58,957 nt of DNA, taken from NCBI GenBank assembly GCA_937992175.1, contig CALKLF010000060.1, forward strand, positions 1 through 58,957, given 5' to 3'. Positions 1-58,957 of the stretch are shown in pieces. The translations under genes and the position numbers were made by a program. The notes beneath the pieces were generated by a model that was not told the origin of the DNA, did no database searches, and saw only the letters and a list, made by a program, of their open reading frames with translations. This DNA comes from an uncultured Fimbriimonadales bacterium (GTDB taxonomy: Bacteria; Armatimonadota; Fimbriimonadia; Fimbriimonadales; GBS-DC). Position 1 is the stretch's first letter, and each line of letters begins with the position of its first letter.

Positions 1-212
1 CGACAGCATTCCTGCCGTCGCGCTGTTCCGATAAGTTGTTCACCTACGACGGAAGAATGCCGTCGCACCAAGGTCAGACTGTGCATTGCGACGGCAGGAA
101 TGCCGTCGCACCAAGGTCAGACTGTGCATTGCGACGGCAGGACTGCCGTCGCACCAAGGTCAGCCTGTGCATTGCGACGGCAAGCATGCCGTCGCACCAA
201 GCACACTGTCGT
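1..212. repeat. Tandem 43-bp palindromic repeats (family A)
   Basis: Four near-identical units follow each other with a period of 43 bases; the core TGCCGTCGCACCAAGG starts at 58, 101, 144 and 187. Each unit carries an inverted repeat (GCGACGGCA, three-base gap, TGCCGTCGC) and then the linker AAGGTCAGACTGTGCATT. A separate copy with loop ATTCCT is at 3-22. The same palindrome type recurs at 5244-5363, 20237-20296 and 58857-58935. No gene is visible here; the short open frames across it are repeat translations. Confidence 0.85.
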
Positions 213-240
213 TTTGCATACGATTTTTAGCCGTAGGCGC

Positions 241-1584
241 TCAGGAAACCCCCTCCCGCGTCAGTCCCTGCAGCACGCCGTGCGCCGCTGCCGCGCTCGA
301 TTCCAGCGCGCCCTCCATGTAGCCGACGAACATGCTCAGATAGTCGCCTGCAAAGTAGACTCGTCCCTCAGGCTGGCGCAGGAGGGGCAACGCTTCAGTC
401 AGATAGCCCGGCGGGTGGTGGATGTAGGCGTGTAGCGCGAACGGGTCGGCTTGCCAGTCGTAGCTGCGCGCCGTGAGAACCTGCGCCCGGCATTCAGGGT
501 ACATCACCTCCAGCGTTTGCAGGCACTGCTCGATGCGTGCCTGTTCCGAGAGGCTGCCCCAGCGGCGCGCGGGTTCGCCTCCCGTCCAGAAGGAGAGGAT
601 GCCCATTTCGCCGTTCTGCAGGTCGGTCTCTTCCCAGATGGCGGTGATGTCGGGCTGGTTTGCACGGGCGCGAGGCGCGTGCGTGCGCCAGAATCGTGTA
701 CGAAACTGAATCAGGGTGCGGATGACCGCGCCTTTCCCAGCGAGGCTCAGCGCGTCGCGCCGCTGCGGAGAGAGCGCGGGCGTCCACTCCAGCTGCGTCA
801 GCACGGGGAACGGCAGGGCGACAATCGCGTAGCGGGCTTCAATCGTATACGGGTTGCCTTCGCGCCGACAGTGAACGCGCACGCCCTGCGCAGTCTGCTG
901 AATCGCCTCAACAGGCGTATTCAGCAGCAGCTCACCGCCCTGCGCCGTGAAGCCATGCGCGAGCGCTTTAGGCAGTGTCTCTGTGCCGTCGCGCAGGCGA
1001 TAGACGCCCGCATCCACGCGCTCGCCGTAGAACGCCTCCTGCGCCACAATGCTCAGAAACGACAGATGCTCTGGCTCGGTCGCCTCCAGGTTGCGAGCGT
1101 AGCGTCGGAACAGCGGCTCGCCCGCCTGCCATAGCCCGCGCTGCTCCGCCCAGTCGCGCATCGAAAGCCTATCAAGTGGTTTGAGCGCGTCAGGAACCTG
1201 CCACGGACAGTGCGGTTCAGGAATCTGATGGGTGTGTTCATACACCTCGTCCCAGAGGCGTCGCCATGCTGTCTGCGCGGCGCGCGCGGCGGGTGGCGTT
1301 GGCGACACGCCCCAGAAGTTCGGACGAGTCGAGACATACAGATCGAAATGTTTCGCTAAACCAAGCACACGCGTATGGTTCGAATCGATAAACTCGGGAC
1401 CGAGTTCGGCGTGCTGCCCCTCTAATCCGTCACGCCATGTGCAGACGCGCCCGCCCACGCGCGCACGCGCCTCCACAAGACCCACAGAATAGAAAGCCTC
1501 ACGCAGGAGATAAGCGGCATACAGCCCAGCCAGCCCAGCCCCAAGCACGACACAGTCGTATCGCTGGTTTTGGCAATCGTTCAT
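241..1584 (-). CDS. Flavin monoamine oxidase family protein (FAD-dependent amine oxidoreductase)
   Basis: The N-terminus (residues 10-45) has the FAD-binding Rossmann signature VVLGAGLAGLYAAYLL, followed by the GG-doublet RVGGRV typical of the amine oxidase family (PF01593). The C-terminus has the second FAD contact, GRVYFAGDYLSMFVGYMEGA. At 447 aa it is normal length for this family, which oxidises primary amines, polyamines or amino acids using O2. The substrate cannot be read from sequence. There is no signal peptide, so it is probably cytoplasmic. It is a single gene; upstream is GGTACAAT/GGTACACC about 20-35 bases before the ATG, so the mRNA should have a short leader. Confidence 0.85.
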   Translation of the reverse strand: MNDCQNQRYDCVVLGAGLAGLYAAYLLREAFYSVGLVEARARVGGRVCTWRDGLEGQHAELGPEFIDSNHTRVLGLAKHFDLYVSTRPNFWGVSPTPPAARAAQTAWRRLWDEVYEHTHQIPEPHCPWQVPDALKPLDRLSMRDWAEQRGLWQAGEPLFRRYARNLEATEPEHLSFLSIVAQEAFYGERVDAGVYRLRDGTETLPKALAHGFTAQGGELLLNTPVEAIQQTAQGVRVHCRREGNPYTIEARYAIVALPFPVLTQLEWTPALSPQRRDALSLAGKGAVIRTLIQFRTRFWRTHAPRARANQPDITAIWEETDLQNGEMGILSFWTGGEPARRWGSLSEQARIEQCLQTLEVMYPECRAQVLTARSYDWQADPFALHAYIHHPPGYLTEALPLLRQPEGRVYFAGDYLSMFVGYMEGALESSAAAAHGVLQGLTREGVS

Positions 1585-1649
1585 AGTCTCACCCTAAACG
1601 GTGGTGTACCGAATTGTACCCTACGAAAATACCGCCGCGGAAGTCGTTT

Positions 1650-2999
1650 TCAGACAGGTCGGTGAGGAGTCTCCTGTGCCTCGCCCCACACATCGTACAC
1701 ATCTGCAGCCGTAATGGTCACATCCACGAATTCGCCCACCTGCGCCGTACAGTGCTGGACATACACCAGTCCGTCCACATCGGGCGCGTCTCGGTGGGAG
1801 CGTCCAACCGCGTACTTGCCGTCATCGCTCTCGGTCTCTATCAACACACGCACAGTCGTGCCCACGAGTCGCTGATTGCGAGCAAGTGAAATCGGCTGCT
1901 GGAAACGCATGAGTTTGTCGTAACGCTCACGCTTTACTTTGAAAGGTACTTGATTAGGCAGCTCGGCGGAGGGCGCGCCCTTCTCGCGAGAGTAGATGAA
2001 CGCCCCTACGCGGTCCAGCTGCGCCGCTTGCATAAAGTCGAGCAGGTTCTGGAACTCCGCTTCGCCCTCGCCAGGGAACCCTACAATGAAGGTGGTACGA
2101 ATTGCGATTTCAGGCATGGCAGCACGCAGCTGCTCGATCATCTTCAGGTAACGTTCGCCGTCGCCCGGACGACGCATGGCGCGGAGAACCGTTGCGTCAG
2201 CGTGCTGCAGTGGTACATCGAGATACTTGACCACCTTGGGCAGGGTCGCCATGGTCTCGATGAGTTCCTCAGTGATGCGCGAGGGATAGGCGTAGTGAAT
2301 GCGGATCCATTCAATCCCTTCAACATCGCTCAACGCGCGCAGCAGGGTAGGGAGCATGAACTTCCTGTACAGGTCGTAGCCGTACTGGGTGGTATCCTGC
2401 GCAATCAGGTTAATCTCCTTCGCGCCGTGTTCCGCGAGCCAGCGCGCCTCTTCCAGCACGCGCTCCAGAGGCTTGCTTACATGTCTGCCGCGAAACGAGG
2501 GGATAGTGCAGAAGGTGCAGCGGTGATCGCAGCCCTCTGAAACCTTGAGGTACGCTGTCCACGGCGCGCGGCTACGCAGGCGTGTGGGCACATCGGCCCA
2601 GCGGTGATGGGGTGGCTGAATATCGACGAGTGGCTGGCGGCTGGTCGACGTGGAGTCCACAATCTCTGCGAAGCGGGCCATCTGACCGACGCCCACCCAG
2701 GCGTCCACCTCAGGCAACAACCGCTTGAGCGACTCGCCCAGCCGCTGCACCATGCAGCCCGCGACGATGACACGCTGCGTCTTGCCCTGCTTTTTGAGTT
2801 GCAGCGCTTCGCGGATGACCTGCATGCCCTCCCGTTGCGCCGACTCTAAGAACCCGCAGGTGTTAATAATCACCACATCGGGCGTGTCGGTGAGCGCGTC
2901 GAGCCGATAACCCGCGCGTTGCAACACGCCTGCGATCTCCTCCGAGTCGACCTCGTTTTTCGCGCAACCGAGCGTGATGAGGCGTACCGTGCTGGACAT
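1650..2999 (-). CDS. rimO: Ribosomal protein uS12 methylthiotransferase RimO
   Basis: A radical-SAM methylthiotransferase of 449 aa, full length. The N-terminal UPF0004 domain has its three [4Fe-4S] cysteines (C12 in LGCAKNEVDSE, C48 in NTCGF, C81 in AGCM). The radical SAM cluster motif CDHRCTFCTIP follows near residue 157, and a TRAM domain forms the C-terminus. LGCAKNEVDSE is characteristic of RimO rather than MiaB. RimO adds a methylthio group to the conserved aspartate of ribosomal protein S12. The start ATG at 2999 lies 9 bases after a TATACT box, so the message is probably leaderless. Confidence 0.95.
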   Translation of the reverse strand: MSSTVRLITLGCAKNEVDSEEIAGVLQRAGYRLDALTDTPDVVIINTCGFLESAQREGMQVIREALQLKKQGKTQRVIVAGCMVQRLGESLKRLLPEVDAWVGVGQMARFAEIVDSTSTSRQPLVDIQPPHHRWADVPTRLRSRAPWTAYLKVSEGCDHRCTFCTIPSFRGRHVSKPLERVLEEARWLAEHGAKEINLIAQDTTQYGYDLYRKFMLPTLLRALSDVEGIEWIRIHYAYPSRITEELIETMATLPKVVKYLDVPLQHADATVLRAMRRPGDGERYLKMIEQLRAAMPEIAIRTTFIVGFPGEGEAEFQNLLDFMQAAQLDRVGAFIYSREKGAPSAELPNQVPFKVKRERYDKLMRFQQPISLARNQRLVGTTVRVLIETESDDGKYAVGRSHRDAPDVDGLVYVQHCTAQVGEFVDVTITAADVYDVWGEAQETPHRPV

Positions 3000-3007
3000 C
3001 GAGTAAA

Positions 3008-3013
3008 AGTATA
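3008..3013 (-). promoter_or_regulatory. Extended -10 box of rimO (leaderless type)
   Basis: Reading leftward the sequence is AGGTATACTTTTACTCG followed by the ATG. TATACT preceded by GG ends 8 bases before the start codon, leaving no room for a ribosome binding site. Confidence 0.7.
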
Positions 3014-3054
3014 CCTGCTTCCTGGGGCAGCGAGCGTGTGGCGCAGGCGGCGCG

Positions 3055-4173
3055 TCACCGTCCCACGCGTCGCCCTAATCGCGTGGTGATTTCGTGGGGC
3101 GTCGTGTGCAACAGACGCGCAAGGGTCTCCACGCGCACCTCCGCTGCGCCGTCGCGCCCAATCAGAGTCGCGATGTCCCCAACCTGCACGGTGGGCAGGT
3201 CGGTCGCATCCACCATCACCATGTCCATGCATACGCGACCTATCTGAGGAACGAGTTTGCCGTGAAGCGCGACGGGCGCAAGGTTAGTTAACCCAATTGG
3301 GTAGCCGTCGGCGTAGCCCACCCCGAGAGTGGCGACGCGCGTGGGGCGTTCGGCGCGGAACCACGCGCCGTAGCTCACGCTGCGCCCTTTCGGGATGGTA
3401 CGCACGGAGACCACCCGCGCCCGCCAGCGCAACACAGGTTGCAGACGCTGGCACAGTGGATGCGCCTCCTGCCCCGCTGGGGCGATACCGTAGAGCAGTA
3501 GCCCGATGCGCGCGCCATCGAGCAGGCTGTCGGGAGCCGTCAACACACCTGCGCTCGCAGCAGCGGAGAGCGGCGTATGCGGGAAGCCGCACGCCTGCAA
3601 ACGCGTCACAATCTGTAGAAACTGGCGCAGCTGTTCCTGCGTGAACTCGGGATCGCTCTCGGCGCAGGCGAAGTGCGTGAAGACGCTCCGCCATTCCAGC
3701 GGCGCATCGGGGCAAAACACCCTCAGGAACAGCTCAATTTCCTCAGGCGTCAGCCCCAGTCGGCTCATGCCTGTGTCTATCTCCAGATGCACGGGCAGCG
3801 GGCGGTTAAGCGACGAGGCGACGGCGCGCGCCTGTTCATAGGCACGCGGGGAGTCGATGACGCTCTCGATGGCGTACTCCGCTGCGGCGCGCCACTCTTG
3901 AGGTGTGGCAGGCGGATAGAGGGTCATCAGGCGAAATGACACCTCCCGAACTGCTCCGCGCAGTTCGATAGCTTCGCTCAGACTGGCAACGATGAAGCAG
4001 CTCACACCTGTCGGTAAGAGCGCGTTCACAGTTTCCACCGCGCCGTGCCCGTAAGCGTCGGCTTTCACCACTGCCCACAGCGTGCGCGCCTCGCCGAGAT
4101 ACCCCATCAGAGTGCGCGCGTTGTGTTGCAGGGCGGCACGGTCTATCTCAATCCAGTTCGTCGGGTATGCCAC
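3055..4173 (-). CDS. alr: Alanine racemase
   Basis: PLP-dependent fold-type III racemase of 372 aa, making D-alanine for peptidoglycan. The PLP lysine lies in VVKADAYGHGA (K37), and the catalytic tyrosine region is SYGAWFRAE in the C-terminal domain. HLEIDTGMSRLG is the usual substrate/PLP contact motif. The start is GTG (GTG GCA TAC CCG) at 4173; it lies 7 bases after a TACAAT box, which supports this start over any later ATG. The gene stands alone, head-to-head with the sigma factor unit to its right. Confidence 0.95.
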   Translation of the reverse strand: MAYPTNWIEIDRAALQHNARTLMGYLGEARTLWAVVKADAYGHGAVETVNALLPTGVSCFIVASLSEAIELRGAVREVSFRLMTLYPPATPQEWRAAAEYAIESVIDSPRAYEQARAVASSLNRPLPVHLEIDTGMSRLGLTPEEIELFLRVFCPDAPLEWRSVFTHFACAESDPEFTQEQLRQFLQIVTRLQACGFPHTPLSAAASAGVLTAPDSLLDGARIGLLLYGIAPAGQEAHPLCQRLQPVLRWRARVVSVRTIPKGRSVSYGAWFRAERPTRVATLGVGYADGYPIGLTNLAPVALHGKLVPQIGRVCMDMVMVDATDLPTVQVGDIATLIGRDGAAEVRVETLARLLHTTPHEITTRLGRRVGR

Positions 4174-4179
4174 AACGAT

Positions 4180-4185
4180 ATTGTA
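4180..4185 (-). promoter_or_regulatory. Extended -10 box of alr (leaderless type)
   Basis: Reading leftward: TTGGTACAATATCGTT, then GTG. The box ends 6 bases before the GTG start codon. Confidence 0.65.
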
Positions 4186-4236
4186 CCAAGCGCCCCCATC
4201 GCGTACTAAATTCAGCTGGAATACCTGCCTCTCCCC

Positions 4237-4265
4237 TTGACATTTTCCAAAAATCGATATATAAT
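4237..4265 (+). promoter_or_regulatory. Strong housekeeping-type promoter for the sigma factor operon
   Basis: A consensus TTGACA (4237-4242) is separated by 17 bases from a consensus TATAAT (4260-4265). Transcription should begin near 4272, giving a leader of about 245 bases before the sigma factor ATG. Confidence 0.85.
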
Positions 4266-4271
4266 AGAGAT

Positions 4272-4515
4272 AGCGGAAGGCAGTTGCAGTCTAAGCGAGC
4301 AGGGCAGGGAGGTACTCTCCACCTCAGCGGTTTGCTGAGCCACTTCCTTTCCCGCATTACGCTGCTATGCTTTCCCCGCGATGGCAAATTCCCCCCGAAT
4401 TCGGGGGAATTTGCCCCCAAATGGCTCTTGACCTGTCCGCTTTTGGCGGGTTTTTGAGTCTTTAACGCATGGAGCGTCCGTATAGGGCGTCCCGAAAGGA
4501 AGGAAGGTGACTGCC
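4272..4515 (+). promoter_or_regulatory. Long structured 5' leader of the sigma factor operon
   Basis: This stretch of about 245 bases has no plausible gene. It can fold into a 6-bp hairpin (CTCAGC 4323-4328 with GCTGAG 4334-4339) and a long hairpin from a nearly perfect palindrome at 4383-4415 (arms GGCAAATTCCCC and GGGGAATTTGCC around GAATTC). A short CCGC/GCGG hairpin followed by a T run lies at 4437-4456. A Shine-Dalgarno AAGGAAGG stands 8 bases before the ATG at 4516. The layout suggests post-transcriptional or attenuation control; no known riboswitch class is recognised. Confidence 0.45.
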
Positions 4516-5052
4516 ATGTATCATGCGGAAAGGACATCGCTGTATGCGGAGCATCAGTTCTATGCAGCGCTGCGCGAGCGGATTGAGCGGCTGGTACGAC
4601 GCTATTGTCGCTCCAACGACGATGATGTTGCGGATCTGACCCAGGAGTGCGTGCTGCGGGTCTATAATAACCTGGATAGCCTGCGCGACCTGGATAAGAT
4701 TGAGCCCTGGCTCCGAACTGTGGTGCGCAACGCGGTCTACACTTGGTATCGTGAGCGCAAGCGCGAGCAGGAAACCTACTCGCTGGGACTGGAGTCGGAT
4801 TATGAGACAGATACCTACTCCATCCCTGAAGATGATTTATTGTTGTATTTTGTGTTGCAGGAAGCGATGCAGACGCTGTCGGACAGCGACCGGCAGATGT
4901 TCGAGTTGCGCTATGGCGTCGGCTTGAGCTATCGGGAGATTGCCCAGCAGATGGGCTTGAACGAGGAAGCCGTGCGCAAGCGCATCACGCGAGCGCTGTC
5001 GCGTCTGAAAGCCCATCCAATCATCCAGTCTATCATGACGGAAGGTGGTTAA
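4516..5052 (+). CDS. RNA polymerase sigma factor, sigma-70 family (ECF type)
   Basis: 178 aa from the chosen ATG. Region 2 spans about residues 15-85 (DDDVADLTQECVLRVYNNL, then EPWLRTVVRNAVYTWYRERK). Region 4 spans about 115-170 (LSDSDRQMFELRYGVGLSYR, then the helix-turn-helix IAQQMGLNEEAVRKRITRAL). There is no region 1 or 3, as expected for an ECF factor. The ATG at 4516 follows AAGGAAGG with good spacing; a GTG at 4507 is the alternative. Two bases after its stop begins a small zinc-finger protein, the usual sigma/anti-sigma pairing. Confidence 0.9.
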   Translation: MYHAERTSLYAEHQFYAALRERIERLVRRYCRSNDDDVADLTQECVLRVYNNLDSLRDLDKIEPWLRTVVRNAVYTWYRERKREQETYSLGLESDYETDTYSIPEDDLLLYFVLQEAMQTLSDSDRQMFELRYGVGLSYREIAQQMGLNEEAVRKRITRALSRLKAHPIIQSIMTEGG

Positions 5053-5054
5053 GT

Positions 5055-5240
5055 ATGGATTGCAGGCGAGCGCAGGAGTGGATCGAGGCGTATATCATGG
5101 GCGACCTCGCTCCGGAGCTCGCCGACGAACTGGAAGCGCACCTGAGAGAGTGCGACGCTTGCCAGCGTCACTATGAGGAGCAGAAGCGGCTGATTGCGCT
5201 GCTGAAACGTGCGTTCCGCGTGAAGCAGCGCTTCGCATAA
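5055..5240 (+). CDS. Putative soluble anti-sigma factor, zinc-finger (ZAS) domain only
   Basis: 61 aa. It contains the anti-sigma zinc-binding pattern HLRECDACQ (H-x3-C-x2-C) within a helical segment that begins LAPELADELEAHL. There is no transmembrane helix and no sensor domain, so it would act in the cytoplasm, like RsrA/ChrR-type ZAS proteins but shorter. It starts two bases after the sigma factor stop, so the two are co-translated. The likely role is to hold the preceding sigma factor and respond to redox or metal state; this is inferred from family and context. Confidence 0.75.
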   Translation: MDCRRAQEWIEAYIMGDLAPELADELEAHLRECDACQRHYEEQKRLIALLKRAFRVKQRFA

Positions 5241-5243
5241 GCA

Positions 5244-5363
5244 GGTGCGACGATGTTCTTGTCGTCGCATCGAAGCCAGCGACAGCCTTGCGGGTGCGAC
5301 GACATTCTTGTCGTCGCGAACTGGTGGCTTTGGCGCGACAACAAGAATATCGTCGCACCAGAG
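5244..5363. repeat. Three palindromic hairpins of family A
   Basis: Between the anti-sigma stop and the convergent HD-GYP gene lie three related inverted repeats: GCGACGATGTTCTTGTCGTC (from about 5247), GCGACGACATTCTTGTCGTC (from about 5294) and, inverted, GACAACAAGAATATCGTC (from about 5337). The loop ATTCTT is shared, but the stem is CGACGAC instead of the CGACGGC seen at 1-212. They may also serve as a bidirectional terminator. Confidence 0.8.
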
Positions 5364-5366
5364 CGA

Positions 5367-6440
5367 CTATGCCGCCGCGCGTTGCTGGCGATTCGCGAGG
5401 CTGATTTCGCGGATCATGCGCAGCTCCTCCTCAGGGATCTCGAGGAACAGTTTGACCATGTCGGGGTCGAACTGTTTCCCTGTGCAGCGAATGATTTCCT
5501 CGCGCGCCTCTGCGAAGCTGAGCGCTTTGCGGTAGGGGCGGTCGGAGGTCATTGCGTCCAGGGTGTCGGCGATGGCGAAGATACGCGCTCCCAACGGGAT
5601 GGCTTCGCCCGCCAACCCGTAGGGGTAGCCCTGCCCATCCCAGCGTTCGTGGTGGTGCAACACGATGGGCGCGGCAGGGCGCAGCGCGTCAATCTTCATG
5701 CACATTCGGTAGCCAATCACGGGATGCTGCTTCATAATCTCCCACTCTTCGGGCGTGAGTGGTCCGGGTTTATACAGAATGCTGTCAGGCACACCGATTT
5801 TGCCGATGTCGTGTAGCAGTGCGCCATGCTCGATGTTGACCAGTTCCTCCACCGATAGATTCAGACGGTTCGCCATCGCCATCGTGTACGCCGCCACGCG
5901 CTCCGAGTGTCCCTCCGTTTCCGTATCGCGCGTATCCAGCGCCGCCAGCAGGGCGTCCAGCGTCGCCCGATAGGATTTCTGCACAGCGTCTTCGTACTGG
6001 CGCGTCTGGTTCGTCAGCATGGAGTGGCGCGTCAGGTTGCGCTCGATCATAATCGGGATCTCGTGGATGTTGTAGGGTTTGGTGATGAAGTCGCTCGCGC
6101 CCTGTTTCAACGCCTCGCGCACCATCTCGATGTTGCCGTAGCCTGTAATCAGGATCACGGGCGTCTCGGGCGCGCGCTCGCGTATCTGGCGTAGCAGGTC
6201 GAAGCCGTTCATGCCCGGCATGAAGATGTCGCTTAGCACGATGTCGATTGGCTCGCGCTCCAGAACGCGCAACGCCTCCGCGCCCGACGACGCCGAATAC
6301 ACCTGATACCCCCCATCCTCCAGCACAAAGTGGAGCGTTTCCCGCACCAGGTCGTCGTCGTCCACAATCAGCACATTCCGTTGCGGCGGCGCGACGAGAA
6401 CCGTCGGCTCCACAGGTTCAAACAGTTGGTAGACTTGCAT
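5367..6440 (-). CDS. Response regulator with HD-GYP phosphodiesterase output domain
   Basis: 357 aa. Residues about 22-135 are a CheY-like receiver (LIVDDDDLVRE acidic pocket, phospho-acceptor D in DIVLSDIFMPGMNG, K in ITKPY). After a coiled linker, residues about 160-345 are an HD-GYP domain with EGHSERVAAYT, HGALLHDIGKIGVPDSIL, HHHERWDGQGYPYGL and the DALTS-like DTLDAMTSDRPYR. HD-GYP domains hydrolyse cyclic di-GMP. No histidine kinase adjoins it, so its partner is elsewhere. A GGAGG Shine-Dalgarno precedes the ATG. The unusual N-terminal extension (about 20 aa before the receiver) is proline/valine rich. Confidence 0.92.
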   Translation of the reverse strand: MQVYQLFEPVEPTVLVAPPQRNVLIVDDDDLVRETLHFVLEDGGYQVYSASSGAEALRVLEREPIDIVLSDIFMPGMNGFDLLRQIRERAPETPVILITGYGNIEMVREALKQGASDFITKPYNIHEIPIMIERNLTRHSMLTNQTRQYEDAVQKSYRATLDALLAALDTRDTETEGHSERVAAYTMAMANRLNLSVEELVNIEHGALLHDIGKIGVPDSILYKPGPLTPEEWEIMKQHPVIGYRMCMKIDALRPAAPIVLHHHERWDGQGYPYGLAGEAIPLGARIFAIADTLDAMTSDRPYRKALSFAEAREEIIRCTGKQFDPDMVKLFLEIPEEELRMIREISLANRQQRAAA

Positions 6441-6577
6441 CCCGTTGTGTCCTCCCTACGCATCCATGCGCAAGGGAATTTTTGCCACAAACGGGCGTTT
6501 TATTAAGGGGGAAATCGGAAAACTGGTAGTTTTGTGGAGACCCGAACCTCCAACTCGGGCGAGTCCCGCGCAGGTTG

Positions 6578-7750
6578 TCATCGCTCCAGTTTTTTGAGTA
6601 TTTTCGCTGCTTCCTCGGGGGTCAGCTTGGGATTTTGCGCCGCCTGATATGCCTGCTCGAGCGTATCGCGGAGTGGGTAATCGGGGGGGAGCGCCTGAAT
6701 CAGCTGCAGCATCGTCGCGCCTGCAGGCAAGCCCAATCGGCGGCAGAGTCGGCGGCGCGTATTCTCCAGAATTGTCTCAAAGGCGGGTTGCGCTGCCTGC
6801 GCACGCTCGTAAACCCCTGCCAACGCCTCGACGTACTCGCCGAGGGCAGGCGCGCGGGGCGGGGCAGGGCGAGGCAGTCCGAACCGCTTGCCCACCGAAT
6901 ACATCACAATCACGGTCAGCAAGAGCAGGTGCGCAAAGGCAATCCGCACACCCGTCGGCGCAACGCCCCAGAACCCACGCGCTTCGCGCTCCACTACCAG
7001 GTCGCCCTGACCAGCATCGTCGAAGTAAATCACGCCGCCCTGAGGAAGCATTTTGCGCGCGACCGCCAGAATGAACGCGCCGTTGTCGGCGTCGCGCAGA
7101 TGCTCATTCGTGAGCCACTGCCAGTCGGCGCACTCAAATACAACCCCGTCTTCGTAGTACCAGAGCGCGCCTTTGATTGCGCCGCCTGAGCGGAGCAGAG
7201 GAACCCAGCGTCCCTCGCGGGGCGAGAGACTAACGCGCTGGTCGCCCAGACGCACTTTGGAAATCTGCTTGACCCATGGAGCGGGCAGGACAGGCGACGC
7301 CTCCACAAACCGATTCACAGGGAACTGAAAAGTGGGCAGGCGGCGGAAAGCTTCCTCCTTGAGCGGTTCCGGCAGGCGGTCGTCGCCGCTTAGCAGCAGC
7401 ACACGCCCACCCCGCCGCAGCCATGTGTCCAGCGACTCGGCGTCTTCGTCTGTCCATAGTGCCGACGCGCCTGTCCCGCCTATGGTGAGTTCGGGCGGGA
7501 AAATCACCAGCATATCCGCGTCTTTGGGCAGATGGCGGAAGGTGCGCTGGAGGGAGCGTATCGTGTAGCCGTTGCGCTCCAGCAAGCGTGCGAAGCCCTT
7601 CGCTCCGAACCGATGCTGACTGTAGCTGAGGGGCAGGGGACTGTAGCGTCGGTCGCGCGCCTCCTGCGCCAGGCGCAGCGAGTAGAGCAACAACCCCGCC
7701 ACAACCCCAATCAGCAGGACCAGCCCGAATCGCTCATGCAGGAACCGCAT
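6578..7750 (-). CDS. DUF4350 domain-containing membrane protein
   Basis: About 390 aa from the ATG at 7750 (MRFLHERFG), which follows AGGAGG. One N-terminal transmembrane helix (GLVLLIGVVAGLLLYSL) leads into the DUF4350 domain; motifs are GAKGFARLLERNGY, then LVIFPPE and RRGGRVLLLSGDDRL. A second helix near residue 270 (AHLLLLTVIVMYSVG) is followed by a cytoplasmic helical tail. DUF4350 proteins usually sit with DUF4129, MoxR and DUF58 proteins. Here the gene overlaps the end of the DUF4129 gene by 17 bases and is last in that operon, while moxR and DUF58 lie at 53.3-55.4 kb. Confidence 0.85.
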   Translation of the reverse strand: MRFLHERFGLVLLIGVVAGLLLYSLRLAQEARDRRYSPLPLSYSQHRFGAKGFARLLERNGYTIRSLQRTFRHLPKDADMLVIFPPELTIGGTGASALWTDEDAESLDTWLRRGGRVLLLSGDDRLPEPLKEEAFRRLPTFQFPVNRFVEASPVLPAPWVKQISKVRLGDQRVSLSPREGRWVPLLRSGGAIKGALWYYEDGVVFECADWQWLTNEHLRDADNGAFILAVARKMLPQGGVIYFDDAGQGDLVVEREARGFWGVAPTGVRIAFAHLLLLTVIVMYSVGKRFGLPRPAPPRAPALGEYVEALAGVYERAQAAQPAFETILENTRRRLCRRLGLPAGATMLQLIQALPPDYPLRDTLEQAYQAAQNPKLTPEEAAKILKKLER

Positions 7751-8738
7751 GCGGTTGGAGCCTCCTGAAGAGCGTTTCAAACGCCTGCTCAAATTCGCGG
7801 TAGGTCGCTTCGTCGGGCATGGCACCGCCGTACCAGATGGAATCGAACTGCAGGGTAAGGGGGCGGAGCAGCTGATACGCCTCCTCGCGCAGAGCAGGGT
7901 CGGGCAGGGAAGCAGGGGAGGGGGAGAACAGGGCGAGCGGCGGCTGGCGCAGTCGCTGCAGATGCTCCCAGTTCGTCAGCGCGGGGTCATAGTCCAGCAG
8001 GTGCGCTTCATGCAACAGACGCAGGACGCCCAGATAGAAAGCGCGCGTCGCGTGTTGCCAGTTCTGTTCGTAGGCAAGCCGTCGCGCCAGCTCGCGCCAC
8101 TCCAGCGCGCTCAGCGCCCGCGCGTCCCGAAACGCTTCCGAGAGGGGCAGAAGGGCAGGCTTCGCACGCCGTGAAAGACGCAAACGCCCAATCAGATAAG
8201 ACGCCGCCAGCCCTATCGTAAGGACGAGCAATACGATCACAAACCACTGTAAAAACGGCTGCAGTCCGCCGAGTCGCGCTCCACCAACACCTCCGAACAG
8301 ACGCTGCAGCCAGCGGATGAACGACTCCAGCGCCTGCTGGAAGGCTTCCGAGAGGCGTTCGAGGAACGACTTGGGCGGAACCTGCATGTCAGGCTCAGCG
8401 AAAATAGCATCCAGTTGCGCTTTGACTTGCTGGGGCGATGGAGCAGGGGAGGGCGGCGACTGTACTGTCTGCTGGTACGCCCCGACACTCGTCAGCGCGT
8501 CTGCTATCGCCGCGACATCGTTCGTTTGCTCAGCCTCAGTAATCAGTTGCTCCAGCGGCGCGCGCGCCTCAGAGGGCAGGGAAGCGAGGGCGCGCTGCGC
8601 CTCTTGCAGGAAAACTTTTCGCTCGGCGGGCTGGGCGCGACGCGCGCGCTCCAACGCACTACGCGCTTGTTGCAACGCTTCCGCTGGCTCGACTGCATAA
8701 GCAAGAAAGTAGAGCAGGGAAGAGAGGAAAAGAGTCAA
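7734..8738 (-). CDS. DUF4129 domain-containing membrane protein
   Basis: The recognisable protein begins near a TTG at 8738 with a hydrophobic helix (LTLFLSSLLYFLAYAV). A helical periplasmic-type region rich in Q, R and A follows, then a second membrane helix (WFVIVLLVLTIGLAASYLIG) and a C-terminal DUF4129 domain (RAFYLGVLRLLHEAHLLDYD, then QFDSIWYGG). The frame stays open upstream to 9149 across two copies of the C-rich family B repeat, so the true start is uncertain and the repeat may be translated. It lies between the membrane protein ending at 9085 and the DUF4350 gene, in one operon. Confidence 0.75.
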   Translation of the reverse strand: MTLFLSSLLYFLAYAVEPAEALQQARSALERARRAQPAERKVFLQEAQRALASLPSEARAPLEQLITEAEQTNDVAAIADALTSVGAYQQTVQSPPSPAPSPQQVKAQLDAIFAEPDMQVPPKSFLERLSEAFQQALESFIRWLQRLFGGVGGARLGGLQPFLQWFVIVLLVLTIGLAASYLIGRLRLSRRAKPALLPLSEAFRDARALSALEWRELARRLAYEQNWQHATRAFYLGVLRLLHEAHLLDYDPALTNWEHLQRLRQPPLALFSPSPASLPDPALREEAYQLLRPLTLQFDSIWYGGAMPDEATYREFEQAFETLFRRLQPHAVPA

Positions 8739-8827
8739 AAGCTTGCCCCCACTCCCTTGCCTGATAAGGGTACACGGCGCTACTTCACCTTCAGGCGCAA
8801 CCGTCGCATTTTCCTCCGCTTGCTGAA

Positions 8828-8935
8828 CCTCACCCCCCAGCCCCCTCTCCGTAAACGGAGAGGGGGAGCCGTGTGTGTGCCGAGCGGCGTCTCCCCCCTC
8901 TCCGTAAACGGAGAGGGGGGTAAGGGGGGTGAGGT
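8828..8935. repeat. Cloverleaf-like repeat, family B copy 1
   Basis: Outer inverted arms CCTCACCCCCC and GGGGGGTGAGG enclose two inner hairpins, each CTCTCCGTAAACGGAGAG. This region between two genes holds only family B repeats. The open frame through it gives the proline-rich peptide typical of translated copies of this element. Confidence 0.8.
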
Positions 8936-9000
8936 TGGAAAAATCGGGGGCACGCGCGGCGAGATTATAATCAGACGATGTACCCCTATCAGCATCCTCT

Positions 9001-9080
9001 TGCCCCCACCCCCACTGTGTCGGAAAGGGGGAATCTATACTCCCCTCTCCCACGCCGTGGGAGAGGGGCAGGGGGTGAGG
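9001..9080. repeat. Cloverleaf-like repeat, family B copy 2 (partly degenerate)
   Basis: The left half is diverged (CCCCCACCCCCACTGTGTCG). The right half keeps the hairpin CTCTCCCACGCCGTGGGAGAG in two arms (CTCTCCCACG/CGTGGGAGAG) and the outer arm GGGGGTGAGG. It ends just before the stop codon region of the membrane protein at 9085. Confidence 0.7.
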
Positions 9081-9084
9081 ACGC

Positions 9085-10116
9085 TCAACTTTCCCCACGC
9101 TGCAGAACCTCATAAATGTCCAGCCCCTCCGTGCGATAGCGCAGGTCAAAATAGAGCAGAATGCTGGTCATATACATCGCGGGCATCACGAACATATAGG
9201 CGACATAAGACAGCGATTCGTACACCTGATTGATGGAGAGCCACCAGCGCGTGAAAATCTGCTCAGGATCTGCATAGATCGCGATTAAACCGATGATAAT
9301 CCCCAGAAGCAGGAACAACAGAAGTATCACCGCTAGCATGAACACGGTCTGCGCGCCCCAGAAGGCGAGGCAACACAGCACCGCATGCCTGAGATTGGGA
9401 CGCACCAGCGCAAACGCGCGTGAGAAAGCGGTAATCGCGTCCACCTTATCTTCTAACACCACAATCTGGGGAAGGATCATAAACCACACATTAATCATCG
9501 CGGCAAGCACAAGCATGGGGATACTGATAATGAGCAAGAGAACCGACATCAAAACCACGCCCAGCGTGAGGCTGCCGCCCGTAATCGCCGCGCCTCCCGC
9601 AAACACGACCAGCATCGCCATAAAGTAGCCCAAAAAGAGAATCGAATACAGTCCACTTAGCGTGAGCATCGCCAGCAGCTGATTCGCAATCAAATGCCAG
9701 AAGCGCGGCTTCAGTCGCGCCCACAGAGCGGACAGGGTTATAGGCTCGTCCACTGCCAACATCCGAAATGCGAGCGTGGTGAACGCGGCGTGCGCCACTG
9801 GCGCAACGAGCAGGTAGGGCAACATCAAGACAACCCCAAGATAATCCAATGCGAGCGAGATGAACGGATTGCCTGCCGAGGTCGCATCCAGATAGACTAT
9901 CGGAACGAGCAAGAGCAGGGAGAAGACAATCGGGATCAGGTACACCCAGAGCGAGATGCGGAACAGCGGCTTGAAGTTCTCGCGGTAGTAACTCACGGCG
10001 TCGTCCATGAGTTCGAACGGCGTGGCGGGACGGCTGAGCGTGCGAAACCGCGACTGTAGAATCGCCGTCCCCAGCGTCGAGATGCGCCAATCGCCAGTGC
10101 GTGCATGCGTTTCCAT
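9085..10116 (-). CDS. Multi-pass membrane protein of unknown function
   Basis: 343 aa from the ATG at 10116 (METHARTGD), which lies 2 bases after the stop of the DUF4058 gene. A soluble N-terminus of about 55 aa containing FELMDDAVSYYRENFKPLFR is followed by about six hydrophobic segments (for example VYLIPIVFSLLLLVPIVYL and VMLAVILLLFLLLGIIIGLI-like stretches). The layout resembles the membrane domain found in some glycerophosphodiester phosphodiesterases and other loosely defined membrane families. I cannot name a function. Position in a DUF4129/DUF4350 operon suggests a role in the same envelope process. Confidence 0.8.
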   Translation of the reverse strand: METHARTGDWRISTLGTAILQSRFRTLSRPATPFELMDDAVSYYRENFKPLFRISLWVYLIPIVFSLLLLVPIVYLDATSAGNPFISLALDYLGVVLMLPYLLVAPVAHAAFTTLAFRMLAVDEPITLSALWARLKPRFWHLIANQLLAMLTLSGLYSILFLGYFMAMLVVFAGGAAITGGSLTLGVVLMSVLLLIISIPMLVLAAMINVWFMILPQIVVLEDKVDAITAFSRAFALVRPNLRHAVLCCLAFWGAQTVFMLAVILLLFLLLGIIIGLIAIYADPEQIFTRWWLSINQVYESLSYVAYMFVMPAMYMTSILLYFDLRYRTEGLDIYEVLQRGES

Positions 10117-10118
10117 CG

Positions 10119-10925
10119 CTATCGCAACCCTTTCTCGCGCAGGAGATGGTAGACCCACTCGCGCGCGGCAGAGGGCAGGGGAGCAGGGCACTCAGCCGCG
10201 TAATCAATAACTTGATGATACTGCCCCTCCAAGTAGGTCTCGTCCAGCGCCGCTTGTAAGTGTACCTCGACATCGGGGTCGGAAGGGAGCAGGGGAATGG
10301 CGATTCGCGGCAGAGGTTGTGGCAGGTCGATGAACCACACATCGGCTTCCGCGCCGCCCCAGCCTGCACGGTGTAGACAGACCAGATAGTCCCACGAGGG
10401 ACGCACCCGACGCAACATCTCCGCAGGCGGGAACGCCGTGTGCGCCCCAGCGTGCAGTAGGTCAACCTCTATTAAGTGAGTCTGGCTGCGCAACAGGTCG
10501 CGCTGTTTGCGCAGGTAGAGACGACGCCCTGTAGAGTTGGGCGTCTTGTTCGTGGGGCTAAGTATCTCGATGACGCTCACGAGTTGACGCCCCTTGTGGC
10601 GTACGGAATAGATTTCGATGAATGGCTCCCGCAACGGCTCTGTAAGGATTTCGATATGCACAGGCGCGTCGGCGATGGCAGCGCCGCCAGAGGAAGGATG
10701 GGGTTGCCCCCGACGGACGCTCACTGCCACATCAGGGAGGTAGCCTTGGCGAACGCCGTCCCGCTCCACATAGACGCGCTCCTGGATGAGCGCTGCATAC
10801 CCTTCGGGCAATACGCGATTGAGCTGGCGGCGCAGCACGCTAATCAGGGTGTGATGCACATCGCCCCACAGCGCGAGGTCTTCCAGATAGGGATTCATGC
10901 CCGGAAATGGGTTCGCGACGCTCAT
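10119..10925 (-). CDS. DUF4058 family protein
   Basis: 268 aa. The N-terminal motif NPFPGMNPYLED with WGDVHHTLI is the signature of DUF4058 (PF13267), a family of unknown function common in cyanobacteria, Armatimonadota and Planctomycetes. The middle (IEILSPTNKTP) resembles the core of PD-(D/E)XK-like folds such as Uma2, but no catalytic role is established. The ATG at 10925 lies 7 bases after a TAAATT box, so the gene probably starts the four-gene operon with a leaderless message. Confidence 0.88.
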   Translation of the reverse strand: MSVANPFPGMNPYLEDLALWGDVHHTLISVLRRQLNRVLPEGYAALIQERVYVERDGVRQGYLPDVAVSVRRGQPHPSSGGAAIADAPVHIEILTEPLREPFIEIYSVRHKGRQLVSVIEILSPTNKTPNSTGRRLYLRKQRDLLRSQTHLIEVDLLHAGAHTAFPPAEMLRRVRPSWDYLVCLHRAGWGGAEADVWFIDLPQPLPRIAIPLLPSDPDVEVHLQAALDETYLEGQYHQVIDYAAECPAPLPSAAREWVYHLLREKGLR

Positions 10926-10931
10926 AGGGGT

Positions 10932-10937
10932 AATTTA
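10932..10937 (-). promoter_or_regulatory. Extended -10 box of the DUF4058 operon (leaderless type)
   Basis: Reading leftward: AGGTAAATTACCCCT, then ATG. The box ends 6 bases before the start codon and overlaps the last codons of plsC. Confidence 0.55.
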
Positions 10938-11603
10938 CCTCTTTTCAACTCTTGGACATCGCCTCTGTCCCGACAGGCGCGCCACTTGCTCCTCTAAGAA
11001 CGCTAACTGCGCTTCGGGGGTGGGGAGGCTGAGAATCTGTTCGGCAGGGATTGGCTCGCCAAAGCGCACACGCACAACGCCGAATGCAGGCTTGGGAACC
11101 AACTTGCCATACGGCAGGATTTTATCCGTCCCCACCAGCCCCACTGGCAGCACAGGGGCGCGCGTCTGACGCAGGATGAGCAGCACCCCAGGCAGGAACG
11201 GCTGCAAATCGCGCGTCTCGGAGAGTTCGCCTTCGGGGAAGATGGCTAACGCCTCGCCGCGCTGCACGGTCTCGGCAGCTAACTTGAGAGCGTTGCGGTC
11301 TGCCGTGCGCTGTTTGACGGGAACCATCTTCGCCAGGCGGGCAATCGCACCGATGACGGGGATGCCCGAGATGTCGGCGCGTCCCATAAAGCATAGGTGG
11401 CGCGGCGCGGCGTACCATAGAATCGGCGGGTCGGCGAGCGAGAGGTGGTTTGAGACGACAATCAACCCGCCGCGGCGCGGCACATTACGGCGTCCCTCAA
11501 TTCGGAGCCACACAAAAAACGGGAACCGAAAAGTTATCGCGAAGAGGACTTTGAAGAACACATAGGCGAGGTCGAAAACGATTCGGTTCCACAGGGCGCG
11601 CAT
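10935..11603 (-). CDS. plsC: 1-acyl-sn-glycerol-3-phosphate acyltransferase (PlsC family)
   Basis: 222 aa. The acyltransferase motif NHLSLADP supplies the catalytic H-x4-D. It is followed by the glycerophosphate-binding block AIFPEGELSE and by PVLPVGLVG. A hydrophobic N-terminal segment (VFFKVLFAITFRFPFFVWL) anchors it to the membrane. It transfers acyl chains to lysophosphatidate in phospholipid synthesis. Length is at the short end of the family but complete. It stands between the DUF4058 and DUF151 genes on the same strand. Confidence 0.9.
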   Translation of the reverse strand: MRALWNRIVFDLAYVFFKVLFAITFRFPFFVWLRIEGRRNVPRRGGLIVVSNHLSLADPPILWYAAPRHLCFMGRADISGIPVIGAIARLAKMVPVKQRTADRNALKLAAETVQRGEALAIFPEGELSETRDLQPFLPGVLLILRQTRAPVLPVGLVGTDKILPYGKLVPKPAFGVVRVRFGEPIPAEQILSLPTPEAQLAFLEEQVARLSGQRRCPRVEKR

Positions 11604-11626
11604 AGAGTCCGATAAGTGGGATTATG

Positions 11627-12262
11627 TTAACTATAGTCGTCGGGCATGCCCTCCGCTTCGAGCACCGACTCCGCCATGTAAATCGGCGCGCGGAAGCGCA
11701 GCGCGAGCGCAATCGCGTCGCTGGGGCGCGAATCGATCTCAATCTCCTCGTCACCGTGCAGCAGGTAGATTTTGGCGTAGAATGTGCCTTGCCACAGGTC
11801 ATCAATCACGACGCGATCGATGCTCACGCCGAGTCGCGTCAAGATATTGCGCGTCAGGTCGTGGGTCATCGGACGCGGCGGCGTATCGTCGTTCAAGGCG
11901 GTCACGATGGCGTGCGCTTCGAAGGGACCAATCACGATGGGCACGGTGCGCCCGTAGTTGTCGCGCAGTTGCACCAGTAGCGCGCGCGGCTGCCCATGCT
12001 CGATTCGTTCATAGACGCCCGTCACGCGCACTTCCAGCTCGCGTCCCCCGCCTTCCATTCGAGCGGCGCGCTCCTCCAGCTCACTGGTCGTCTCGCCCCC
12101 AAATAAACGCTGCAGCCGCGCTTCGATATCCTCGACGCCCTCGTCATTGTCTTCTTCAAAAAAATCCTCAAACGGGTCGTCGTCTTCGATGTCCTCGAAG
12201 AGTTCATCGAAGTCGTCTTCGGGGTCTTCGTCATAGCGCCGTTTGCGTTCGTCGTCGCGCAT
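11627..12262 (-). CDS. Bifunctional nuclease family protein (DUF151)
   Basis: 211 aa. The first about 55 residues are highly acidic (runs such as DEDPEDDFDELFEDIEDDDP). The DUF151/BFN domain (PF02577) follows, with VPIVIGPFEAHAI, RPMTHDLTRNIL and IDSRPSDAIALALR. In plants and bacteria this family has been linked to nuclease activity; the bacterial role is poorly known. The acidic tail is unusual in length. It begins 12 bases after the rho stop with AAGGAGG, so it is co-transcribed with rho. Confidence 0.9.
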   Translation of the reverse strand: MRDDERKRRYDEDPEDDFDELFEDIEDDDPFEDFFEEDNDEGVEDIEARLQRLFGGETTSELEERAARMEGGGRELEVRVTGVYERIEHGQPRALLVQLRDNYGRTVPIVIGPFEAHAIVTALNDDTPPRPMTHDLTRNILTRLGVSIDRVVIDDLWQGTFYAKIYLLHGDEEIEIDSRPSDAIALALRFRAPIYMAESVLEAEGMPDDYS

Positions 12263-12274
12263 GGTCTCGCCTCC

Positions 12275-13681
12275 TTAGCCCGCGCGGGTGCGCGCCACTA
12301 CCTCCATTAGGAAGTCGCGGTTCGATTTAGTGCGCTGCAGCAGGCGGATGAGCTGCTCCGCCGCCTCCACAAGGTCTTCCTGATTGGCGAGCAATCGCCG
12401 CAGTTGCCAGATAGCCATCAATTCCTCCTTACTATACAGCAGCTCCTCGTGGCGAGTTCCTGAACGCTTGACATCGATGGCGGGAAAGATTCGTCGCTCC
12501 GCCAGGTCGCGCGAAAGCACCAGTTCCATGTTGCCTGTGCCTTTGAACTCTTCAAAGATGACCTCGTCCATGCGCGAGCCTGTATCGATTAGACAAGTGG
12601 CGATAACGGTCAGGCTGCCGCCCTCTTCGATGTTGCGCGCTGCGCCGAAGAATCGCTTCGGACGATAGAGCGCGGCAGGGTCTAAACCGCCCGACAGCGT
12701 CCGTCCGCTGGGGCTGGTGGTCAGGTTCGAGGCGCGTCCGAAGCGGGTCAGGCTGTCCAGCAGAATCACCACATCCTTCCCCTGCTCCACGAGCCGCTTG
12801 GCGCGTTCCAGTACCAGATCCGCCACGCGCATATGGTTCTCAGGCGGCTCGTCGAAGGTGGAGCTAATCACCTGCCCCTTAACCGAGCGGCGCATGTCGG
12901 TGACCTCTTCAGGTCGCTCATCCACCAGCAGCACGAGCAGGATAACTTCAGGGTGGTTGGTCGTGATACTGTTAGCAATATTTTTTAGCAATGTGGTCTT
13001 CCCTGCTTTCGGGGGCGCAACAATCAGCGCACGCTGCCCCTTGCCGATGGGCGCGATAAGGTCGATGATGCGTCCCGAAATGTTTTCGGGCGTGGTTTCC
13101 ATCACCAGTCGTTGATTGGGGTAGAGCGGTGTGAGTTGCTCGAAATCTTTTCGGCGTCGCACTTCATCGGCGGGCGCGCCGTTGATGGCTTCCACACGCA
13201 GCAAGCCGTAATACTTTTCGCCCTCCTTCGGCGGACGTGCTACTCCGAACACCAGGTCGCCTGTACGCAGTCCGAATCGCTTAATTTGCGATTGCGAGAC
13301 ATAGACATCCTCGCTGACGCTCTGCAGGTTCGGATGGCGGCGCAGGAAGCCCCAGCCGTCGGGCAGGATCTCCAGCACGCCCCAGGCGTGTTCGCTGCTC
13401 GGTTCCTGGACTGTGGCGCGCAGGATGTGATAAATCAGTTCCGCCTTGTCTTCAGTCTCGTCGCTGATCCCGATGCGTTTCGCGCGTCGCTTGAGATCGC
13501 TCATCGGCTGTTGCCAGAGCAGCTTGAAGTCCAACCCATCTTTGGTTTCCTTCGTGGCTTTGGGGCGCATTTCGACTTCCAGTCCATCGCCTGCGCCATT
13601 CGACGCTGTCGCGACTGGGGTCGTGGTATCGAGCGCCTCAGTGTGTTCTTCAGCAGCGGTGGTGCGTGTTCGTCTTCTCAT
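12275..13681 (-). CDS. rho: Transcription termination factor Rho
   Basis: 468 aa. After a poorly conserved N-terminal stretch of about 55 aa come a Rho-N helical domain ([14 protein letters not shown]), the cold-shock-like RNA-binding domain ([15 protein letters not shown]) and the RecA-type ATPase core. Walker A is [13 protein letters not shown], Walker B is [16 protein letters not shown], and [20 protein letters not shown] precedes the R-loop. It is full length. It heads an operon with the DUF151 protein. Confidence 0.97.
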
Positions 13682-13765
13682 GGTAAGTCCCGTCCAGTCT
13701 CAGAATGTTCTACCCGCCAAGTCGCCTGCGCTCGCCGCGCAAGGCTGGGAAAGATATCCGATTGT

Positions 13766-13782
13766 AGTGTACCGCAATTATA
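13766..13782 (-). promoter_or_regulatory. rho promoter region (two -10-like boxes)
   Basis: Reading leftward from 13785: GGTATAAT at 13777-13784, then GGTACACT at 13766-13773. Either would give a leader of about 80-95 bases for rho, consistent with the leader-based autoregulation known for rho in other bacteria (inference here). Confidence 0.6.
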
Positions 13783-13837
13783 CCTCAGAATCGTATTTTG
13801 CAAGGAGGCGGCGGGTTCGCCCCGCCGCCAGAGCGCG

Positions 13838-15259
13838 TTAACGCCCAATGCTGCCGCCGGGCGTGCGCACGATGCCGCCAGTAGAAACACCAGGGGAGAG
13901 CGCGGACTGATCCACGATGGCGTACAGGAAGCGGTTCGACGCCGCTACGAACAGCGTGGCGTCCCCGTCCACCTCAGCCAGTACGGGCGCGATTCGTATC
14001 GGCGCGCCTAAGTAGGTCTGCCACTTAACCGTATTGTTGGGATTGAAGGCGTAGAGGAAGCCGCGCTCGTCGCCCAGATACAGCACGCCGTTCTCGTCGA
14101 TTGTTGGAGTACAGCGGCTCACATTCGGCAAAAGGCGCACCCACTTCGGCGTTCCATCAGACGCGCGAATGGCATGAATCGCGCTCTGCGACGCCGAATG
14201 ACGCACGATGATATACACCGTATCCTCGTTGGCGTTGTTCGGATCTGGACCGATGGACGGTCCTGCCATGACGGGTCTGCCCGCCTGATACTCCCACTGG
14301 CGCGAACCGTCCGCCATCGCGACCCCGTAAACGCGCCCACTGTTCGAAGCGCAGACAATCGCCGTCTGCTCGTCGGAGGTAATCGCAATCGGTCGATCCA
14401 CTATATCCGAGGCGACCTCATCATCACTCAGGGTGGGCACATCCGTAAACCACACATAATCAGGAATGCTTGGGTCAATGGCTACCACGAGTCCATTATG
14501 GAACCCCAACAGCAACCGACCCCCTGCCACTGATACCACACTCAGGGACGCGGAAGGAATCTGGTCGAAGATGAGACCACCGTAGTCGGCTATGACATCC
14601 TGCACTTCGAAGTCATCGTTCACCTCTACATACCACGCCAGGAACAAGATGATGATATTCCCGAAGTTATCAGCAAAGACGGGGAAGATGTAGAACCCGT
14701 CCGTGAATGCGCCGAAACCCGTGCGGTAAGCGGGGAAGCCGCGAATCGTCCAGAATACATCGGGATACCCCAGCACGGGCGAGGGGCTGAATAAGAGACA
14801 CTCATACTGCCCGCCTGAGAGCATTAACGCCTCCCATGGGATGGGGGGCAAAACGAGGGCGCCGTTGCTATCCACCACATAAACGGCGCAGTTCAAGAAG
14901 ATAGGCGTGGACGGCACTCCCCAGAATGGTCCGAACGAACCCGTGACGCGCCCGTTTACGGCGTTGTAGAAGGTGTAGCGAGTATAACGCGATCCAACTG
15001 TTGACGGGTGCTGCGGCACCCACAGAGCCGTTTCTGTGCGCATGGCGGGTTCCTCTACTGCGCCACCAAGGCGATACCAGCGCACGGCGGGCGTGTTCGG
15101 TCCTGCAACATCGGGTACATGGTGACTTCGTCGCAGATCATAGCCCCAAGTCGGCCACGGCGCATCCAGCAGCGGCTGGGTGATTGGGGGTGGCTGCGTG
15201 AACGCAGTGCAAAGGCACAGCGTAGACGCCAACCCGAGTATCCATCGCTTCATCGTCAT
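13838..15259 (-). CDS. Secreted PQQ-like beta-propeller protein
   Basis: 473 aa from the ATG at 15259, 6 bases after GGAGG. The signal peptide MKRWILGLASTLCLCTAFTQ is followed by a mature domain with the PQQ-enzyme/YncE-like repeat signature: WPTWGYDLRRSHH near the start, and blades such as TVYIIVRHSASQSAIHAIRA and GVLYLGDERGFLYAFNPNN. Such folds often act as periplasmic scaffolds; no catalytic residues for quinone binding can be assigned. It ends close to the rho promoter and is alone in its transcription unit. Confidence 0.85.
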   Translation of the reverse strand: MTMKRWILGLASTLCLCTAFTQPPPITQPLLDAPWPTWGYDLRRSHHVPDVAGPNTPAVRWYRLGGAVEEPAMRTETALWVPQHPSTVGSRYTRYTFYNAVNGRVTGSFGPFWGVPSTPIFLNCAVYVVDSNGALVLPPIPWEALMLSGGQYECLLFSPSPVLGYPDVFWTIRGFPAYRTGFGAFTDGFYIFPVFADNFGNIIILFLAWYVEVNDDFEVQDVIADYGGLIFDQIPSASLSVVSVAGGRLLLGFHNGLVVAIDPSIPDYVWFTDVPTLSDDEVASDIVDRPIAITSDEQTAIVCASNSGRVYGVAMADGSRQWEYQAGRPVMAGPSIGPDPNNANEDTVYIIVRHSASQSAIHAIRASDGTPKWVRLLPNVSRCTPTIDENGVLYLGDERGFLYAFNPNNTVKWQTYLGAPIRIAPVLAEVDGDATLFVAASNRFLYAIVDQSALSPGVSTGGIVRTPGGSIGR

Positions 15260-15351
15260 ATTCAGCCTCCATCGTTGGTAATTTTGGCATAGCTCGCCCC
15301 TCTCCTGCAACTTCGGGCAGGAATTCCCCTGCCCTACCCCGAATTTCGACG

Positions 15352-16596
15352 ATGATGAGCAGACTTCGTATCGGTTTTGTTGGCAGCGGTTTTGTGGCGC
15401 GGTTCCACGCGCAGGCGTTCGCGTCCGTCCGAGACGCCGAAATCACAGCAATTATGACCCGCGACGCTCGCAAAGGCGAGGAACTCGCGGCGTTCTGCCG
15501 AACGCTCGGCGTGGGCAGTCCTGTCGTGTATACCGATGTGCGTGCCCTCGCGCGCGACCCTAATGTGGACGCTGTCTGGTTCCTTGCGCCGAACTATGTG
15601 CGCGTGGAACTCATTGAGGCGATTGCGGACGAGGTGAAATCGGGGCGCGCGCAGCTCAAAGGTCTGGCAGTGGAGAAGCCCCTCGCCCGCAATTTGCTCG
15701 AGGCGCGACAGATTTTGAGCGCGGTTCAGGAGGCGGGGATCGCGCACGGCTATCTGGAGAATCAGCTCTTCGCCCCTGCCCTTGTGCGCGGCAAGGAGTT
15801 GCTGTGGCGTCGGGGCGCGGCGGTCGCAGGCGAACCCTATCTGGCGCGCTGTGCGGAGGAACATAGCGGTCCCCATCGCGCATGGTTCTGGCGGGGCGAC
15901 CTGCAGGGCGGCGGCGTGCTGAACGATATGATGTGCCACAGCGTCGCTGCGGGCTGGTACGCGCTTACCCCGCCCGACCAGCCCCTCGCTTCCCTGCTCC
16001 CCTGCTCTGTCTCGGCGCAGATTGCCTGCCTGAAGTGGTCGCGCCCCGAATATGCCCGCAAACTGCGCGAAACCTACGCCCACGAAATGGAAGTGGACTA
16101 CACCAAAGCCCCCGCCGAAGACTACGCCACTGCCCGTATCGAGTTCAAGACCCCATCGGGCAATAAGGCGATGGTGGAAGCCAGCACTTCGTGGTGTTTC
16201 GTGGGACCAGGGCTGCGCCTGACCTTCGAGGTGCTGGGTCCCGAATATCTGCTTGCGATTAACACGCTGCGCGGCGAGGGCGAAATCTTTTTCAGTCGCG
16301 CGATTCAGGGCGAGGCGGGCGAAGACATCGTGGAGAAACAGAACGCCGAGCAAGGGCTGATGCCTTACCTTGCCGACGAGGCGCACGCCTACGGCTACAT
16401 CGCCGAGAACCGCTACTTCACGGAATGTTTCCTGAAGGGCGAGACGCCGTTCTGCGACCTTGAGTACGGCGCACGGATTACTGAGCTGCTGATGGCGGCG
16501 TATCTGAGCGCGGAGCGCGGCGCGATGGTTCCCCTTCCCTGTCCTGAGCTGGAAACTTTCGTGCCTGATGTTGCCCGCGGCGCGTGGAAGGGCTAA
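15352..16596 (+). CDS. Gfo/Idh/MocA family oxidoreductase
   Basis: 414 aa. The N-terminal Rossmann fold has RIGFVGSGFVARFHAQAF, and the conserved lysine motif is AVEKPLARN (EKP). The C-terminal half is the alpha/beta substrate-binding domain with GGGVLNDMMCHSV, where the histidine is the usual catalytic position. These enzymes oxidise or reduce sugars and inositols using NAD(P). The substrate is not readable. ATGATG offers two starts 3 bases apart. The YbbR gene follows 21 bases downstream but has its own promoter. Confidence 0.9.
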   Translation: MMSRLRIGFVGSGFVARFHAQAFASVRDAEITAIMTRDARKGEELAAFCRTLGVGSPVVYTDVRALARDPNVDAVWFLAPNYVRVELIEAIADEVKSGRAQLKGLAVEKPLARNLLEARQILSAVQEAGIAHGYLENQLFAPALVRGKELLWRRGAAVAGEPYLARCAEEHSGPHRAWFWRGDLQGGGVLNDMMCHSVAAGWYALTPPDQPLASLLPCSVSAQIACLKWSRPEYARKLRETYAHEMEVDYTKAPAEDYATARIEFKTPSGNKAMVEASTSWCFVGPGLRLTFEVLGPEYLLAINTLRGEGEIFFSRAIQGEAGEDIVEKQNAEQGLMPYLADEAHAYGYIAENRYFTECFLKGETPFCDLEYGARITELLMAAYLSAERGAMVPLPCPELETFVPDVARGAWKG

Positions 16597-16601
16597 ACAG
16601 G

Positions 16602-16607
16602 TACACT
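16602..16607 (+). promoter_or_regulatory. Extended -10 box of the YbbR gene (leaderless type)
   Basis: ACAGGTACACTTCTCCTTGCC then ATG: TACACT ends 10 bases before the start codon. No ribosome binding site is present. Confidence 0.65.
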
Positions 16608-16617
16608 TCTCCTTGCC

Positions 16618-17610
16618 ATGCGATGGCGGGAGAACCTGCTGGAGAAAATCGGCGCGCTGGTTACGGCAATCCTGCTTGCGCTCTATGTGCAGTCGCAGCT
16701 CCATCCTGTCATAGAGCGCGTCTACGAAGCGCCGATTGAACTGCTCAACGCGCCGCCGAACTACGAGGTGCGCCTTGAAACGGGCGCGCGCGCGCGCGTC
16801 GTCGTGCGCGGGGTCAAAGAGCTGGTGGAGCAGACCCGCGCCGAGCAGATTCGCGTGTCCCTCGATCTCAGCCGCGCTAAGCCGGGCGAGAACCGCCTGC
16901 CCCTTCGAGTCGACTATCCCGCTGAGTGGCGCGACCGCCTCAGCGTGGAGCCAGAGCGCCCCCTCGCGCGGGTGATGATGGAGCCACGCCTGAGCCGACA
17001 ATTCCCCGTGCGCGTGAACCTGATGGGCGTCCCCGAACTGCAGGAGGTGCTGGCGGAGGCGATTCCCGAACCGAGCAGTGTGCGCCTCACGGGCGCGGCG
17101 TCGCAGGTACGACGCGTGCGCACCGTGCAGATTAATTTTGATATGACGGGTCTTCAGGGCGACCTCGAAATCGAGACCGCGCCGACGCCGCTGGATGATA
17201 AGGGCGAACCTGTGCTAAATGTTCAAATGACCCCCGCCGAAGTGCGCCTGAAGGTGCGCCTCATCCCGCAGCCCACTTCCAAGACCGTGCCTGTCAGCCC
17301 GCGCTTAGACGACCTGCCCCCCTTCCCCTATCGCGTTATCTGGTTTTCAGTAGAGCCCGTTTCGGTGCAGCTGCGCGGCAGCCCGTCGCGCCTTGCGCAG
17401 ATTAATGTGATTGAAACTGCGCCCATCTCGCTGCGCAACAAGACCAGCGATGCCGAGATTCGCGTGCCGCTCAAGCCCCCCGCAGGCGTAGAAATTCTCG
17501 GCGCGCGCGAGGTCACGGTGCGCGTGCGCATCCAGCGCGAGGCGCAGCCTGAGCCGTCCCGACCGAAACCGCCTGAAGAACCTGCACCCCAGCCGAAGGA
17601 GGATAATTGA
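16618..17610 (+). CDS. YbbR domain protein (CdaR-like regulator)
   Basis: 330 aa. One N-terminal membrane helix ([18 protein letters not shown]) is followed by several YbbR repeats of about 80 aa (PF07949; recurring patterns [20 protein letters not shown] and [10 protein letters not shown]) and a proline-rich tail. In Firmicutes YbbR/CdaR regulates the diadenylate cyclase CdaA, but cdaA is not adjacent here, so that role is only a possibility. The protein should face outside the cytoplasmic membrane. ilvC starts one base after its stop. Confidence 0.85.
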
Positions 17611-17611
17611 C

Positions 17612-18595
17612 ATGGCGCAAGTCTACACGGAAGCCGACGCGCCGCTGACGCCCCTGCTGAATCGAACCGTCGCGATTGTCGGCTATGGCTCGCAGGGGCA
17701 TGCGCAGGCGCAGAACCTGCGCGACAGCGGCGTGAAAGTCATCATCGGCGCGCGACAGGGACTCTCATGGGAACGCGCGCTGGCAGACGGATTCGAGGTC
17801 TACTCCGTCGCCGACGCGGTGCAACACGCGGAGGTGCTGATGCTGCTCGTCAACGACGAACGGCAACCGCAACTTTACACCGAACAGATTGCGCCCCACC
17901 TGCGCACGGGACACGCGCTCGGCTTCGCGCACGGGTTCAACATCCACTTCGGGCAGATTACCCCGCCTGAGGACATCGATGTGTTTATGGTCTCGCCCAA
18001 AGCGGTTGGGCCCCAGCTGCGCCGCCTTTTTCTGCAGGGGCACGGCGCTCCGTGCCTGATTGCCGTCCACCAGGATTACACGGGCGATGCGAAAGCAATT
18101 GCGCTCGCCTACGCGCAGGCGCTGGGGGGAACACGCGCGGGCGTGTATGAGACCACTTTCAAAGAGGAGTGCGAGGCAGACCTGTTCGGGGAGCAGGCGG
18201 TGCTGTGCGGAGGCGTGCCCGCCCTCATCCGCGCCGCGTTCGAGACGCTGGTGGAAGCGGGCTATGCGCCCGAAGTCGCCTACTTTGAGTGCCTGCACGA
18301 GTTGAAACTGATTACCGACCTGATCTACGAGAGCGGCATTCGCGGGATGCAGTTCGCCATCTCCGACACGGCGCAGTATGGGGCGATGACGCGCGGCGCA
18401 CGCCTCGTCGACGACCATGTACGCCAGACTCTCCGCGCAATTCTCAGCGAGATACAGCGCGGCGAGTTCGCCCGCGAGTGGATTCTCGAAAATCAGGCGG
18501 GACGCCCCGTGTTCCGCGCCATGGAGAGCGCACTTTCGACGCATCTGATTGAGCAGGTCGGTGAAACTGTACGATCACGAATGGGAAAGAGATAA
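17612..18595 (+). CDS. ilvC: Ketol-acid reductoisomerase, class I
   Basis: 327 aa, the short class I form. The NADPH-binding motif [17 protein letters not shown] is intact. The knotted C-terminal domain carries the two Mg-binding acidic motifs ([10 protein letters not shown] and the following ECLHELKLI). KARI converts acetolactate to dihydroxy-isovalerate in valine and isoleucine synthesis. AAGGAGGATAATTGAC precedes the ATG, and its only possible promoter is that of the YbbR gene, so the two form an unusual operon; ilvB, ilvN and ilvD are not nearby. Confidence 0.96.
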
Positions 18596-18606
18596 GTAAA
18601 GCGATT

Positions 18607-19398
18607 TTAGCTTCGTGTTTCTCTTCCTGTAGAGCGCGTGTCTATGAAAGCCCTCCGCCTGACCTGCCAAAATAACAAGCCATATAACATCAGACCGACC
18701 ACCATGACCATCGCGGCGACCAGATGCCCGTAGGTGAACGTTCCCAGCATCAGCTTCGAGGTTGCCCCTGCGCGGAAGAACTCGTTGATGAACCGATACA
18801 GTCCGTGCAGCATGAGGAACCCCGCGAAGAGTTGCCCCTCGAAGCGGCGGCGCGTCGCCCAGACGGAGAGAATCGCGAAAATCAGCAGGTTCACCACAGT
18901 CGCATAGAGCTGCGTGGGATGCACAGCGTGGTCATGCCCAGGAAACCGCACGCCCCACGGCAGGTCGGTGGGCGCGCCGTAGCAGCAGCCCGCGCCGAAG
19001 CACCCGATACGCGCAATCGCATAGCCCAGCGCAAGCGATGGCGCGGCTAAATCGCCCAGCTGCCAAATGGGGATGGCGCGCCTGCGAATCAGGTAAATCG
19101 CCGTCGCAATCGCCAGCCCGAAGCCTCCGAAGTACGACATCCCGCCCTCCCACACTCGCACCACACTTAGCGGGTCAGGCGCGTATTGCGACCAGTTCGT
19201 GACGACAAACGCAAGCCGCCCCCCCACAATCCCCACTGCAACGCTCCAGAAGGCGATGTCCAGCACATCGTCTTGCTTGATACCATAGCGCGGCGCGTGG
19301 CGTAGCGCCCGCCACACGGCGAGCCAGATACCCACCATCCACATGAAGCCGTAGGTGTAGAGCGTGAAGGGACCGACTTTGATGAGTTCGGGTCTCAT
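18607..19398 (-). CDS. lgt: Phosphatidylglycerol--prolipoprotein diacylglyceryl transferase
   Basis: 263 aa multi-pass membrane enzyme that attaches diacylglycerol to the lipobox cysteine of prolipoproteins. Recognisable blocks are GGRLAFVVTNW, ARIGCFGAGCCYGAPTDLP (a cysteine-rich variant of the Lgt signature), HPTQLYATVVNLLIF and HGLYRFINEFFR. It overlaps the lspA stop by 4 bases (ATGA), so lspA and lgt, the first two lipoprotein-processing enzymes, are translationally coupled. Confidence 0.94.
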   Translation of the reverse strand: MRPELIKVGPFTLYTYGFMWMVGIWLAVWRALRHAPRYGIKQDDVLDIAFWSVAVGIVGGRLAFVVTNWSQYAPDPLSVVRVWEGGMSYFGGFGLAIATAIYLIRRRAIPIWQLGDLAAPSLALGYAIARIGCFGAGCCYGAPTDLPWGVRFPGHDHAVHPTQLYATVVNLLIFAILSVWATRRRFEGQLFAGFLMLHGLYRFINEFFRAGATSKLMLGTFTYGHLVAAMVMVVGLMLYGLLFWQVRRRAFIDTRSTGRETRS

Positions 19399-19862
19399 CG
19401 GGGCGGCTCCTCAGCAGCGCCGACTGGCTCCGTCTCGCGCGCGCCGAAAAATTGCAACGCCATCAGCCCCAGCAGCGAGCAGGTAATTGCCATGTCCGCC
19501 ACATTGAACACAGGCCACACCACGAAGTCGAACATATCCACCACATAGCCCAGTCGGAGACGGTCGATGAAGTTGCCCAGCGCGCCCCCCAGCAACAGCC
19601 CCGTCAACAGTTGCACAACGCGCAACGGCTTGTGCCGATAGTGATACCAGATGAGTCCCCCCGCGACACAGAGGGTAAGCGGAATCGTGAGCCAGCCGCG
19701 CCCCTCCAGCAGTCCGAACGCAATCCCGGTGTTGTGCGTAAGGGTGAAATAGAAATAAGGAGGCAACACAGGAACTGACTGGTCCAAGGTCAGGCTTGCC
19801 GTCGCCCAGAGTTTGGTGAGTTGATCCAGCAGGAACACTGCTATCGCCGCGCGCCAGAACAT
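19395..19862 (-). CDS. lspA: Lipoprotein signal peptidase (signal peptidase II)
   Basis: 155 aa from the ATG at 19862 (MFWRAAIAVFLLDQLTKLW). The active-site aspartates lie in GGALGNFIDRLRLGYVVDMF and FNVADMAI. Four membrane helices are apparent. The frame is open 16 codons further upstream, but the internal ATG is preferred because a GGTATCCT box ends 9 bases before it, as in other leaderless genes here. Confidence 0.94.
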   Translation of the reverse strand: MFWRAAIAVFLLDQLTKLWATASLTLDQSVPVLPPYFYFTLTHNTGIAFGLLEGRGWLTIPLTLCVAGGLIWYHYRHKPLRVVQLLTGLLLGGALGNFIDRLRLGYVVDMFDFVVWPVFNVADMAITCSLLGLMALQFFGARETEPVGAAEEPPR

Positions 19863-19871
19863 TGCGGAATT

Positions 19872-19877
19872 AGGATA
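19872..19877 (-). promoter_or_regulatory. Extended -10 box of lspA-lgt (leaderless type)
   Basis: Reading leftward: AGGTATCCTAATTCCGCA, then ATG. The box lies in the gap after the DUF433 gene. Confidence 0.6.
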
Positions 19878-19894
19878 CCTGAATTGCCCCTGCC

Positions 19895-20218
19895 TTAGAG
19901 TGGCAACCACAGGTCATCGTTGGGATAGCGCGCCTCGTAGAAGCGTCTCTTTGCCTCAGCCTGACGCTCCAGCTCCTCCAGATAGGCATCGAACACCGCC
20001 CGATTGCGCAGATAGTAGGCGATAATCGTGTACACATCTTCCAGCTTCAGCACGGGGAAGCTCTGCACAATACATTCCGGACTGCTGCCCAGTTGGTAGT
20101 TAATCAGCACGGTGGCTAAGGTGACCCGCGTGCCGCCCACGCGAATTACGCCGTATTTGTCCACATACAGCGGCAACTCAGGCGCGTGCAAACTCTCCAG
20201 CAGCTGCTTGGCGTCCAC
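19895..20218 (-). CDS. DUF433 domain protein (antitoxin-like)
   Basis: 107 aa from a GTG start at 20218. Residues about 25-75 match DUF433 (PF04255): GTRVTLATVLINYQLG, then PECIVQSFPVLKLEDVYTII. This winged-helix domain is often the antitoxin partner of PIN-like toxins. No toxin gene adjoins it: lspA follows downstream and DUF503 diverges upstream. The C-terminal about 35 aa (ELERQAEAKRRFYEARY) are charged and helical. The frame is open further upstream, but the TATACT box 7 bases before the GTG decides the start. Confidence 0.8.
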   Translation of the reverse strand: MDAKQLLESLHAPELPLYVDKYGVIRVGGTRVTLATVLINYQLGSSPECIVQSFPVLKLEDVYTIIAYYLRNRAVFDAYLEELERQAEAKRRFYEARYPNDDLWLPL

Positions 20219-20224
20219 GCTGAA

Positions 20225-20230
20225 AGTATA
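20225..20230 (-). promoter_or_regulatory. Extended -10 box of the DUF433 gene (leaderless type)
   Basis: Reading leftward: GAGGTATACTTTCAGC, then GTG. Six bases separate the box from the start codon. Confidence 0.65.
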
Positions 20231-20236
20231 CCTCCA

Positions 20237-20296
20237 GTAGCACGGACATTCTTGTCCGTGCCTCAAACTGGGCTTGGACAGTCCTATCCAAGCACC
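20237..20296. repeat. Dual-hairpin element of family A between divergent promoters
   Basis: Hairpin 1 is GCACGGAC-ATTCTT-GTCCGTGC (20240-20261). Hairpin 2 pairs GCTTGGA (20272-20278) with TCCAAGC (20287-20293). The element fills the space between the leaderless promoters of DUF433 (leftward) and DUF503 (rightward). Confidence 0.75.
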
Positions 20297-20302
20297 AATA
20301 GG

Positions 20303-20308
20303 TATACT
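20303..20308 (+). promoter_or_regulatory. Extended -10 box of DUF503-rbfA (leaderless type)
   Basis: ATAGGTATACTTTTCTCAA then ATG: TATACT ends 8 bases before the start codon. Confidence 0.7.
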
Positions 20309-20316
20309 TTTCTCAA

Positions 20317-20604
20317 ATGGCGGCACGGATTGGCGTTTTGACCGTCGAACTCCATATTGGCGGTTGTCGCTCGCTGAAGGAGAAGCGACAGGTGGTGCAG
20401 AGCCTAATTATGCGCCTGCGCAACGACTTCAACCTCTCCATTGCGGAAGTCGACCACCACGATTTGCACCAGCGAGCGTGCATCGCGATTGCGTGCGTGG
20501 GCAACCAGGGCGATTTCGTCAATCGCGTGCTGGATACCGTGCTGGAACGCCTGGAGACCGACGGGCGTATCATGCTACTGGAAAGCCATTTGGAGCTACT
20601 TTGA
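20317..20604 (+). CDS. DUF503 family protein (YlxP-like)
   Basis: 95 aa ferredoxin-like small protein with the family motif LHIGGCRSLKEKRQVVQSL (PF04456). YlxP-type genes typically precede rbfA, as here, with only 14 bases between them; a role in ribosome maturation is suspected but not established. The start at 20317 is fixed by the promoter 9 bases upstream. Confidence 0.9.
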   Translation: MAARIGVLTVELHIGGCRSLKEKRQVVQSLIMRLRNDFNLSIAEVDHHDLHQRACIAIACVGNQGDFVNRVLDTVLERLETDGRIMLLESHLELL

Positions 20605-20618
20605 CAAGGAGGACGCCG

Positions 20619-20951
20619 ATGGGCGGACGCATGGAACGACTGGAATCGCTCCTGACTACCGAACTCAGTCAGGTGCTATTGAAGGATTTAGCAGGACAGG
20701 ATTTAGGTTTGGCGACGATTACCGGCGTGAAGGTCGCGCGCGACCTTTCGCAGGCGACGGTTTATGTAAGCGTGTTGGGCGACGAGCGACGGCGTAAGCA
20801 GACGCTGGAGACGCTGCAACACTCGGCGGGCTATATCAAGGGGCTGCTGGGCAAGCGGTTGCACCTGAAGCGCATTCCGAAACTGGTGTTTGTCGACGAC
20901 CCCTCGCTCCGCGATGCGGATCGAATCGCCCGCTTACTCAAAGATGGCTAA
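20619..20951 (+). CDS. rbfA: 30S ribosome-binding factor RbfA
   Basis: 110 aa KH-like RNA-binding protein needed for late 16S rRNA maturation. Signature blocks are ATITGVKVARDLSQATVYVS (beta strands around the ligand face) and GYIKGLLGKRLHLKRIPKLV. The ATG at 20619 follows AAGGAGG. The reading frame is open further left, but that part is antisense to nothing conserved and is not coding. Its end overlaps the next gene by 8 bases. Confidence 0.93.
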   Translation: MGGRMERLESLLTTELSQVLLKDLAGQDLGLATITGVKVARDLSQATVYVSVLGDERRRKQTLETLQHSAGYIKGLLGKRLHLKRIPKLVFVDDPSLRDADRIARLLKDG

Positions 20952-21771
20952 GCCGACGATTGCGTGGATGCCCGTGCGCCTGATCCACCCGATTCTGCAG
21001 GGGCAGATGACGGTACTGGACTGGTTGCGTCAAGCCTCTGCGTTCGGCGTGCAGGCAGTGGAGATTTATCACGCCTTCTTGGGCAATGAGAACCTGCCGC
21101 AGGTGAAAGCCGAGCTGAATGCGCTGGAACTGCGCGTGAGCCAGATTACTTGCGCGCCCGACTTTACGAACCCCGACCCCGCCGTGCGAGCCGCCGAACT
21201 GGACGCGATGAAACAGCGCGTGGACTGGGCGGCGGAACTCGGCGCGAACGCCGTGCGCACCAGCGCGGGCATGGTTCACGACGGCTTGGAACCCAGCGAC
21301 GCCGTTCAGTACGCCGTCGAGTGCATGGTCAAACTCGCCGAGTACGCCGTGCCATGCGGCGTGTACCCCTGTTACGAGAACCACTACAAAGACCGCCTGT
21401 GGACGCGCGAGGACTTCTCGTTCCTGCCCGAACGCTTCCTGCAGATTTTTGAGCAGATCGAGCCGACGCCCGTGCGCGTGAACTTCGATTTTGCGAACCC
21501 GCTGATGACGGGCGCAGACCCTGTGGCGCTTTTGCAGCGCGTGGCGCATAAGGTGCATCATGTGCATGCGGGCGACCGCCTGCTGGGTGAGTACCAGCAC
21601 AGCGTGCTGGGCGAAGGCGCGGTTCCGTTTCAGTCCCTGCTGCAGATTCTGAAAACGCACGGTTACACAGGCTATCTGAGCATCGAAGACGGTCAGGCGC
21701 AGGGCGACGCGGGCTTCCGCAAGTCGCTGGCGTTCCTGAAGGCGCAGGTGGATTCGGTCTGGAACGCGTAG
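20944..21771 (+). CDS. Sugar phosphate isomerase/epimerase (xylose isomerase-like TIM barrel)
   Basis: 275 aa. An AP_endonuc_2/xylose isomerase-like barrel (PF01261): the metal-binding ends of strands appear as CYENHYKD, VNFDFANPL, HHVHAGDR and YLSIEDG, which supply the usual E, D, H and E ligands. The substrate is not readable from sequence. Translation is coupled to rbfA by an 8-base overlap, which is an unusual pairing. Confidence 0.85.
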   Translation: MAKPTIAWMPVRLIHPILQGQMTVLDWLRQASAFGVQAVEIYHAFLGNENLPQVKAELNALELRVSQITCAPDFTNPDPAVRAAELDAMKQRVDWAAELGANAVRTSAGMVHDGLEPSDAVQYAVECMVKLAEYAVPCGVYPCYENHYKDRLWTREDFSFLPERFLQIFEQIEPTPVRVNFDFANPLMTGADPVALLQRVAHKVHHVHAGDRLLGEYQHSVLGEGAVPFQSLLQILKTHGYTGYLSIEDGQAQGDAGFRKSLAFLKAQVDSVWNA

Positions 21772-21782
21772 CGCCGCCCCCC

Positions 21783-21812
21783 TTGACAAATCCGTCTGAC
21801 CTGTGGTATAAT
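21783..21812 (+). promoter_or_regulatory. Promoter of the efflux operon
   Basis: TTGACA (21783-21788), an 18-base spacer and an extended -10 TGTGGTATAAT (TATAAT at 21807-21812). It gives a leader of about 60 bases that contains the operator just downstream. Confidence 0.85.
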
Positions 21813-21813
21813 G

Positions 21814-21846
21814 TTGACCAACGGTCAGAAATGACCGTCGGTTCAA
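21814..21846 (+). promoter_or_regulatory. Probable TetR operator
   Basis: An inverted repeat lies immediately after the -10 box: TTGACCAACGGTCA, spacer GAAA, then TGACCGTCGGTTCAA. The half-sites match with one inserted base. Its position would let a bound dimer block transcription start, so the TetR protein encoded next should repress its own operon. Confidence 0.75.
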
Positions 21847-21880
21847 ACGGACTATCAATACGCAGGTCAGGAAACGGACT

Positions 21881-22597
21881 ATGAACCAGGTGTCGCGGCA
21901 GTACGCGAATCGACGCGAGCGCCGTCGGGAGGAGACCCGCCAGCGGCTCATCGAGGCGGCGCTCGCGTTGATGCATGAAAAACCCTTTGATCAGGTCACG
22001 GTCGAAGAAATCACCGAACTTGCTGATGTCGCGAAAGGCACTTTCTTTACTTATTTCCCCACCAAAGAACATCTGCTGCACGCCTATATTCGCGATATGA
22101 CGGATGAGGTGTACGAGTTTCTGGATGCGCTGCAGTCTGAGAACGCGCCCAGTCAGTGGGAGGTGTTGCGGCAGGTGATGCTGTTTATCGCGCGGCGTGA
22201 CGCCCGCTCGATTCAGATGACGCGCTCGATGATGGTCGCCTGTTGCCACAGCCCAGTGTTGCGTGAGCAGATGCTGGAGATTATCAAGGAGGCGACGGAA
22301 CATGCGCGGGCGGGATTCGAAGCGGGGCAGCGTGCAGGCGAGTTTCGCACCGATGTCTCGGCGGAAGAACTGGCGCACCATGCCATCCGTCTCTATCGGC
22401 TTTCGTTGATGGAGTGGATGATGGAGCGCGAGGACGAGCTGCTGGAGCAAATAGTGGAGCGCGTGTTGGAGTTTTACAAACCTGCCTTTTTAGCCCCCCG
22501 TAGCACGGGCGTCCCGCCCGTGTCAGAAACGCTCCCGCTTGAGCGGGACACTCAAGCCACTACAAACCCCTTCACGGAGGACACCCCATGCGGCTGA
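21881..22597 (+). CDS. TetR/AcrR family transcriptional regulator of the efflux operon
   Basis: 238 aa. The N-terminal helix-turn-helix is typical: RQRLIEAALALMHEKPFDQV, then EITELADVAKGTFFTYFPTK. The ligand-binding domain runs to about residue 205. Residues about 206-228 are encoded by an inserted family A repeat (22500-22561) and form a low-complexity tail. The stop overlaps the tolC-like start by 10 bases. It likely represses the downstream TolC/adaptor/RND genes until a toxic ligand binds. Confidence 0.92.
   Translation: MNQVSRQYANRRERRREETRQRLIEAALALMHEKPFDQVTVEEITELADVAKGTFFTYFPTKEHLLHAYIRDMTDEVYEFLDALQSENAPSQWEVLRQVMLFIARRDARSIQMTRSMMVACCHSPVLREQMLEIIKEATEHARAGFEAGQRAGEFRTDVSAEELAHHAIRLYRLSLMEWMMEREDELLEQIVERVLEFYKPAFLAPRSTGVPPVSETLPLERDTQATTNPFTEDTPCG
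22500..22561. repeat. Dual-hairpin repeat (family A) inside the TetR gene tail
   Basis: Hairpin 1 is CACGGGC-GTCCC-GCCCGTG. Hairpin 2 pairs GCTTGAG with CTCAAGC around CGGGACA. The same two-hairpin arrangement, with near-identical sequence, is inside the dehydrogenase at 44968-45096. Confidence 0.8.
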
Positions 22598-23895
22598 CGC
22601 TTACTACACTCGGTCTTGCCAGCTTCCTAATCACGCCCTGTTGGACGCAGAGCGACGCCCTCACCCTCGACGAAGCCATCCAGATTGCCCTGCGCAACAA
22701 CCGCGCGGTGCAGATTAGCGAGCGCAACCTCGACAAATCCCGCAACGCCGTGCGCGAGGCGAAAGGCAACGCCCTGCCCCAAATTCAGGGCAACGCCACC
22801 TACACCCGCTTCGACCGCGTGGCGACCGCACAGTTCGGACCCCAACGCATCCGATTGGGCAACATCGAGAACCGCACGGCGCGGATCACCCTGACACAGG
22901 TGATTGACATCAGCGGAATCGTCAAAACCGCTATTCGCGCCGCGTCGGTGTTCGTGTCCATTAGTGAGCTGGAGTACGAGCGCACCCGCAACGACACGAT
23001 TTTACAGGTCACCCAAGCCTATCAAGGCGTGGCGCGCGCCGATGAGTTCATTCGCGTGGCGGAGGAAGCCCTGAAGAACGCGCAGGAGCGATTGCGCATT
23101 ATCCGCGCTCAAGTAGATGCAGGCGTGGCGGCGCAGTTTGACTTACTCCGCGCCGAGACCGCCGTCGCACAAGCCGAGCAAGCTGTGCTGAACGCCCGCA
23201 ACCAGCGCGAACTCGCCGTCGCTACACTGAACAACCTGCTGGGGCGCGACCTGAACACCTCCGCGCAGGTCGTCAAGCCCACCGAATTGCCCCCCATGCA
23301 GGAAGCTGAACTGGACGCGCTGACCCAGCAGGCGTATCAGAACCGCCCCGAGATTCTTGCTGCCGAGCGTGGCGTGGAACTCGCCCGTGTGAATATCCAG
23401 AACGCACGCCGAGGCATTCTACCCAGCATCGTGGTGACTGGGCAAGCCGATTTCAACCTGAGCACCTCCACTTTCAACCCACGCCGTGAGTCGTACACGG
23501 GCATCGTGGTGCTGTCCGTACCGATTTGGGATAGCGGCATCACTCGTGCCCGCGAAGCTCAAGCCCGCGACGATTTAGAGATTGCCCAGATACGCCTGCA
23601 ACAGGCGAAAGAAGGCGTCGCGCTGGAGGTGCGCCAAGCGTACCTGAACCTGCAGGACGCCCAGAAACGCCTTGTTGTCGCACAGAAGGGGCTGGAGCAG
23701 GCGACGGAAGCCCTGCGCCTCGCCCGCGTGCGGTTTGAAGCGGGCGTCTCACCCCAGCTCGAAATCAGCGACGCTGAACTCGCCTTCACCCAAGCGCAAA
23801 CGAATCTCGTAAATGCGCAATTTGACTATTTAGACGCCTACGCCGCGCTACAACGCGCGATTGGCGTGATTGGCAGGCAGTATGCACAACGATAG
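22588..23895 (+). CDS. TolC family outer membrane efflux protein
   Basis: 435 aa. A signal peptide (MRLTLTTLGLASFLITPCWT) is followed by two OEP repeats (PF02321): LDEAIQIALRNNRAVQISE at the start of the first, and long amphipathic helices such as QAEQAVLNARNQRELAVATL. The protein forms the outer membrane channel of the tripartite pump. ATG at 22588 follows GGAGG inside the end of the tetR gene. Its presence is the best evidence for a diderm envelope. Confidence 0.93.
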   Translation: MRLTLTTLGLASFLITPCWTQSDALTLDEAIQIALRNNRAVQISERNLDKSRNAVREAKGNALPQIQGNATYTRFDRVATAQFGPQRIRLGNIENRTARITLTQVIDISGIVKTAIRAASVFVSISELEYERTRNDTILQVTQAYQGVARADEFIRVAEEALKNAQERLRIIRAQVDAGVAAQFDLLRAETAVAQAEQAVLNARNQRELAVATLNNLLGRDLNTSAQVVKPTELPPMQEAELDALTQQAYQNRPEILAAERGVELARVNIQNARRGILPSIVVTGQADFNLSTSTFNPRRESYTGIVVLSVPIWDSGITRAREAQARDDLEIAQIRLQQAKEGVALEVRQAYLNLQDAQKRLVVAQKGLEQATEALRLARVRFEAGVSPQLEISDAELAFTQAQTNLVNAQFDYLDAYAALQRAIGVIGRQYAQR

Positions 23896-23910
23896 AGGAG
23901 GAAATAAGCG

Positions 23911-25455
23911 ATGAAAACGGCGTACGAAACTTTGGTTGCCCTCGCCCCCACCCCCTCTCCCACGCCGTGGGAGAGGGGAGCCGCCACTCCCCCTCTCCCA
24001 CGGCGTGGGAGAAGGGGCTGGGGTGTGAGGGTTATCATGCTGCTGCTAATTGCCCTCTCCCTCGCCGCCTGCGGACGCGGCGGGGGCGGCGGCGCACCTG
24101 CCCCGCAGGAACAAGCAACCCAAGCCGCCGCGGTGTCCGTCGCCGTCGGGAAAATCCGAACGGGCACGCTCACCGAATCGGCGTCCGTCACGGGCGACCT
24201 GCAGTCGTACAACGACACAACCGTCGCCGCTAAACTCGCTGGGCGCATCGTGGAAATGCGTGTGCTGGAAGGCAGTCGCGTGCGCAAAGGCGATGTGCTT
24301 GCCGTGCAAGACCAGACCGATTTGCAACTGCAGCTGCGTCAGGCAGAGTCTGCCGTGCGCGCCGCTGAGGCGAACCTGCGCCAGGCGGAAATCGCCGCCC
24401 GCACGCAGCCCGCGCAGACCGACGCACAGATTCAAACCGCCAAAGCCGCGCTGGAAGCCGCTCGCGCCCGCCTGCGCGCCTTGCAAACTGGGGCGCGCCC
24501 CCAGGAACGCCAGCAGGCGGAGCAAGCCGTCGCCGCCGCGCGCGCCAACTTCGACCTCGCCAAAGCGAACTTCGAACGCGCCCAACAGCTCTATCAGCAG
24601 GGCGCAATCCCCAAGCAGCAGTTAGACTCGGCGCGAACGGCGTTCGAGGCGGCGCAGGCGCAACTGCGTCAAGCGGAGGAAGCCCTTAGCCTCGTGCGCG
24701 AGGGACCCCGCCGTGAGGACATCGAAGCCGCCGAGCAAGCCGTGCGCCAGGCTGAGGAAGCGTATCGGCAGGCGTTGCTGGGCAAGGCGCAGGATGAACT
24801 GGCGCAGCAGCGCGTGGACGTCGCCCGCGCCGCCCTGCAGCAAGCCCGCGCGCAGGTCGCCCTGCTGCGCCAGCAACTCGCTGATACTGTTATCCGCGCG
24901 CCGTTCGACGGCGTGGTGGCAGACCGCTTCGTGGAAGTCGGCGCGATGGCGGGCGGCGGCACGCCCGTCGCCCGCATCGTGACAGTTGACCGCCTCTACT
25001 TCGAAGCCACGCTGCCCGAAGTGCTGCTCCGCGATGTGAAGGTCGGCATGCCTGTCGAAACGCGCGTGGACGCCTTCCCCGATCGCGTGTTCCGCGGGCG
25101 TGTGGAAGCCATCTATCCCGCCGTCGCTGACCAGGCGCGCAACCTGCGCATTCGCGTCAGCATCACCAACCCTGCCGACCTGCCTCTAAAAACTGGGCTG
25201 TTCGCACGGGGCGAAATCAAACTGCGCGAGTACCGCAACGTACCCCTCACCCCCAAACTCGCGCTAATTGAGAAAGGCGGCGCAACGCGCGTCTTTGTTG
25301 TGGAAAACGGCGTCGCCAAGCAGCGCGAGCTGAAGGTGATTGCTACGAATACAGAAGTCATCTACGCGACGGGCGTGCAATCGGGCGAGACAGTCGTCGT
25401 GCGCGGGCAGGACCTGCTCTCGGATGGACAGCCAGTGCGCGTGATCGAGGAGTAA
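23911..25455 (+). CDS. Efflux RND transporter periplasmic adaptor (HlyD/AcrA type lipoprotein)
   Basis: 514 aa from the ATG at 23911, which has the strong site AGGAGG. A lipobox LSLAAC ends at Cys54, predicting a lipoprotein. Residues 11-40 are encoded by a family B repeat, which supplies the arginines before the hydrophobic core; an alternative ATG at 24037 would leave no basic region and has no ribosome site. The lipoyl/hairpin domain is expanded by long alanine-glutamine coiled coil (about residues 125-330), then a barrel domain (APFDGVVADRFVEVGAM). It links the inner RND pump to TolC. Confidence 0.92.
   Translation: MKTAYETLVALAPTPSPTPWERGAATPPLPRRGRRGWGVRVIMLLLIALSLAACGRGGGGGAPAPQEQATQAAAVSVAVGKIRTGTLTESASVTGDLQSYNDTTVAAKLAGRIVEMRVLEGSRVRKGDVLAVQDQTDLQLQLRQAESAVRAAEANLRQAEIAARTQPAQTDAQIQTAKAALEAARARLRALQTGARPQERQQAEQAVAAARANFDLAKANFERAQQLYQQGAIPKQQLDSARTAFEAAQAQLRQAEEALSLVREGPRREDIEAAEQAVRQAEEAYRQALLGKAQDELAQQRVDVARAALQQARAQVALLRQQLADTVIRAPFDGVVADRFVEVGAMAGGGTPVARIVTVDRLYFEATLPEVLLRDVKVGMPVETRVDAFPDRVFRGRVEAIYPAVADQARNLRIRVSITNPADLPLKTGLFARGEIKLREYRNVPLTPKLALIEKGGATRVFVVENGVAKQRELKVIATNTEVIYATGVQSGETVVVRGQDLLSDGQPVRVIEE
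23941..24030. repeat. Cloverleaf-like repeat, family B copy 3, inside the adaptor gene
   Basis: Two inner hairpins, CTCTCCCACG/CGTGGGAGAG and CTCTCCCACG/CGTGGGAGA, lie between outer arms GCCCCCACCCCC and GGGGCTGGGGTGTGAGG. Its 90 bases are a multiple of three and read through in frame. Confidence 0.8.
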
Positions 25456-25467
25456 GGAGGCAACCCT

Positions 25468-28400
25468 ATGTGGATGACCCGACTTGCGCTGAACCGACCC
25501 GTCACCATCATGGTGTTCGTGGTCGCCATTCTCGTGCTGGGCTACTACGCGCTCGGCAGGATGCAGGTGGAACTCCAGCCGAAAGTGGACTTCCCCGTCA
25601 TCACCATCGTCACGGCGTATTCGGGCGCGTCGCCTGAAGAGGTGGAAACGCTCATCAGTAAGCCAATTGAGGACGCCGTCGCCGGCGTGGAGGGGCTGCG
25701 CCAGATTAGCTCCACTTCGCAGTTCAGCCTCTCGCAGGTCGTGTTGGAGTTCTACATCGGCACGGACATTAGCCAGGCGTACATCGATGTGCAGGCGAAG
25801 TTGAACACCGTGCTGGGGCAGTTGCCTGATGGCGCGGAGCGCCCTACCATCCTGAAACTCGATACGCAGTCGCAGCCCACGATGTACCTCTCGCTTACGG
25901 GCAACCGCCCGCCCTATGAGCTGCGCGACCTTGCCGAGAATGTCATCAAAGACCGTCTTGCGAGCGTGCCGGGCGTAGCGGCGGTGTCGGTCGCGGGCGG
26001 GCAGAAGCGCGAGATTCAGGTCGCCGTCGATAAGCAACGCCTCAACGCCTACGGGCTGTCCATCAACGCCATCGTGCGGACGCTGCAGGGCGCAAACCTG
26101 AATGTGCCCGCAGGACGCATCACCGAGGGCGAGCGCGACTACAATGTGCGCCTGCTGGGCGAGTTCAAATCAGTGGACGAACTGCGCAACCTGGAGATTT
26201 ACCTCCAGAACCCGCGCAACCCCATGCAGCGGGGCAGCGTCATTCGCCTCAAAGATGTCGCCGAAGTGCGCGACACGGTCGAGGAGCGCACCGAGCTGAC
26301 CCGCGTGAACGGCAAAGAGGATGTCTCGCTGGTCATTCAAAAAACCAGCGATGGCAACGCAATCGAGGTCTCCGACGGCGTTAAGGCGCAAATCGCCCGC
26401 ATTCAGCAAGAGTACCCCGACCTGCAGTTCACCATCACCCAAGACGAAGCCAACGCCGTGAAAGAGAGCCTGACGGATCTGCGCATGGCGCTCGGCATCG
26501 CGATTGTGCTGGTGGTGCTGATTATCTACCTATTCCTCTATAATGTGCGCGGCGCGTTGATTGTCTCGCTGGCGATTCCGACCTGTTTCTTCGCGGCGTT
26601 TATTGCGATGTATTTCTTCGGCTTCACGATTAACTTTATGACGATGCTCGCGCTCTCGCTGGCGGTGGGCGTATTGGTAGATGACGCGATTGTAGTGATC
26701 GAGAACATCTATCGCCACCTGTCGCTGGGCGAGGAGCCGATGGAAGCCGCCTACAACGGGCGCACCGAGATTGGGCTGGCGGCGATTACGATTACCTTCG
26801 TGGATGTGGTGGTGTTCCTGCCGATTGCGTTTATGGGCGGCGTCACGGGGCAGTTCTTCCGCTCGTTCGGAATCACGGTCGCCGTCACGGTGCTGTTCTC
26901 GCTGATTGTGTCGTTCACGCTGACACCGATGCTGGCGAGTCGGCTGTATCGACGTGGCGAGGCGGTGGAGGAGCCGCGAGGCTTCTTCAAGTGGTTCGAT
27001 AATCGGCTGAACAATCTCAAGCGGAGCTATCGGCGGGTGCTGGCGTGGTCGTTGCGACATCGCTGGCTGGTGATTTTGGCGGCGAACGGCGCGCTCGTGG
27101 CGACCTTCGTGCTGATTATCGGGTCGGCGATAGCGGGCAGCCCGCTGTTGCCCTTCCGCTTCGCGCCATCGCAGGATCAGGGGCTGATTCAGATTACCAT
27201 CGAAATGCCCCCTGACGCTGCGCTCTCGCAGACCGACGCTGTCGCGCGACGCATCGAGGAAGCCGCGCTCAGCATCCCCGAAGTGAAGTATGTCTCCACG
27301 CGGCTCGGGCGGCTTTCGTCGGGCTTCTTCGGCGGGGGCGACACGGGACCGCGCTTCGCAAGCATGCAAATCACCCTGCACGAAAAGAAAGCGCTGCTGG
27401 ACAGCCTCATGTTCTGGGTGAAGCACGACGAGCAGTTGCGCACGCGCCGGGATATCGAGATTGCGGCGGAGCTGCGTCAGAAAATCGGCGAAGTTCCAGG
27501 GGCGCAGATTGTGGTGAACGCTGTCTCGGGCTTCCGCGGCGGGGGCTTCGGCGCGCCCATCCAGCTCGCGCTGGTGGGCAAAGACACGCAGACGCTGCTG
27601 GAGACCGCCGAAAATGTGCGCCGAATCATCGCGGAGATCCCGGGCATCAAAGACCCCGACCTGTCGTGGTCGGCGGGCAAGCCGGAACTGCAGGTGCGCG
27701 TGGATCGCGAGAAGGCGACTACGCTGGGCGTGAGCCTCGCCGAAATTGCCGCCGCCCTGCGCACCGCCTACGAGGGCGATACCAGCGTCAAGTATCGCGA
27801 GGCGGGACAAGAGTACGATGTGCGCGTGCGCCTGCGCGAAGACCAGCGGCGACGACTCACTGACCTGAACGACCTCGTGGTGGCGTATGTGCAGGGCGCG
27901 CCCGTCTACCTGCGCGATGTGGCGAGCATCGAGCTGGGCGAGGGACCCACGAAAATCGAGCGCACCGACCGCCAGCGGCGCATCACCGTCACGGCAAACC
28001 TGCTGCCAGGCTACACGCCAGGCAACATGCGCCAGATTATCGACTCGAAACTGCGTGAGCTGAACGCCGTACCGCCTGGCGTGCGGGCGCAGTGGTTCGG
28101 CGAGAACGAGGTCATGGCGCGCGAAGGCGTCTACATGGCGCAGGCGCTGCTGCTCGCCCTGATTCTGGTCTACCTGCTGATGGTCGCGCTCTTTGAGAAC
28201 TGGCTCTACCCGTTCATCATCATGTTCAGTCAGCCGCAAGCGCTGGTCGGCGCGTTGCTTGCGCTGATTCTCTTCCGCTCCGAGCTGAACATTATCTCGA
28301 TGATTGGCATTATCGCGCTGGTGGGCATCGTAGGCAAGAACGCAATTCTGCTGGTGGACTACACGAACACATTGCGTCAGCGCGGGTTGCCACGCGACGA

Positions 28401-28713
28401 GGCGCTCTTAGAATCGGGCGAGACGCGCCTACGCCCGATTCTGATGACGACCCTCTCGCTGGTGCTGGCGATGATCCCGATTGCGCTGGCGGTGGGGCGC
28501 GGCTCGGAGTTCCGCGCGCCGCTCGGCATCGTGCTGATTGGCGGGCTGACGGTCAGCACCTTGCTCACGCTGATTGTAATCCCCTGCACCTACAGCGTGA
28601 TGGACGACTTCACGCGGTTCCTGGGGCGCGTGATTTGGAAACGCGGCGCAGCCCCTGTGGAGAAAGCTGTCGTCGCGGAGTCAGAGCGCGAGGAAGAAGG
28701 GACGCGGCTGTGA
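25468..28713 (+). CDS. RND family efflux pump, inner membrane subunit (AcrB/MexF type)
   Basis: 1081 aa, full length. The first helix is preceded by MWMTRLALNRPV. Porter-domain duplication is visible, and the TM4 proton-relay pair occurs in ALSLAVGVLVDDAIVVIEN. The second half repeats the pattern with GIVGKNAILLVDYTN. It exports hydrophobic drugs or metabolites by proton antiport; the DD pair argues for the HAE1 drug-export class rather than heavy metals. It is last in the tetR-tolC-adaptor-RND operon, 12 bases after the adaptor. Confidence 0.95.
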   Translation: MWMTRLALNRPVTIMVFVVAILVLGYYALGRMQVELQPKVDFPVITIVTAYSGASPEEVETLISKPIEDAVAGVEGLRQISSTSQFSLSQVVLEFYIGTDISQAYIDVQAKLNTVLGQLPDGAERPTILKLDTQSQPTMYLSLTGNRPPYELRDLAENVIKDRLASVPGVAAVSVAGGQKREIQVAVDKQRLNAYGLSINAIVRTLQGANLNVPAGRITEGERDYNVRLLGEFKSVDELRNLEIYLQNPRNPMQRGSVIRLKDVAEVRDTVEERTELTRVNGKEDVSLVIQKTSDGNAIEVSDGVKAQIARIQQEYPDLQFTITQDEANAVKESLTDLRMALGIAIVLVVLIIYLFLYNVRGALIVSLAIPTCFFAAFIAMYFFGFTINFMTMLALSLAVGVLVDDAIVVIENIYRHLSLGEEPMEAAYNGRTEIGLAAITITFVDVVVFLPIAFMGGVTGQFFRSFGITVAVTVLFSLIVSFTLTPMLASRLYRRGEAVEEPRGFFKWFDNRLNNLKRSYRRVLAWSLRHRWLVILAANGALVATFVLIIGSAIAGSPLLPFRFAPSQDQGLIQITIEMPPDAALSQTDAVARRIEEAALSIPEVKYVSTRLGRLSSGFFGGGDTGPRFASMQITLHEKKALLDSLMFWVKHDEQLRTRRDIEIAAELRQKIGEVPGAQIVVNAVSGFRGGGFGAPIQLALVGKDTQTLLETAENVRRIIAEIPGIKDPDLSWSAGKPELQVRVDREKATTLGVSLAEIAAALRTAYEGDTSVKYREAGQEYDVRVRLREDQRRRLTDLNDLVVAYVQGAPVYLRDVASIELGEGPTKIERTDRQRRITVTANLLPGYTPGNMRQIIDSKLRELNAVPPGVRAQWFGENEVMAREGVYMAQALLLALILVYLLMVALFENWLYPFIIMFSQPQALVGALLALILFRSELNIISMIGIIALVGIVGKNAILLVDYTNTLRQRGLPRDEALLESGETRLRPILMTTLSLVLAMIPIALAVGRGSEFRAPLGIVLIGGLTVSTLLTLIVIPCTYSVMDDFTRFLGRVIWKRGAAPVEKAVVAESEREEEGTRL

Positions 28714-28720
28714 TTAAGTG

Positions 28721-28764
28721 GGAACGCTACTCTCCGCCTTTACTAAGTCTGGGAGTAGCGTTCC
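28721..28764. terminator. Hairpin between convergent genes
   Basis: GGAACGCTACTC (28721-28732) pairs with GAGTAGCGTTCC (28753-28764), a 12-bp perfect stem. It overlaps the final codons of the M48 gene and could end transcription in both directions; no clear T run follows. Confidence 0.55.
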
Positions 28765-29834
28765 AGCTGTGCCATGCGTTCCAGCAAGCTCGGATGAATC
28801 ACATCGCCGTGTGCATCGGGCGCGCGCTGATGGATTGAAGCGATTTTGCGCAGCGCGCTCGACAACGGCGCTGCTCCGTACTGGCTGACTGCGAAAGCGT
28901 CCGCCTCGCGTTCGTGAAGTCGGCGCAGACGGAGCATCGGCGCGGTCATCCCGCCTACGAGCAGTCCCAACCATAGCAGAAGCCACCCTGTCGGCAGACC
29001 CGCCAGCAGCGGCGCAAGCGCACCAGTGAGACCCACGCCTGCTCCCCCTGTGAGCAGCCACAGTCGGGCGAGCCGACGGCGCTGGGCGAGGTGCGCGACC
29101 TCGTGCGCGATGATTGCCAGCGTCTCCTGCTCCGTGAGAATTGCCAGCAGGAAGTCGGTAATCGCGATTCGCCCGCCGCTGAGTGCGAACGCGTTGGCGT
29201 TACGCAGGCGCGTGCCATCCAGCACGAGAATCGCGTTCACCTGAATCCCGAGCGCGCGTCCCAGTCGTTGCGCCTCGGATAGCAACCGCGCCTCAGCCGC
29301 TACTGAACGCAGGGGCAGAGGCGTGGGACGACGAATCAGCCCCAACCCAATCAGCAGCGTGCCCAGCCCCATCGCGCCCGCTGTCGCTACGCCGAGCGTC
29401 CCCCACGCCCGATACTGCCCGCTCAGCGTGAAGACCAGCGTCAGTGCGCCCAGCCCTGCTGTCAAAATCGGCGCCAGCGCGTCCCATACCAGACCGTGCC
29501 GCGCTTGAAGGTATTCCCTGAGCGTAACCTGCAGCGCACGCTGTGCCCGCTCGACGGGATATAGCCAGTAGAAAATCAGCGTGAACTCCAGCAGTGTTGT
29601 CCCCGCGCTCAGTAGTAAAGCGAACGCAGCGGACAGCGCACTCTGGAAATAGAGGGGGATACAGTAGCCCGTCTTCAAGCCAATGGAAAGCCACAGCAGC
29701 CATCTAAGGCGACGCACCACACGCCCCACATAGAAATGCGACGACAAAGCCGCCGTCGTACCCCTATATCCAACAATCGCCCTGCCCAACGCAAGGACGC
29801 CCAAACTCGTCACCAAGAGGTACAGCCCCAGCAC
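28743..29834 (-). CDS. M48 family membrane metallopeptidase
   Basis: 363 aa with a GTG start. Four to five hydrophobic N-terminal segments are followed by the HEVAH zinc motif (IIAHEVAHLAQRRRLARL) and the third ligand region LHEREADAFAV, as in HtpX/Ste24-type peptidases (PF01435). NANAFALSGGRIAITDFLL is also typical. It probably degrades misfolded membrane proteins. Residues encoded at about 29738-29762 match a weak family A palindrome. The last codons lie in the terminator-like hairpin shared with the RND gene. Confidence 0.9.
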   Translation of the reverse strand: MLGLYLLVTSLGVLALGRAIVGYRGTTAALSSHFYVGRVVRRLRWLLWLSIGLKTGYCIPLYFQSALSAAFALLLSAGTTLLEFTLIFYWLYPVERAQRALQVTLREYLQARHGLVWDALAPILTAGLGALTLVFTLSGQYRAWGTLGVATAGAMGLGTLLIGLGLIRRPTPLPLRSVAAEARLLSEAQRLGRALGIQVNAILVLDGTRLRNANAFALSGGRIAITDFLLAILTEQETLAIIAHEVAHLAQRRRLARLWLLTGGAGVGLTGALAPLLAGLPTGWLLLWLGLLVGGMTAPMLRLRRLHEREADAFAVSQYGAAPLSSALRKIASIHQRAPDAHGDVIHPSLLERMAQLERYSQT

Positions 29835-29868
29835 TTAGCGAGGATTATCGGCAGCGGAGCAGTGATTC

Positions 29869-30218
29869 TGGTGGAGGCGGGGGGAATTGAACCCCCTTCC
29901 GAGACCGTTGCGCACCCAGCGTCTACGAGCGTAGCCCTTCTTTGGCTCTCGCGTGGGATGTCCCGAAGGGCAGGGCGCTCCCACGCCAGCTCAGTTCAGT
30001 GTCCTCCCTCAGCCCTGAGCGCAGCCTTGAGAGTAAGTCGATCTGGCTCACGCTCGGCTCGCCCCGGATCGACCGCGAGGCGAGCAGCGGGCTGCTCAAT
30101 TAGGCAGCCAGAGCATAGTTGGTGTTCGCACTTCTTGTGTGCCGCTTTTTAACGAGGCCAGCGGCGCCTCGGCTCGCAACTGAGCGTCAATCGTGTCCCG
30201 TCGAACCCTGACGCCCCC
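29869..30218 (-). ncRNA. ssrA: Transfer-messenger RNA (tmRNA)
   Basis: A 350-base tmRNA read leftward. The 5' end GGGGGCG pairs with CGCCTCC near the 3' end, followed by A and an encoded CCA (29869-29871). The T-arm GGTTCAATTCC and the 5' sequence GGTTCGACGGGAC are canonical. The tag frame starts GCG AAC ACC AAC TAT and ends GCT GCC TAA, giving the peptide ANTNYALAA, close to the usual A-N-(D/N)-(E)-N-Y-A-L-A-A. tmRNA with SmpB rescues stalled ribosomes and marks their products for proteolysis. It lies between two peptidase genes on the same strand. Confidence 0.97.
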
Positions 30219-30230
30219 GTGTATGCACTT

Positions 30231-30239
30231 ATTATACCA
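30231..30239 (-). promoter_or_regulatory. ssrA extended -10 box overlapping a stop codon
   Basis: Reading leftward, TGGTATAAT ends 12 bases before the tmRNA 5' end. The TAA stop of the upstream M28 peptidase gene (GGC ATG GTA TAA) lies inside this -10 hexamer. Confidence 0.8.
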
Positions 30240-31428
30240 TGCCCCGTGCAGAAAAGTTCCCGCATAGAAACGCCTCAATCACCTCAACCGCGCGTTCTAA
30301 GTCGCCCTCGGATACATGCTCCAGTGTGTCTGTAATCCAGTGCCAGTTGGGAGGGACACCCGGCTCCTGCTCACACCAGAGCGCAATCGCTTTGTAGCCC
30401 TTCAGATAAAAAGGCAGAGCGTCGGTATACGCGCCGTGGGGTACAGCGCTTGGCTGCAGGCGTAAATCGGGGCGTTCACGCGCAGAGCACTCGAACTGGC
30501 GAATCATTTCGGGATGCGCGCGGGCGCGGGGAAGCATCGCCTCGGCAATCAAGTAGCGCGGCTCACCCAGCCCAATATGGTCGATAATTAGAAACTCGGC
30601 GTCGCGCAGCGAATAGCCGTATTCGCGCTCAAAAGCGAACGCGCCGTTCGGTCGCCCCACCTCCTCACAGCCTGTGAACACACCCCAGACCTCCACATCG
30701 GGCACGGGGTTCTCTGCGAGGTGCTCCATGAGGGTCAGCAGCGCGGCGGTTCCAGAGCCGTTATCGTTCGCGCCCTGCACCCATGGCAAAAAGAGTTCTC
30801 GATGGAGCAGCATGCCCATCCCGTAGAGCGCGACCAGCCCGCCGAGCGTCATCACGATGCGCGGTAGCCAGATTGTCCATGCCTGCCCCATCAACGGCAC
30901 GAGGGCAAGCAGCACGGCGAGCAGCGTGTGCGCCATCAGCAGCCCCGCCTGCAGCTGGAAGTTCCGCCCAAAGGCGCGCACATGCTTCGGATGCCACATC
31001 AGCGCCGCCCGCTGGCTATCGATGTGCGCCATCAGCACGACGCGCCGTCGCGCCTCGTGCTGCGCCTTCGCAACGGCAATTAAGTTCGCGCTCGCGCGTT
31101 GTGGGAACAGACGCATCACATCCCACCGCCCGCTCGCCAGCCCCCAGAACATCGCCATTCCTGCAAGGCTACACAGAGCCGCCGCACCCCACGCGAGCGG
31201 TGCGCTCGTCCAAGCCAGAACCGCTGAAATCACGAAAAGTAGCGAAACCGTGAACCACGCAGGGGTAAGCGAGGGAATGCTTCGAAACGGCTGCTCGAAC
31301 ACGGTCAACCCGCGCTCTTGCAGGCGACGTTGGAGATATGCACGCAGGCGCGCCTCCGACTCAGTCGTCGCCGGGCGCGCCCCAAACGCTTGGATTAGCG
31401 TCGTCAGGTTCTGGTAAGCAGTGGGCAT
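30232..31428 (-). CDS. M28 family membrane-associated aminopeptidase
   Basis: 398 aa. Zinc ligands of the M28 family are visible in order: H in VVLMAHIDSQ, D in WVQGANDNGSG, E in VFTGCEEVG (with the catalytic E beside it), D in LIIDHIGLG and H in NWHWITDT. Membrane segments are inserted before and after the first ligand (for example FTVSLLFVISAVLAW and AGLLMAHTLLAVLLALVPLM). This topology suggests a membrane-anchored peptidase. The substrate is unknown. Its stop codon is part of the ssrA promoter. Confidence 0.88.
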   Translation of the reverse strand: MPTAYQNLTTLIQAFGARPATTESEARLRAYLQRRLQERGLTVFEQPFRSIPSLTPAWFTVSLLFVISAVLAWTSAPLAWGAAALCSLAGMAMFWGLASGRWDVMRLFPQRASANLIAVAKAQHEARRRVVLMAHIDSQRAALMWHPKHVRAFGRNFQLQAGLLMAHTLLAVLLALVPLMGQAWTIWLPRIVMTLGGLVALYGMGMLLHRELFLPWVQGANDNGSGTAALLTLMEHLAENPVPDVEVWGVFTGCEEVGRPNGAFAFEREYGYSLRDAEFLIIDHIGLGEPRYLIAEAMLPRARAHPEMIRQFECSARERPDLRLQPSAVPHGAYTDALPFYLKGYKAIALWCEQEPGVPPNWHWITDTLEHVSEGDLERAVEVIEAFLCGNFSARGMV

Positions 31429-31436
31429 AACGAATA

Positions 31437-31519
31437 TCCCTCACCCCCAGCCCCTCTCCCAGAGGAAGAGGGGAGCCGTACTCCCCCCCTCCCGAGGGAG
31501 AGGGGGTCAGGGGGTGAGG
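31437..31519. repeat. Cloverleaf-like repeat, family B copy 4
   Basis: Outer arms CCTCACCCCC and GGGGGTGAGG enclose CTCTCCCAGAGGAAGAGG and CTCCCGAGGGAG hairpins. It lies between the M28 gene and the stop of the prepilin-like gene. Confidence 0.8.
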
Positions 31520-31529
31520 GTTTCACGCT

Positions 31530-32381
31530 TTACCGCAACGAGCGCACGCACTTGACGCCTTGCGCATCCACCACTGGGATGCCCCACAAGTCGCGTGAGC
31601 CAGGAATCGCAGGCGAGCCTTGGCAGACCTTCTCAGTCGCAGCGCACCGCCCCGTGTTGTTGTCCCAATTGCGGTTGTAGGGCGGCGACTGCACGCACCA
31701 CAGGCGGAACTGCTTGTTGCTGATGTTAACACACGCTATATCCGCCTGGCGCACCTTGAGCGACTTCGCATGCCCGTCCGCGTAGGCGACGGAAGCCGTC
31801 TCGTTGTGGCGTCCCTCTACAGGCGAGTTGAAAATCGAGCAGTTGCCCGTGCCGCCTGCTACCGTGAGCTGCCCATCCAGGTAGGCTGAGGTCTCCGCCA
31901 CAAACTCCAGCTCCGACTGCTTGATGGGCGGCTGGTTCTGTGCGCCCGTGATGGTATTGTTCGGGCCATCCTCAAACAGCGCGAAGTTCGCGACATAGCT
32001 TAGCCATCGAAACTCACCGCACTCGCCGCCCGGCAGCCCGAACTGGCGCCAGAACGCATCCAGATCCATTTCGCGTCGTCGAGAAGGACACTCGTAGATG
32101 TCCTTGTTCTTCACATAGGGTTCAATCGCCGCGAGCATGGTGTAGGCGCACTCCTGATTCTGTCGGTTGCGCGCCCGATAGACGCTCATCGGATAGGTCT
32201 CGTCGTAGTCCTGAATGTATTGGATTACTCCCAGTCCCGCTTGCTTCATGTTATTGACGCACTGGGTCTGGCGCGCTTTCTCGCGCGCTTGCGCAAACAC
32301 AGGGAACAGGATCGCCGCTAAGATGGCGATAATCGCGATAACGACCAGCAGCTCAATCAGTGTGAATCCACGATACCGCAT
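31530..32381 (-). CDS. Prepilin-type N-methylation protein with H-X9-DG tail (DUF1559-like)
   Basis: 283 aa. MRYRG then [20 protein letters not shown] is a type IV prepilin/pseudopilin leader, with processing expected after G5. The globular region has [20 protein letters not shown] and the H-X9-DG motif in [17 protein letters not shown], characteristic of the large families of such proteins in Planctomycetes and Armatimonadota. It has 10 or more cysteines, so disulfides are likely. Its role (pilus, secretion or surface display) is unknown; no other pilus genes are in the window. Confidence 0.9.
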
Positions 32382-32480
32382 CGTTCGTCTACCTCCTCGT
32401 AATCACAGAGATTCTACCCGTTAGTTAGGATTCCTGCTGAAAAAGGTTCCCCAGTTGTTTTGAAAAATGGGCGGTCTCTT

Positions 32481-32590
32481 GCCCTCACCCCCAGCCCCTC
32501 TCCCACTTGGTGGGAGAGGGGAGCCGCGTGTATGTTTTGCGCCCCAGTTCTCCCTCTCCCGCGCCGCGGGAGAGGGGGCAGGAGGTGAGG
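32481..32590. repeat. Cloverleaf-like repeat, family B copy 5
   Basis: Outer arms CCCTCACCCCCAG and GGAGGTGAGGG enclose hairpins CTCTCCCAC/GTGGGAGAG (tip TTG) and CTCTCCCGCG/CGCGGGAGAG. It fills the gap between the prepilin-like and dockerin-like genes. Confidence 0.85.
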
Positions 32591-32635
32591 GTGAACCTGT
32601 CATTCCGAGCCGCAGGCGAGGACTCTTCACCCTGT

Positions 32636-33472
32636 TTAGCAGCTCGCGCCGAAGTTGAACAGCACCACCAGCAAGTCCGCGTCATCCACCACGCCGTCGC
32701 GGTTCACATCACCGTCGCCGCTGCCGCCGAAGTTGAACAGCACAATCAGCAAATCGGCGTCATCGATGGTGCAGTCGTCGTTCACATCGCCACGCGGTTT
32801 CAGCCCTCCGCTGTAGCCAACGGCGCGAATCGAGTAGGTGCGGGCGCAGGCGCGCAGCGGGCCGCCGGTCTCGCAGCTTTCGCCGCCCAGACGAATGACG
32901 CCGTTGAAACCAAGATAGTTCACATTCTCGTCGGGCGGCTCGATCACAGGAGTTGCCAGCATCAAATCGACACCGCAGTTGAAGCAGTTATACGGATCCG
33001 TCTGACAGCTGCTCATCTCAGTAATCTGCATCGTGAAGTCGCCGTACACATCGTTCAGCTGGAACCACTGGTTCACCGAGCCACCGATAAAGGCGCATTC
33101 CACAGGGTCAAAAGTACGGCTACCCTGCCAGCGCACGGCGCTATCGCTCTCGGGGGTTCCATAGAATGTTACGGTGGCGTTGGACTGTATCGTGTTTACC
33201 ATCTGGTTGATGGTGATCTGAAAATCCAGCGCGATGCCATCGCCGTTCAGATCCTGCAGCTGCACGCAGATGGGGTCCTGGTCGCCTATGCCGCCTTCCG
33301 CCGCAGGCACGGTACAATCTTGACCGATACGGATGTAGTACTGGGAGTCGTTCAATCGGAAGGACATTTTGCCGGTCTGGATGAGTTTCTGTACAGGGGT
33401 TTGCGCTGTAGCTGCGCAGGTCAGCGCGAGCGCGCTGACGATGCCGAAAAGGATCGCCTTTCGCATGGTCAA
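32636..33472 (-). CDS. Secreted protein with two C-terminal dockerin-like calcium repeats
   Basis: 278 aa. A signal peptide (KAILFGIVSALALTCAATAQ) precedes a beta-rich domain of unknown family (about residues 25-220, several paired cysteines). The C-terminus has two EF-hand-like loops, GDVNDDCTIDDADLLIVLF and GDVNRDGVVDDADLLVVLF, and ends in NFGASC. Such tandem repeats are dockerin type I-like; in these phyla they may mediate surface attachment rather than cellulosome assembly. A good promoter lies upstream at 33500-33528. Confidence 0.82.
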   Translation of the reverse strand: MTMRKAILFGIVSALALTCAATAQTPVQKLIQTGKMSFRLNDSQYYIRIGQDCTVPAAEGGIGDQDPICVQLQDLNGDGIALDFQITINQMVNTIQSNATVTFYGTPESDSAVRWQGSRTFDPVECAFIGGSVNQWFQLNDVYGDFTMQITEMSSCQTDPYNCFNCGVDLMLATPVIEPPDENVNYLGFNGVIRLGGESCETGGPLRACARTYSIRAVGYSGGLKPRGDVNDDCTIDDADLLIVLFNFGGSGDGDVNRDGVVDDADLLVVLFNFGASC

Positions 33473-33499
33473 TCACACCTCCGTTGGTAAGGATACTGT

Positions 33500-33528
33500 A
33501 TTATAGCACATTTTTCGCGCGGTCGCAA
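33500..33528 (-). promoter_or_regulatory. Promoter of the dockerin-like gene
   Basis: Reading leftward: TTGCGA (33523-33528), a 17-base spacer and TATAAT (33500-33505). It is followed by a leader with GGAGGTG before the ATG at 33472. Confidence 0.75.
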
Positions 33529-33561
33529 GGGGGCGTGATGTCCCTAACGATAAAAAACAGG

Positions 33562-33567
33562 TACACT
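33562..33567 (+). promoter_or_regulatory. Extended -10 box of serA (leaderless type)
   Basis: ACAGGTACACTTTTCCCCG then ATG: TACACT ends 8 bases before the start codon. Nearly the same string precedes the MoxR and YbbR genes. Confidence 0.75.
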
Positions 33568-33575
33568 TTTCCCCG

Positions 33576-35156
33576 ATGCGTGTGCTGGTGAGCGACTCGG
33601 TTTCAGAGGAGGGGCTGGCGATTCTCCGTCGGGCGGCGGAAGTGGACTACCGCCCGAATCTGCCGCGCGAGACGCTGCTCCAGATTATTGGCGACTACGA
33701 CGCGCTGATGGTGCGTTCGCAAACGCGGGTGGATGCGCAAGTGATTGAAGCGGGCACGCGGTTGAAGGTCATCGGGCGCGCGGGCGTAGGCGTGGATAAT
33801 ATCGATGTGGACGCCGCTACCCGCCGCGGCATCGTCGTCGTCAACTCGCCTGAAGGCAACACAATCGCGGCGGCGGAGCTGACTTTTGCGCACCTGCTCG
33901 CGCTCGCGCGGCTCATTCCGCAGGCGGATCGCTCGCTGCGCGCGGGCGAATGGAAGCGCAATCAGTTTGTGGGCGTGGAGCTGTCGCGCAAGACGCTGGG
34001 CGTGGTGGGGATGGGCAAAATCGGGCGCGAAGTAGCGCGGCGCGCCCGCGCGTTCGGCATGCGCATCCTGGCGTATGACCCGTTCGTGCCTGAAACCCAT
34101 CTCCGCCAGCTCGGCGCGGAGCCAGTTCCGTTGGAGACGCTCCTGCGCGAGAGCGACTTTATCACTCTGCACGCGCCCCTCACTCCTGAGACGCGCCATC
34201 TGCTTAATCGCGAGACGCTTGCGCTGACGAAACCGGGCGTGCGCATCGTGAACTGCGCGCGGGGCGAGTTGATTGACGCCGACGCCTTAGCCGAGTTGAT
34301 TGAATCGGGGCATGGGGCGGGCGCGGCGCTCGATGTGTTCCCCACCGAGCCGCCCCCGCCCGACTTGAAGCTACTCCATCAGCCCCAGAATGTGCTGACC
34401 CCGCACTTAGGCGCGTCCACTGCCGAGGCGCAGGTGAAGGTGGCGGTCGATGTCGCCGAGCAGATTGTGGCGGTGTTGCACGGCGGCGCGCCGCGCAGCC
34501 CCGTGAACCTGCCGCCCATCCCCGCCGAGCTGATGTCGCGCGTGGAGCCGTACCTCAAACTCGCGGAGCGGATGGGCGCGCTGCACAGCCAGCTCGCCGA
34601 CGCGCCCATCGAGCGCGTCCACGCCGTCTTTTCGGGCGACTGGGGCGACCTGCCGCTGGACATCATCGCCCGCGCCGCGCTCGCTGGGCTGCTCCAACGC
34701 TCCACCGACGCATCCGTGAACCTCGTGAACGCGCCCTTGATTGCGCAGCAGCGCGGCGTGCAACTGGAATGGAGCGTGCGTCCCGAAACGGAACTCTATC
34801 CCGACACGCTCACGCTCACGGCGCACACGCCGCGCGGCGCGCAGCAACTGACGGGAACCGTGTTCGGACGCAGCGACCTGCGCATCACCCACCTGAACGA
34901 CCTGTTCGTGGACATCCGCCCTGAAGGAATCCTGCTGATGACCGAGCATCAGGATCGTCCGGGCATTATCGGGCGCGTGGGCACGGCGCTGGGCAACTAT
35001 CAGGTGAACATCGCAGGCATGCATGTGGGACGCACGGCGATGGGCGGACGCGCCGTGATGATCCTGCAGGTGGATAACCCCATCCCGCCCGAAGCGTTCG
35101 AGCAGATTCGCCAGATGGAAGGCGTCGACAGCGCGCGCGTGGTGCGGTTTGAGTAG
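33576..35156 (+). CDS. serA: D-3-phosphoglycerate dehydrogenase
   Basis: 526 aa, the long type with ASB and ACT domains. The NAD-binding motif is GVVGMGKIGREVARRARAFG; catalytic R, E and H are in the usual blocks (NCARGELIDADALAELI and LTPHLGAST). The intervening allosteric-substrate-binding domain spans about residues 315-445, and the ACT domain (MTEHQDRPGIIGRVGTALG) forms the C-terminus, predicting serine feedback control. It performs the first step of serine synthesis. Confidence 0.95.
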   Translation: MRVLVSDSVSEEGLAILRRAAEVDYRPNLPRETLLQIIGDYDALMVRSQTRVDAQVIEAGTRLKVIGRAGVGVDNIDVDAATRRGIVVVNSPEGNTIAAAELTFAHLLALARLIPQADRSLRAGEWKRNQFVGVELSRKTLGVVGMGKIGREVARRARAFGMRILAYDPFVPETHLRQLGAEPVPLETLLRESDFITLHAPLTPETRHLLNRETLALTKPGVRIVNCARGELIDADALAELIESGHGAGAALDVFPTEPPPPDLKLLHQPQNVLTPHLGASTAEAQVKVAVDVAEQIVAVLHGGAPRSPVNLPPIPAELMSRVEPYLKLAERMGALHSQLADAPIERVHAVFSGDWGDLPLDIIARAALAGLLQRSTDASVNLVNAPLIAQQRGVQLEWSVRPETELYPDTLTLTAHTPRGAQQLTGTVFGRSDLRITHLNDLFVDIRPEGILLMTEHQDRPGIIGRVGTALGNYQVNIAGMHVGRTAMGGRAVMILQVDNPIPPEAFEQIRQMEGVDSARVVRFE

Positions 35157-35200
35157 GCAGCGTCTGTACGCCCAGCATGGCGCCCTGAATACTGGATTGT

Positions 35201-35341
35201 GAACTTGCAAGCGTGGAGGTTTACCGTGGACTCGCAGGCGATGACTACGCCACCGAGCTGCGCTACACGCTGGAAGAGACTGTCAGTCCCCTGTTTGACC
35301 CAGAGTGGCAGATCCCTGTGCAAAAGCTGTTCGAGGACTGA
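35201..35341 (+). pseudogene. C-terminal remnant, possibly of a Uma2-family endonuclease gene
   Basis: In the frame beginning at 35201, 46 codons read SVEVYRGLAGDDY ... TVSPLFDPEWQIPVQKLFED and then stop. The ending (LFDPEWQIPVQKLFED) resembles the C-terminus of Uma2/DUF820 proteins, which end in similar strand-plus-LF(E/D)D motifs. The frame is blocked by a TGA 4 codons upstream and has no start, so only a fragment remains between serA and acs. The family assignment is tentative. Confidence 0.4.
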
Positions 35342-35369
35342 GGTATCCTTTCTCTGGAGGCGACGAAGC

Positions 35370-37313
35370 ATGCAGGAGCTGAACCTACCGATTGCGTGGC
35401 GACCCGACGACGCCGTGATTGAGCAAGCCAATATCACCGCGCAGATGCGCAAATACCTTATCCCCACCTACGAGGCGTTTCTGCAAAAGAGCATCGACGA
35501 CCCCGACTGGTTCTGGCGCGCGTTTTTTGAGGACATCGGCTTCCACTGGCACACGCCCTACACACAGGCCGTAGACCTCAGTGCGGGTAAGCCGTTTGCG
35601 AAGTGGTTCATCGGAGGCAAGCTGAACTGGACTTATAATGCGTTGGAACGGCATGTGCAGTTGGGGCGGGGCGACGCGCTCGCGCTGGTGTGGGAAGGCG
35701 AGGAGGGCACGGTACGCCGCTACACCTACGCCGAGCTGCTGCGCGAGGTGAACGCCCTCTCGCGCGGGCTGCTCAAGTGGGGCGTGCAGCCGGGCGATCG
35801 CGTAGGACTGTTTTTGCCGTTCATTCCCGAAACGGCGATTGCGCTGCTGGCGGTTTCGCGTATCGGCGCGATTGCGCTACCCCTGTTTTCGGGCTTCGGC
35901 GTGGAGCCGATTGTAACGCGCATGCAAGACGCCGAGGCGCGCTGGCTGTTCATCGCCGACGGATTCCCCCGCCGGGGCAAAATCACGCCTGCCAAAGAGA
36001 CCGCTTACGCCGCCTTGCGCGAGCTGCCTCACGTGCAGCGCGTGTTCACGGTAGAGCGCGCCAACCGCGATGTGCGCTTCGACCCCGCCCTGGAGGTGCG
36101 CTACTCCGACCTGCTGGACTTCGGCGACTACGAGGCTCCCGCCTTCGACAGCGAGACGCCCTGCATGATGATTTACACTTCCGGCACGACGGGCAAGCCC
36201 AAAGCGGCGTTCCATGTGCATGCGGGCTTCCCCATCAAGGCGGCGCAGGATATGTATCATCTGTTTGACCTGAAACCTACAGACGCCATTAGCTGGCTAA
36301 CCGACATCGGCTGGATGATGGGACCGTGGCTCATCATGGGCGGGCTGATTCTGGGGGCGACGGTGTTCATGTACGACGGCGCGCCCGACTACCCCGCGCC
36401 CGACCGCGTGTGGGCGATGGTGGAGCGGCACACTATCAGCGTGCTGGGCATTACGCCGACGCTGATTCGCGCCCTGATGCGCGAGAGCAGTGACTACGCC
36501 GACCGCCACGCGATGCCCAGCCTGCGCCTGCTCGGCTCCACAGGCGAGCCGTGGAACCCAGAGCCGTGGCTGTGGACGCTGGAGCATGTGGGCAAGAATC
36601 GAGCGCCGATTATCAACTACTCTGGTGGCACAGAGATTTCGGGCGGGATTTTGGGCTGCACGGTGCTGCGCCCGCTGAAACCCTGCAGCTTCAACACCGT
36701 CGCGCCGGGCATCGACGCCGAAGTGCTAAGCGAACGGGGCGAACCCGTGCGCGGCGAGGTGGGCTTGCTGTGCGTGCGGAATGTGAACCCCGGCATGACG
36801 CGCGGCTTCTGGCGCGATACCGAACGCTACATAGAGACCTATTGGAGCCGCTTTGAGGGCGTCTGGTACCACGGCGACCTGAGCCTGATCGACGCGGACG
36901 GCTTCTGGTACATTCTGGGGCGTGCAGACGACACCCTCAAAATTGCAGGTAAGCGCGTGGGACCCGCCGAAATCGAGAGCATGCTGGTGGAGCATCCTAC
37001 GGTCAGCGAGGCGGGCGTAATCGGTGTGCCCGACGAAATCAAGGGGCAGGAGGCGGTAGCGTTTGTGGTATTAAAGCCAGGCAACGAGTGGAGCGACGCG
37101 CTCGCGCAGGAGTTGCTGAACCTCGTGGCGGAGCGGATGGGCAAACCCCTCAAGCCCAAGGCAGTGTACGCCGTGCCCGATTTGCCCAAAACGCGCAACG
37201 CCAAGATTATGCGCCGCGTGATTCGCGCCGCCTACTTAGGCGAGCCGACAGGCGACCTCAGCGCATTGGAGAACCCGCAGAGCGTGGAGGCGATCCAGAA
37301 ACTGCGCGGTTAG
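35370..37313 (+). CDS. acs: AMP-dependent acyl-CoA synthetase (acetyl-CoA synthetase-like)
   Basis: 647 aa from the ATG at 35370, 11 bases after GGAGG. Adenylate-forming motifs are present: the P-loop CMMIYTSGTTGKPKAAFHVH, the A5 region NYSGGTEISGG, the hinge WYILGRADDTLKIAGKRVGP and the C-terminal lysine region KTRNAKIMRR. The acetyl-CoA synthetase N-terminal block is visible (WFIGGKLNWTYNALERHV), so acetate or another short acid is the likely substrate. The K609-equivalent lysine is a potential acetylation site. Its end overlaps prfA by 4 bases, tail to tail. Confidence 0.9.
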   Translation: MQELNLPIAWRPDDAVIEQANITAQMRKYLIPTYEAFLQKSIDDPDWFWRAFFEDIGFHWHTPYTQAVDLSAGKPFAKWFIGGKLNWTYNALERHVQLGRGDALALVWEGEEGTVRRYTYAELLREVNALSRGLLKWGVQPGDRVGLFLPFIPETAIALLAVSRIGAIALPLFSGFGVEPIVTRMQDAEARWLFIADGFPRRGKITPAKETAYAALRELPHVQRVFTVERANRDVRFDPALEVRYSDLLDFGDYEAPAFDSETPCMMIYTSGTTGKPKAAFHVHAGFPIKAAQDMYHLFDLKPTDAISWLTDIGWMMGPWLIMGGLILGATVFMYDGAPDYPAPDRVWAMVERHTISVLGITPTLIRALMRESSDYADRHAMPSLRLLGSTGEPWNPEPWLWTLEHVGKNRAPIINYSGGTEISGGILGCTVLRPLKPCSFNTVAPGIDAEVLSERGEPVRGEVGLLCVRNVNPGMTRGFWRDTERYIETYWSRFEGVWYHGDLSLIDADGFWYILGRADDTLKIAGKRVGPAEIESMLVEHPTVSEAGVIGVPDEIKGQEAVAFVVLKPGNEWSDALAQELLNLVAERMGKPLKPKAVYAVPDLPKTRNAKIMRRVIRAAYLGEPTGDLSALENPQSVEAIQKLRG

Positions 37314-38398
37314 CCGATCTCCAACGCTTCTAGCTTCCGCGCTTGCTCTTCAGCTTGCAGGGCATCGATAAAGGGCTGAATGTCGCCGTCCAGAATCCCC
37401 TGCAGGTCGTGCAGGGTCAGCCCGATGCGGTGGTCAGTCACGCGCTGGTCGGGGAAGTTGTAAGTGCGAATCTTCTCACTGCGTTCGCCCGTGCCGATTT
37501 GCGAGCGGCGTTGCTGGTCGCGCTCCGCGCGGAGCCGTTCCTGCTCCAGTTCATACAGGCGCGTGCGCAAAATCCGCATCGCCCGCTCGCGATTCTGCAG
37601 CTGCGAGCGTTCGTCTTGACAGGAGACCACCAGCCCTGTGGGTTTGTGAATAACGCGCACGGCGGTCTCGTTCTTCTGCATGTGCTGCCCGCCTGGACCA
37701 GAGGAGCGAAAGGTCTCAATCACCAAGTCTTGCGGGTTGATTTGCACATCGACCTCTTCGGCTTCGGGCAGCACGGCGACGGTGGCGGTGGAGGTATGGA
37801 TCCGCCCGCCGCTTTCGGTGACGGGCACGCGCTGCACGCGATGCACGCCCGATTCGTGTTTGAGCTGGCTGTACGCGCCGTCGCCCTGAATGCTGAACAC
37901 GATATACTTGTAGCCTCCTAAATCACTCGGCTCAGCGTCCATTACTTCGTATTTCCAGCCCTTGCGTTCGGCGAAGCGCATATACATCCGTGCGAGGTCG
38001 CCCGCGAAGAGCGCGGCTTCCTCCCCGCCCGCCGCGGGGCGAATCTCGATAATCACATCACGCTCGTCGTTCGGGTCGCGCGGCAGCAGGCGCGCGGTGA
38101 GGGCGCGCCCGTACTCTTCCAGTTGCTTTTGCGCATTTTCCAGCTCCTCTTGGGCGAGCGCGACGAGGTCGGGGTCATCGCCCGCTTCAATAATCTGTTC
38201 CGCCTCGCGCCGTTGCGCCTCCGCCTGCTGGTAGCGCGTGTAGAGTTCGCTCAGCTCGGTTAACTCGGCGTGCTGCTTGCCCAGTCGCTGCAAGGCGCGA
38301 GGGTCGCTCAGCACTTCGGGGTCAGCGAGCTGCGCCTCCACCTCGGGCAGTTTCGCGAGGGTCTCGCTCAGTTTCGCGCGGAGCTTGTCGGGTAGCAT
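37310..38398 (-). CDS. prfA: Peptide chain release factor 1
   Basis: 362 aa class I release factor. GSGPGGQHMQKNETAVR-type GGQ loop (SSGPGGQHMQKNETAVRV) and the PxT-type codon recognition motif region (RVPVTESGGRIHTS, PVT for RF1) indicate UAA/UAG specificity. The ATG at 38398 lies 8 bases after a TACAAT box, so it is probably leaderless. It is convergent with acs. Confidence 0.95.
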   Translation of the reverse strand: MLPDKLRAKLSETLAKLPEVEAQLADPEVLSDPRALQRLGKQHAELTELSELYTRYQQAEAQRREAEQIIEAGDDPDLVALAQEELENAQKQLEEYGRALTARLLPRDPNDERDVIIEIRPAAGGEEAALFAGDLARMYMRFAERKGWKYEVMDAEPSDLGGYKYIVFSIQGDGAYSQLKHESGVHRVQRVPVTESGGRIHTSTATVAVLPEAEEVDVQINPQDLVIETFRSSGPGGQHMQKNETAVRVIHKPTGLVVSCQDERSQLQNRERAMRILRTRLYELEQERLRAERDQQRRSQIGTGERSEKIRTYNFPDQRVTDHRIGLTLHDLQGILDGDIQPFIDALQAEEQARKLEALEIG

Positions 38399-38405
38399 CA
38401 GAGAG

Positions 38406-38411
38406 ATTGTA
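38406..38411 (-). promoter_or_regulatory. Extended -10 box of prfA (leaderless type)
   Basis: Reading leftward: CAGGTACAATCTCTCTG, then ATG. Seven bases separate the box from the start. Confidence 0.65.
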
Positions 38412-38545
38412 CCTGATTAGAGAACCATCCTGACTCCGTCACTGTTCGCGGTATCGCTGATCTTGCGCAACTCTCGTAAATCACAGTTCACGCAAGCAGG
38501 TTGCCGACTATCGAGCGATACTCTTACGAACAAGACCGTTTATGG

Positions 38546-38551
38546 TACACT
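38546..38551 (+). promoter_or_regulatory. -10 box of lemA-DUF3137
   Basis: ATGGTACACTCT with a leader of about 50 bases to the lemA ATG at 38610. GGAGG is present just before the start, so this gene has a normal leader. Confidence 0.6.
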
Positions 38552-38609
38552 CTAAAGGAACTCTCGCCGAAAAAGATGCGTATCACAGGCGGGATGCGGA
38601 GGGGAACCG

Positions 38610-39185
38610 ATGGAACTGATTACGGGGCTGATTTGCTTTGGCGCGTTCGCGCTCGGAGCGGCGATTCTGTACGCCATTCTGTATAACTCGCTGATTGGCA
38701 AGAAGAACCAGGTCGAGTACGCCTATAGCGGAATCGATGTGCAGCTCAAAAAGCGCCACGACCTGATTCCGAACCTTGTGGCGACAGTGAAGCAGTATAT
38801 GGAGCATGAGCGCGGGCTGCTGGAGCGCATTACCGAGCTGCGCAGTCGCGCCATGAACCCCAATCTACCTGAAGGCGAACGGCTGCAGGTGGAAGCGGCG
38901 CTCTCAGGCGCGCTGCGCAACCTGATGGTTGCCGTCGAGAACTACCCGCAGCTGCGTGCGAACGAGAACTTCATGCATCTACAAGCCTCGCTGAACGAGA
39001 TTGAAGAGCAAATCGCCGCCGCGCGGCGCACCTACAACGCCGCCGTGACCGACTACAACAACGCAATTGAGATGTTCCCGACGAACTTTATCGCGTCCAC
39101 GATGGGACTCAAGCGCCGTGCGGTGTTCGAAGCCGAAGAAGCCGAACGCGCCATGCCCAGCGTGTCGCAGCTGTTCCAGCAATGA
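38610..39185 (+). CDS. LemA family protein
   Basis: 191 aa. One N-terminal membrane helix (LITGLICFGAFALGAAILYA) is followed by the LemA four-helix domain with KKNQVEYAYSGIDVQLKKRH, DLIPNLVATVKQYM and YNAAVTDYNNAIEMFPTNFI (PF04011). Function is unsettled; the protein is anchored with its helical domain on one face of the membrane. It overlaps the DUF3137 gene by 4 bases, a common pairing. Confidence 0.92.
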   Translation: MELITGLICFGAFALGAAILYAILYNSLIGKKNQVEYAYSGIDVQLKKRHDLIPNLVATVKQYMEHERGLLERITELRSRAMNPNLPEGERLQVEAALSGALRNLMVAVENYPQLRANENFMHLQASLNEIEEQIAAARRTYNAAVTDYNNAIEMFPTNFIASTMGLKRRAVFEAEEAERAMPSVSQLFQQ

Positions 39186-40171
39186 ACATCAGCCCCGTTC
39201 AGGCACAGCGCGAACTGGAGCCGTTGCTGCGCGAACTGGAGCAGGAGCGCACGCGGAAGGTCAACCAGTTCGCGCAGATTACGCTCTGGAGCGTGGTGAT
39301 TGGCGGGCTGCTCAGCCTCGTACTCGCGTTGTTTCGCCTAGGAGGCTGGGCGTTCGCGCCGCTGGTCGTCGCGCTGATTGTCATCGGCGTCGTCTACGCG
39401 AGTAAAGCAGAGGAGTGGCGCAAAGCGTTCAAATGGCGTGTGATGACCCGCCTCGTCAAATATGTAAACCCGAACCTGGAGTATCACCCCGAACGGTACA
39501 TCTCCGAGCGCGAATATGAACTCAGTATGCTCTATCACAACTCGCCGCGCCCTGACCGCTATCGGGGAGAGGATCTCATCGAGGGCGTAATCGACAAAAC
39601 CGACATCCGCCTCTCCGAGCTGCACACCGAGTATAAGCAGGTCACCTACGATAGCAAAGGGCGCCGACAGGAACAATGGATTACCACCTTTCGCGGGCTG
39701 TTTATCAGCGCGGACTTTCATAAGCATTTTCAGGGCGTGACACTGGTGCTGCCCGACACGGAGCAGTCGTGGCTGGGCGGGTTCGGACAGTGGCTGCAGA
39801 GCCTCAGCGCGAAACTGGGCAATCAACCAGGCGAACTCGTGAAGATGGAAGACCCGGAGTTCGAAAAACAGTTCAAGGTGTTCTCTACCGACCAGATCGA
39901 GGCGCGTTATATTCTGACCCCGAGCCTGATACGGCGCATTGTCAACTTTCGCGCAAAAACAAAGTCGCCGATTCGGCTCTCGTTTATCGCTTCGCGCGTG
40001 TTCGTGGCGATTCCGACCCAGCACAATCACTTCGAGCCGCCGTCCCTGTTTGCGCCCACCAACAAATTGCTGGAGTCAGAGACGCTGGCACAGTATTTTG
40101 AGGAGATTAAGTTCGCCCTGGCGGTGGTGGACGAGCTGAACCTGAACACGCGCATCTGGACGAAACGGTAG
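39182..40171 (+). CDS. DUF3137 domain-containing membrane protein
   Basis: 329 aa. Two helices near residues 30-75 (ITLWSVVIGGLLSLVLALF, WAFAPLVVALIVIGVVYAS) are followed by a cytoplasmic DUF3137 domain (PF11335) with LIEGVIDKTDIRLSELHTEY and FRGLFISADFHKHFQG. It starts inside the end of lemA (ATGA). LemA-DUF3137 pairs are widespread, but their role is unknown. Confidence 0.88.
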   Translation: MNISPVQAQRELEPLLRELEQERTRKVNQFAQITLWSVVIGGLLSLVLALFRLGGWAFAPLVVALIVIGVVYASKAEEWRKAFKWRVMTRLVKYVNPNLEYHPERYISEREYELSMLYHNSPRPDRYRGEDLIEGVIDKTDIRLSELHTEYKQVTYDSKGRRQEQWITTFRGLFISADFHKHFQGVTLVLPDTEQSWLGGFGQWLQSLSAKLGNQPGELVKMEDPEFEKQFKVFSTDQIEARYILTPSLIRRIVNFRAKTKSPIRLSFIASRVFVAIPTQHNHFEPPSLFAPTNKLLESETLAQYFEEIKFALAVVDELNLNTRIWTKR

Positions 40172-40194
40172 CCCCAGCGACCCTGAGAACGGGG

Positions 40195-40200
40195 TAAAAT
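40195..40200 (+). promoter_or_regulatory. Extended -10 box of the glycosidase-fold gene (leaderless type)
   Basis: GGGGTAAAATCTACCCGCC then ATG: TAAAAT ends 9 bases before the start codon. Confidence 0.55.
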
Positions 40201-40209
40201 CTACCCGCC

Positions 40210-42051
40210 ATGCGACTGGACTATTTTTATCGTCCGCACCGCTCCAGCGCGCGGATTCGCGAGCCTCTGCCAAGCCTGAACCAGTTGGGCGGTACATTCT
40301 GGATCTATCTGCACAACGCGGAGCGCACGCCGCGCTCTGTGAGCAGCGTCCTCCTCAACGGGCGTGATGTGGAGTCGATTCGTCCGGGAAAGGGCTTGAA
40401 CTGGTATCGCCTCACGCACGAGCTGATTCCGCCTCGCACAACTGCGATGATGATTCTGAACCTGCAGCGCGAGATGCTGGACACTGCGCCGATTGAATTA
40501 GTCGTTCGGTTCGGCGACGGAACGCAGGCACAGGCGACGCTGGAGCCGAGAATCAGCCCCGCGGTGCTGGCGAGCGCATGGGTAGAGGGGCGCAGGCTGA
40601 CCGTGGTGCTGCGCAACGATGACCCCGCACATCCTGTGAAGTCGATACGATTGCGTGTAGACGGACGCAGCCTGCGCTTCCGCGCCCTCACGCCCGAAGC
40701 TGAGCCGAATGGCGGGCTGAACTTTCTGACCGCGACGCTCCCCACCGAACCCGCGCCGCATCGGAGCCTGCCCTTGCAGGTGGATGTGCAGGTCGGCATT
40801 CAGGAATGGATGCTTGGTGGGGTGGTGAGGCCGATGCAACGCTTTTTCCCGCTGGGTACATGGCGCACGCGCGTCTGGGAGGACGACGCCGAGCGCGCCG
40901 CATGGCGCGAACGCGGGTTCGATACCTTCGTGTTCGACGGACGCGCAGAGCTGACCGAGACCGAACGGCGCGCCTTCAGCGACCTCTGCCCCAACGAAAA
41001 GATTCGGGCGCTGCCCTTCTGTGGTTTCCCTCGCCCCGCGACGGCGTTCATCGAGCGCAACCGTCAGAATACGCACATCGTCGCGTACATGATCAAGGAC
41101 GAACCCGACTGGGGTGACCCAGCGCAGTTCGAGGGGTGGCATCTACCTGCCCTGTGCGAGCGTGTGGCGAAGGTCTTCCGCGACCGTGAAGGTATCCCAC
41201 CTGTGTACCTCAATCTCGCCCGCTCTCGGCGGTTCGGCGAGTTCGCCGAAATCCCCGACATCGCCTGCTACGACTCCTACCGCGTCGGCGCGCCAATGCC
41301 CGATGAGACGCCCCCCAACGAGTGGGCAGGCATGCTCGAACTCGCGGCGACCTACACGGAGGATTTGCGCTTCAACTGCGAGCCGTTGCCGTTCTGGGTC
41401 TGGGCGCAAGGGGCGCATATGTGGGACGAGCGCATATGGATTAACAACGCACTCGGACGTGCCTGCCCCACCCCTGAAGAGATTCGGGTGCAGCTCTGGC
41501 TGCAACTCAGCCGCGGCGCGAAGGGCGTGCTGTGGTTCATCGGCTTCAACGAGGACGAGTTCCGACGCTACTACATGGAAGCGAAGGACATCCCCGCGCT
41601 TCGCGCCTTGCCCGAGTCGGAGCGCGCCCCGCTGGTGGAGCGGCTCGTGCAGCACGGAAGTGAGGCGTTCGCGGAACAGACGCGCCTGAACCGATTCCTG
41701 CAGCCCCTGCGCGAAGAACTGCTGCGCATGGACTGGCGTCCGAACGGCGTGCGCGTACTGAGCGCGACGAACCCACGCAAAATAGACGCAGCGATGTTAG
41801 TGGGCGAGCGCGCTGCGTCAATCTGGCTGACCAACTTTGATTACGAGATTCACCCTCAGGGCTACCGATTCCGTGAGCAGCGCTCAATCGAGGTCGAGGC
41901 ACAGTTGCCCCACTGGCTGCGCCCCAAGACAGCGACGCTGCTGACGCCCGACGGCAAGACGCACGCGCTGACGCTCAAACACGAGGCAAACGCTGTGCGC
42001 TTGCACATAGAGGCGTTACCGTTGCAAGTGGGGGTTATCTGGATGCGTTAA
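40210..42051 (+). CDS. Putative glycoside hydrolase-fold protein of unknown specificity
   Basis: 613 aa. Residues about 1-215 are beta-rich and look like two immunoglobulin-like modules (GTFWIYLHNAERTPRSVSSV, LTVVLRNDDPAHPVKSIRLR). Residues about 216-510 look like a TIM barrel of the uncharacterised glycosidase type: RGFDTFVFDGRAEL, then AYMIKDEPDWGDP (acid pair in KDEPD), CYDSYRVG, FWVWAQGAHM and RGAKGVLWFIGFN. A C-terminal beta domain follows. There is no signal peptide. I could not assign a CAZy family. Confidence 0.75.
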   Translation: MRLDYFYRPHRSSARIREPLPSLNQLGGTFWIYLHNAERTPRSVSSVLLNGRDVESIRPGKGLNWYRLTHELIPPRTTAMMILNLQREMLDTAPIELVVRFGDGTQAQATLEPRISPAVLASAWVEGRRLTVVLRNDDPAHPVKSIRLRVDGRSLRFRALTPEAEPNGGLNFLTATLPTEPAPHRSLPLQVDVQVGIQEWMLGGVVRPMQRFFPLGTWRTRVWEDDAERAAWRERGFDTFVFDGRAELTETERRAFSDLCPNEKIRALPFCGFPRPATAFIERNRQNTHIVAYMIKDEPDWGDPAQFEGWHLPALCERVAKVFRDREGIPPVYLNLARSRRFGEFAEIPDIACYDSYRVGAPMPDETPPNEWAGMLELAATYTEDLRFNCEPLPFWVWAQGAHMWDERIWINNALGRACPTPEEIRVQLWLQLSRGAKGVLWFIGFNEDEFRRYYMEAKDIPALRALPESERAPLVERLVQHGSEAFAEQTRLNRFLQPLREELLRMDWRPNGVRVLSATNPRKIDAAMLVGERAASIWLTNFDYEIHPQGYRFREQRSIEVEAQLPHWLRPKTATLLTPDGKTHALTLKHEANAVRLHIEALPLQVGVIWMR

Positions 42052-42055
42052 GACA

Positions 42056-43072
42056 TCACCGCTCCACCCAGTCCGCCAAGTAGATATTCGTCTCGCCGCG
42101 CTCTTTCGCCGTGCGGTTCGACGCCCACACGACTTTCTTGCCATCGCGCGAGAACATCGGGAAACCGTCGAAGTCGCCCGTGAAGGTGACCTGCTCGACG
42201 CCCGTTCCGTCACGATTGATTAGGAACAGGTCGAACTCGCGCCCGCGTGGGTCATGGTGATTGCTGGAGAAGATAATCTTGCGGTTGCCCGGCTGCATAA
42301 ATGGCGCGAAGTTCGCCCCGCCGAGATTGCTGATTTTCTGCTTGCGCCTGCCGTCAGCGGTCATCACCCACAGTTCAAGCTTGCTCGGGCGCACGAGCCG
42401 TCGGCGCAACAGATCCTGGAACTCCTTAATCTCCTCTTCCGTTTTGGGGTGATAGGCGCGATAGACGATGAAGCGTCCATCCCACGAATAAAACGGTCCA
42501 CCGTTGTAGCCGATTTCGGTAGTGAGGCGTTTGATGCGCTTCGTGCGCAAATCCAGCTCGGCTAAGTCGATATTGCCCCAGCGTGTGGTGGTGAACAGCA
42601 CGCGGTCGCCACGCGGGTGGAACGAGCCTTCAGCGTTGTAGTCGTCGCCGTCGGTGATCGCGACGCGCTCGGAGCCGTCGGCGTTCGCGATAAAGAGGCG
42701 ATAGGGCAGCAGGGGCCACACATAGCCCTGCGAGCGGTCAGGTGGGGGCGGCGGCTCCTCGCTCCACCAGTCTGTGGAGCTATAGAGAATCTTTTTCCCG
42801 TCGGGCGACCAGAAACCGCAGGTGCAGCGCCCCTTGCCCGTAGAGACCAGGCGCACATCGGAGCCGTCGAGGTTCATCGTGAACATCTGGTCGGCTTTGA
42901 AGGGCGGGCGCGTGCTTTGGAAAATGAGCTTTTTGCCGTCGAACGAGAAATACGCCTCCGCGTTCTCGCCGCCGAAGGTGAGCTGGCGCACATTCTGCAG
43001 GTGCTTCTCGCGCGAATCGTGCAGCACCCCCTCCTGCAGAGGCTGGTTCAGCAGTGGATGAATACCACACAT
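42056..43072 (-). CDS. TolB-like/PD40 beta-propeller protein
   Basis: 338 aa from the ATG at 43072. At least five WD40-like PD40 repeats are visible with the FSPDGKKI-type core: AYFSFDGKKLIFQSTRP, CGFWSPDGKKILYSSTD, GSFHPRGDRVLFTTTRWG and FPMFSRDGKKVVWASNR. Such propellers resemble TolB. No signal peptide is found from this start, although the frame is open upstream to 43336 where it is antisense to the htrA leader. The promoter 11 bases before the ATG supports the shorter form. Confidence 0.82.
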   Translation of the reverse strand: MCGIHPLLNQPLQEGVLHDSREKHLQNVRQLTFGGENAEAYFSFDGKKLIFQSTRPPFKADQMFTMNLDGSDVRLVSTGKGRCTCGFWSPDGKKILYSSTDWWSEEPPPPPDRSQGYVWPLLPYRLFIANADGSERVAITDGDDYNAEGSFHPRGDRVLFTTTRWGNIDLAELDLRTKRIKRLTTEIGYNGGPFYSWDGRFIVYRAYHPKTEEEIKEFQDLLRRRLVRPSKLELWVMTADGRRKQKISNLGGANFAPFMQPGNRKIIFSSNHHDPRGREFDLFLINRDGTGVEQVTFTGDFDGFPMFSRDGKKVVWASNRTAKERGETNIYLADWVER

Positions 43073-43082
43073 AGCGGTATAA

Positions 43083-43088
43083 AGTATA
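43083..43088 (-). promoter_or_regulatory. -10 box of the TolB-like gene (leaderless type)
   Basis: Reading leftward: CGGTTATACTTTATACCGCT, then ATG. TATACT ends 10 bases before the start codon. Confidence 0.55.
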
Positions 43089-43200
43089 ACCGATGGGGGG
43101 CGCAGGAAACTGTTGCGCAGGCGACGCGCGTTGTTGCGGAAGCGACCTTGCCCTTTCCGTCCGTCTAACCGATTCGGGTACACTCTACGGAGGGAACGCG

Positions 43201-44364
43201 ATGAGAAAGTTTCTGGGCTTTGCGGTGTTGTTTGCGCTGGGTTTTGCGACGGGCGCGTATGTGCTGAACGCCTATTTTCCGAATCGCGGGGTACCTGCTC
43301 AGGTCGCGGGTGCGCCGCGCGGCGATACGGAGTCAAACCGTACCGCGCTGGTGAACCTTCTGGAGCAGCGCTCGGGGGCAGCGGAACCAGCGCCGACCAA
43401 CTTTGAGACGATGCTGCGCACGGCGTCGCAACGCATCTCGCCCGCCGTCGTGAATGTGGACACCACCGGCGAGGTTGCTACTTGGCGCGGCTGGCGCGAG
43501 GTGGGCGGGCGCGGCTCGGGGGTAATTATCAGCTCCGACGGGTATGTGGTCACCAATAACCATGTTGTGCGCATCCAGCGCCAGATTGCCCGCGACATCT
43601 TTGTGACTCTCCAGGACGGTCGCCGATTCCGCGCCACTGTGCTGGGCACGGACTCCCAGAATGATGTCGCGCTGCTCAAAATCGACGGCAAGAACCTGCC
43701 CGTGGCGCAAATGGGCGATTCTGACAAGCTGCAGGTAGGCGACTGGGTGATTGCGGTAGGCAATCCGTTCGGACTGGGCACGACGGTCACGGCGGGCATC
43801 GTGAGCGCGTTGAACCGTTCGCTGGAAGGGGTGGGCGCGCCCAGCGGGTTCATCCAGACCGACGCGGCGATTAATCAGGGCAACTCGGGCGGCGCACTTG
43901 CCGACTCGCGCGGACGGCTCATCGGCATCAACACCGCCATCTTCTCGCCCGTTGGCGCGAATGTGGGCATCGGCTTCGCCATCCCCATTAATCGCGTCAA
44001 ACAGGTCGTGAAAGAGATTCTCGAACACGGCTCCGTCGGGCAGGCATGGCTGGGCATCAGCTACGCCGACATCAGCGATCCGCAGATTCGGCGGTTCCTG
44101 CAGGAACGGCTGCCCAATGTGCGCTTCCCTGCGAACGGGATGTTCATCGACGGCGTGGTCGCCAACTCGCCCGCGCGCTCGGCAGGCATCCAGCCCGGCG
44201 ATGTGATTATCCAGCTCAACGGACGCCCGCTGCGCACCATCGAGGACATGCAGAACTTCATGCGCCGCGCCAAGCCGGGGCAGCAAATCACCCTGCGTAT
44301 CTGGCGCGATGGACAGACGCTCGATCTCAAGGTCACGCTCGGCGTGCGCCCGGACGATATGTGA
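43201..44364 (+). CDS. HtrA/DegP-type serine protease with one PDZ domain
   Basis: 387 aa. An N-terminal membrane anchor or signal (KFLGFAVLFALGFATGAYVL) is followed by a trypsin-like domain whose triad is visible: H121 (VVTNNHVV), D155 (SQNDVALLKI) and S229 (INQGNSGGAL). One PDZ domain occupies about residues 280-380 (GMFIDGVVANSPARSAGIQP). It acts outside the cytoplasm in protein quality control. The promoter GGTACACT lies about 25 bases upstream with GGAGG before the ATG. Its stop overlaps the dehydrogenase start (TGATG). Confidence 0.95.
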   Translation: MRKFLGFAVLFALGFATGAYVLNAYFPNRGVPAQVAGAPRGDTESNRTALVNLLEQRSGAAEPAPTNFETMLRTASQRISPAVVNVDTTGEVATWRGWREVGGRGSGVIISSDGYVVTNNHVVRIQRQIARDIFVTLQDGRRFRATVLGTDSQNDVALLKIDGKNLPVAQMGDSDKLQVGDWVIAVGNPFGLGTTVTAGIVSALNRSLEGVGAPSGFIQTDAAINQGNSGGALADSRGRLIGINTAIFSPVGANVGIGFAIPINRVKQVVKEILEHGSVGQAWLGISYADISDPQIRRFLQERLPNVRFPANGMFIDGVVANSPARSAGIQPGDVIIQLNGRPLRTIEDMQNFMRRAKPGQQITLRIWRDGQTLDLKVTLGVRPDDM

Positions 44365-46196
44365 TGACGGTTCCTGCAGAGCATCTTCGCTGGAATCTGT
44401 ATGGCACAGGATTCGAGAACCTGGGGCGCGGCGGCAAGCCCGAATGGCTGCCCACGCCCCAGCCCGCGCCGAACGAACTCTTAGCCCGCATCGACGCCGT
44501 CGGGATCTGCTTCAGCGACCTCAAGATTCTACGACTGGGCGAAGCGCACCCAAAAATCGCCCGCGACCTGCGCCAGCGCCCTGTCGTGATGGGGCACGAA
44601 ATCAGCTGCACGATTGCTCAGGTGGGCGACGCGCTCAAAGACCGCTTTCGGGCAGGCGAGCGCTATATCGTGCAAGCAGATGTGTATGTGAACGGGCGCG
44701 TGCAGGCGGTAGGTTATGCGCTGGACGGGGGCTACTCGCAGTATACGGTTTTCGGCGAGCCAGTGCTGAACGGCGACGCGGGCTGTTATCTGTTGCGTTG
44801 TCCAGAGCATTTGAGCCACGCCGAAGCCGCTTTGGTGGAGCCGTGGGCATGTGTAGTCGCCAGTTGTCGTATTCAGCCGCGCCCCACGCCTCAGCCCAAC
44901 GGCAAGTGGCTGGTGGTTCTCCCTCACGCGCCGATGGTGCGATATAAGTGCAGCGCGTTGGAAGCTCTTCGTAGCACGGGCGTCCCCGCCCGTGCAGATG
45001 CCACCCCCAGTGGCACGGGCGGGGACGCCCGTGTAGAGGTCGGCACTCGAGGTTCGGATGAGTCTGCGCTTGAGCGGGACGCTCAAGCCACGATAGGCAT
45101 CGCCGTTGTCCTTGTCGACTGGCGGGGCAACCCGCTTGCTGAAGAGTTTCTGCAAACCGCCCAGCAACTCGGCATGGGGACCGAGCGTGTAGAAGTATCA
45201 GAAGACGCCCTGTACGACCCCGCCCTGTTGCAACGCCTGTGCGAAACCTACGCGCCCGACGGCTTCACAGATATTCTGATATACGGCAACCCGACGCCCG
45301 CCCTGCTGGAGACCGCTATCGATGCACTGACCTACGGCGGCGCGCTGAGTTTTACCTGCCACCACAAGACGCCCCCCGTGCCCGTGGATGTGGGCAGGCT
45401 GCACTACGACCGCCTCCAAGTAATGGGCACAACAGGCTGGGACATTACCGACGCCTACCGCCACACGCGCGACACGGCGTTGCGCAGGGGTGACCGGCTG
45501 CTGCTGTTCGGCGCGGGCGGCGCGATGGGGCAGATGCAACTATTCTACGCCCTCACGCGCCCCGAACCGGCTGCGCAGGTAGTGGTGGTCGACCGCCACC
45601 CCGAACGCTTAGAGCCGCTGCGCGAGCTGGGCATGCCGCTGGCGCAGGCGGCGGGAATCGATCTGCAGTTCTATTGCAACGCCGACGCCGAGCCAGAGGC
45701 GCAGCAAGCGCACCTGCGCTCGCTCTGTCCGCACGGGTTTGACCAGATTATGCTGCTCGCCTCCGCGCCCGACGCCGTCGCGCTAACCTATCCCCTGCTG
45801 ACCGACGGGGGCGCGCTGAACCTGTTCGCAGGCATTCCGAAGGGGCAGAAGGTGGCGTTAGACCTTACACCGCTCGCCTCGCGCCATATGCGCTTGCTGG
45901 GCAGCAGCGGCTCCACGATGGACGACATCGCCAAGTGCCTGCGCCTCGTGGCGGAGGGCGCGCTGCCCGCCCGCAAAGTGATTGGCGCAATCGCGGGTTT
46001 GAACGCACTCCCCGACGCCCTGCGCGCCGTGCAGGAACACCGCTACCCCGGCAAAATCGTCATCTTCCCGCAACTGCCCGACCTGCCCCTGCTGGGCTTG
46101 CAGGAGCTGGCGATGTATCTACCCGAAGTGTACGCCCGCCTCGAAGACGGACGCTACTGGACGAAGGCGGCGGAAGAGACATTGGGACTATTGTAG
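44364..46196 (+). CDS. Large zinc-type medium-chain dehydrogenase family protein
   Basis: 610 aa, much longer than the usual about 350. The N-terminal catalytic fold is recognisable (NELLARIDAVGICFSDLKIL, VVMGHEISCTI, LVEPWACVVAS). Residues about 202-244 are encoded by a family A repeat element and are low complexity. The rest contains two nucleotide-binding-like regions, one near residue 370-400 (GDRLLLFGAGGAMGQMQLFY), and a C-terminal ILGAIA-like end. Substrate is unknown; alcohol, sorbitol or threonine dehydrogenases are relatives. It is translationally coupled to htrA. Confidence 0.82.
   Translation: MTVPAEHLRWNLYGTGFENLGRGGKPEWLPTPQPAPNELLARIDAVGICFSDLKILRLGEAHPKIARDLRQRPVVMGHEISCTIAQVGDALKDRFRAGERYIVQADVYVNGRVQAVGYALDGGYSQYTVFGEPVLNGDAGCYLLRCPEHLSHAEAALVEPWACVVASCRIQPRPTPQPNGKWLVVLPHAPMVRYKCSALEALRSTGVPARADATPSGTGGDARVEVGTRGSDESALERDAQATIGIAVVLVDWRGNPLAEEFLQTAQQLGMGTERVEVSEDALYDPALLQRLCETYAPDGFTDILIYGNPTPALLETAIDALTYGGALSFTCHHKTPPVPVDVGRLHYDRLQVMGTTGWDITDAYRHTRDTALRRGDRLLLFGAGGAMGQMQLFYALTRPEPAAQVVVVDRHPERLEPLRELGMPLAQAAGIDLQFYCNADAEPEAQQAHLRSLCPHGFDQIMLLASAPDAVALTYPLLTDGGALNLFAGIPKGQKVALDLTPLASRHMRLLGSSGSTMDDIAKCLRLVAEGALPARKVIGAIAGLNALPDALRAVQEHRYPGKIVIFPQLPDLPLLGLQELAMYLPEVYARLEDGRYWTKAAEETLGLL
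44968..45096. repeat. Family A dual-hairpin element inside the dehydrogenase gene
   Basis: GTAGCACGGGCGTCCCCGCC begins the element. An inverted copy of the same hairpin (GGCACGGGCGGGGACGCCCG) follows, and GCTTGAG/CTCAAGC ends it. It therefore has the same two end hairpins as the tetR copy with an extra inverted hairpin in the middle. The length of about 129 bases keeps the frame open. Confidence 0.8.
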
Positions 46197-46202
46197 ACCC
46201 CG

Positions 46203-46427
46203 TTAGCGATACTCCTCCACTATCTGATGCGCACGCTCGTTGAATAGTGGCTGGCTCTGGTTGTGTACTTCATAGTTGAGGCGAGCAAGTGTGTTCTTCA
46301 ACGCCGCCTCATCCAGCTGTGCGAGCATAGAAACATCAGGAATTTCGTTTTGCAGACTCATAATCACAAGCGACGGAGAAGTCTGCTGCGAAACGCCTAA
46401 CAGTAGGGTTGCTATTCCAAGAGCCAA
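46203..46427 (-). CDS. Small secreted or membrane protein, unknown
   Basis: About 74 aa. A hydrophobic N-terminal segment (ALGIATLLLGVSQQ) looks like a signal peptide core; the rest is polar and helical (LDEAALKNTLARLNYEVHN). The TTG at 46427 is the only usual start in the frame; a few upstream codons (RKLPAT) would complete a signal peptide n-region, so the true start may be non-standard or the gene may be damaged. It follows the truncated sigma factor on the same strand. Confidence 0.45.
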   Translation of the reverse strand: MALGIATLLLGVSQQTSPSLVIMSLQNEIPDVSMLAQLDEAALKNTLARLNYEVHNQSQPLFNERAHQIVEEYR

Positions 46428-46484
46428 AGTGGCTGGTAGTTTACGCGTCGTTGACCTCCCTATGCATTTTGCCCTCTATACAAG

Positions 46485-46808
46485 TTAACGGACATTCCCA
46501 CGCGCAGGGGACAGGGAGATAAGTAAATTGGGCGCAAATTCTACCCCCCCTGCACTCTTCGCCCAGCGTTGCAGTTTGGCAATCGCGCGCTGGCAGGCTT
46601 TCTTGGCGCACTCGGTGGAGATTCCCAACGCTTGCCCAATCTGCTCAAGGGGTAGCTCGTCCAGATAGTGCATCTCCACGATGGCGCGGTCGCGCTCGGA
46701 AAGTTGCGCCAGCGCTTGCTCCAGCAGCAGGCGGTTCTCAACGGCTTCGTAGCCTATCTCCCCAACGGCGTGCTCAATGAAGGAGCGATTTTTCAGCGCA
46801 ATCGGGTA
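46485..46808 (-). pseudogene. Truncated sigma factor (region 4 only)
   Basis: About 107 codons. The conserved part is a sigma region 4: LLEQALAQLSERDRAIVEMH, then LPLEQIGQALGISTECAKKA, then QRAIAKLQRW. Region 2, which binds the -10 element, is absent; to the right the frame becomes antisense to nadA. No start codon with a ribosome site is seen. It is either the remnant of an ECF factor cut off when nadA came to lie beside it, or a region-4-only protein with an unusual start. Confidence 0.55.
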
Positions 46809-46812
46809 TAAT
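46807..46812 (+). promoter_or_regulatory. nadA extended -10 box, nearly symmetric
   Basis: GGGTATAATATTC: TATAAT on the plus strand and, read leftward, ATATTATA. The plus-strand start near 46819 gives a leader of about 70 bases to nadA. Confidence 0.7.
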
Positions 46813-46828
46813 ATTCTTGCCACACAGC

Positions 46829-46871
46829 GCGGTGGACAACATCCCCGCGGGCGAAACCCGCTGTTCACCGC
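46829..46871 (+). promoter_or_regulatory. Candidate NAD+-I-like riboswitch in the nadA leader
   Basis: GCGGTG (46829-46834) pairs with CACCGC (46866-46871). Inside are GACAACATCCCC, a stem GCGGG/CCCGC with loop CGAAA, and TGTT. The order P1, ACAAC...CCCCG, P2, GCGAA, P2', TG, P1' resembles the nadA-motif (NAD+-I) RNA known upstream of nadA in Acidobacteria. It has two extra bases in the ACAAC-CCCC joint and lacks the extra stem inside P2. The Shine-Dalgarno AGGAG follows about 7 bases after P1. Confidence 0.45.
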
Positions 46872-46889
46872 AACGGCAGGAGTAAGACG

Positions 46890-47972
46890 ATGAGAAACCC
46901 GACTTTGCCGACGGATCTGAACCTTCAGGTGGAACTGCCGACGATTATGCCGCGTTCCAAGACGCGCCCCTCGGTTCGCTACACCGAAGCACAACGCGCC
47001 ATCGAGCAAGACCCCGAAATCCCCTTCCTGACCGAGCAGGAACTCATCGAGCGCGTGAACCAGCTCCGCAAAGAGCGGAACGCGGTCATCCTCGCGCATA
47101 ACTATCAGCTGCCCATCATTCAGGACTTAGCCGATTTTGTGGGCGATTCGCTGCAACTTTCGCAGCAGGCGGCGAAAACCGACGCGCCCGTGATTGTGTT
47201 CTGCGGCGTGCATTTCATGGCGGAGACGGCGGCGATTCTCTGCCCCGACCGCACGGTGCTGATCCCCGACCCAGAGGCGGGCTGCTCGCTCGCGGCAACC
47301 GTCACCGCTGAAGAGGTGCGCCAGTGGAAGGCGAACCACCCCAACGGCGTCGTGGTGGCGTATGTGAACACCAACGCCGATGTGAAAGCCGAAGCGGACT
47401 ACTGCTGCACTTCCAGCAACGCCGTCAAAGTGGTGCAGGCTATTCCCGAAGATAAGGAGATTCTGTTCCTGCCCGATATGTTTCTGGGGCTGTATGTGCA
47501 GCGGATGACAGGGCGCAAGATTCACCTGTGGCTGGGCGAGTGCCATGTGCATGCGGGCTTTCGCGCGGAGGACATCGCGAACGCGCTGCAGCAGTACCCC
47601 GACGCCGATCTGTTGCTCCATCCCGAATGCGGCTGCGTGAGCCAGTGTATGTTCGCGCTGGCGTCGGGCGACTTGCCCGCGGATCGCACCTTCGTTCACA
47701 GCACGGGCGGCATGGTGCGCCATGTGCGCGAGTCGAGCACGCCGATCCACCTCGTGGCGACGGAGGTGGGCATGCTCCACCGTCTGCGCAAAGAGGCGCC
47801 GCACAAGCAGTATATCCCCGTCAAGGTGGACGCGATTTGCGAGTATATGAAAACTATCACGCTGCCCAAGCTCTACCGCTCGCTACGCGATATGGTCTAC
47901 GAAGTGCGAGTCGAGGAGCCAATCCTGAGCCGCGCCCGCAAAGCGATTGACCGCATGCTGGAGGTCGTATGA
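46890..47972 (+). CDS. nadA: Quinolinate synthase
   Basis: 360 aa type A quinolinate synthase, a [4Fe-4S] enzyme that condenses iminoaspartate with dihydroxyacetone phosphate in NAD synthesis. Recognisable blocks are AVILAHNYQLPIIQDLADFV, GVHFMAETAAILCPD, YVNTNADVKAEADYCCTSSN and HPECGCVSQC. The last two carry cluster cysteines. The ATG at 46890 follows AGGAG. It overlaps the small Trm112-like gene by 4 bases. nadB and nadC are not nearby. Confidence 0.96.
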   Translation: MRNPTLPTDLNLQVELPTIMPRSKTRPSVRYTEAQRAIEQDPEIPFLTEQELIERVNQLRKERNAVILAHNYQLPIIQDLADFVGDSLQLSQQAAKTDAPVIVFCGVHFMAETAAILCPDRTVLIPDPEAGCSLAATVTAEEVRQWKANHPNGVVVAYVNTNADVKAEADYCCTSSNAVKVVQAIPEDKEILFLPDMFLGLYVQRMTGRKIHLWLGECHVHAGFRAEDIANALQQYPDADLLLHPECGCVSQCMFALASGDLPADRTFVHSTGGMVRHVRESSTPIHLVATEVGMLHRLRKEAPHKQYIPVKVDAICEYMKTITLPKLYRSLRDMVYEVRVEEPILSRARKAIDRMLEVV

Positions 47973-48181
47973 TGCTCCACCCTGAGTTGCTGGCGATTCT
48001 GGCGTGTCCTGCGTGTGAGGAGCGTCCGCCGCTGGAGTTGCGCGGCGCGTATCTGGTCTGCTGCCAGTGCCGCCGTGCCTACCCCATTCGCGACGAAATT
48101 CCTGTGTTGCTCACAGAGGAGGCGGTTCCCCTCGAAGATCTGAGTCATGACAGTGACGCGCCATGTGATAAGCACGCTTGA
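47969..48181 (+). CDS. Trm112-like zinc ribbon protein
   Basis: 70 aa. PELLAILACPACEERPPLEL supplies the first C-x2-C, and VCCQCRRAYPIRDEIPVLL the second pair and the Trm112/UPF0434 signature (PF03966). Such proteins activate methyltransferases in eukaryotes and archaea; in bacteria they are small zinc proteins of less clear role. It is coupled to nadA by ATGATG overlap. Confidence 0.85.
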   Translation: MMLHPELLAILACPACEERPPLELRGAYLVCCQCRRAYPIRDEIPVLLTEEAVPLEDLSHDSDAPCDKHA

Positions 48182-48187
48182 GGCTGG

Positions 48188-48193
48188 TATAAT
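48188..48193 (+). promoter_or_regulatory. Extended -10 box of the sugar-nucleotide genes
   Basis: GCTGGTATAATCCC directly after the Trm112-like stop; start expected about 25 bases before the ATG at 48224, with GGAGG between. Confidence 0.65.
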
Positions 48194-48223
48194 CCCTACA
48201 GCCGTTTACGGACGGAGGCTGAC

Positions 48224-48748
48224 ATGCGCATTTTATTGACGGGCTGTGCAGGGTTCATCGGTGCGAAGACCGCTGAGTTGCTTCTCGAGCAAGGGCATCA
48301 GGTCATCGGAATTGATAATCTCAACGACGCTTACGATCCGAAACTGAAGTGGTGGCGGTTGCGCCAACTGCAGGCTCACCCCAGCTTTCGCTTCGTGCAG
48401 GTGGACATTAGCGAGTGGACGCCCACCTGGCGGGTTTTCGGGGAGCACCTGCCTTACGATGCCGTGATCAACCTTGCGGCGCGGGCGGGCGTGCGCCAGA
48501 GTGTGGAGAACCCGTGGGTTTATATCGCCACGAACACCACGGGCGCGCTGAACCTGCTGGGCAGGCAAGCGGTTTGGCGTACTGAGCCGATGCACCCCGC
48601 GGATGTGAAAGCGACCTGGGCGGATATTACGAAGGCGCGTTCGTTGCTTGGCTGGGAGCCGCAGGTCAGCGTCGAGGAGGGCTTGCGCCGCAGCGTGGAG
48701 TGGTATCTCGAAAATCGCGACTGGGCGAAGGAGGTAGTCTTGCCGTGA
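48224..48748 (+). pseudogene. Internally deleted NAD-dependent sugar epimerase (UDP-glucuronate 4-epimerase type)
   Basis: 174 aa instead of about 315-330. Residues 1-115 are a normal extended-SDR N-terminus (LLTGCAGFIGAKTAELLLEQ, VIGIDNLNDAYDPKLK, NLAARAGVRQSVENPW, ATNTTGALNLL). The sequence then jumps to the C-terminal block (ADVKATWADITKARSLLGWE, VSVEEGLRRSVEWY). The missing middle of about 145 aa includes the catalytic Y-x3-K and the sugar-binding part. The frame is intact, so the deletion was in frame. It should be catalytically dead as an epimerase. It overlaps the dehydrogenase by 4 bases. Confidence 0.8.
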
Positions 48749-50052
48749 GTCGGAAGACGAGTCAGGTGTGCGTGGTAGGGTTGGGCTATGTGGGGCTGCC
48801 GCTGGCGGTCGGCTTTGCAAAGCACCTGCCTACCATCGGCTACGATGTCAACGAAACGCGCGTCAAGGAACTGCAGCAGGGCTATGACCGCAACGGCGAG
48901 ACGCCCGAAGCGGCGTTGCGCAACCCCAACCTGAGATTCACCACCGACCCGAGCAGCATACGCGGGGCGGATGTGATTATCATCACCGTGCCCACGCCCG
49001 TCGATAAGGCGAAACGCCCCGATTTGCGCTACCTGATTGAAGCCAGTCGCACAGTCGGGCAACATATGCAACGCGGCGCGATAGTGGTCTACGAATCGAC
49101 GGTCTATCCCGGCTGCACGGAGGAAGATTGCGCCCCGGTGCTGGAGCAGGCGTCGGGGATGAAGGCAGGCGTGGACTTCAAACTCGGCTACTCGCCCGAG
49201 CGCATCAATCCTGGTGATGCGGAGCATACGCTGGAAACGATTGTCAAGGTCGTCGCGGGGCAGGACGAAGAGACGACCGAGATTCTGGCGAACCTGTACG
49301 GCTTGGTGGTGAAGGCGGGCGTCCACAAAGCCCCGAATATCCGCACTGCCGAAGCCGCGAAAGTAATCGAAAACACCCAGCGCGACCTGAACATCGCACT
49401 GATGAACGAACTCGCGATGCTGTTTCATCAGCTCGGCTTGAACACGCGCGATGTGCTGGCGGCGGCGCGCACCAAATGGAACTTCCTGCCATTTGAGCCG
49501 GGACTGGTCGGCGGGCACTGTATCCCCGTCGATCCCTACTACCTGACCCACAAAGCGCAGGAGATCGGCTTCCACCCTGAAGTGATTCTTGCAGGGCGAC
49601 GCACGAATGACACGATGGGTATCTATGTCGCCAAAGAGACGGTGAAGTTGCTGATTCTCGCGGGGCGTCCTGTACGGAACGCGCAAGTGCTGGTGTTGGG
49701 GCTGACATTTAAGGAGAACGTGCCCGACATTCGCGACACGCGCGTCAAAGAGTTAGTTGAGGAGCTCCAGAGTTTCGGCTGTCATGTGGAAGTATGCGAC
49801 CCGCTGGTCATTGAGAGCGACCGCAAGCGCGTTCCATTCACCTTTATAGACGACCCGTTCAGCGCGCGCAAAGGGCATTACGATGCTGTTGTGCTGGCAG
49901 TACCGCACCGCATGTTCCGCGAGCGACGCTATGAAGAGTATCTAAGCCTGATGAGCGCGCTGGCGCGGGGCGTGTTCGTCGATGTGAAGGGCGTCTACCT
50001 GAGCGATGCACGAGCGGATACATTCGGGAATGTGCTTTACTGGAATTTGTAA
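48745..50052 (+). CDS. Nucleotide sugar dehydrogenase (UDP-glucose/GlcNAc 6-dehydrogenase family)
   Basis: 435 aa from a GTG start at 48745 that overlaps the epimerase stop (GTGA). The Rossmann motif is CVVGLGYVGLPLAVGFAKH. The catalytic cysteine is in GGHCIPVDPYYL, and the C-terminal domain has VLGLTFKENVPDIRDTRVKE. The GGHCIPVDP form is typical of the UDP-HexNAc (WbpO/TviB/WecC) subgroup. It oxidises a UDP-sugar to the uronic acid for surface polysaccharide. No glycosyltransferases are in the window. Confidence 0.92.
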   Translation: MSRKTSQVCVVGLGYVGLPLAVGFAKHLPTIGYDVNETRVKELQQGYDRNGETPEAALRNPNLRFTTDPSSIRGADVIIITVPTPVDKAKRPDLRYLIEASRTVGQHMQRGAIVVYESTVYPGCTEEDCAPVLEQASGMKAGVDFKLGYSPERINPGDAEHTLETIVKVVAGQDEETTEILANLYGLVVKAGVHKAPNIRTAEAAKVIENTQRDLNIALMNELAMLFHQLGLNTRDVLAAARTKWNFLPFEPGLVGGHCIPVDPYYLTHKAQEIGFHPEVILAGRRTNDTMGIYVAKETVKLLILAGRPVRNAQVLVLGLTFKENVPDIRDTRVKELVEELQSFGCHVEVCDPLVIESDRKRVPFTFIDDPFSARKGHYDAVVLAVPHRMFRERRYEEYLSLMSALARGVFVDVKGVYLSDARADTFGNVLYWNL

Positions 50053-50086
50053 TCGACGCCCGCTGCTCCGAATCGCTCTCATCAGG

Positions 50087-50092
50087 TATAAT
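50087..50092 (+). promoter_or_regulatory. tRNA-Gln promoter -10 box
   Basis: CAGGTATAATACTCCCGG: TATAAT ends 8 bases before the mature tRNA 5' end. Confidence 0.75.
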
Positions 50093-50100
50093 ACTCCCGG

Positions 50101-50174
50101 TGCCGGGTCGTCTAAGGGCAGGACGCCAGACTTTGGATCTGGTAGTGGTGGTTCGAATCCACCCCCGGCAGCCA
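50101..50174 (+). tRNA. tRNA-Gln (anticodon TTG)
   Basis: Acceptor stem TGCCGGG (50101-50107) pairs with CCCGGCA (50164-50170), followed by G and encoded CCA. The anticodon arm is CCAGA-CTTTGGA-TCTGG, loop anticodon TTG. The T-arm GTGG-TTCGAAT-CCAC is canonical. Confidence 0.97.
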
Positions 50175-50198
50175 AAAAAACCGCACGGGAGCCTTCCG

Positions 50199-50858
50199 AT
50201 GAAACTGTTCGTAGACACGGGCAAAGTCGAGGAAGTCCGCAAAGCCGCCGAGTGGGGCGTCTTGGACGGCGTGACGACCAATCCCTCACTGATTGCGCAG
50301 GCAGGGCGCAGGTTCAAAGAAACTGTGCTGGAGATGTGTTCGATTTTGCCGCACGGCTCGATAAGCGCAGAAGTGGTGGGCACAACAGTCGACGACATCT
50401 TGCGCGAGGCACACGAAATCGCTTCCTGGTCGCCCAATATCGTGGTGAAAGTGCCAATGACATCCGCGGGCGTCGCTGCCACGCGCCGCCTCACCCGCGA
50501 GGGCATCCGCGTGAACATGACGCTGGTGTTCTCCCCTGCGCAGGCGTTGTTAGCCGCGAAAGCGGGCGCAAGCTATATCAGCGTGTTTGTCGGGCGCGTG
50601 GACGATGTGTCCGGCGAAGGCATGCGCACGATTGAAGACACCGTGCTGATGGTCGAAAACTGCGGCTTCGACAGCGAGGTGCTGGTTGCCAGCATTCGCC
50701 ACCCGATGCATGTGGTGGAGTCGATTCGGCTGGGCGCGCACATCGCCACGATGCCGTTCAAAGTGATGGAGCAGCTGTTCCACCACCCGCTGACCGACAT
50801 CGGCTTGCAACGCTTCCTGGACGACTGGAACAAGGCGGGGCTGCGGATTTTTGAGTAG
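50199..50858 (+). CDS. tal: Transaldolase (short, TalC/fructose-6-phosphate aldolase-like)
   Basis: 219 aa, the short decameric class. The Schiff-base lysine lies in NIVVKVPMTSAGVAATRRL. The N-terminal MKLFVDTGKVEEVRKAAEWG and GVTTNPSLIAQAG are family signatures. The ATG at 50199 has GGGAG about 8 bases upstream. Only 24 bases separate it from the tRNA-Gln gene with no promoter between, so it is probably co-transcribed with the tRNA. Transketolase follows 150 bases later, pairing the two non-oxidative pentose phosphate enzymes. Confidence 0.93.
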   Translation: MKLFVDTGKVEEVRKAAEWGVLDGVTTNPSLIAQAGRRFKETVLEMCSILPHGSISAEVVGTTVDDILREAHEIASWSPNIVVKVPMTSAGVAATRRLTREGIRVNMTLVFSPAQALLAAKAGASYISVFVGRVDDVSGEGMRTIEDTVLMVENCGFDSEVLVASIRHPMHVVESIRLGAHIATMPFKVMEQLFHHPLTDIGLQRFLDDWNKAGLRIFE

Positions 50859-50981
50859 AAGCCGCTCTAAACCTGTTCCGGTAATGCAACTTTCGACCCC
50901 TCGCTGCGCACGGAATAATCGCTGGCGAGGCGGCAAAGGCATGCTTGGTGCTCCGTGTGAATCGTGGATTCCTCCAGCAGG

Positions 50982-50987
50982 TATACT
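50982..50987 (+). promoter_or_regulatory. Extended -10 box of transketolase
   Basis: CAGCAGGTATACTCTCTGCC; the ATG at 51012 is 25 bases away with GGAGAGAG between, so a short leader is expected. Confidence 0.6.
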
Positions 50988-51011
50988 CTCTGCCGACGGA
51001 GAGAGACGACC

Positions 51012-52883
51012 ATGGCAGGCTACGCCCCTGAACTTATTACGGCTTTACAGGCGAAAGCGAACCTTCTGCGCATTCATTCCATCCGCACGACGACGAAAGC
51101 AGGCTCCGGGCATCCCACCACCTGCATGTCGGCGGCGGATTTGGTCGCTGCGCTGTTTTTCCACGCGCTGCGCTACGATGTGCCGAACCCCCGTAACCCG
51201 TTCAATGACCGTGTGGTTTTCTCCAAAGGGCATGCCGCGCCGCTGCTGTATGCGGCGTGGGCGGAGGCGGGCGCGTTCCCGATTGAGCATTTAGACACCC
51301 TGCGCGAGTTCGAGAGCGATTTAGAGGGACACCCGACGCCGCGCTTCGCATGGTACGGTGCAGCCACAGGCTCGCTGGGGCAGGGGCTGTCCATCGCGGC
51401 AGGAATGGCGTTTGCGCTGCGGCGCAACGGCGTTCCTGCGAAGGTCTACTGTCTGATGGGCGACGGCGAGACGGCGGAAGGCGCAGTCTGGGAAGCCGCC
51501 GCCTTCGCGAGTTATTACCAACTGAACAACCTGATTGCGCTGGTCGACATCAACCGTCAGGGGCAGAGCCAGCCGACGATGCTTCAGCACGATTTAGATA
51601 CTTATCAGCGTCGGTTCGAGGCGTTCGGCTGGCAGGTTCTCGCTATTGACGGGCACGACATCACGCAGATTCTGAATGCGCTGGACGCGGCGCTAGAGGC
51701 TGAGCGACCTGTCGCCATCCTCGCCCGCACGCTGAAGGGCAAGGGGGCGTCCGCCGTGGAAGACAAAGAGGGCTGGCACGGCAAGCCGCTGCCGCCTGAC
51801 CTCGCGGAGCAGGCGATTGCTGAACTGCAGCCGACGCCTGAGCAACTGGAGCTTGCCTCGCGATTGCGCGTGCAGCCGCCGCGCGAGGAACGCGCGCCCA
51901 CACACCCCGCTGAAATCCCCGCTGTGAGCCTGCCCGCCTACGAACTCGGCGCGCAGGTCGCCACCCGCGAGGCGTATGGCGACGCTCTGGTCGCGCTCGG
52001 ACGCGCCGACGCCCGAATCTACGCGCTCGACGGCGATGTGAAGAACTCCACCTTCTCCGAGAAATATCTCAAGGCGTTCCCCGACCGATTCGTGGAGTGT
52101 TTCATTGCCGAGCAGAACATGGTGGGCGCGGCGGTTGGCGTGGCGGAATGCGGCAAAATCCCCTTCGCCTCCAGCTTCGCCTGCTTCCTCACACGCGCCT
52201 ATGACTTCATCCGCATGGCGGCGATTGGCAGGGTGAATGTGAAGTTCTGTGGCTCGCATGCGGGCGTGTCGATTGGCGAAGACGGACCCTCGCAGATGGG
52301 GCTGGAAGACCTCGCGATGTTCCGCGCCATTCCCGACGCGGTCGTACTGTACCCCTCCGACGCCGTGTCCACCGTGAAGCTCGTAGAACAGGCGGCGCGC
52401 TACCACGGAATTGCCTACATTCGCACCACGCGTCCCAAAACGCCTGTGATTTACTCCAACGACGAAGAGTTCCCGATTGGTGGCTGCAAGCTCGTGCGCC
52501 AGTCCCCGCACGATGTGGTCACCGTCGTCGGCGCGGGCGTCACGCTGCATGAGGCGTTGAAGGCGTATGAGCAACTCCTGCGCGAGGGCGTCCCCATCCG
52601 TGTAATCGACCTCTACTCGGTGAAGCCCATTAATGCAGAATCGCTGATACACAGCGGGCAGCAGACGAACGGTGTGATTATCACGGTGGAGGATCACTAT
52701 CCCGAAGGTGGGCTGGGCGAGGCGGTCGCTTCGGCAGTGAATGGCTACGGAATTCGCGTCCATCGGCTGGCAGTACGCGAAGTGCCTCGTTCGGGCAAAC
52801 CGAAGACCTTGCTCGCCGCGTATGGCATCGACGCGCAGGCGATTATCGAGGCGGTACGCGCCGTCGCGCAAGGAGCCGCCTGA
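51012..52883 (+). CDS. tkt: Transketolase
   Basis: 623 aa, single-chain thiamine diphosphate enzyme. The N-terminal domain shows KAGSGHPTTCMSAADLVAAL, SKGHAAPLLYAAWAE and the ThDP motif GDGETAEGAVWEAA...N. The Pyr domain shows FIAEQNMVGAAVGVAE, and the C-terminal domain GVIITVEDHYPEGGLGEAV. It has the H-rich substrate contacts of transketolases rather than the DXS pattern. Start at the ATG following GAGAGAGACGACC. It transfers two-carbon units between pentose and hexose phosphates. Confidence 0.95.
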   Translation: MAGYAPELITALQAKANLLRIHSIRTTTKAGSGHPTTCMSAADLVAALFFHALRYDVPNPRNPFNDRVVFSKGHAAPLLYAAWAEAGAFPIEHLDTLREFESDLEGHPTPRFAWYGAATGSLGQGLSIAAGMAFALRRNGVPAKVYCLMGDGETAEGAVWEAAAFASYYQLNNLIALVDINRQGQSQPTMLQHDLDTYQRRFEAFGWQVLAIDGHDITQILNALDAALEAERPVAILARTLKGKGASAVEDKEGWHGKPLPPDLAEQAIAELQPTPEQLELASRLRVQPPREERAPTHPAEIPAVSLPAYELGAQVATREAYGDALVALGRADARIYALDGDVKNSTFSEKYLKAFPDRFVECFIAEQNMVGAAVGVAECGKIPFASSFACFLTRAYDFIRMAAIGRVNVKFCGSHAGVSIGEDGPSQMGLEDLAMFRAIPDAVVLYPSDAVSTVKLVEQAARYHGIAYIRTTRPKTPVIYSNDEEFPIGGCKLVRQSPHDVVTVVGAGVTLHEALKAYEQLLREGVPIRVIDLYSVKPINAESLIHSGQQTNGVIITVEDHYPEGGLGEAVASAVNGYGIRVHRLAVREVPRSGKPKTLLAAYGIDAQAIIEAVRAVAQGAA

Positions 52884-52918
52884 AGCTCCTCCGATGGGTA
52901 TACTTAATCAAGGACGGC

Positions 52919-52972
52919 ATGGAAACGATAACAATTCAGTTGGATACGGCTACCAATCGTGAAGCCACTTAG
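52919..52972 (+). pseudogene. Collapsed antitoxin remnant (VapB-like)
   Basis: ATG at 52919 encodes only METITIQLDTATNREAT before a TAG. METITIQLD resembles the start of many ribbon-helix-helix or AbrB-like antitoxins. The remainder is missing. A TATACT box lies 15 bases upstream. It overlaps the VapC-like gene by 14 bases. Confidence 0.5.
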
Positions 52973-53267
52973 ATGCTTACTGGACACAGACACGGTTATC
53001 TACTTCTTCAAGGGGCGCGGGAATGTTGCATCGCGTTTGCTCCAAACCTCGCTGGCGCTCGTGTCTGTTGTACCCTTCGATGAAGCCGCTGCGGAGCGCG
53101 CGGCAGAAATACGCAAGTATCTCGAAAGTTCAGGAATGTTAATTGGTCTACTGGACACTCTCATCGCAGGGGTTGCGCTCGCGCGCGAGTTGATTCTCGT
53201 GACTCATAACACCGCCGAATTCGAGCGTATCCCGAACTTACAACTCGAAGACTGGTTCATCGGCTGA
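52959..53267 (+). pseudogene. VapC-like PIN-domain toxin with internal deletion
   Basis: 102 aa versus about 130-135 for VapC. The N-terminus LLDTDTVIYFFKGR carries the first acidic residue. The C-terminal half (EIRKYLESSG, GLLDTLIAGVALARELILV, THNTAEFERIPNLQLEDW) carries the last acidic residues. The segment between, which normally has the second conserved glutamate (in an ISxIT-E-L-type block), is missing and replaced by LLQTSLALVSVVPFDEA. The protein is therefore probably inactive as an RNase. GTG start overlapping the antitoxin remnant. Confidence 0.7.
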
Positions 53268-53288
53268 GATACGCTCCTCCAAAACAGG

Positions 53289-53294
53289 TACACT
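53289..53294 (+). promoter_or_regulatory. Extended -10 box of the MoxR operon (leaderless type)
   Basis: AACAGGTACACTTTACCCTG then ATG: TACACT ends 8 bases before the start codon, almost identical to the serA promoter. Confidence 0.75.
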
Positions 53295-53302
53295 TTACCC
53301 TG

Positions 53303-54295
53303 ATGATTCAGGAAACTACAACCCCTTGGCTCTCGGAGACAGAAGCTCATACCGTGGCAGAGCAGGCGCGCGCCATCATACGCGCCGTCGAGCAGGTGAT
53401 TCTGGGCAAGAGCGAGACGGTGCGCATGATGGTCATCGGCTTACTCAGCGGCGGTCACTTGCTGATTGAAGACATCCCTGGCGTGGGCAAGACCACGCTG
53501 GCGCGCGCGATTGCCAAAGCGATTGGCGGGCAGTTCCGCCGTATCCAGTTCACGCCCGACCTCTTGCCCGCTGATGTCACTGGCTCCGTGATTTACAATC
53601 AGGCGCGCGGCGCGTTCGAGTTCCACCCTGGTCCTATTTTCGCGAACATCGTGCTGGCGGACGAGATTAACCGTGCCACGCCGAAAACGCAATCCGCCCT
53701 GCTGGAGGCGATGGAGGAGCGCACGGTCTCGGTCGAGGGCGAATCACATCCCCTGCCGCAGCCGTTTCTCGTCATCGCCACGCAGAACAATATCGAGATG
53801 GTGGGCACTTATCCCCTGCCGGAGGCGCAGATGGATCGCTTCTTTGCGCGGATTTCGCTCGGCTATCCCTCGCCCGAAGTGGAGGCGCAGATTCTGGAGA
53901 CCCGCCAGCTCGATTCGCCGCTGGAGCAGCTCCAGCCGATGCTGACGCCGGGGCAACTGGTGGAGCTGCAGCGTCAGACGCGGCGCGTGTATCTCAGCCC
54001 TGCTGTGCGCCGCTACCTGGTCGAGGTCGTGAGCGCGACGCGCCGCCATCCGAAGGTGGTGCTGGGGGCAAGCCCGCGCGCGTCGCTCGCGCTGATGCTC
54101 GGCGCACAGGCGCACGCCCTGCTCGCCGATCGCAACTATGTCTCGCCCGACGATGTGCAGCAGATGGCAATCCCGGTGCTGGCGCACCGCCTGATGCTCC
54201 GTTCGGACGGCATGGGCGCAACGCGCGCCGAGACCGTGATTCGAGAGATTCTGAACCAGATTCCTGTGCCGATAGGGAGCGACGCGCCCGAATGA
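53303..54295 (+). CDS. MoxR family AAA+ ATPase
   Basis: 330 aa. Walker A is IPGVGKTTLARAIAKA, Walker B NIVLADEINRATPKTQSALL, followed by sensor 1 VIATQNNIE and the arginine-finger block LPEAQMDRFFARI. MoxR ATPases act as chaperones that remodel partner proteins, often with DUF58 and von Willebrand A proteins. It leads a three-gene operon; it overlaps DUF58 by 4 bases. Confidence 0.95.
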   Translation: MIQETTTPWLSETEAHTVAEQARAIIRAVEQVILGKSETVRMMVIGLLSGGHLLIEDIPGVGKTTLARAIAKAIGGQFRRIQFTPDLLPADVTGSVIYNQARGAFEFHPGPIFANIVLADEINRATPKTQSALLEAMEERTVSVEGESHPLPQPFLVIATQNNIEMVGTYPLPEAQMDRFFARISLGYPSPEVEAQILETRQLDSPLEQLQPMLTPGQLVELQRQTRRVYLSPAVRRYLVEVVSATRRHPKVVLGASPRASLALMLGAQAHALLADRNYVSPDDVQQMAIPVLAHRLMLRSDGMGATRAETVIREILNQIPVPIGSDAPE

Positions 54296-55359
54296 GAGAG
54301 TATAAACTGACCGCGCTGATGGCGGCGACCTCGTTTCTGCTCTGCTCAGGGCTGATGACGAACAACCGCCAGATGTACTGGATGGCTAGTGTGCTGGGCG
54401 TGCTGATGCTGGGCGCGTACCTGCTGGTTAAGCACGGCGCACGGCAGGTCAGCGTTGCGCGCCAATGTCCACCTGAAATGGTGGAGGGCGAAACGGTCGA
54501 GGCGCAGCTCGAGGTCGCGCTGCAGGCGCGCGCTGGCTTGCTCTGGGCGCAGGCGCAGGATACCGCCACATCGGGGCTGGCGATTGAACCGGTTGAGACA
54601 GAGTCGATTAACCCGTTTAGCGGCGCAGCGCGCTACCGCCTCACCGCCCTGCGCCGCGGGGAGCAACGGCTCGGGCCCGTGCAGCTTACGCTCTCCGACC
54701 CGTTCGGGCTGTTCATCCACCATCAGCAGATTGAGGACATTGCGCCGATTCTCGTGCTGCCGCGCCCTGTGGCGCTGCCGAACTGGAACTGGGAAGGCGG
54801 GGGGCGCGGGCGGTTCGTCGCCTCGACCCTGCGCGGGCGACGCGGCGAAGGCACCGACTGGCACGGCGTGCGCCCTTATATTCCGGGCGACCCGCTGCGC
54901 CGCATCCACTGGCGCGCCACTGCCCGACACGGCGACTGGCATGTGAAAGAGTTCGAGACGAGCCAGCTCGCGCCGACCGTGATTGCGCTCGAACAAGCCC
55001 CCACATGGCGCACCGAGGGCGACGCCCACCCCGATTTCGACCGAGCAATCCGCCATATCGCGTGGATTGCGCTGGAAGCGCCTCGGCAGGGCGTTGCGCT
55101 GACTCTCGTCGGCTCGAACCTGCCCGAAATCCGCCTCACGCCCGAAACTTACGCCGACCCACGCGTGCTGTTGCGCCAGCTCGCCCGCGTCCAGCCCGAC
55201 GCGCGCCACTCGATTCTGGACGACCTCCCGCGCCTGATTCAGCAGTACGGCGAGCAGTATCGTATCGCGCTCTTCGCGCCGCCGCAGGAATACAGCGTGT
55301 TTCAGGCGCGAGTGCAGAGCTATCAGGCGCAGGGCTATTCGGTAGAGGTCTATGCGTGA
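54292..55359 (+). CDS. DUF58 domain-containing protein
   Basis: 355 aa. Two N-terminal membrane helices (LTALMAATSFLLCSGLM, WMASVLGVLMLGAYLLV) precede an extracytoplasmic-type stretch and the DUF58 block (PF01882): SLRGRRGEGTDWHGVRPYIP-like, DPLRRIHWRATARHGDWHVK. DUF58 is a distant vWA-like domain lacking a full MIDAS. It is coupled to moxR on one side (4-base overlap) and to the enzyme I-like gene on the other (8-base overlap). Confidence 0.92.
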   Translation: MREYKLTALMAATSFLLCSGLMTNNRQMYWMASVLGVLMLGAYLLVKHGARQVSVARQCPPEMVEGETVEAQLEVALQARAGLLWAQAQDTATSGLAIEPVETESINPFSGAARYRLTALRRGEQRLGPVQLTLSDPFGLFIHHQQIEDIAPILVLPRPVALPNWNWEGGGRGRFVASTLRGRRGEGTDWHGVRPYIPGDPLRRIHWRATARHGDWHVKEFETSQLAPTVIALEQAPTWRTEGDAHPDFDRAIRHIAWIALEAPRQGVALTLVGSNLPEIRLTPETYADPRVLLRQLARVQPDARHSILDDLPRLIQQYGEQYRIALFAPPQEYSVFQARVQSYQAQGYSVEVYA

Positions 55360-56590
55360 GCAGTCGCCTGAACCGCCTGCGAAGTGGACGCTGTACGGCT
55401 TGCCCCTGCAGAAGGGGCTGGCGTTAGGCGTCGGCGCGCCACTCTACCTGCCCACTTACGGCAGTCCCATCTGGTTCGACCCGCGCCTGTTCGCGCAGGA
55501 TGAGGACGAATGGCACGCCATCGAGTACCGCATGCCCACCGAGCCAGTAGAGGTCATCGGTATCGTGCGCGATTTAAGCGACATCCCGCCTGTGCTTGCG
55601 CCCTATGTGCGCGTGGTCGGCTGGATTGTGGAGCGTGCGCCCGATCCCCCCCTTCCACAGACGCCCGTGCTGCTTGTGCCGAAGTTGCCTGCGCTCCTGC
55701 CCCCTGAAGCGACGGTCGTGCTGGACGCGAACGCGGGCGTGGCGTACATCGAGCCGAGCGTCGCGATACTGGCGCGCTACCAGAGCCAGCTGCTGCGCGT
55801 CGCCACGCACGCACGCTATCGTCTGGAAGGCGAGCATTTACCCGTGACCACATGGGACGGCAGGCGCGTGTTGGTTGGGGGTGTCGCCGCGGACTGGGAT
55901 GCGGTTGCGTCATCCGCAGACGCGGGCGCGGAGCTGGTCTGGCTCACGACGGATGCCCCGCCCGAAAGCGTCTCGGCGATTGCCCACGCGCTCGGCGGCA
56001 AGCCGCTCTGGCTACATGACCCGCTCGCCTCAACCCGCGAAGACGCCCACTGGCAACGCCTGCTGCGCATGGGCGTGGAGCTGAACCTGACGCTGTTCGT
56101 GGACACACCCGACGCGCTGCGCGAGGCGCGCGACTCGCTGGAGGTGGCGCGCGAGGCGTTGCGCACGGAACATGTCCCCATCGGCGCTCTGGAGGTGGGG
56201 CTGATACTGGACAGTGCAGGTACACACGCGCTCTCCGAAAGCGAGTGGGACTCGCTCACGCCCGAACCGCCCTACGCCGTCTGCTGGCGCGTGAAGCAGT
56301 TCACAAAAAAAATCACGGAGTCCCTCTGGAAACAGCAAGTAATCGCTCGCGTGTTGGGCGTCCGACGCGCCGTAATTGTCCCTGACGACGCGCCTGAAAC
56401 ACTGGCGCTCGCGCTGGGGATGGAGCCTCATGGTGTTCTCTTACCGCTAAGCCAGATAACAGAAGCTAAGATGCGGATTGCGCTGCTTGGGGTCGCCGAG
56501 TGCCGTGAATGGCTGCTGCAACGACTAAGCCACTGGAACGACACAACCTTGCGCCGCCAGCCGCAGGAATGGGTGGCGGAAAGGGGGTGA
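55352..56590 (+). CDS. Degenerate PTS enzyme I-like protein (pseudoenzyme)
   Basis: 412 aa. Landmarks of PEP-utilising enzyme I occur in order: LQKGLALGVGAPLYLP (residues 19-34; EI N-terminus), a swivelling domain ending VVLDANAGVAYIEPS (122-136), PVTTWDGRRVLVGGVAADWD (164-183, the T-DG...AN block) and ALGGKPLWLHDP (213-224). These are followed by DTPDALREARDSLEVAREAL (251-270) and LGMEPHGVLLPLSQI (364-378). The catalytic TSH histidine region is PDPPLPQTP, RTEF is TTDAP, and RTLDIGGDK is WLHDPLAST, so no phosphotransfer is expected. It is coupled to moxR-DUF58. No PTS genes are nearby. Confidence 0.75.
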   Translation: MREQSPEPPAKWTLYGLPLQKGLALGVGAPLYLPTYGSPIWFDPRLFAQDEDEWHAIEYRMPTEPVEVIGIVRDLSDIPPVLAPYVRVVGWIVERAPDPPLPQTPVLLVPKLPALLPPEATVVLDANAGVAYIEPSVAILARYQSQLLRVATHARYRLEGEHLPVTTWDGRRVLVGGVAADWDAVASSADAGAELVWLTTDAPPESVSAIAHALGGKPLWLHDPLASTREDAHWQRLLRMGVELNLTLFVDTPDALREARDSLEVAREALRTEHVPIGALEVGLILDSAGTHALSESEWDSLTPEPPYAVCWRVKQFTKKITESLWKQQVIARVLGVRRAVIVPDDAPETLALALGMEPHGVLLPLSQITEAKMRIALLGVAECREWLLQRLSHWNDTTLRRQPQEWVAERG

Positions 56591-56648
56591 GTTTCTCGAG
56601 GCTTATTAGGTCACCCTCTTATACCGATTGGGGTTTCAATTGGGTTAT

Positions 56649-56702
56649 CGGCGGGGCGCTGACGCCACGCGGAGCGCGTTCGTTGCGTCAGCGCCCCCGC
56701 CG
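56649..56702. terminator. GC-rich hairpin between convergent genes
   Basis: CGGCGGGGCGCTGACGC pairs with GCGTCAGCGCCCCCGCCG, a stem of about 16 bp with one bulged base, around an about 20-base loop. It lies between the enzyme I-like gene and groEL, which face each other, and may stop transcription in both directions. Confidence 0.6.
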
Positions 56703-56734
56703 ACGATTTGGGCTACCTGAACCCTCAGGTGGTA

Positions 56735-58375
<1,641 letters not shown>

Positions 58376-58666
58376 TTAGTGTTCGCGAATCGCGTAGATT
58401 TGATCCTCATCGAGGATAAGGTACTTCTTACCCTCGTACTCGAACTCGTTTCCAGCGTACTTCGAAAAAACAACGCGCTGTCCGACCTGTACGGTCATCG
58501 GCGCGCGTTCACCATTGTTGAGCAAGCGACCGGGTCCAACAGCGACCACTTTGCCCTCTTGCGGGCGTTTCTTCGCTGTGTCGGGCAGGATGATTCCCGT
58601 CTCGGTCTTCTCGTCATCCTCCAGCAGCTCAATCACAACCTTGTCGCTCAGCGGTTTGAAAGTCAT
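58376..58666 (-). CDS. groS: Co-chaperonin GroES (10 kDa)
   Basis: 96 aa from the ATG at 58666 ([20 protein letters not shown]), after GGAGGT; an upstream TTG at 58672 is less likely. The mobile loop is [20 protein letters not shown], and [16 protein letters not shown] is the usual C-terminal block. It caps the GroEL ring. It is the first gene of the operon. Confidence 0.97.
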
Positions 58667-58706
58667 CAGCAATCCACCTCCTTAGGGTCTCAATTTGAAC
58701 CTGAAT

Positions 58707-58733
58707 TTAGCACTCTCAGGGCGCGAGTGCTAA
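58707..58733. promoter_or_regulatory. CIRCE operator (HrcA binding site)
   Basis: TTAGCACTC, nine bases, GAGTGCTAA: an exact match to the CIRCE consensus. It lies just downstream of the -10 box, so HrcA binding would block groES-groEL transcription. hrcA itself is not in the window. Confidence 0.95.
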
Positions 58734-58736
58734 AAT

Positions 58737-58767
58737 AGGATACCCAAATAGGGGGTAGGGTTGTCAA
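58737..58767 (-). promoter_or_regulatory. groES-groEL promoter
   Basis: Reading leftward: TTGACA (58762-58767), a 19-base spacer, GGTATCCT (TATCCT at 58737-58742), then CIRCE. The long spacer may be compensated by the extended -10. Confidence 0.7.
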
Positions 58768-58856
58768 GGGGGGAATCCGCCCTATGGAAATAGATGCCGC
58801 GCTCTAATAAGTCCTTCAAAGTTTAAAGCGTTCCCGAAACGCGCGAAGCGCGCATG

Positions 58857-58935
58857 GTGCGACGGCATTCCTGCCGTCGCCTCGCAGGTACGCTGCACAA
58901 CGACGATGGCGGGAACGCCATCGTACCAAAAGGAG
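58857..58935. repeat. Dual-hairpin element of family A at the right edge
   Basis: Hairpin 1 is GCGACGGC-ATTCCT-GCCGTCGC (stem same as at 1-212). Hairpin 2 is ACGATGGCG-GGAA-CGCCATCGT. They are about 20 bases apart, as in the 20237-20296 element. Nothing else is recognisable between it and the groES promoter. Confidence 0.8.
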
Positions 58936-58957
58936 GCGTTTTCACATTTGTGGAACT

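Follow-up and report, generated by a model that had tools for sequence, protein, structure and literature searches.

A candidate single-domain relative of the NAD+-I riboswitch in nadA leaders of Armatimonadota

A 43-nt bulged hairpin occupies positions 46829–46871 of the window (the whole 58,957-nt stretch of DNA analysed here) and ends 18 nt ahead of the start codon of nadA. The hairpin is real and is conserved across much of the Armatimonadota. Because the NAD+-I ligand pocket is retained in it, the hairpin appears to be a form of that sensor with a single, free-standing domain. We put at roughly 75% the probability that the aptamer in the nadA leader is related to NAD+-I, consists of one free-standing domain and exerts feedback on NAD synthesis. 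The identity of the ligand, the sign of control (off) and its level (translation) are inferred from NAD+-I, as is the term riboswitch.

The hairpin of the window and its flanking signals

The preliminary description, a reading of the sequence, had placed a 43-base fold in this leader, and its coordinates, length and order of elements were all right. The downstream open reading frame is nadA (46890–47972, forward strand), which encodes a quinolinate synthase of 360 amino acids (PF02445, E = 1.9e-114). From 5′ to 3′ on the same strand, the hairpin consists of P1 (10 bp), an 8-nt bulge, ACAUCCCC, and P1a (5 bp). The 5′ strand of P1 is GCGGTGGACA (46829–46838) and the 3′ strand is TGTTCACCGC (46862–46871); both are supported by sequence, fold and covariation, and P1 is closed by the conserved final CA of the former and the conserved initial UG of the latter. 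The bulge (ACATCCCC in the DNA, 46839–46846) matches the RF03013 consensus, is of the NAD+-I ACANCCCC type and is the predicted ligand pocket, a role taken from PMC7297122. It is followed by the P1a hairpin, GCGGG-CGAAA-CCCGC (46847–46861), whose loop is CGAAA and in which folding and comparison of the elements reveal neither P1b nor a GYG internal loop. The 51-nt stretch 46826–46876 has a folding energy of −24.6 kcal/mol (z = −3.5) and none of 200 shuffles was as stable. The hairpin of the window is not due to chance. In the predicted fold, its P1 is very stable even without ligand.

A predicted −10 promoter hexamer, TATAAT (46807–46812, forward strand), lies inside CGGGTATAAT, and a similar hexamer occurs close to the 5′ side of the element in most relatives. 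We looked for a sigma-70 pair with a −35 hexamer at the leader of the window and found none. The Shine-Dalgarno sequence of nadA, AGGAG (46878–46882, forward strand), lies outside P1; it begins 7 nt past P1 and stands 7 nt before the ATG at 46890, and its distance from P1 is larger in many relatives. In the Fimbriimonadaceae, the start codon is mostly 29–99 nt 3′ of the element. In many members of this family, no more than about five bases separate the predicted transcription start from P1, an arrangement that draws attention to the mRNA 5′ end. A search for a terminator-like site between the element of the window and nadA found none.

Folds of the window also contain a weak outer pairing, P0, between GCC at the predicted mRNA 5′ end (46819–46821, forward strand), which is suggestive only, and GGC directly 5′ of the Shine-Dalgarno sequence (46875–46877, forward strand). 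P0 is retained despite changed sequence in three relatives (L015, L016 and L017). Although it is attractive in folds, shuffled flanks do equally well, and we do not claim it. By eye, an alternative 5′ hairpin can be drawn in the window’s family (CCAC/GUGG) and in family f19 (CACAGC/GCUGUG). In f19 elements such as L190, L192 and L199, pairing between the 5′ flank and the P1 5′ strand can likewise be drawn by eye, as a possible alternative to P1. Elsewhere in the window, an open reading frame on the opposite strand (46485–47099) has sigma-70 region 4 (PF04545) as its sole Pfam match, and there are ordinary RNA genes for a tmRNA (29869–30218, reverse strand) and a tRNA (50101–50171, forward strand).

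Conservation, covariation and distribution in Armatimonadota

We assembled a first set of 16 leaders, including that of the window, by NadA homology alone, so that it was free of RNA-model bias. The element is present in 15 of the 16, with an identical bulge in all 15, and the sequence 5′ of it differs among these leaders. In this set, 99.0% of the pair cells are paired (92.7% in shuffles), changes on both sides occur at five of the 15 pairs, and none of 500 shuffles matched the pairing or the covariation score. The covariation and the leader conservation in relatives on which the preliminary description had made its reading depend are thus both present. One leader of the window’s family (L018, genome G014) lacks the element; it is short, with a TATACT about 30 nt before the ATG.

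A covariance model built from the 15 elements (R1) and a second model (R2) were run over 291 genomes of Armatimonadota. R1 found copies in further families and R2 found more, and 60 elements, 47 of them distinct, were kept after each match had been read. All 60 lie directly upstream of nadA, and no second ACANCCCC occurs within 100 nt of the element at any of the 60 loci, so that it is present there as a single copy. Every match of the phylum search with an E-value up to 0.0069 precedes nadA; matches elsewhere start at 0.0072. Matches that were not upstream of nadA were dropped, both from Armatimonadota (L137, L142, L147, L206, L207, L209, L211–L214, L216 and L217) and from Acidobacteria (L177–L179).

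The elements occur in all five sampled families of the window’s order, Fimbriimonadales, and in families f19 and f13 of the phylum; Fimbriimonas ginsengisoli has one in its nadA leader (L139). Their distribution is patchy, since nadA is present in 265 of the 291 genomes. The proposal that the motif occurs outside Acidobacteria holds, as does that of a minimal form lacking the extra stem, P1b and the GYG internal loop both being absent. Beyond these proposals, two such domains in tandem make up the known class whereas the element here has one, and several families of Armatimonadota have it. For this compact form, R2 gave no match in 224 Chloroflexota genomes or in 219 from the phylum to which G043 belongs, and its matches in 297 acidobacterial genomes were all false positives; these negatives apply to the compact form only, because R2 does not detect the long tandem form. 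Two f13 leaders (L232 in G163 and L233 in G159) combine the same core with a longer P1a arm and are possible intermediates towards a form with P1b.

Among the 47 distinct elements, 90.5% of the cells are paired, compared with 64.5% in shuffles and 28–43% with slid partners, and 147 cells changed on both sides, compared with 50 in shuffles (none of 500 as high). Pair counts were the only use made of the anchored alignment A4, in which loops were swapped for a fixed tetraloop. The later elements came from RNA models, which favour pairing, and covariation is therefore tested more cleanly in the first set. The penultimate C-G and last A-U pairs of P1 and the first pair of P1a, G-C, are invariant (47 of 47). 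The remaining sequence of P1 and P1a is variable with pairing kept, and P1a is mostly 4–6 bp long with no common loop. The bulge is ACATCCCC in 54 of the 60 elements and ACAACCCC in four, so that 58 fit ACANCCCC; the exceptions are ACAUCACC (L141) and CCAUCCCC (L186). Natural bulge variants before nadA thus include these two (in genomes G020 and G230, respectively) and ACAUCUCC (L229 in G174). One bulge cytosine varies naturally, to A in L141 and to U in L229.

These patterns bear on whether the element acts as DNA. An inverted repeat just 3′ of the predicted −10 hexamer, as P1 is, could serve as an operator for an NAD-responsive repressor. However, the 8-nt bulge is conserved on one strand only, G-U pairs are frequent (14 of 47 at P1 pair 6), the sequence of P1 varies freely while its pairing is kept, and the hairpin loop is variable. 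We regard an operator as highly improbable.

Predicted function and the genes under the leader

The leader RNA is folded as P1, the ACANCCCC bulge and the short P1a hairpin; by analogy with the crystal structures of NAD+-I domains, the bulge, together with the conserved C-G near the end of P1, would bind the ADP part of NAD+ with Mg2+. At high NAD+, the bound ligand would fix P1 and the leader 5′ end in place, and less nadA would be translated from the downstream Shine-Dalgarno sequence. The outcome would be feedback on de novo NAD synthesis. Some observations argue against such switching: the Shine-Dalgarno sequence is outside P1, P0 is at the level of chance, the start codons of the Fimbriimonadaceae are mostly 29–99 nt away and P1 of the window is already very stable in the absence of ligand. 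Lacking the J1-J2 contact, a single domain may also be a weak sensor, since isolated domain 2 of NAD+-I binds poorly (PMC7708056) or undetectably (PMC10702441).

We also considered a stronger proposal, in which a lone aptamer of the domain 2 type is a complete NAD+ sensor by virtue of a new contact of its bulge cytosines, and the tandem of Acidobacteria is derived from it. Candidate partners would be a second copy, through dimerisation, the ribosome-binding site or the mRNA 5′ end, and in many relatives only a few bases are predicted to separate the mRNA 5′ end from P1. We hold this proposal as tentative and doubt it more than we credit it.

The ligand could instead be another ADP-bearing molecule (ATP/ADP, NaAD or CoA) recognized by a riboswitch of the same fold. 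The structures of NAD+-I domain 1 show the ADP moiety only (PMC7297122), full-length NAD+-I shows no discrimination against ATP (PMC10702441), and a second domain to read the nicotinamide part is absent here. Against this, all 60 curated elements precede nadA and none precedes purine or CoA genes, and we consider a ligand other than NAD+ unlikely.

The genes under the leader belong to two deep NadA lineages. NadA of the window’s family is 49–66% identical to NadA of Symbiobacterium, Bipolaricaulota and others, but only about 26–34% identical to NadA of other Armatimonadota. The latter form one group with the NAD+-I-linked NadA of Acidobacteria, which shares 52–56% identity with F. ginsengisoli NadA, and this grouping has a branch support of 100/100. 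Both lineages are preceded by the same leader element. The RNA therefore tracks the pathway rather than the protein, which favours a metabolite sensor. Most simply, either the leader stayed in place in the window’s family when nadA was replaced or it was captured a second time; replacement of the gene beneath a retained candidate riboswitch is probable in this family. That the same leader precedes two deep nadA lineages suggests that a regulatory RNA can persist after the gene under its control has been replaced.

The same comparison bears on a protein-binding hairpin, through which NadA or an RNA-binding protein of the NAD pathway would repress translation with no small-molecule sensing by the RNA. 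A small conserved hairpin near the start codon, as in the window’s family, would suit such a site. Binding by NadA itself is nevertheless unlikely, because the two NadA lineages that follow the same element are only about 32% identical, and in RF03013 this invariant bulge is known as the pocket for ADP/NAD+ (PMC7297122). Overall, we judge a protein site improbable, and we retain a metabolite-sensing relative of NAD+-I as the preferred reading.

Relation to the NAD+-I class and other NAD+ riboswitches

At the element of the window, the NAD+-I model RF03013 scores 18.0 bits, below its gathering cut-off of 37.5 bits, and an Rfam scan of the window at the gathering threshold returned no NAD+-I match. 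A sub-threshold score is formally one of the refuting outcomes named in the preliminary description. The other two did not occur, as covariation is present and the leader is conserved, and its NAD+-I-like reading is supported, with RF03013 as the right family. Scores in relatives, at the element itself, were 34.5 (the best of 20 loci scanned), 29.5 and 26.2 bits, and RF03013 at the element accounts for seven of the ten Rfam matches with E-values up to 1 across the 20 loci. The scores are low because P1b and the internal loop are missing. As those of the window and the scanned relatives fall below the cut-off, a scan at the Rfam threshold misses the single-domain form, and current models thus overlook RNAs of this kind. 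One other match in the window, to asX3 (19.5 bits, cut-off 40), was rejected as chance.

NAD+-I has been reported as limited to Acidobacteria (PMC7749635), as always tandem (PMC7708056) and as rare, with 101 examples (PMC7749635, PMC7708056, PMC10702441). We located the authentic tandem in four of 60 acidobacterial genomes. Our literature search, which was largely of open-access papers and did not cover the class-defining paper, returned nothing for NAD+-I RNA together with names of Armatimonadota. The number of ligands bound, one or two, and the purpose of domain 2 are disputed (PMC7749635, PMC7708056, PMC10702441), and this question would become testable with a natural one-domain form that precedes nadA in a second phylum.

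A further possibility concerns ancestry and is compatible with the preferred reading of function, namely that the element of Armatimonadota and NAD+-I are not homologous and arose by convergence. The core is small. Within the long NadA lineage, the tandem-bearing Acidobacteria and the single-element Armatimonadota form separate clades, and many acidobacterial long-type nadA genes have neither the tandem nor the single element. Weighing against convergence, the bulge, the closing pairs and the gene association are identical, and the free N position is U or A in both. We think independent origin the less likely of the two histories, though a real contender.

In domain 1 of NAD+-I, the ADP moiety is held by the penultimate C-G pair of P1, through an adenine contact, and by the ACANCCCC bulge, whose C13 and C14 pair with the GYG internal loop (PMC7297122). 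The elements of Armatimonadota share the bulge and the closing pairs by which the ADP moiety is held in those crystal structures. They differ from domain 1 in lacking the GYG internal loop, the 7-bp P1a and P1b; their P1a leads to a hairpin loop that varies and has no conserved GYG. The C13/C14-G38/G36 pairs therefore cannot form within the element. This leaves the bulge cytosines partnerless inside it, and the natural variation of one of them fits the loss of that contact.

Domain 2 of NAD+-I has no internal-loop contact, yet NAD+ occupies the same pocket in it (PMC7708056). When isolated, it binds ADP only at 3.4 mM (PMC7708056); isothermal titration calorimetry (ITC) did not detect binding to isolated domain 2 and gave one ligand per full-length RNA (PMC10702441). 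The elements have in common with domain 2 a P1 closed by C-G and A-U, the bulge ACAUCCCC, a P1a starting with G-C, the lack of a working internal-loop contact to the bulge and a downstream nadA. Unlike domain 2, they stand alone without domain 1, occur outside Acidobacteria, mostly have a P1a of 4–6 bp without P1b and place the ribosome-binding site after P1 rather than in it. In NAD+-I, that site is in the 3′ strand of P1′, whereas the AGGAG of the window follows the end of P1. NAD+-II (the pnuC motif), which the Rfam scan did not match in the window, shares NAD+ sensing in the literature with the function proposed here and differs in its gene and in its fold, a pseudoknot with a triple helix (PMC10085692). 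The element of the window has the pocket residues of both NAD+-I domains and no GYG loop, and thus resembles domain 2 standing alone. With one domain, no GYG contact and a ribosome-binding site outside P1, it is best treated as a variant of NAD+-I rather than a strict member of the class.
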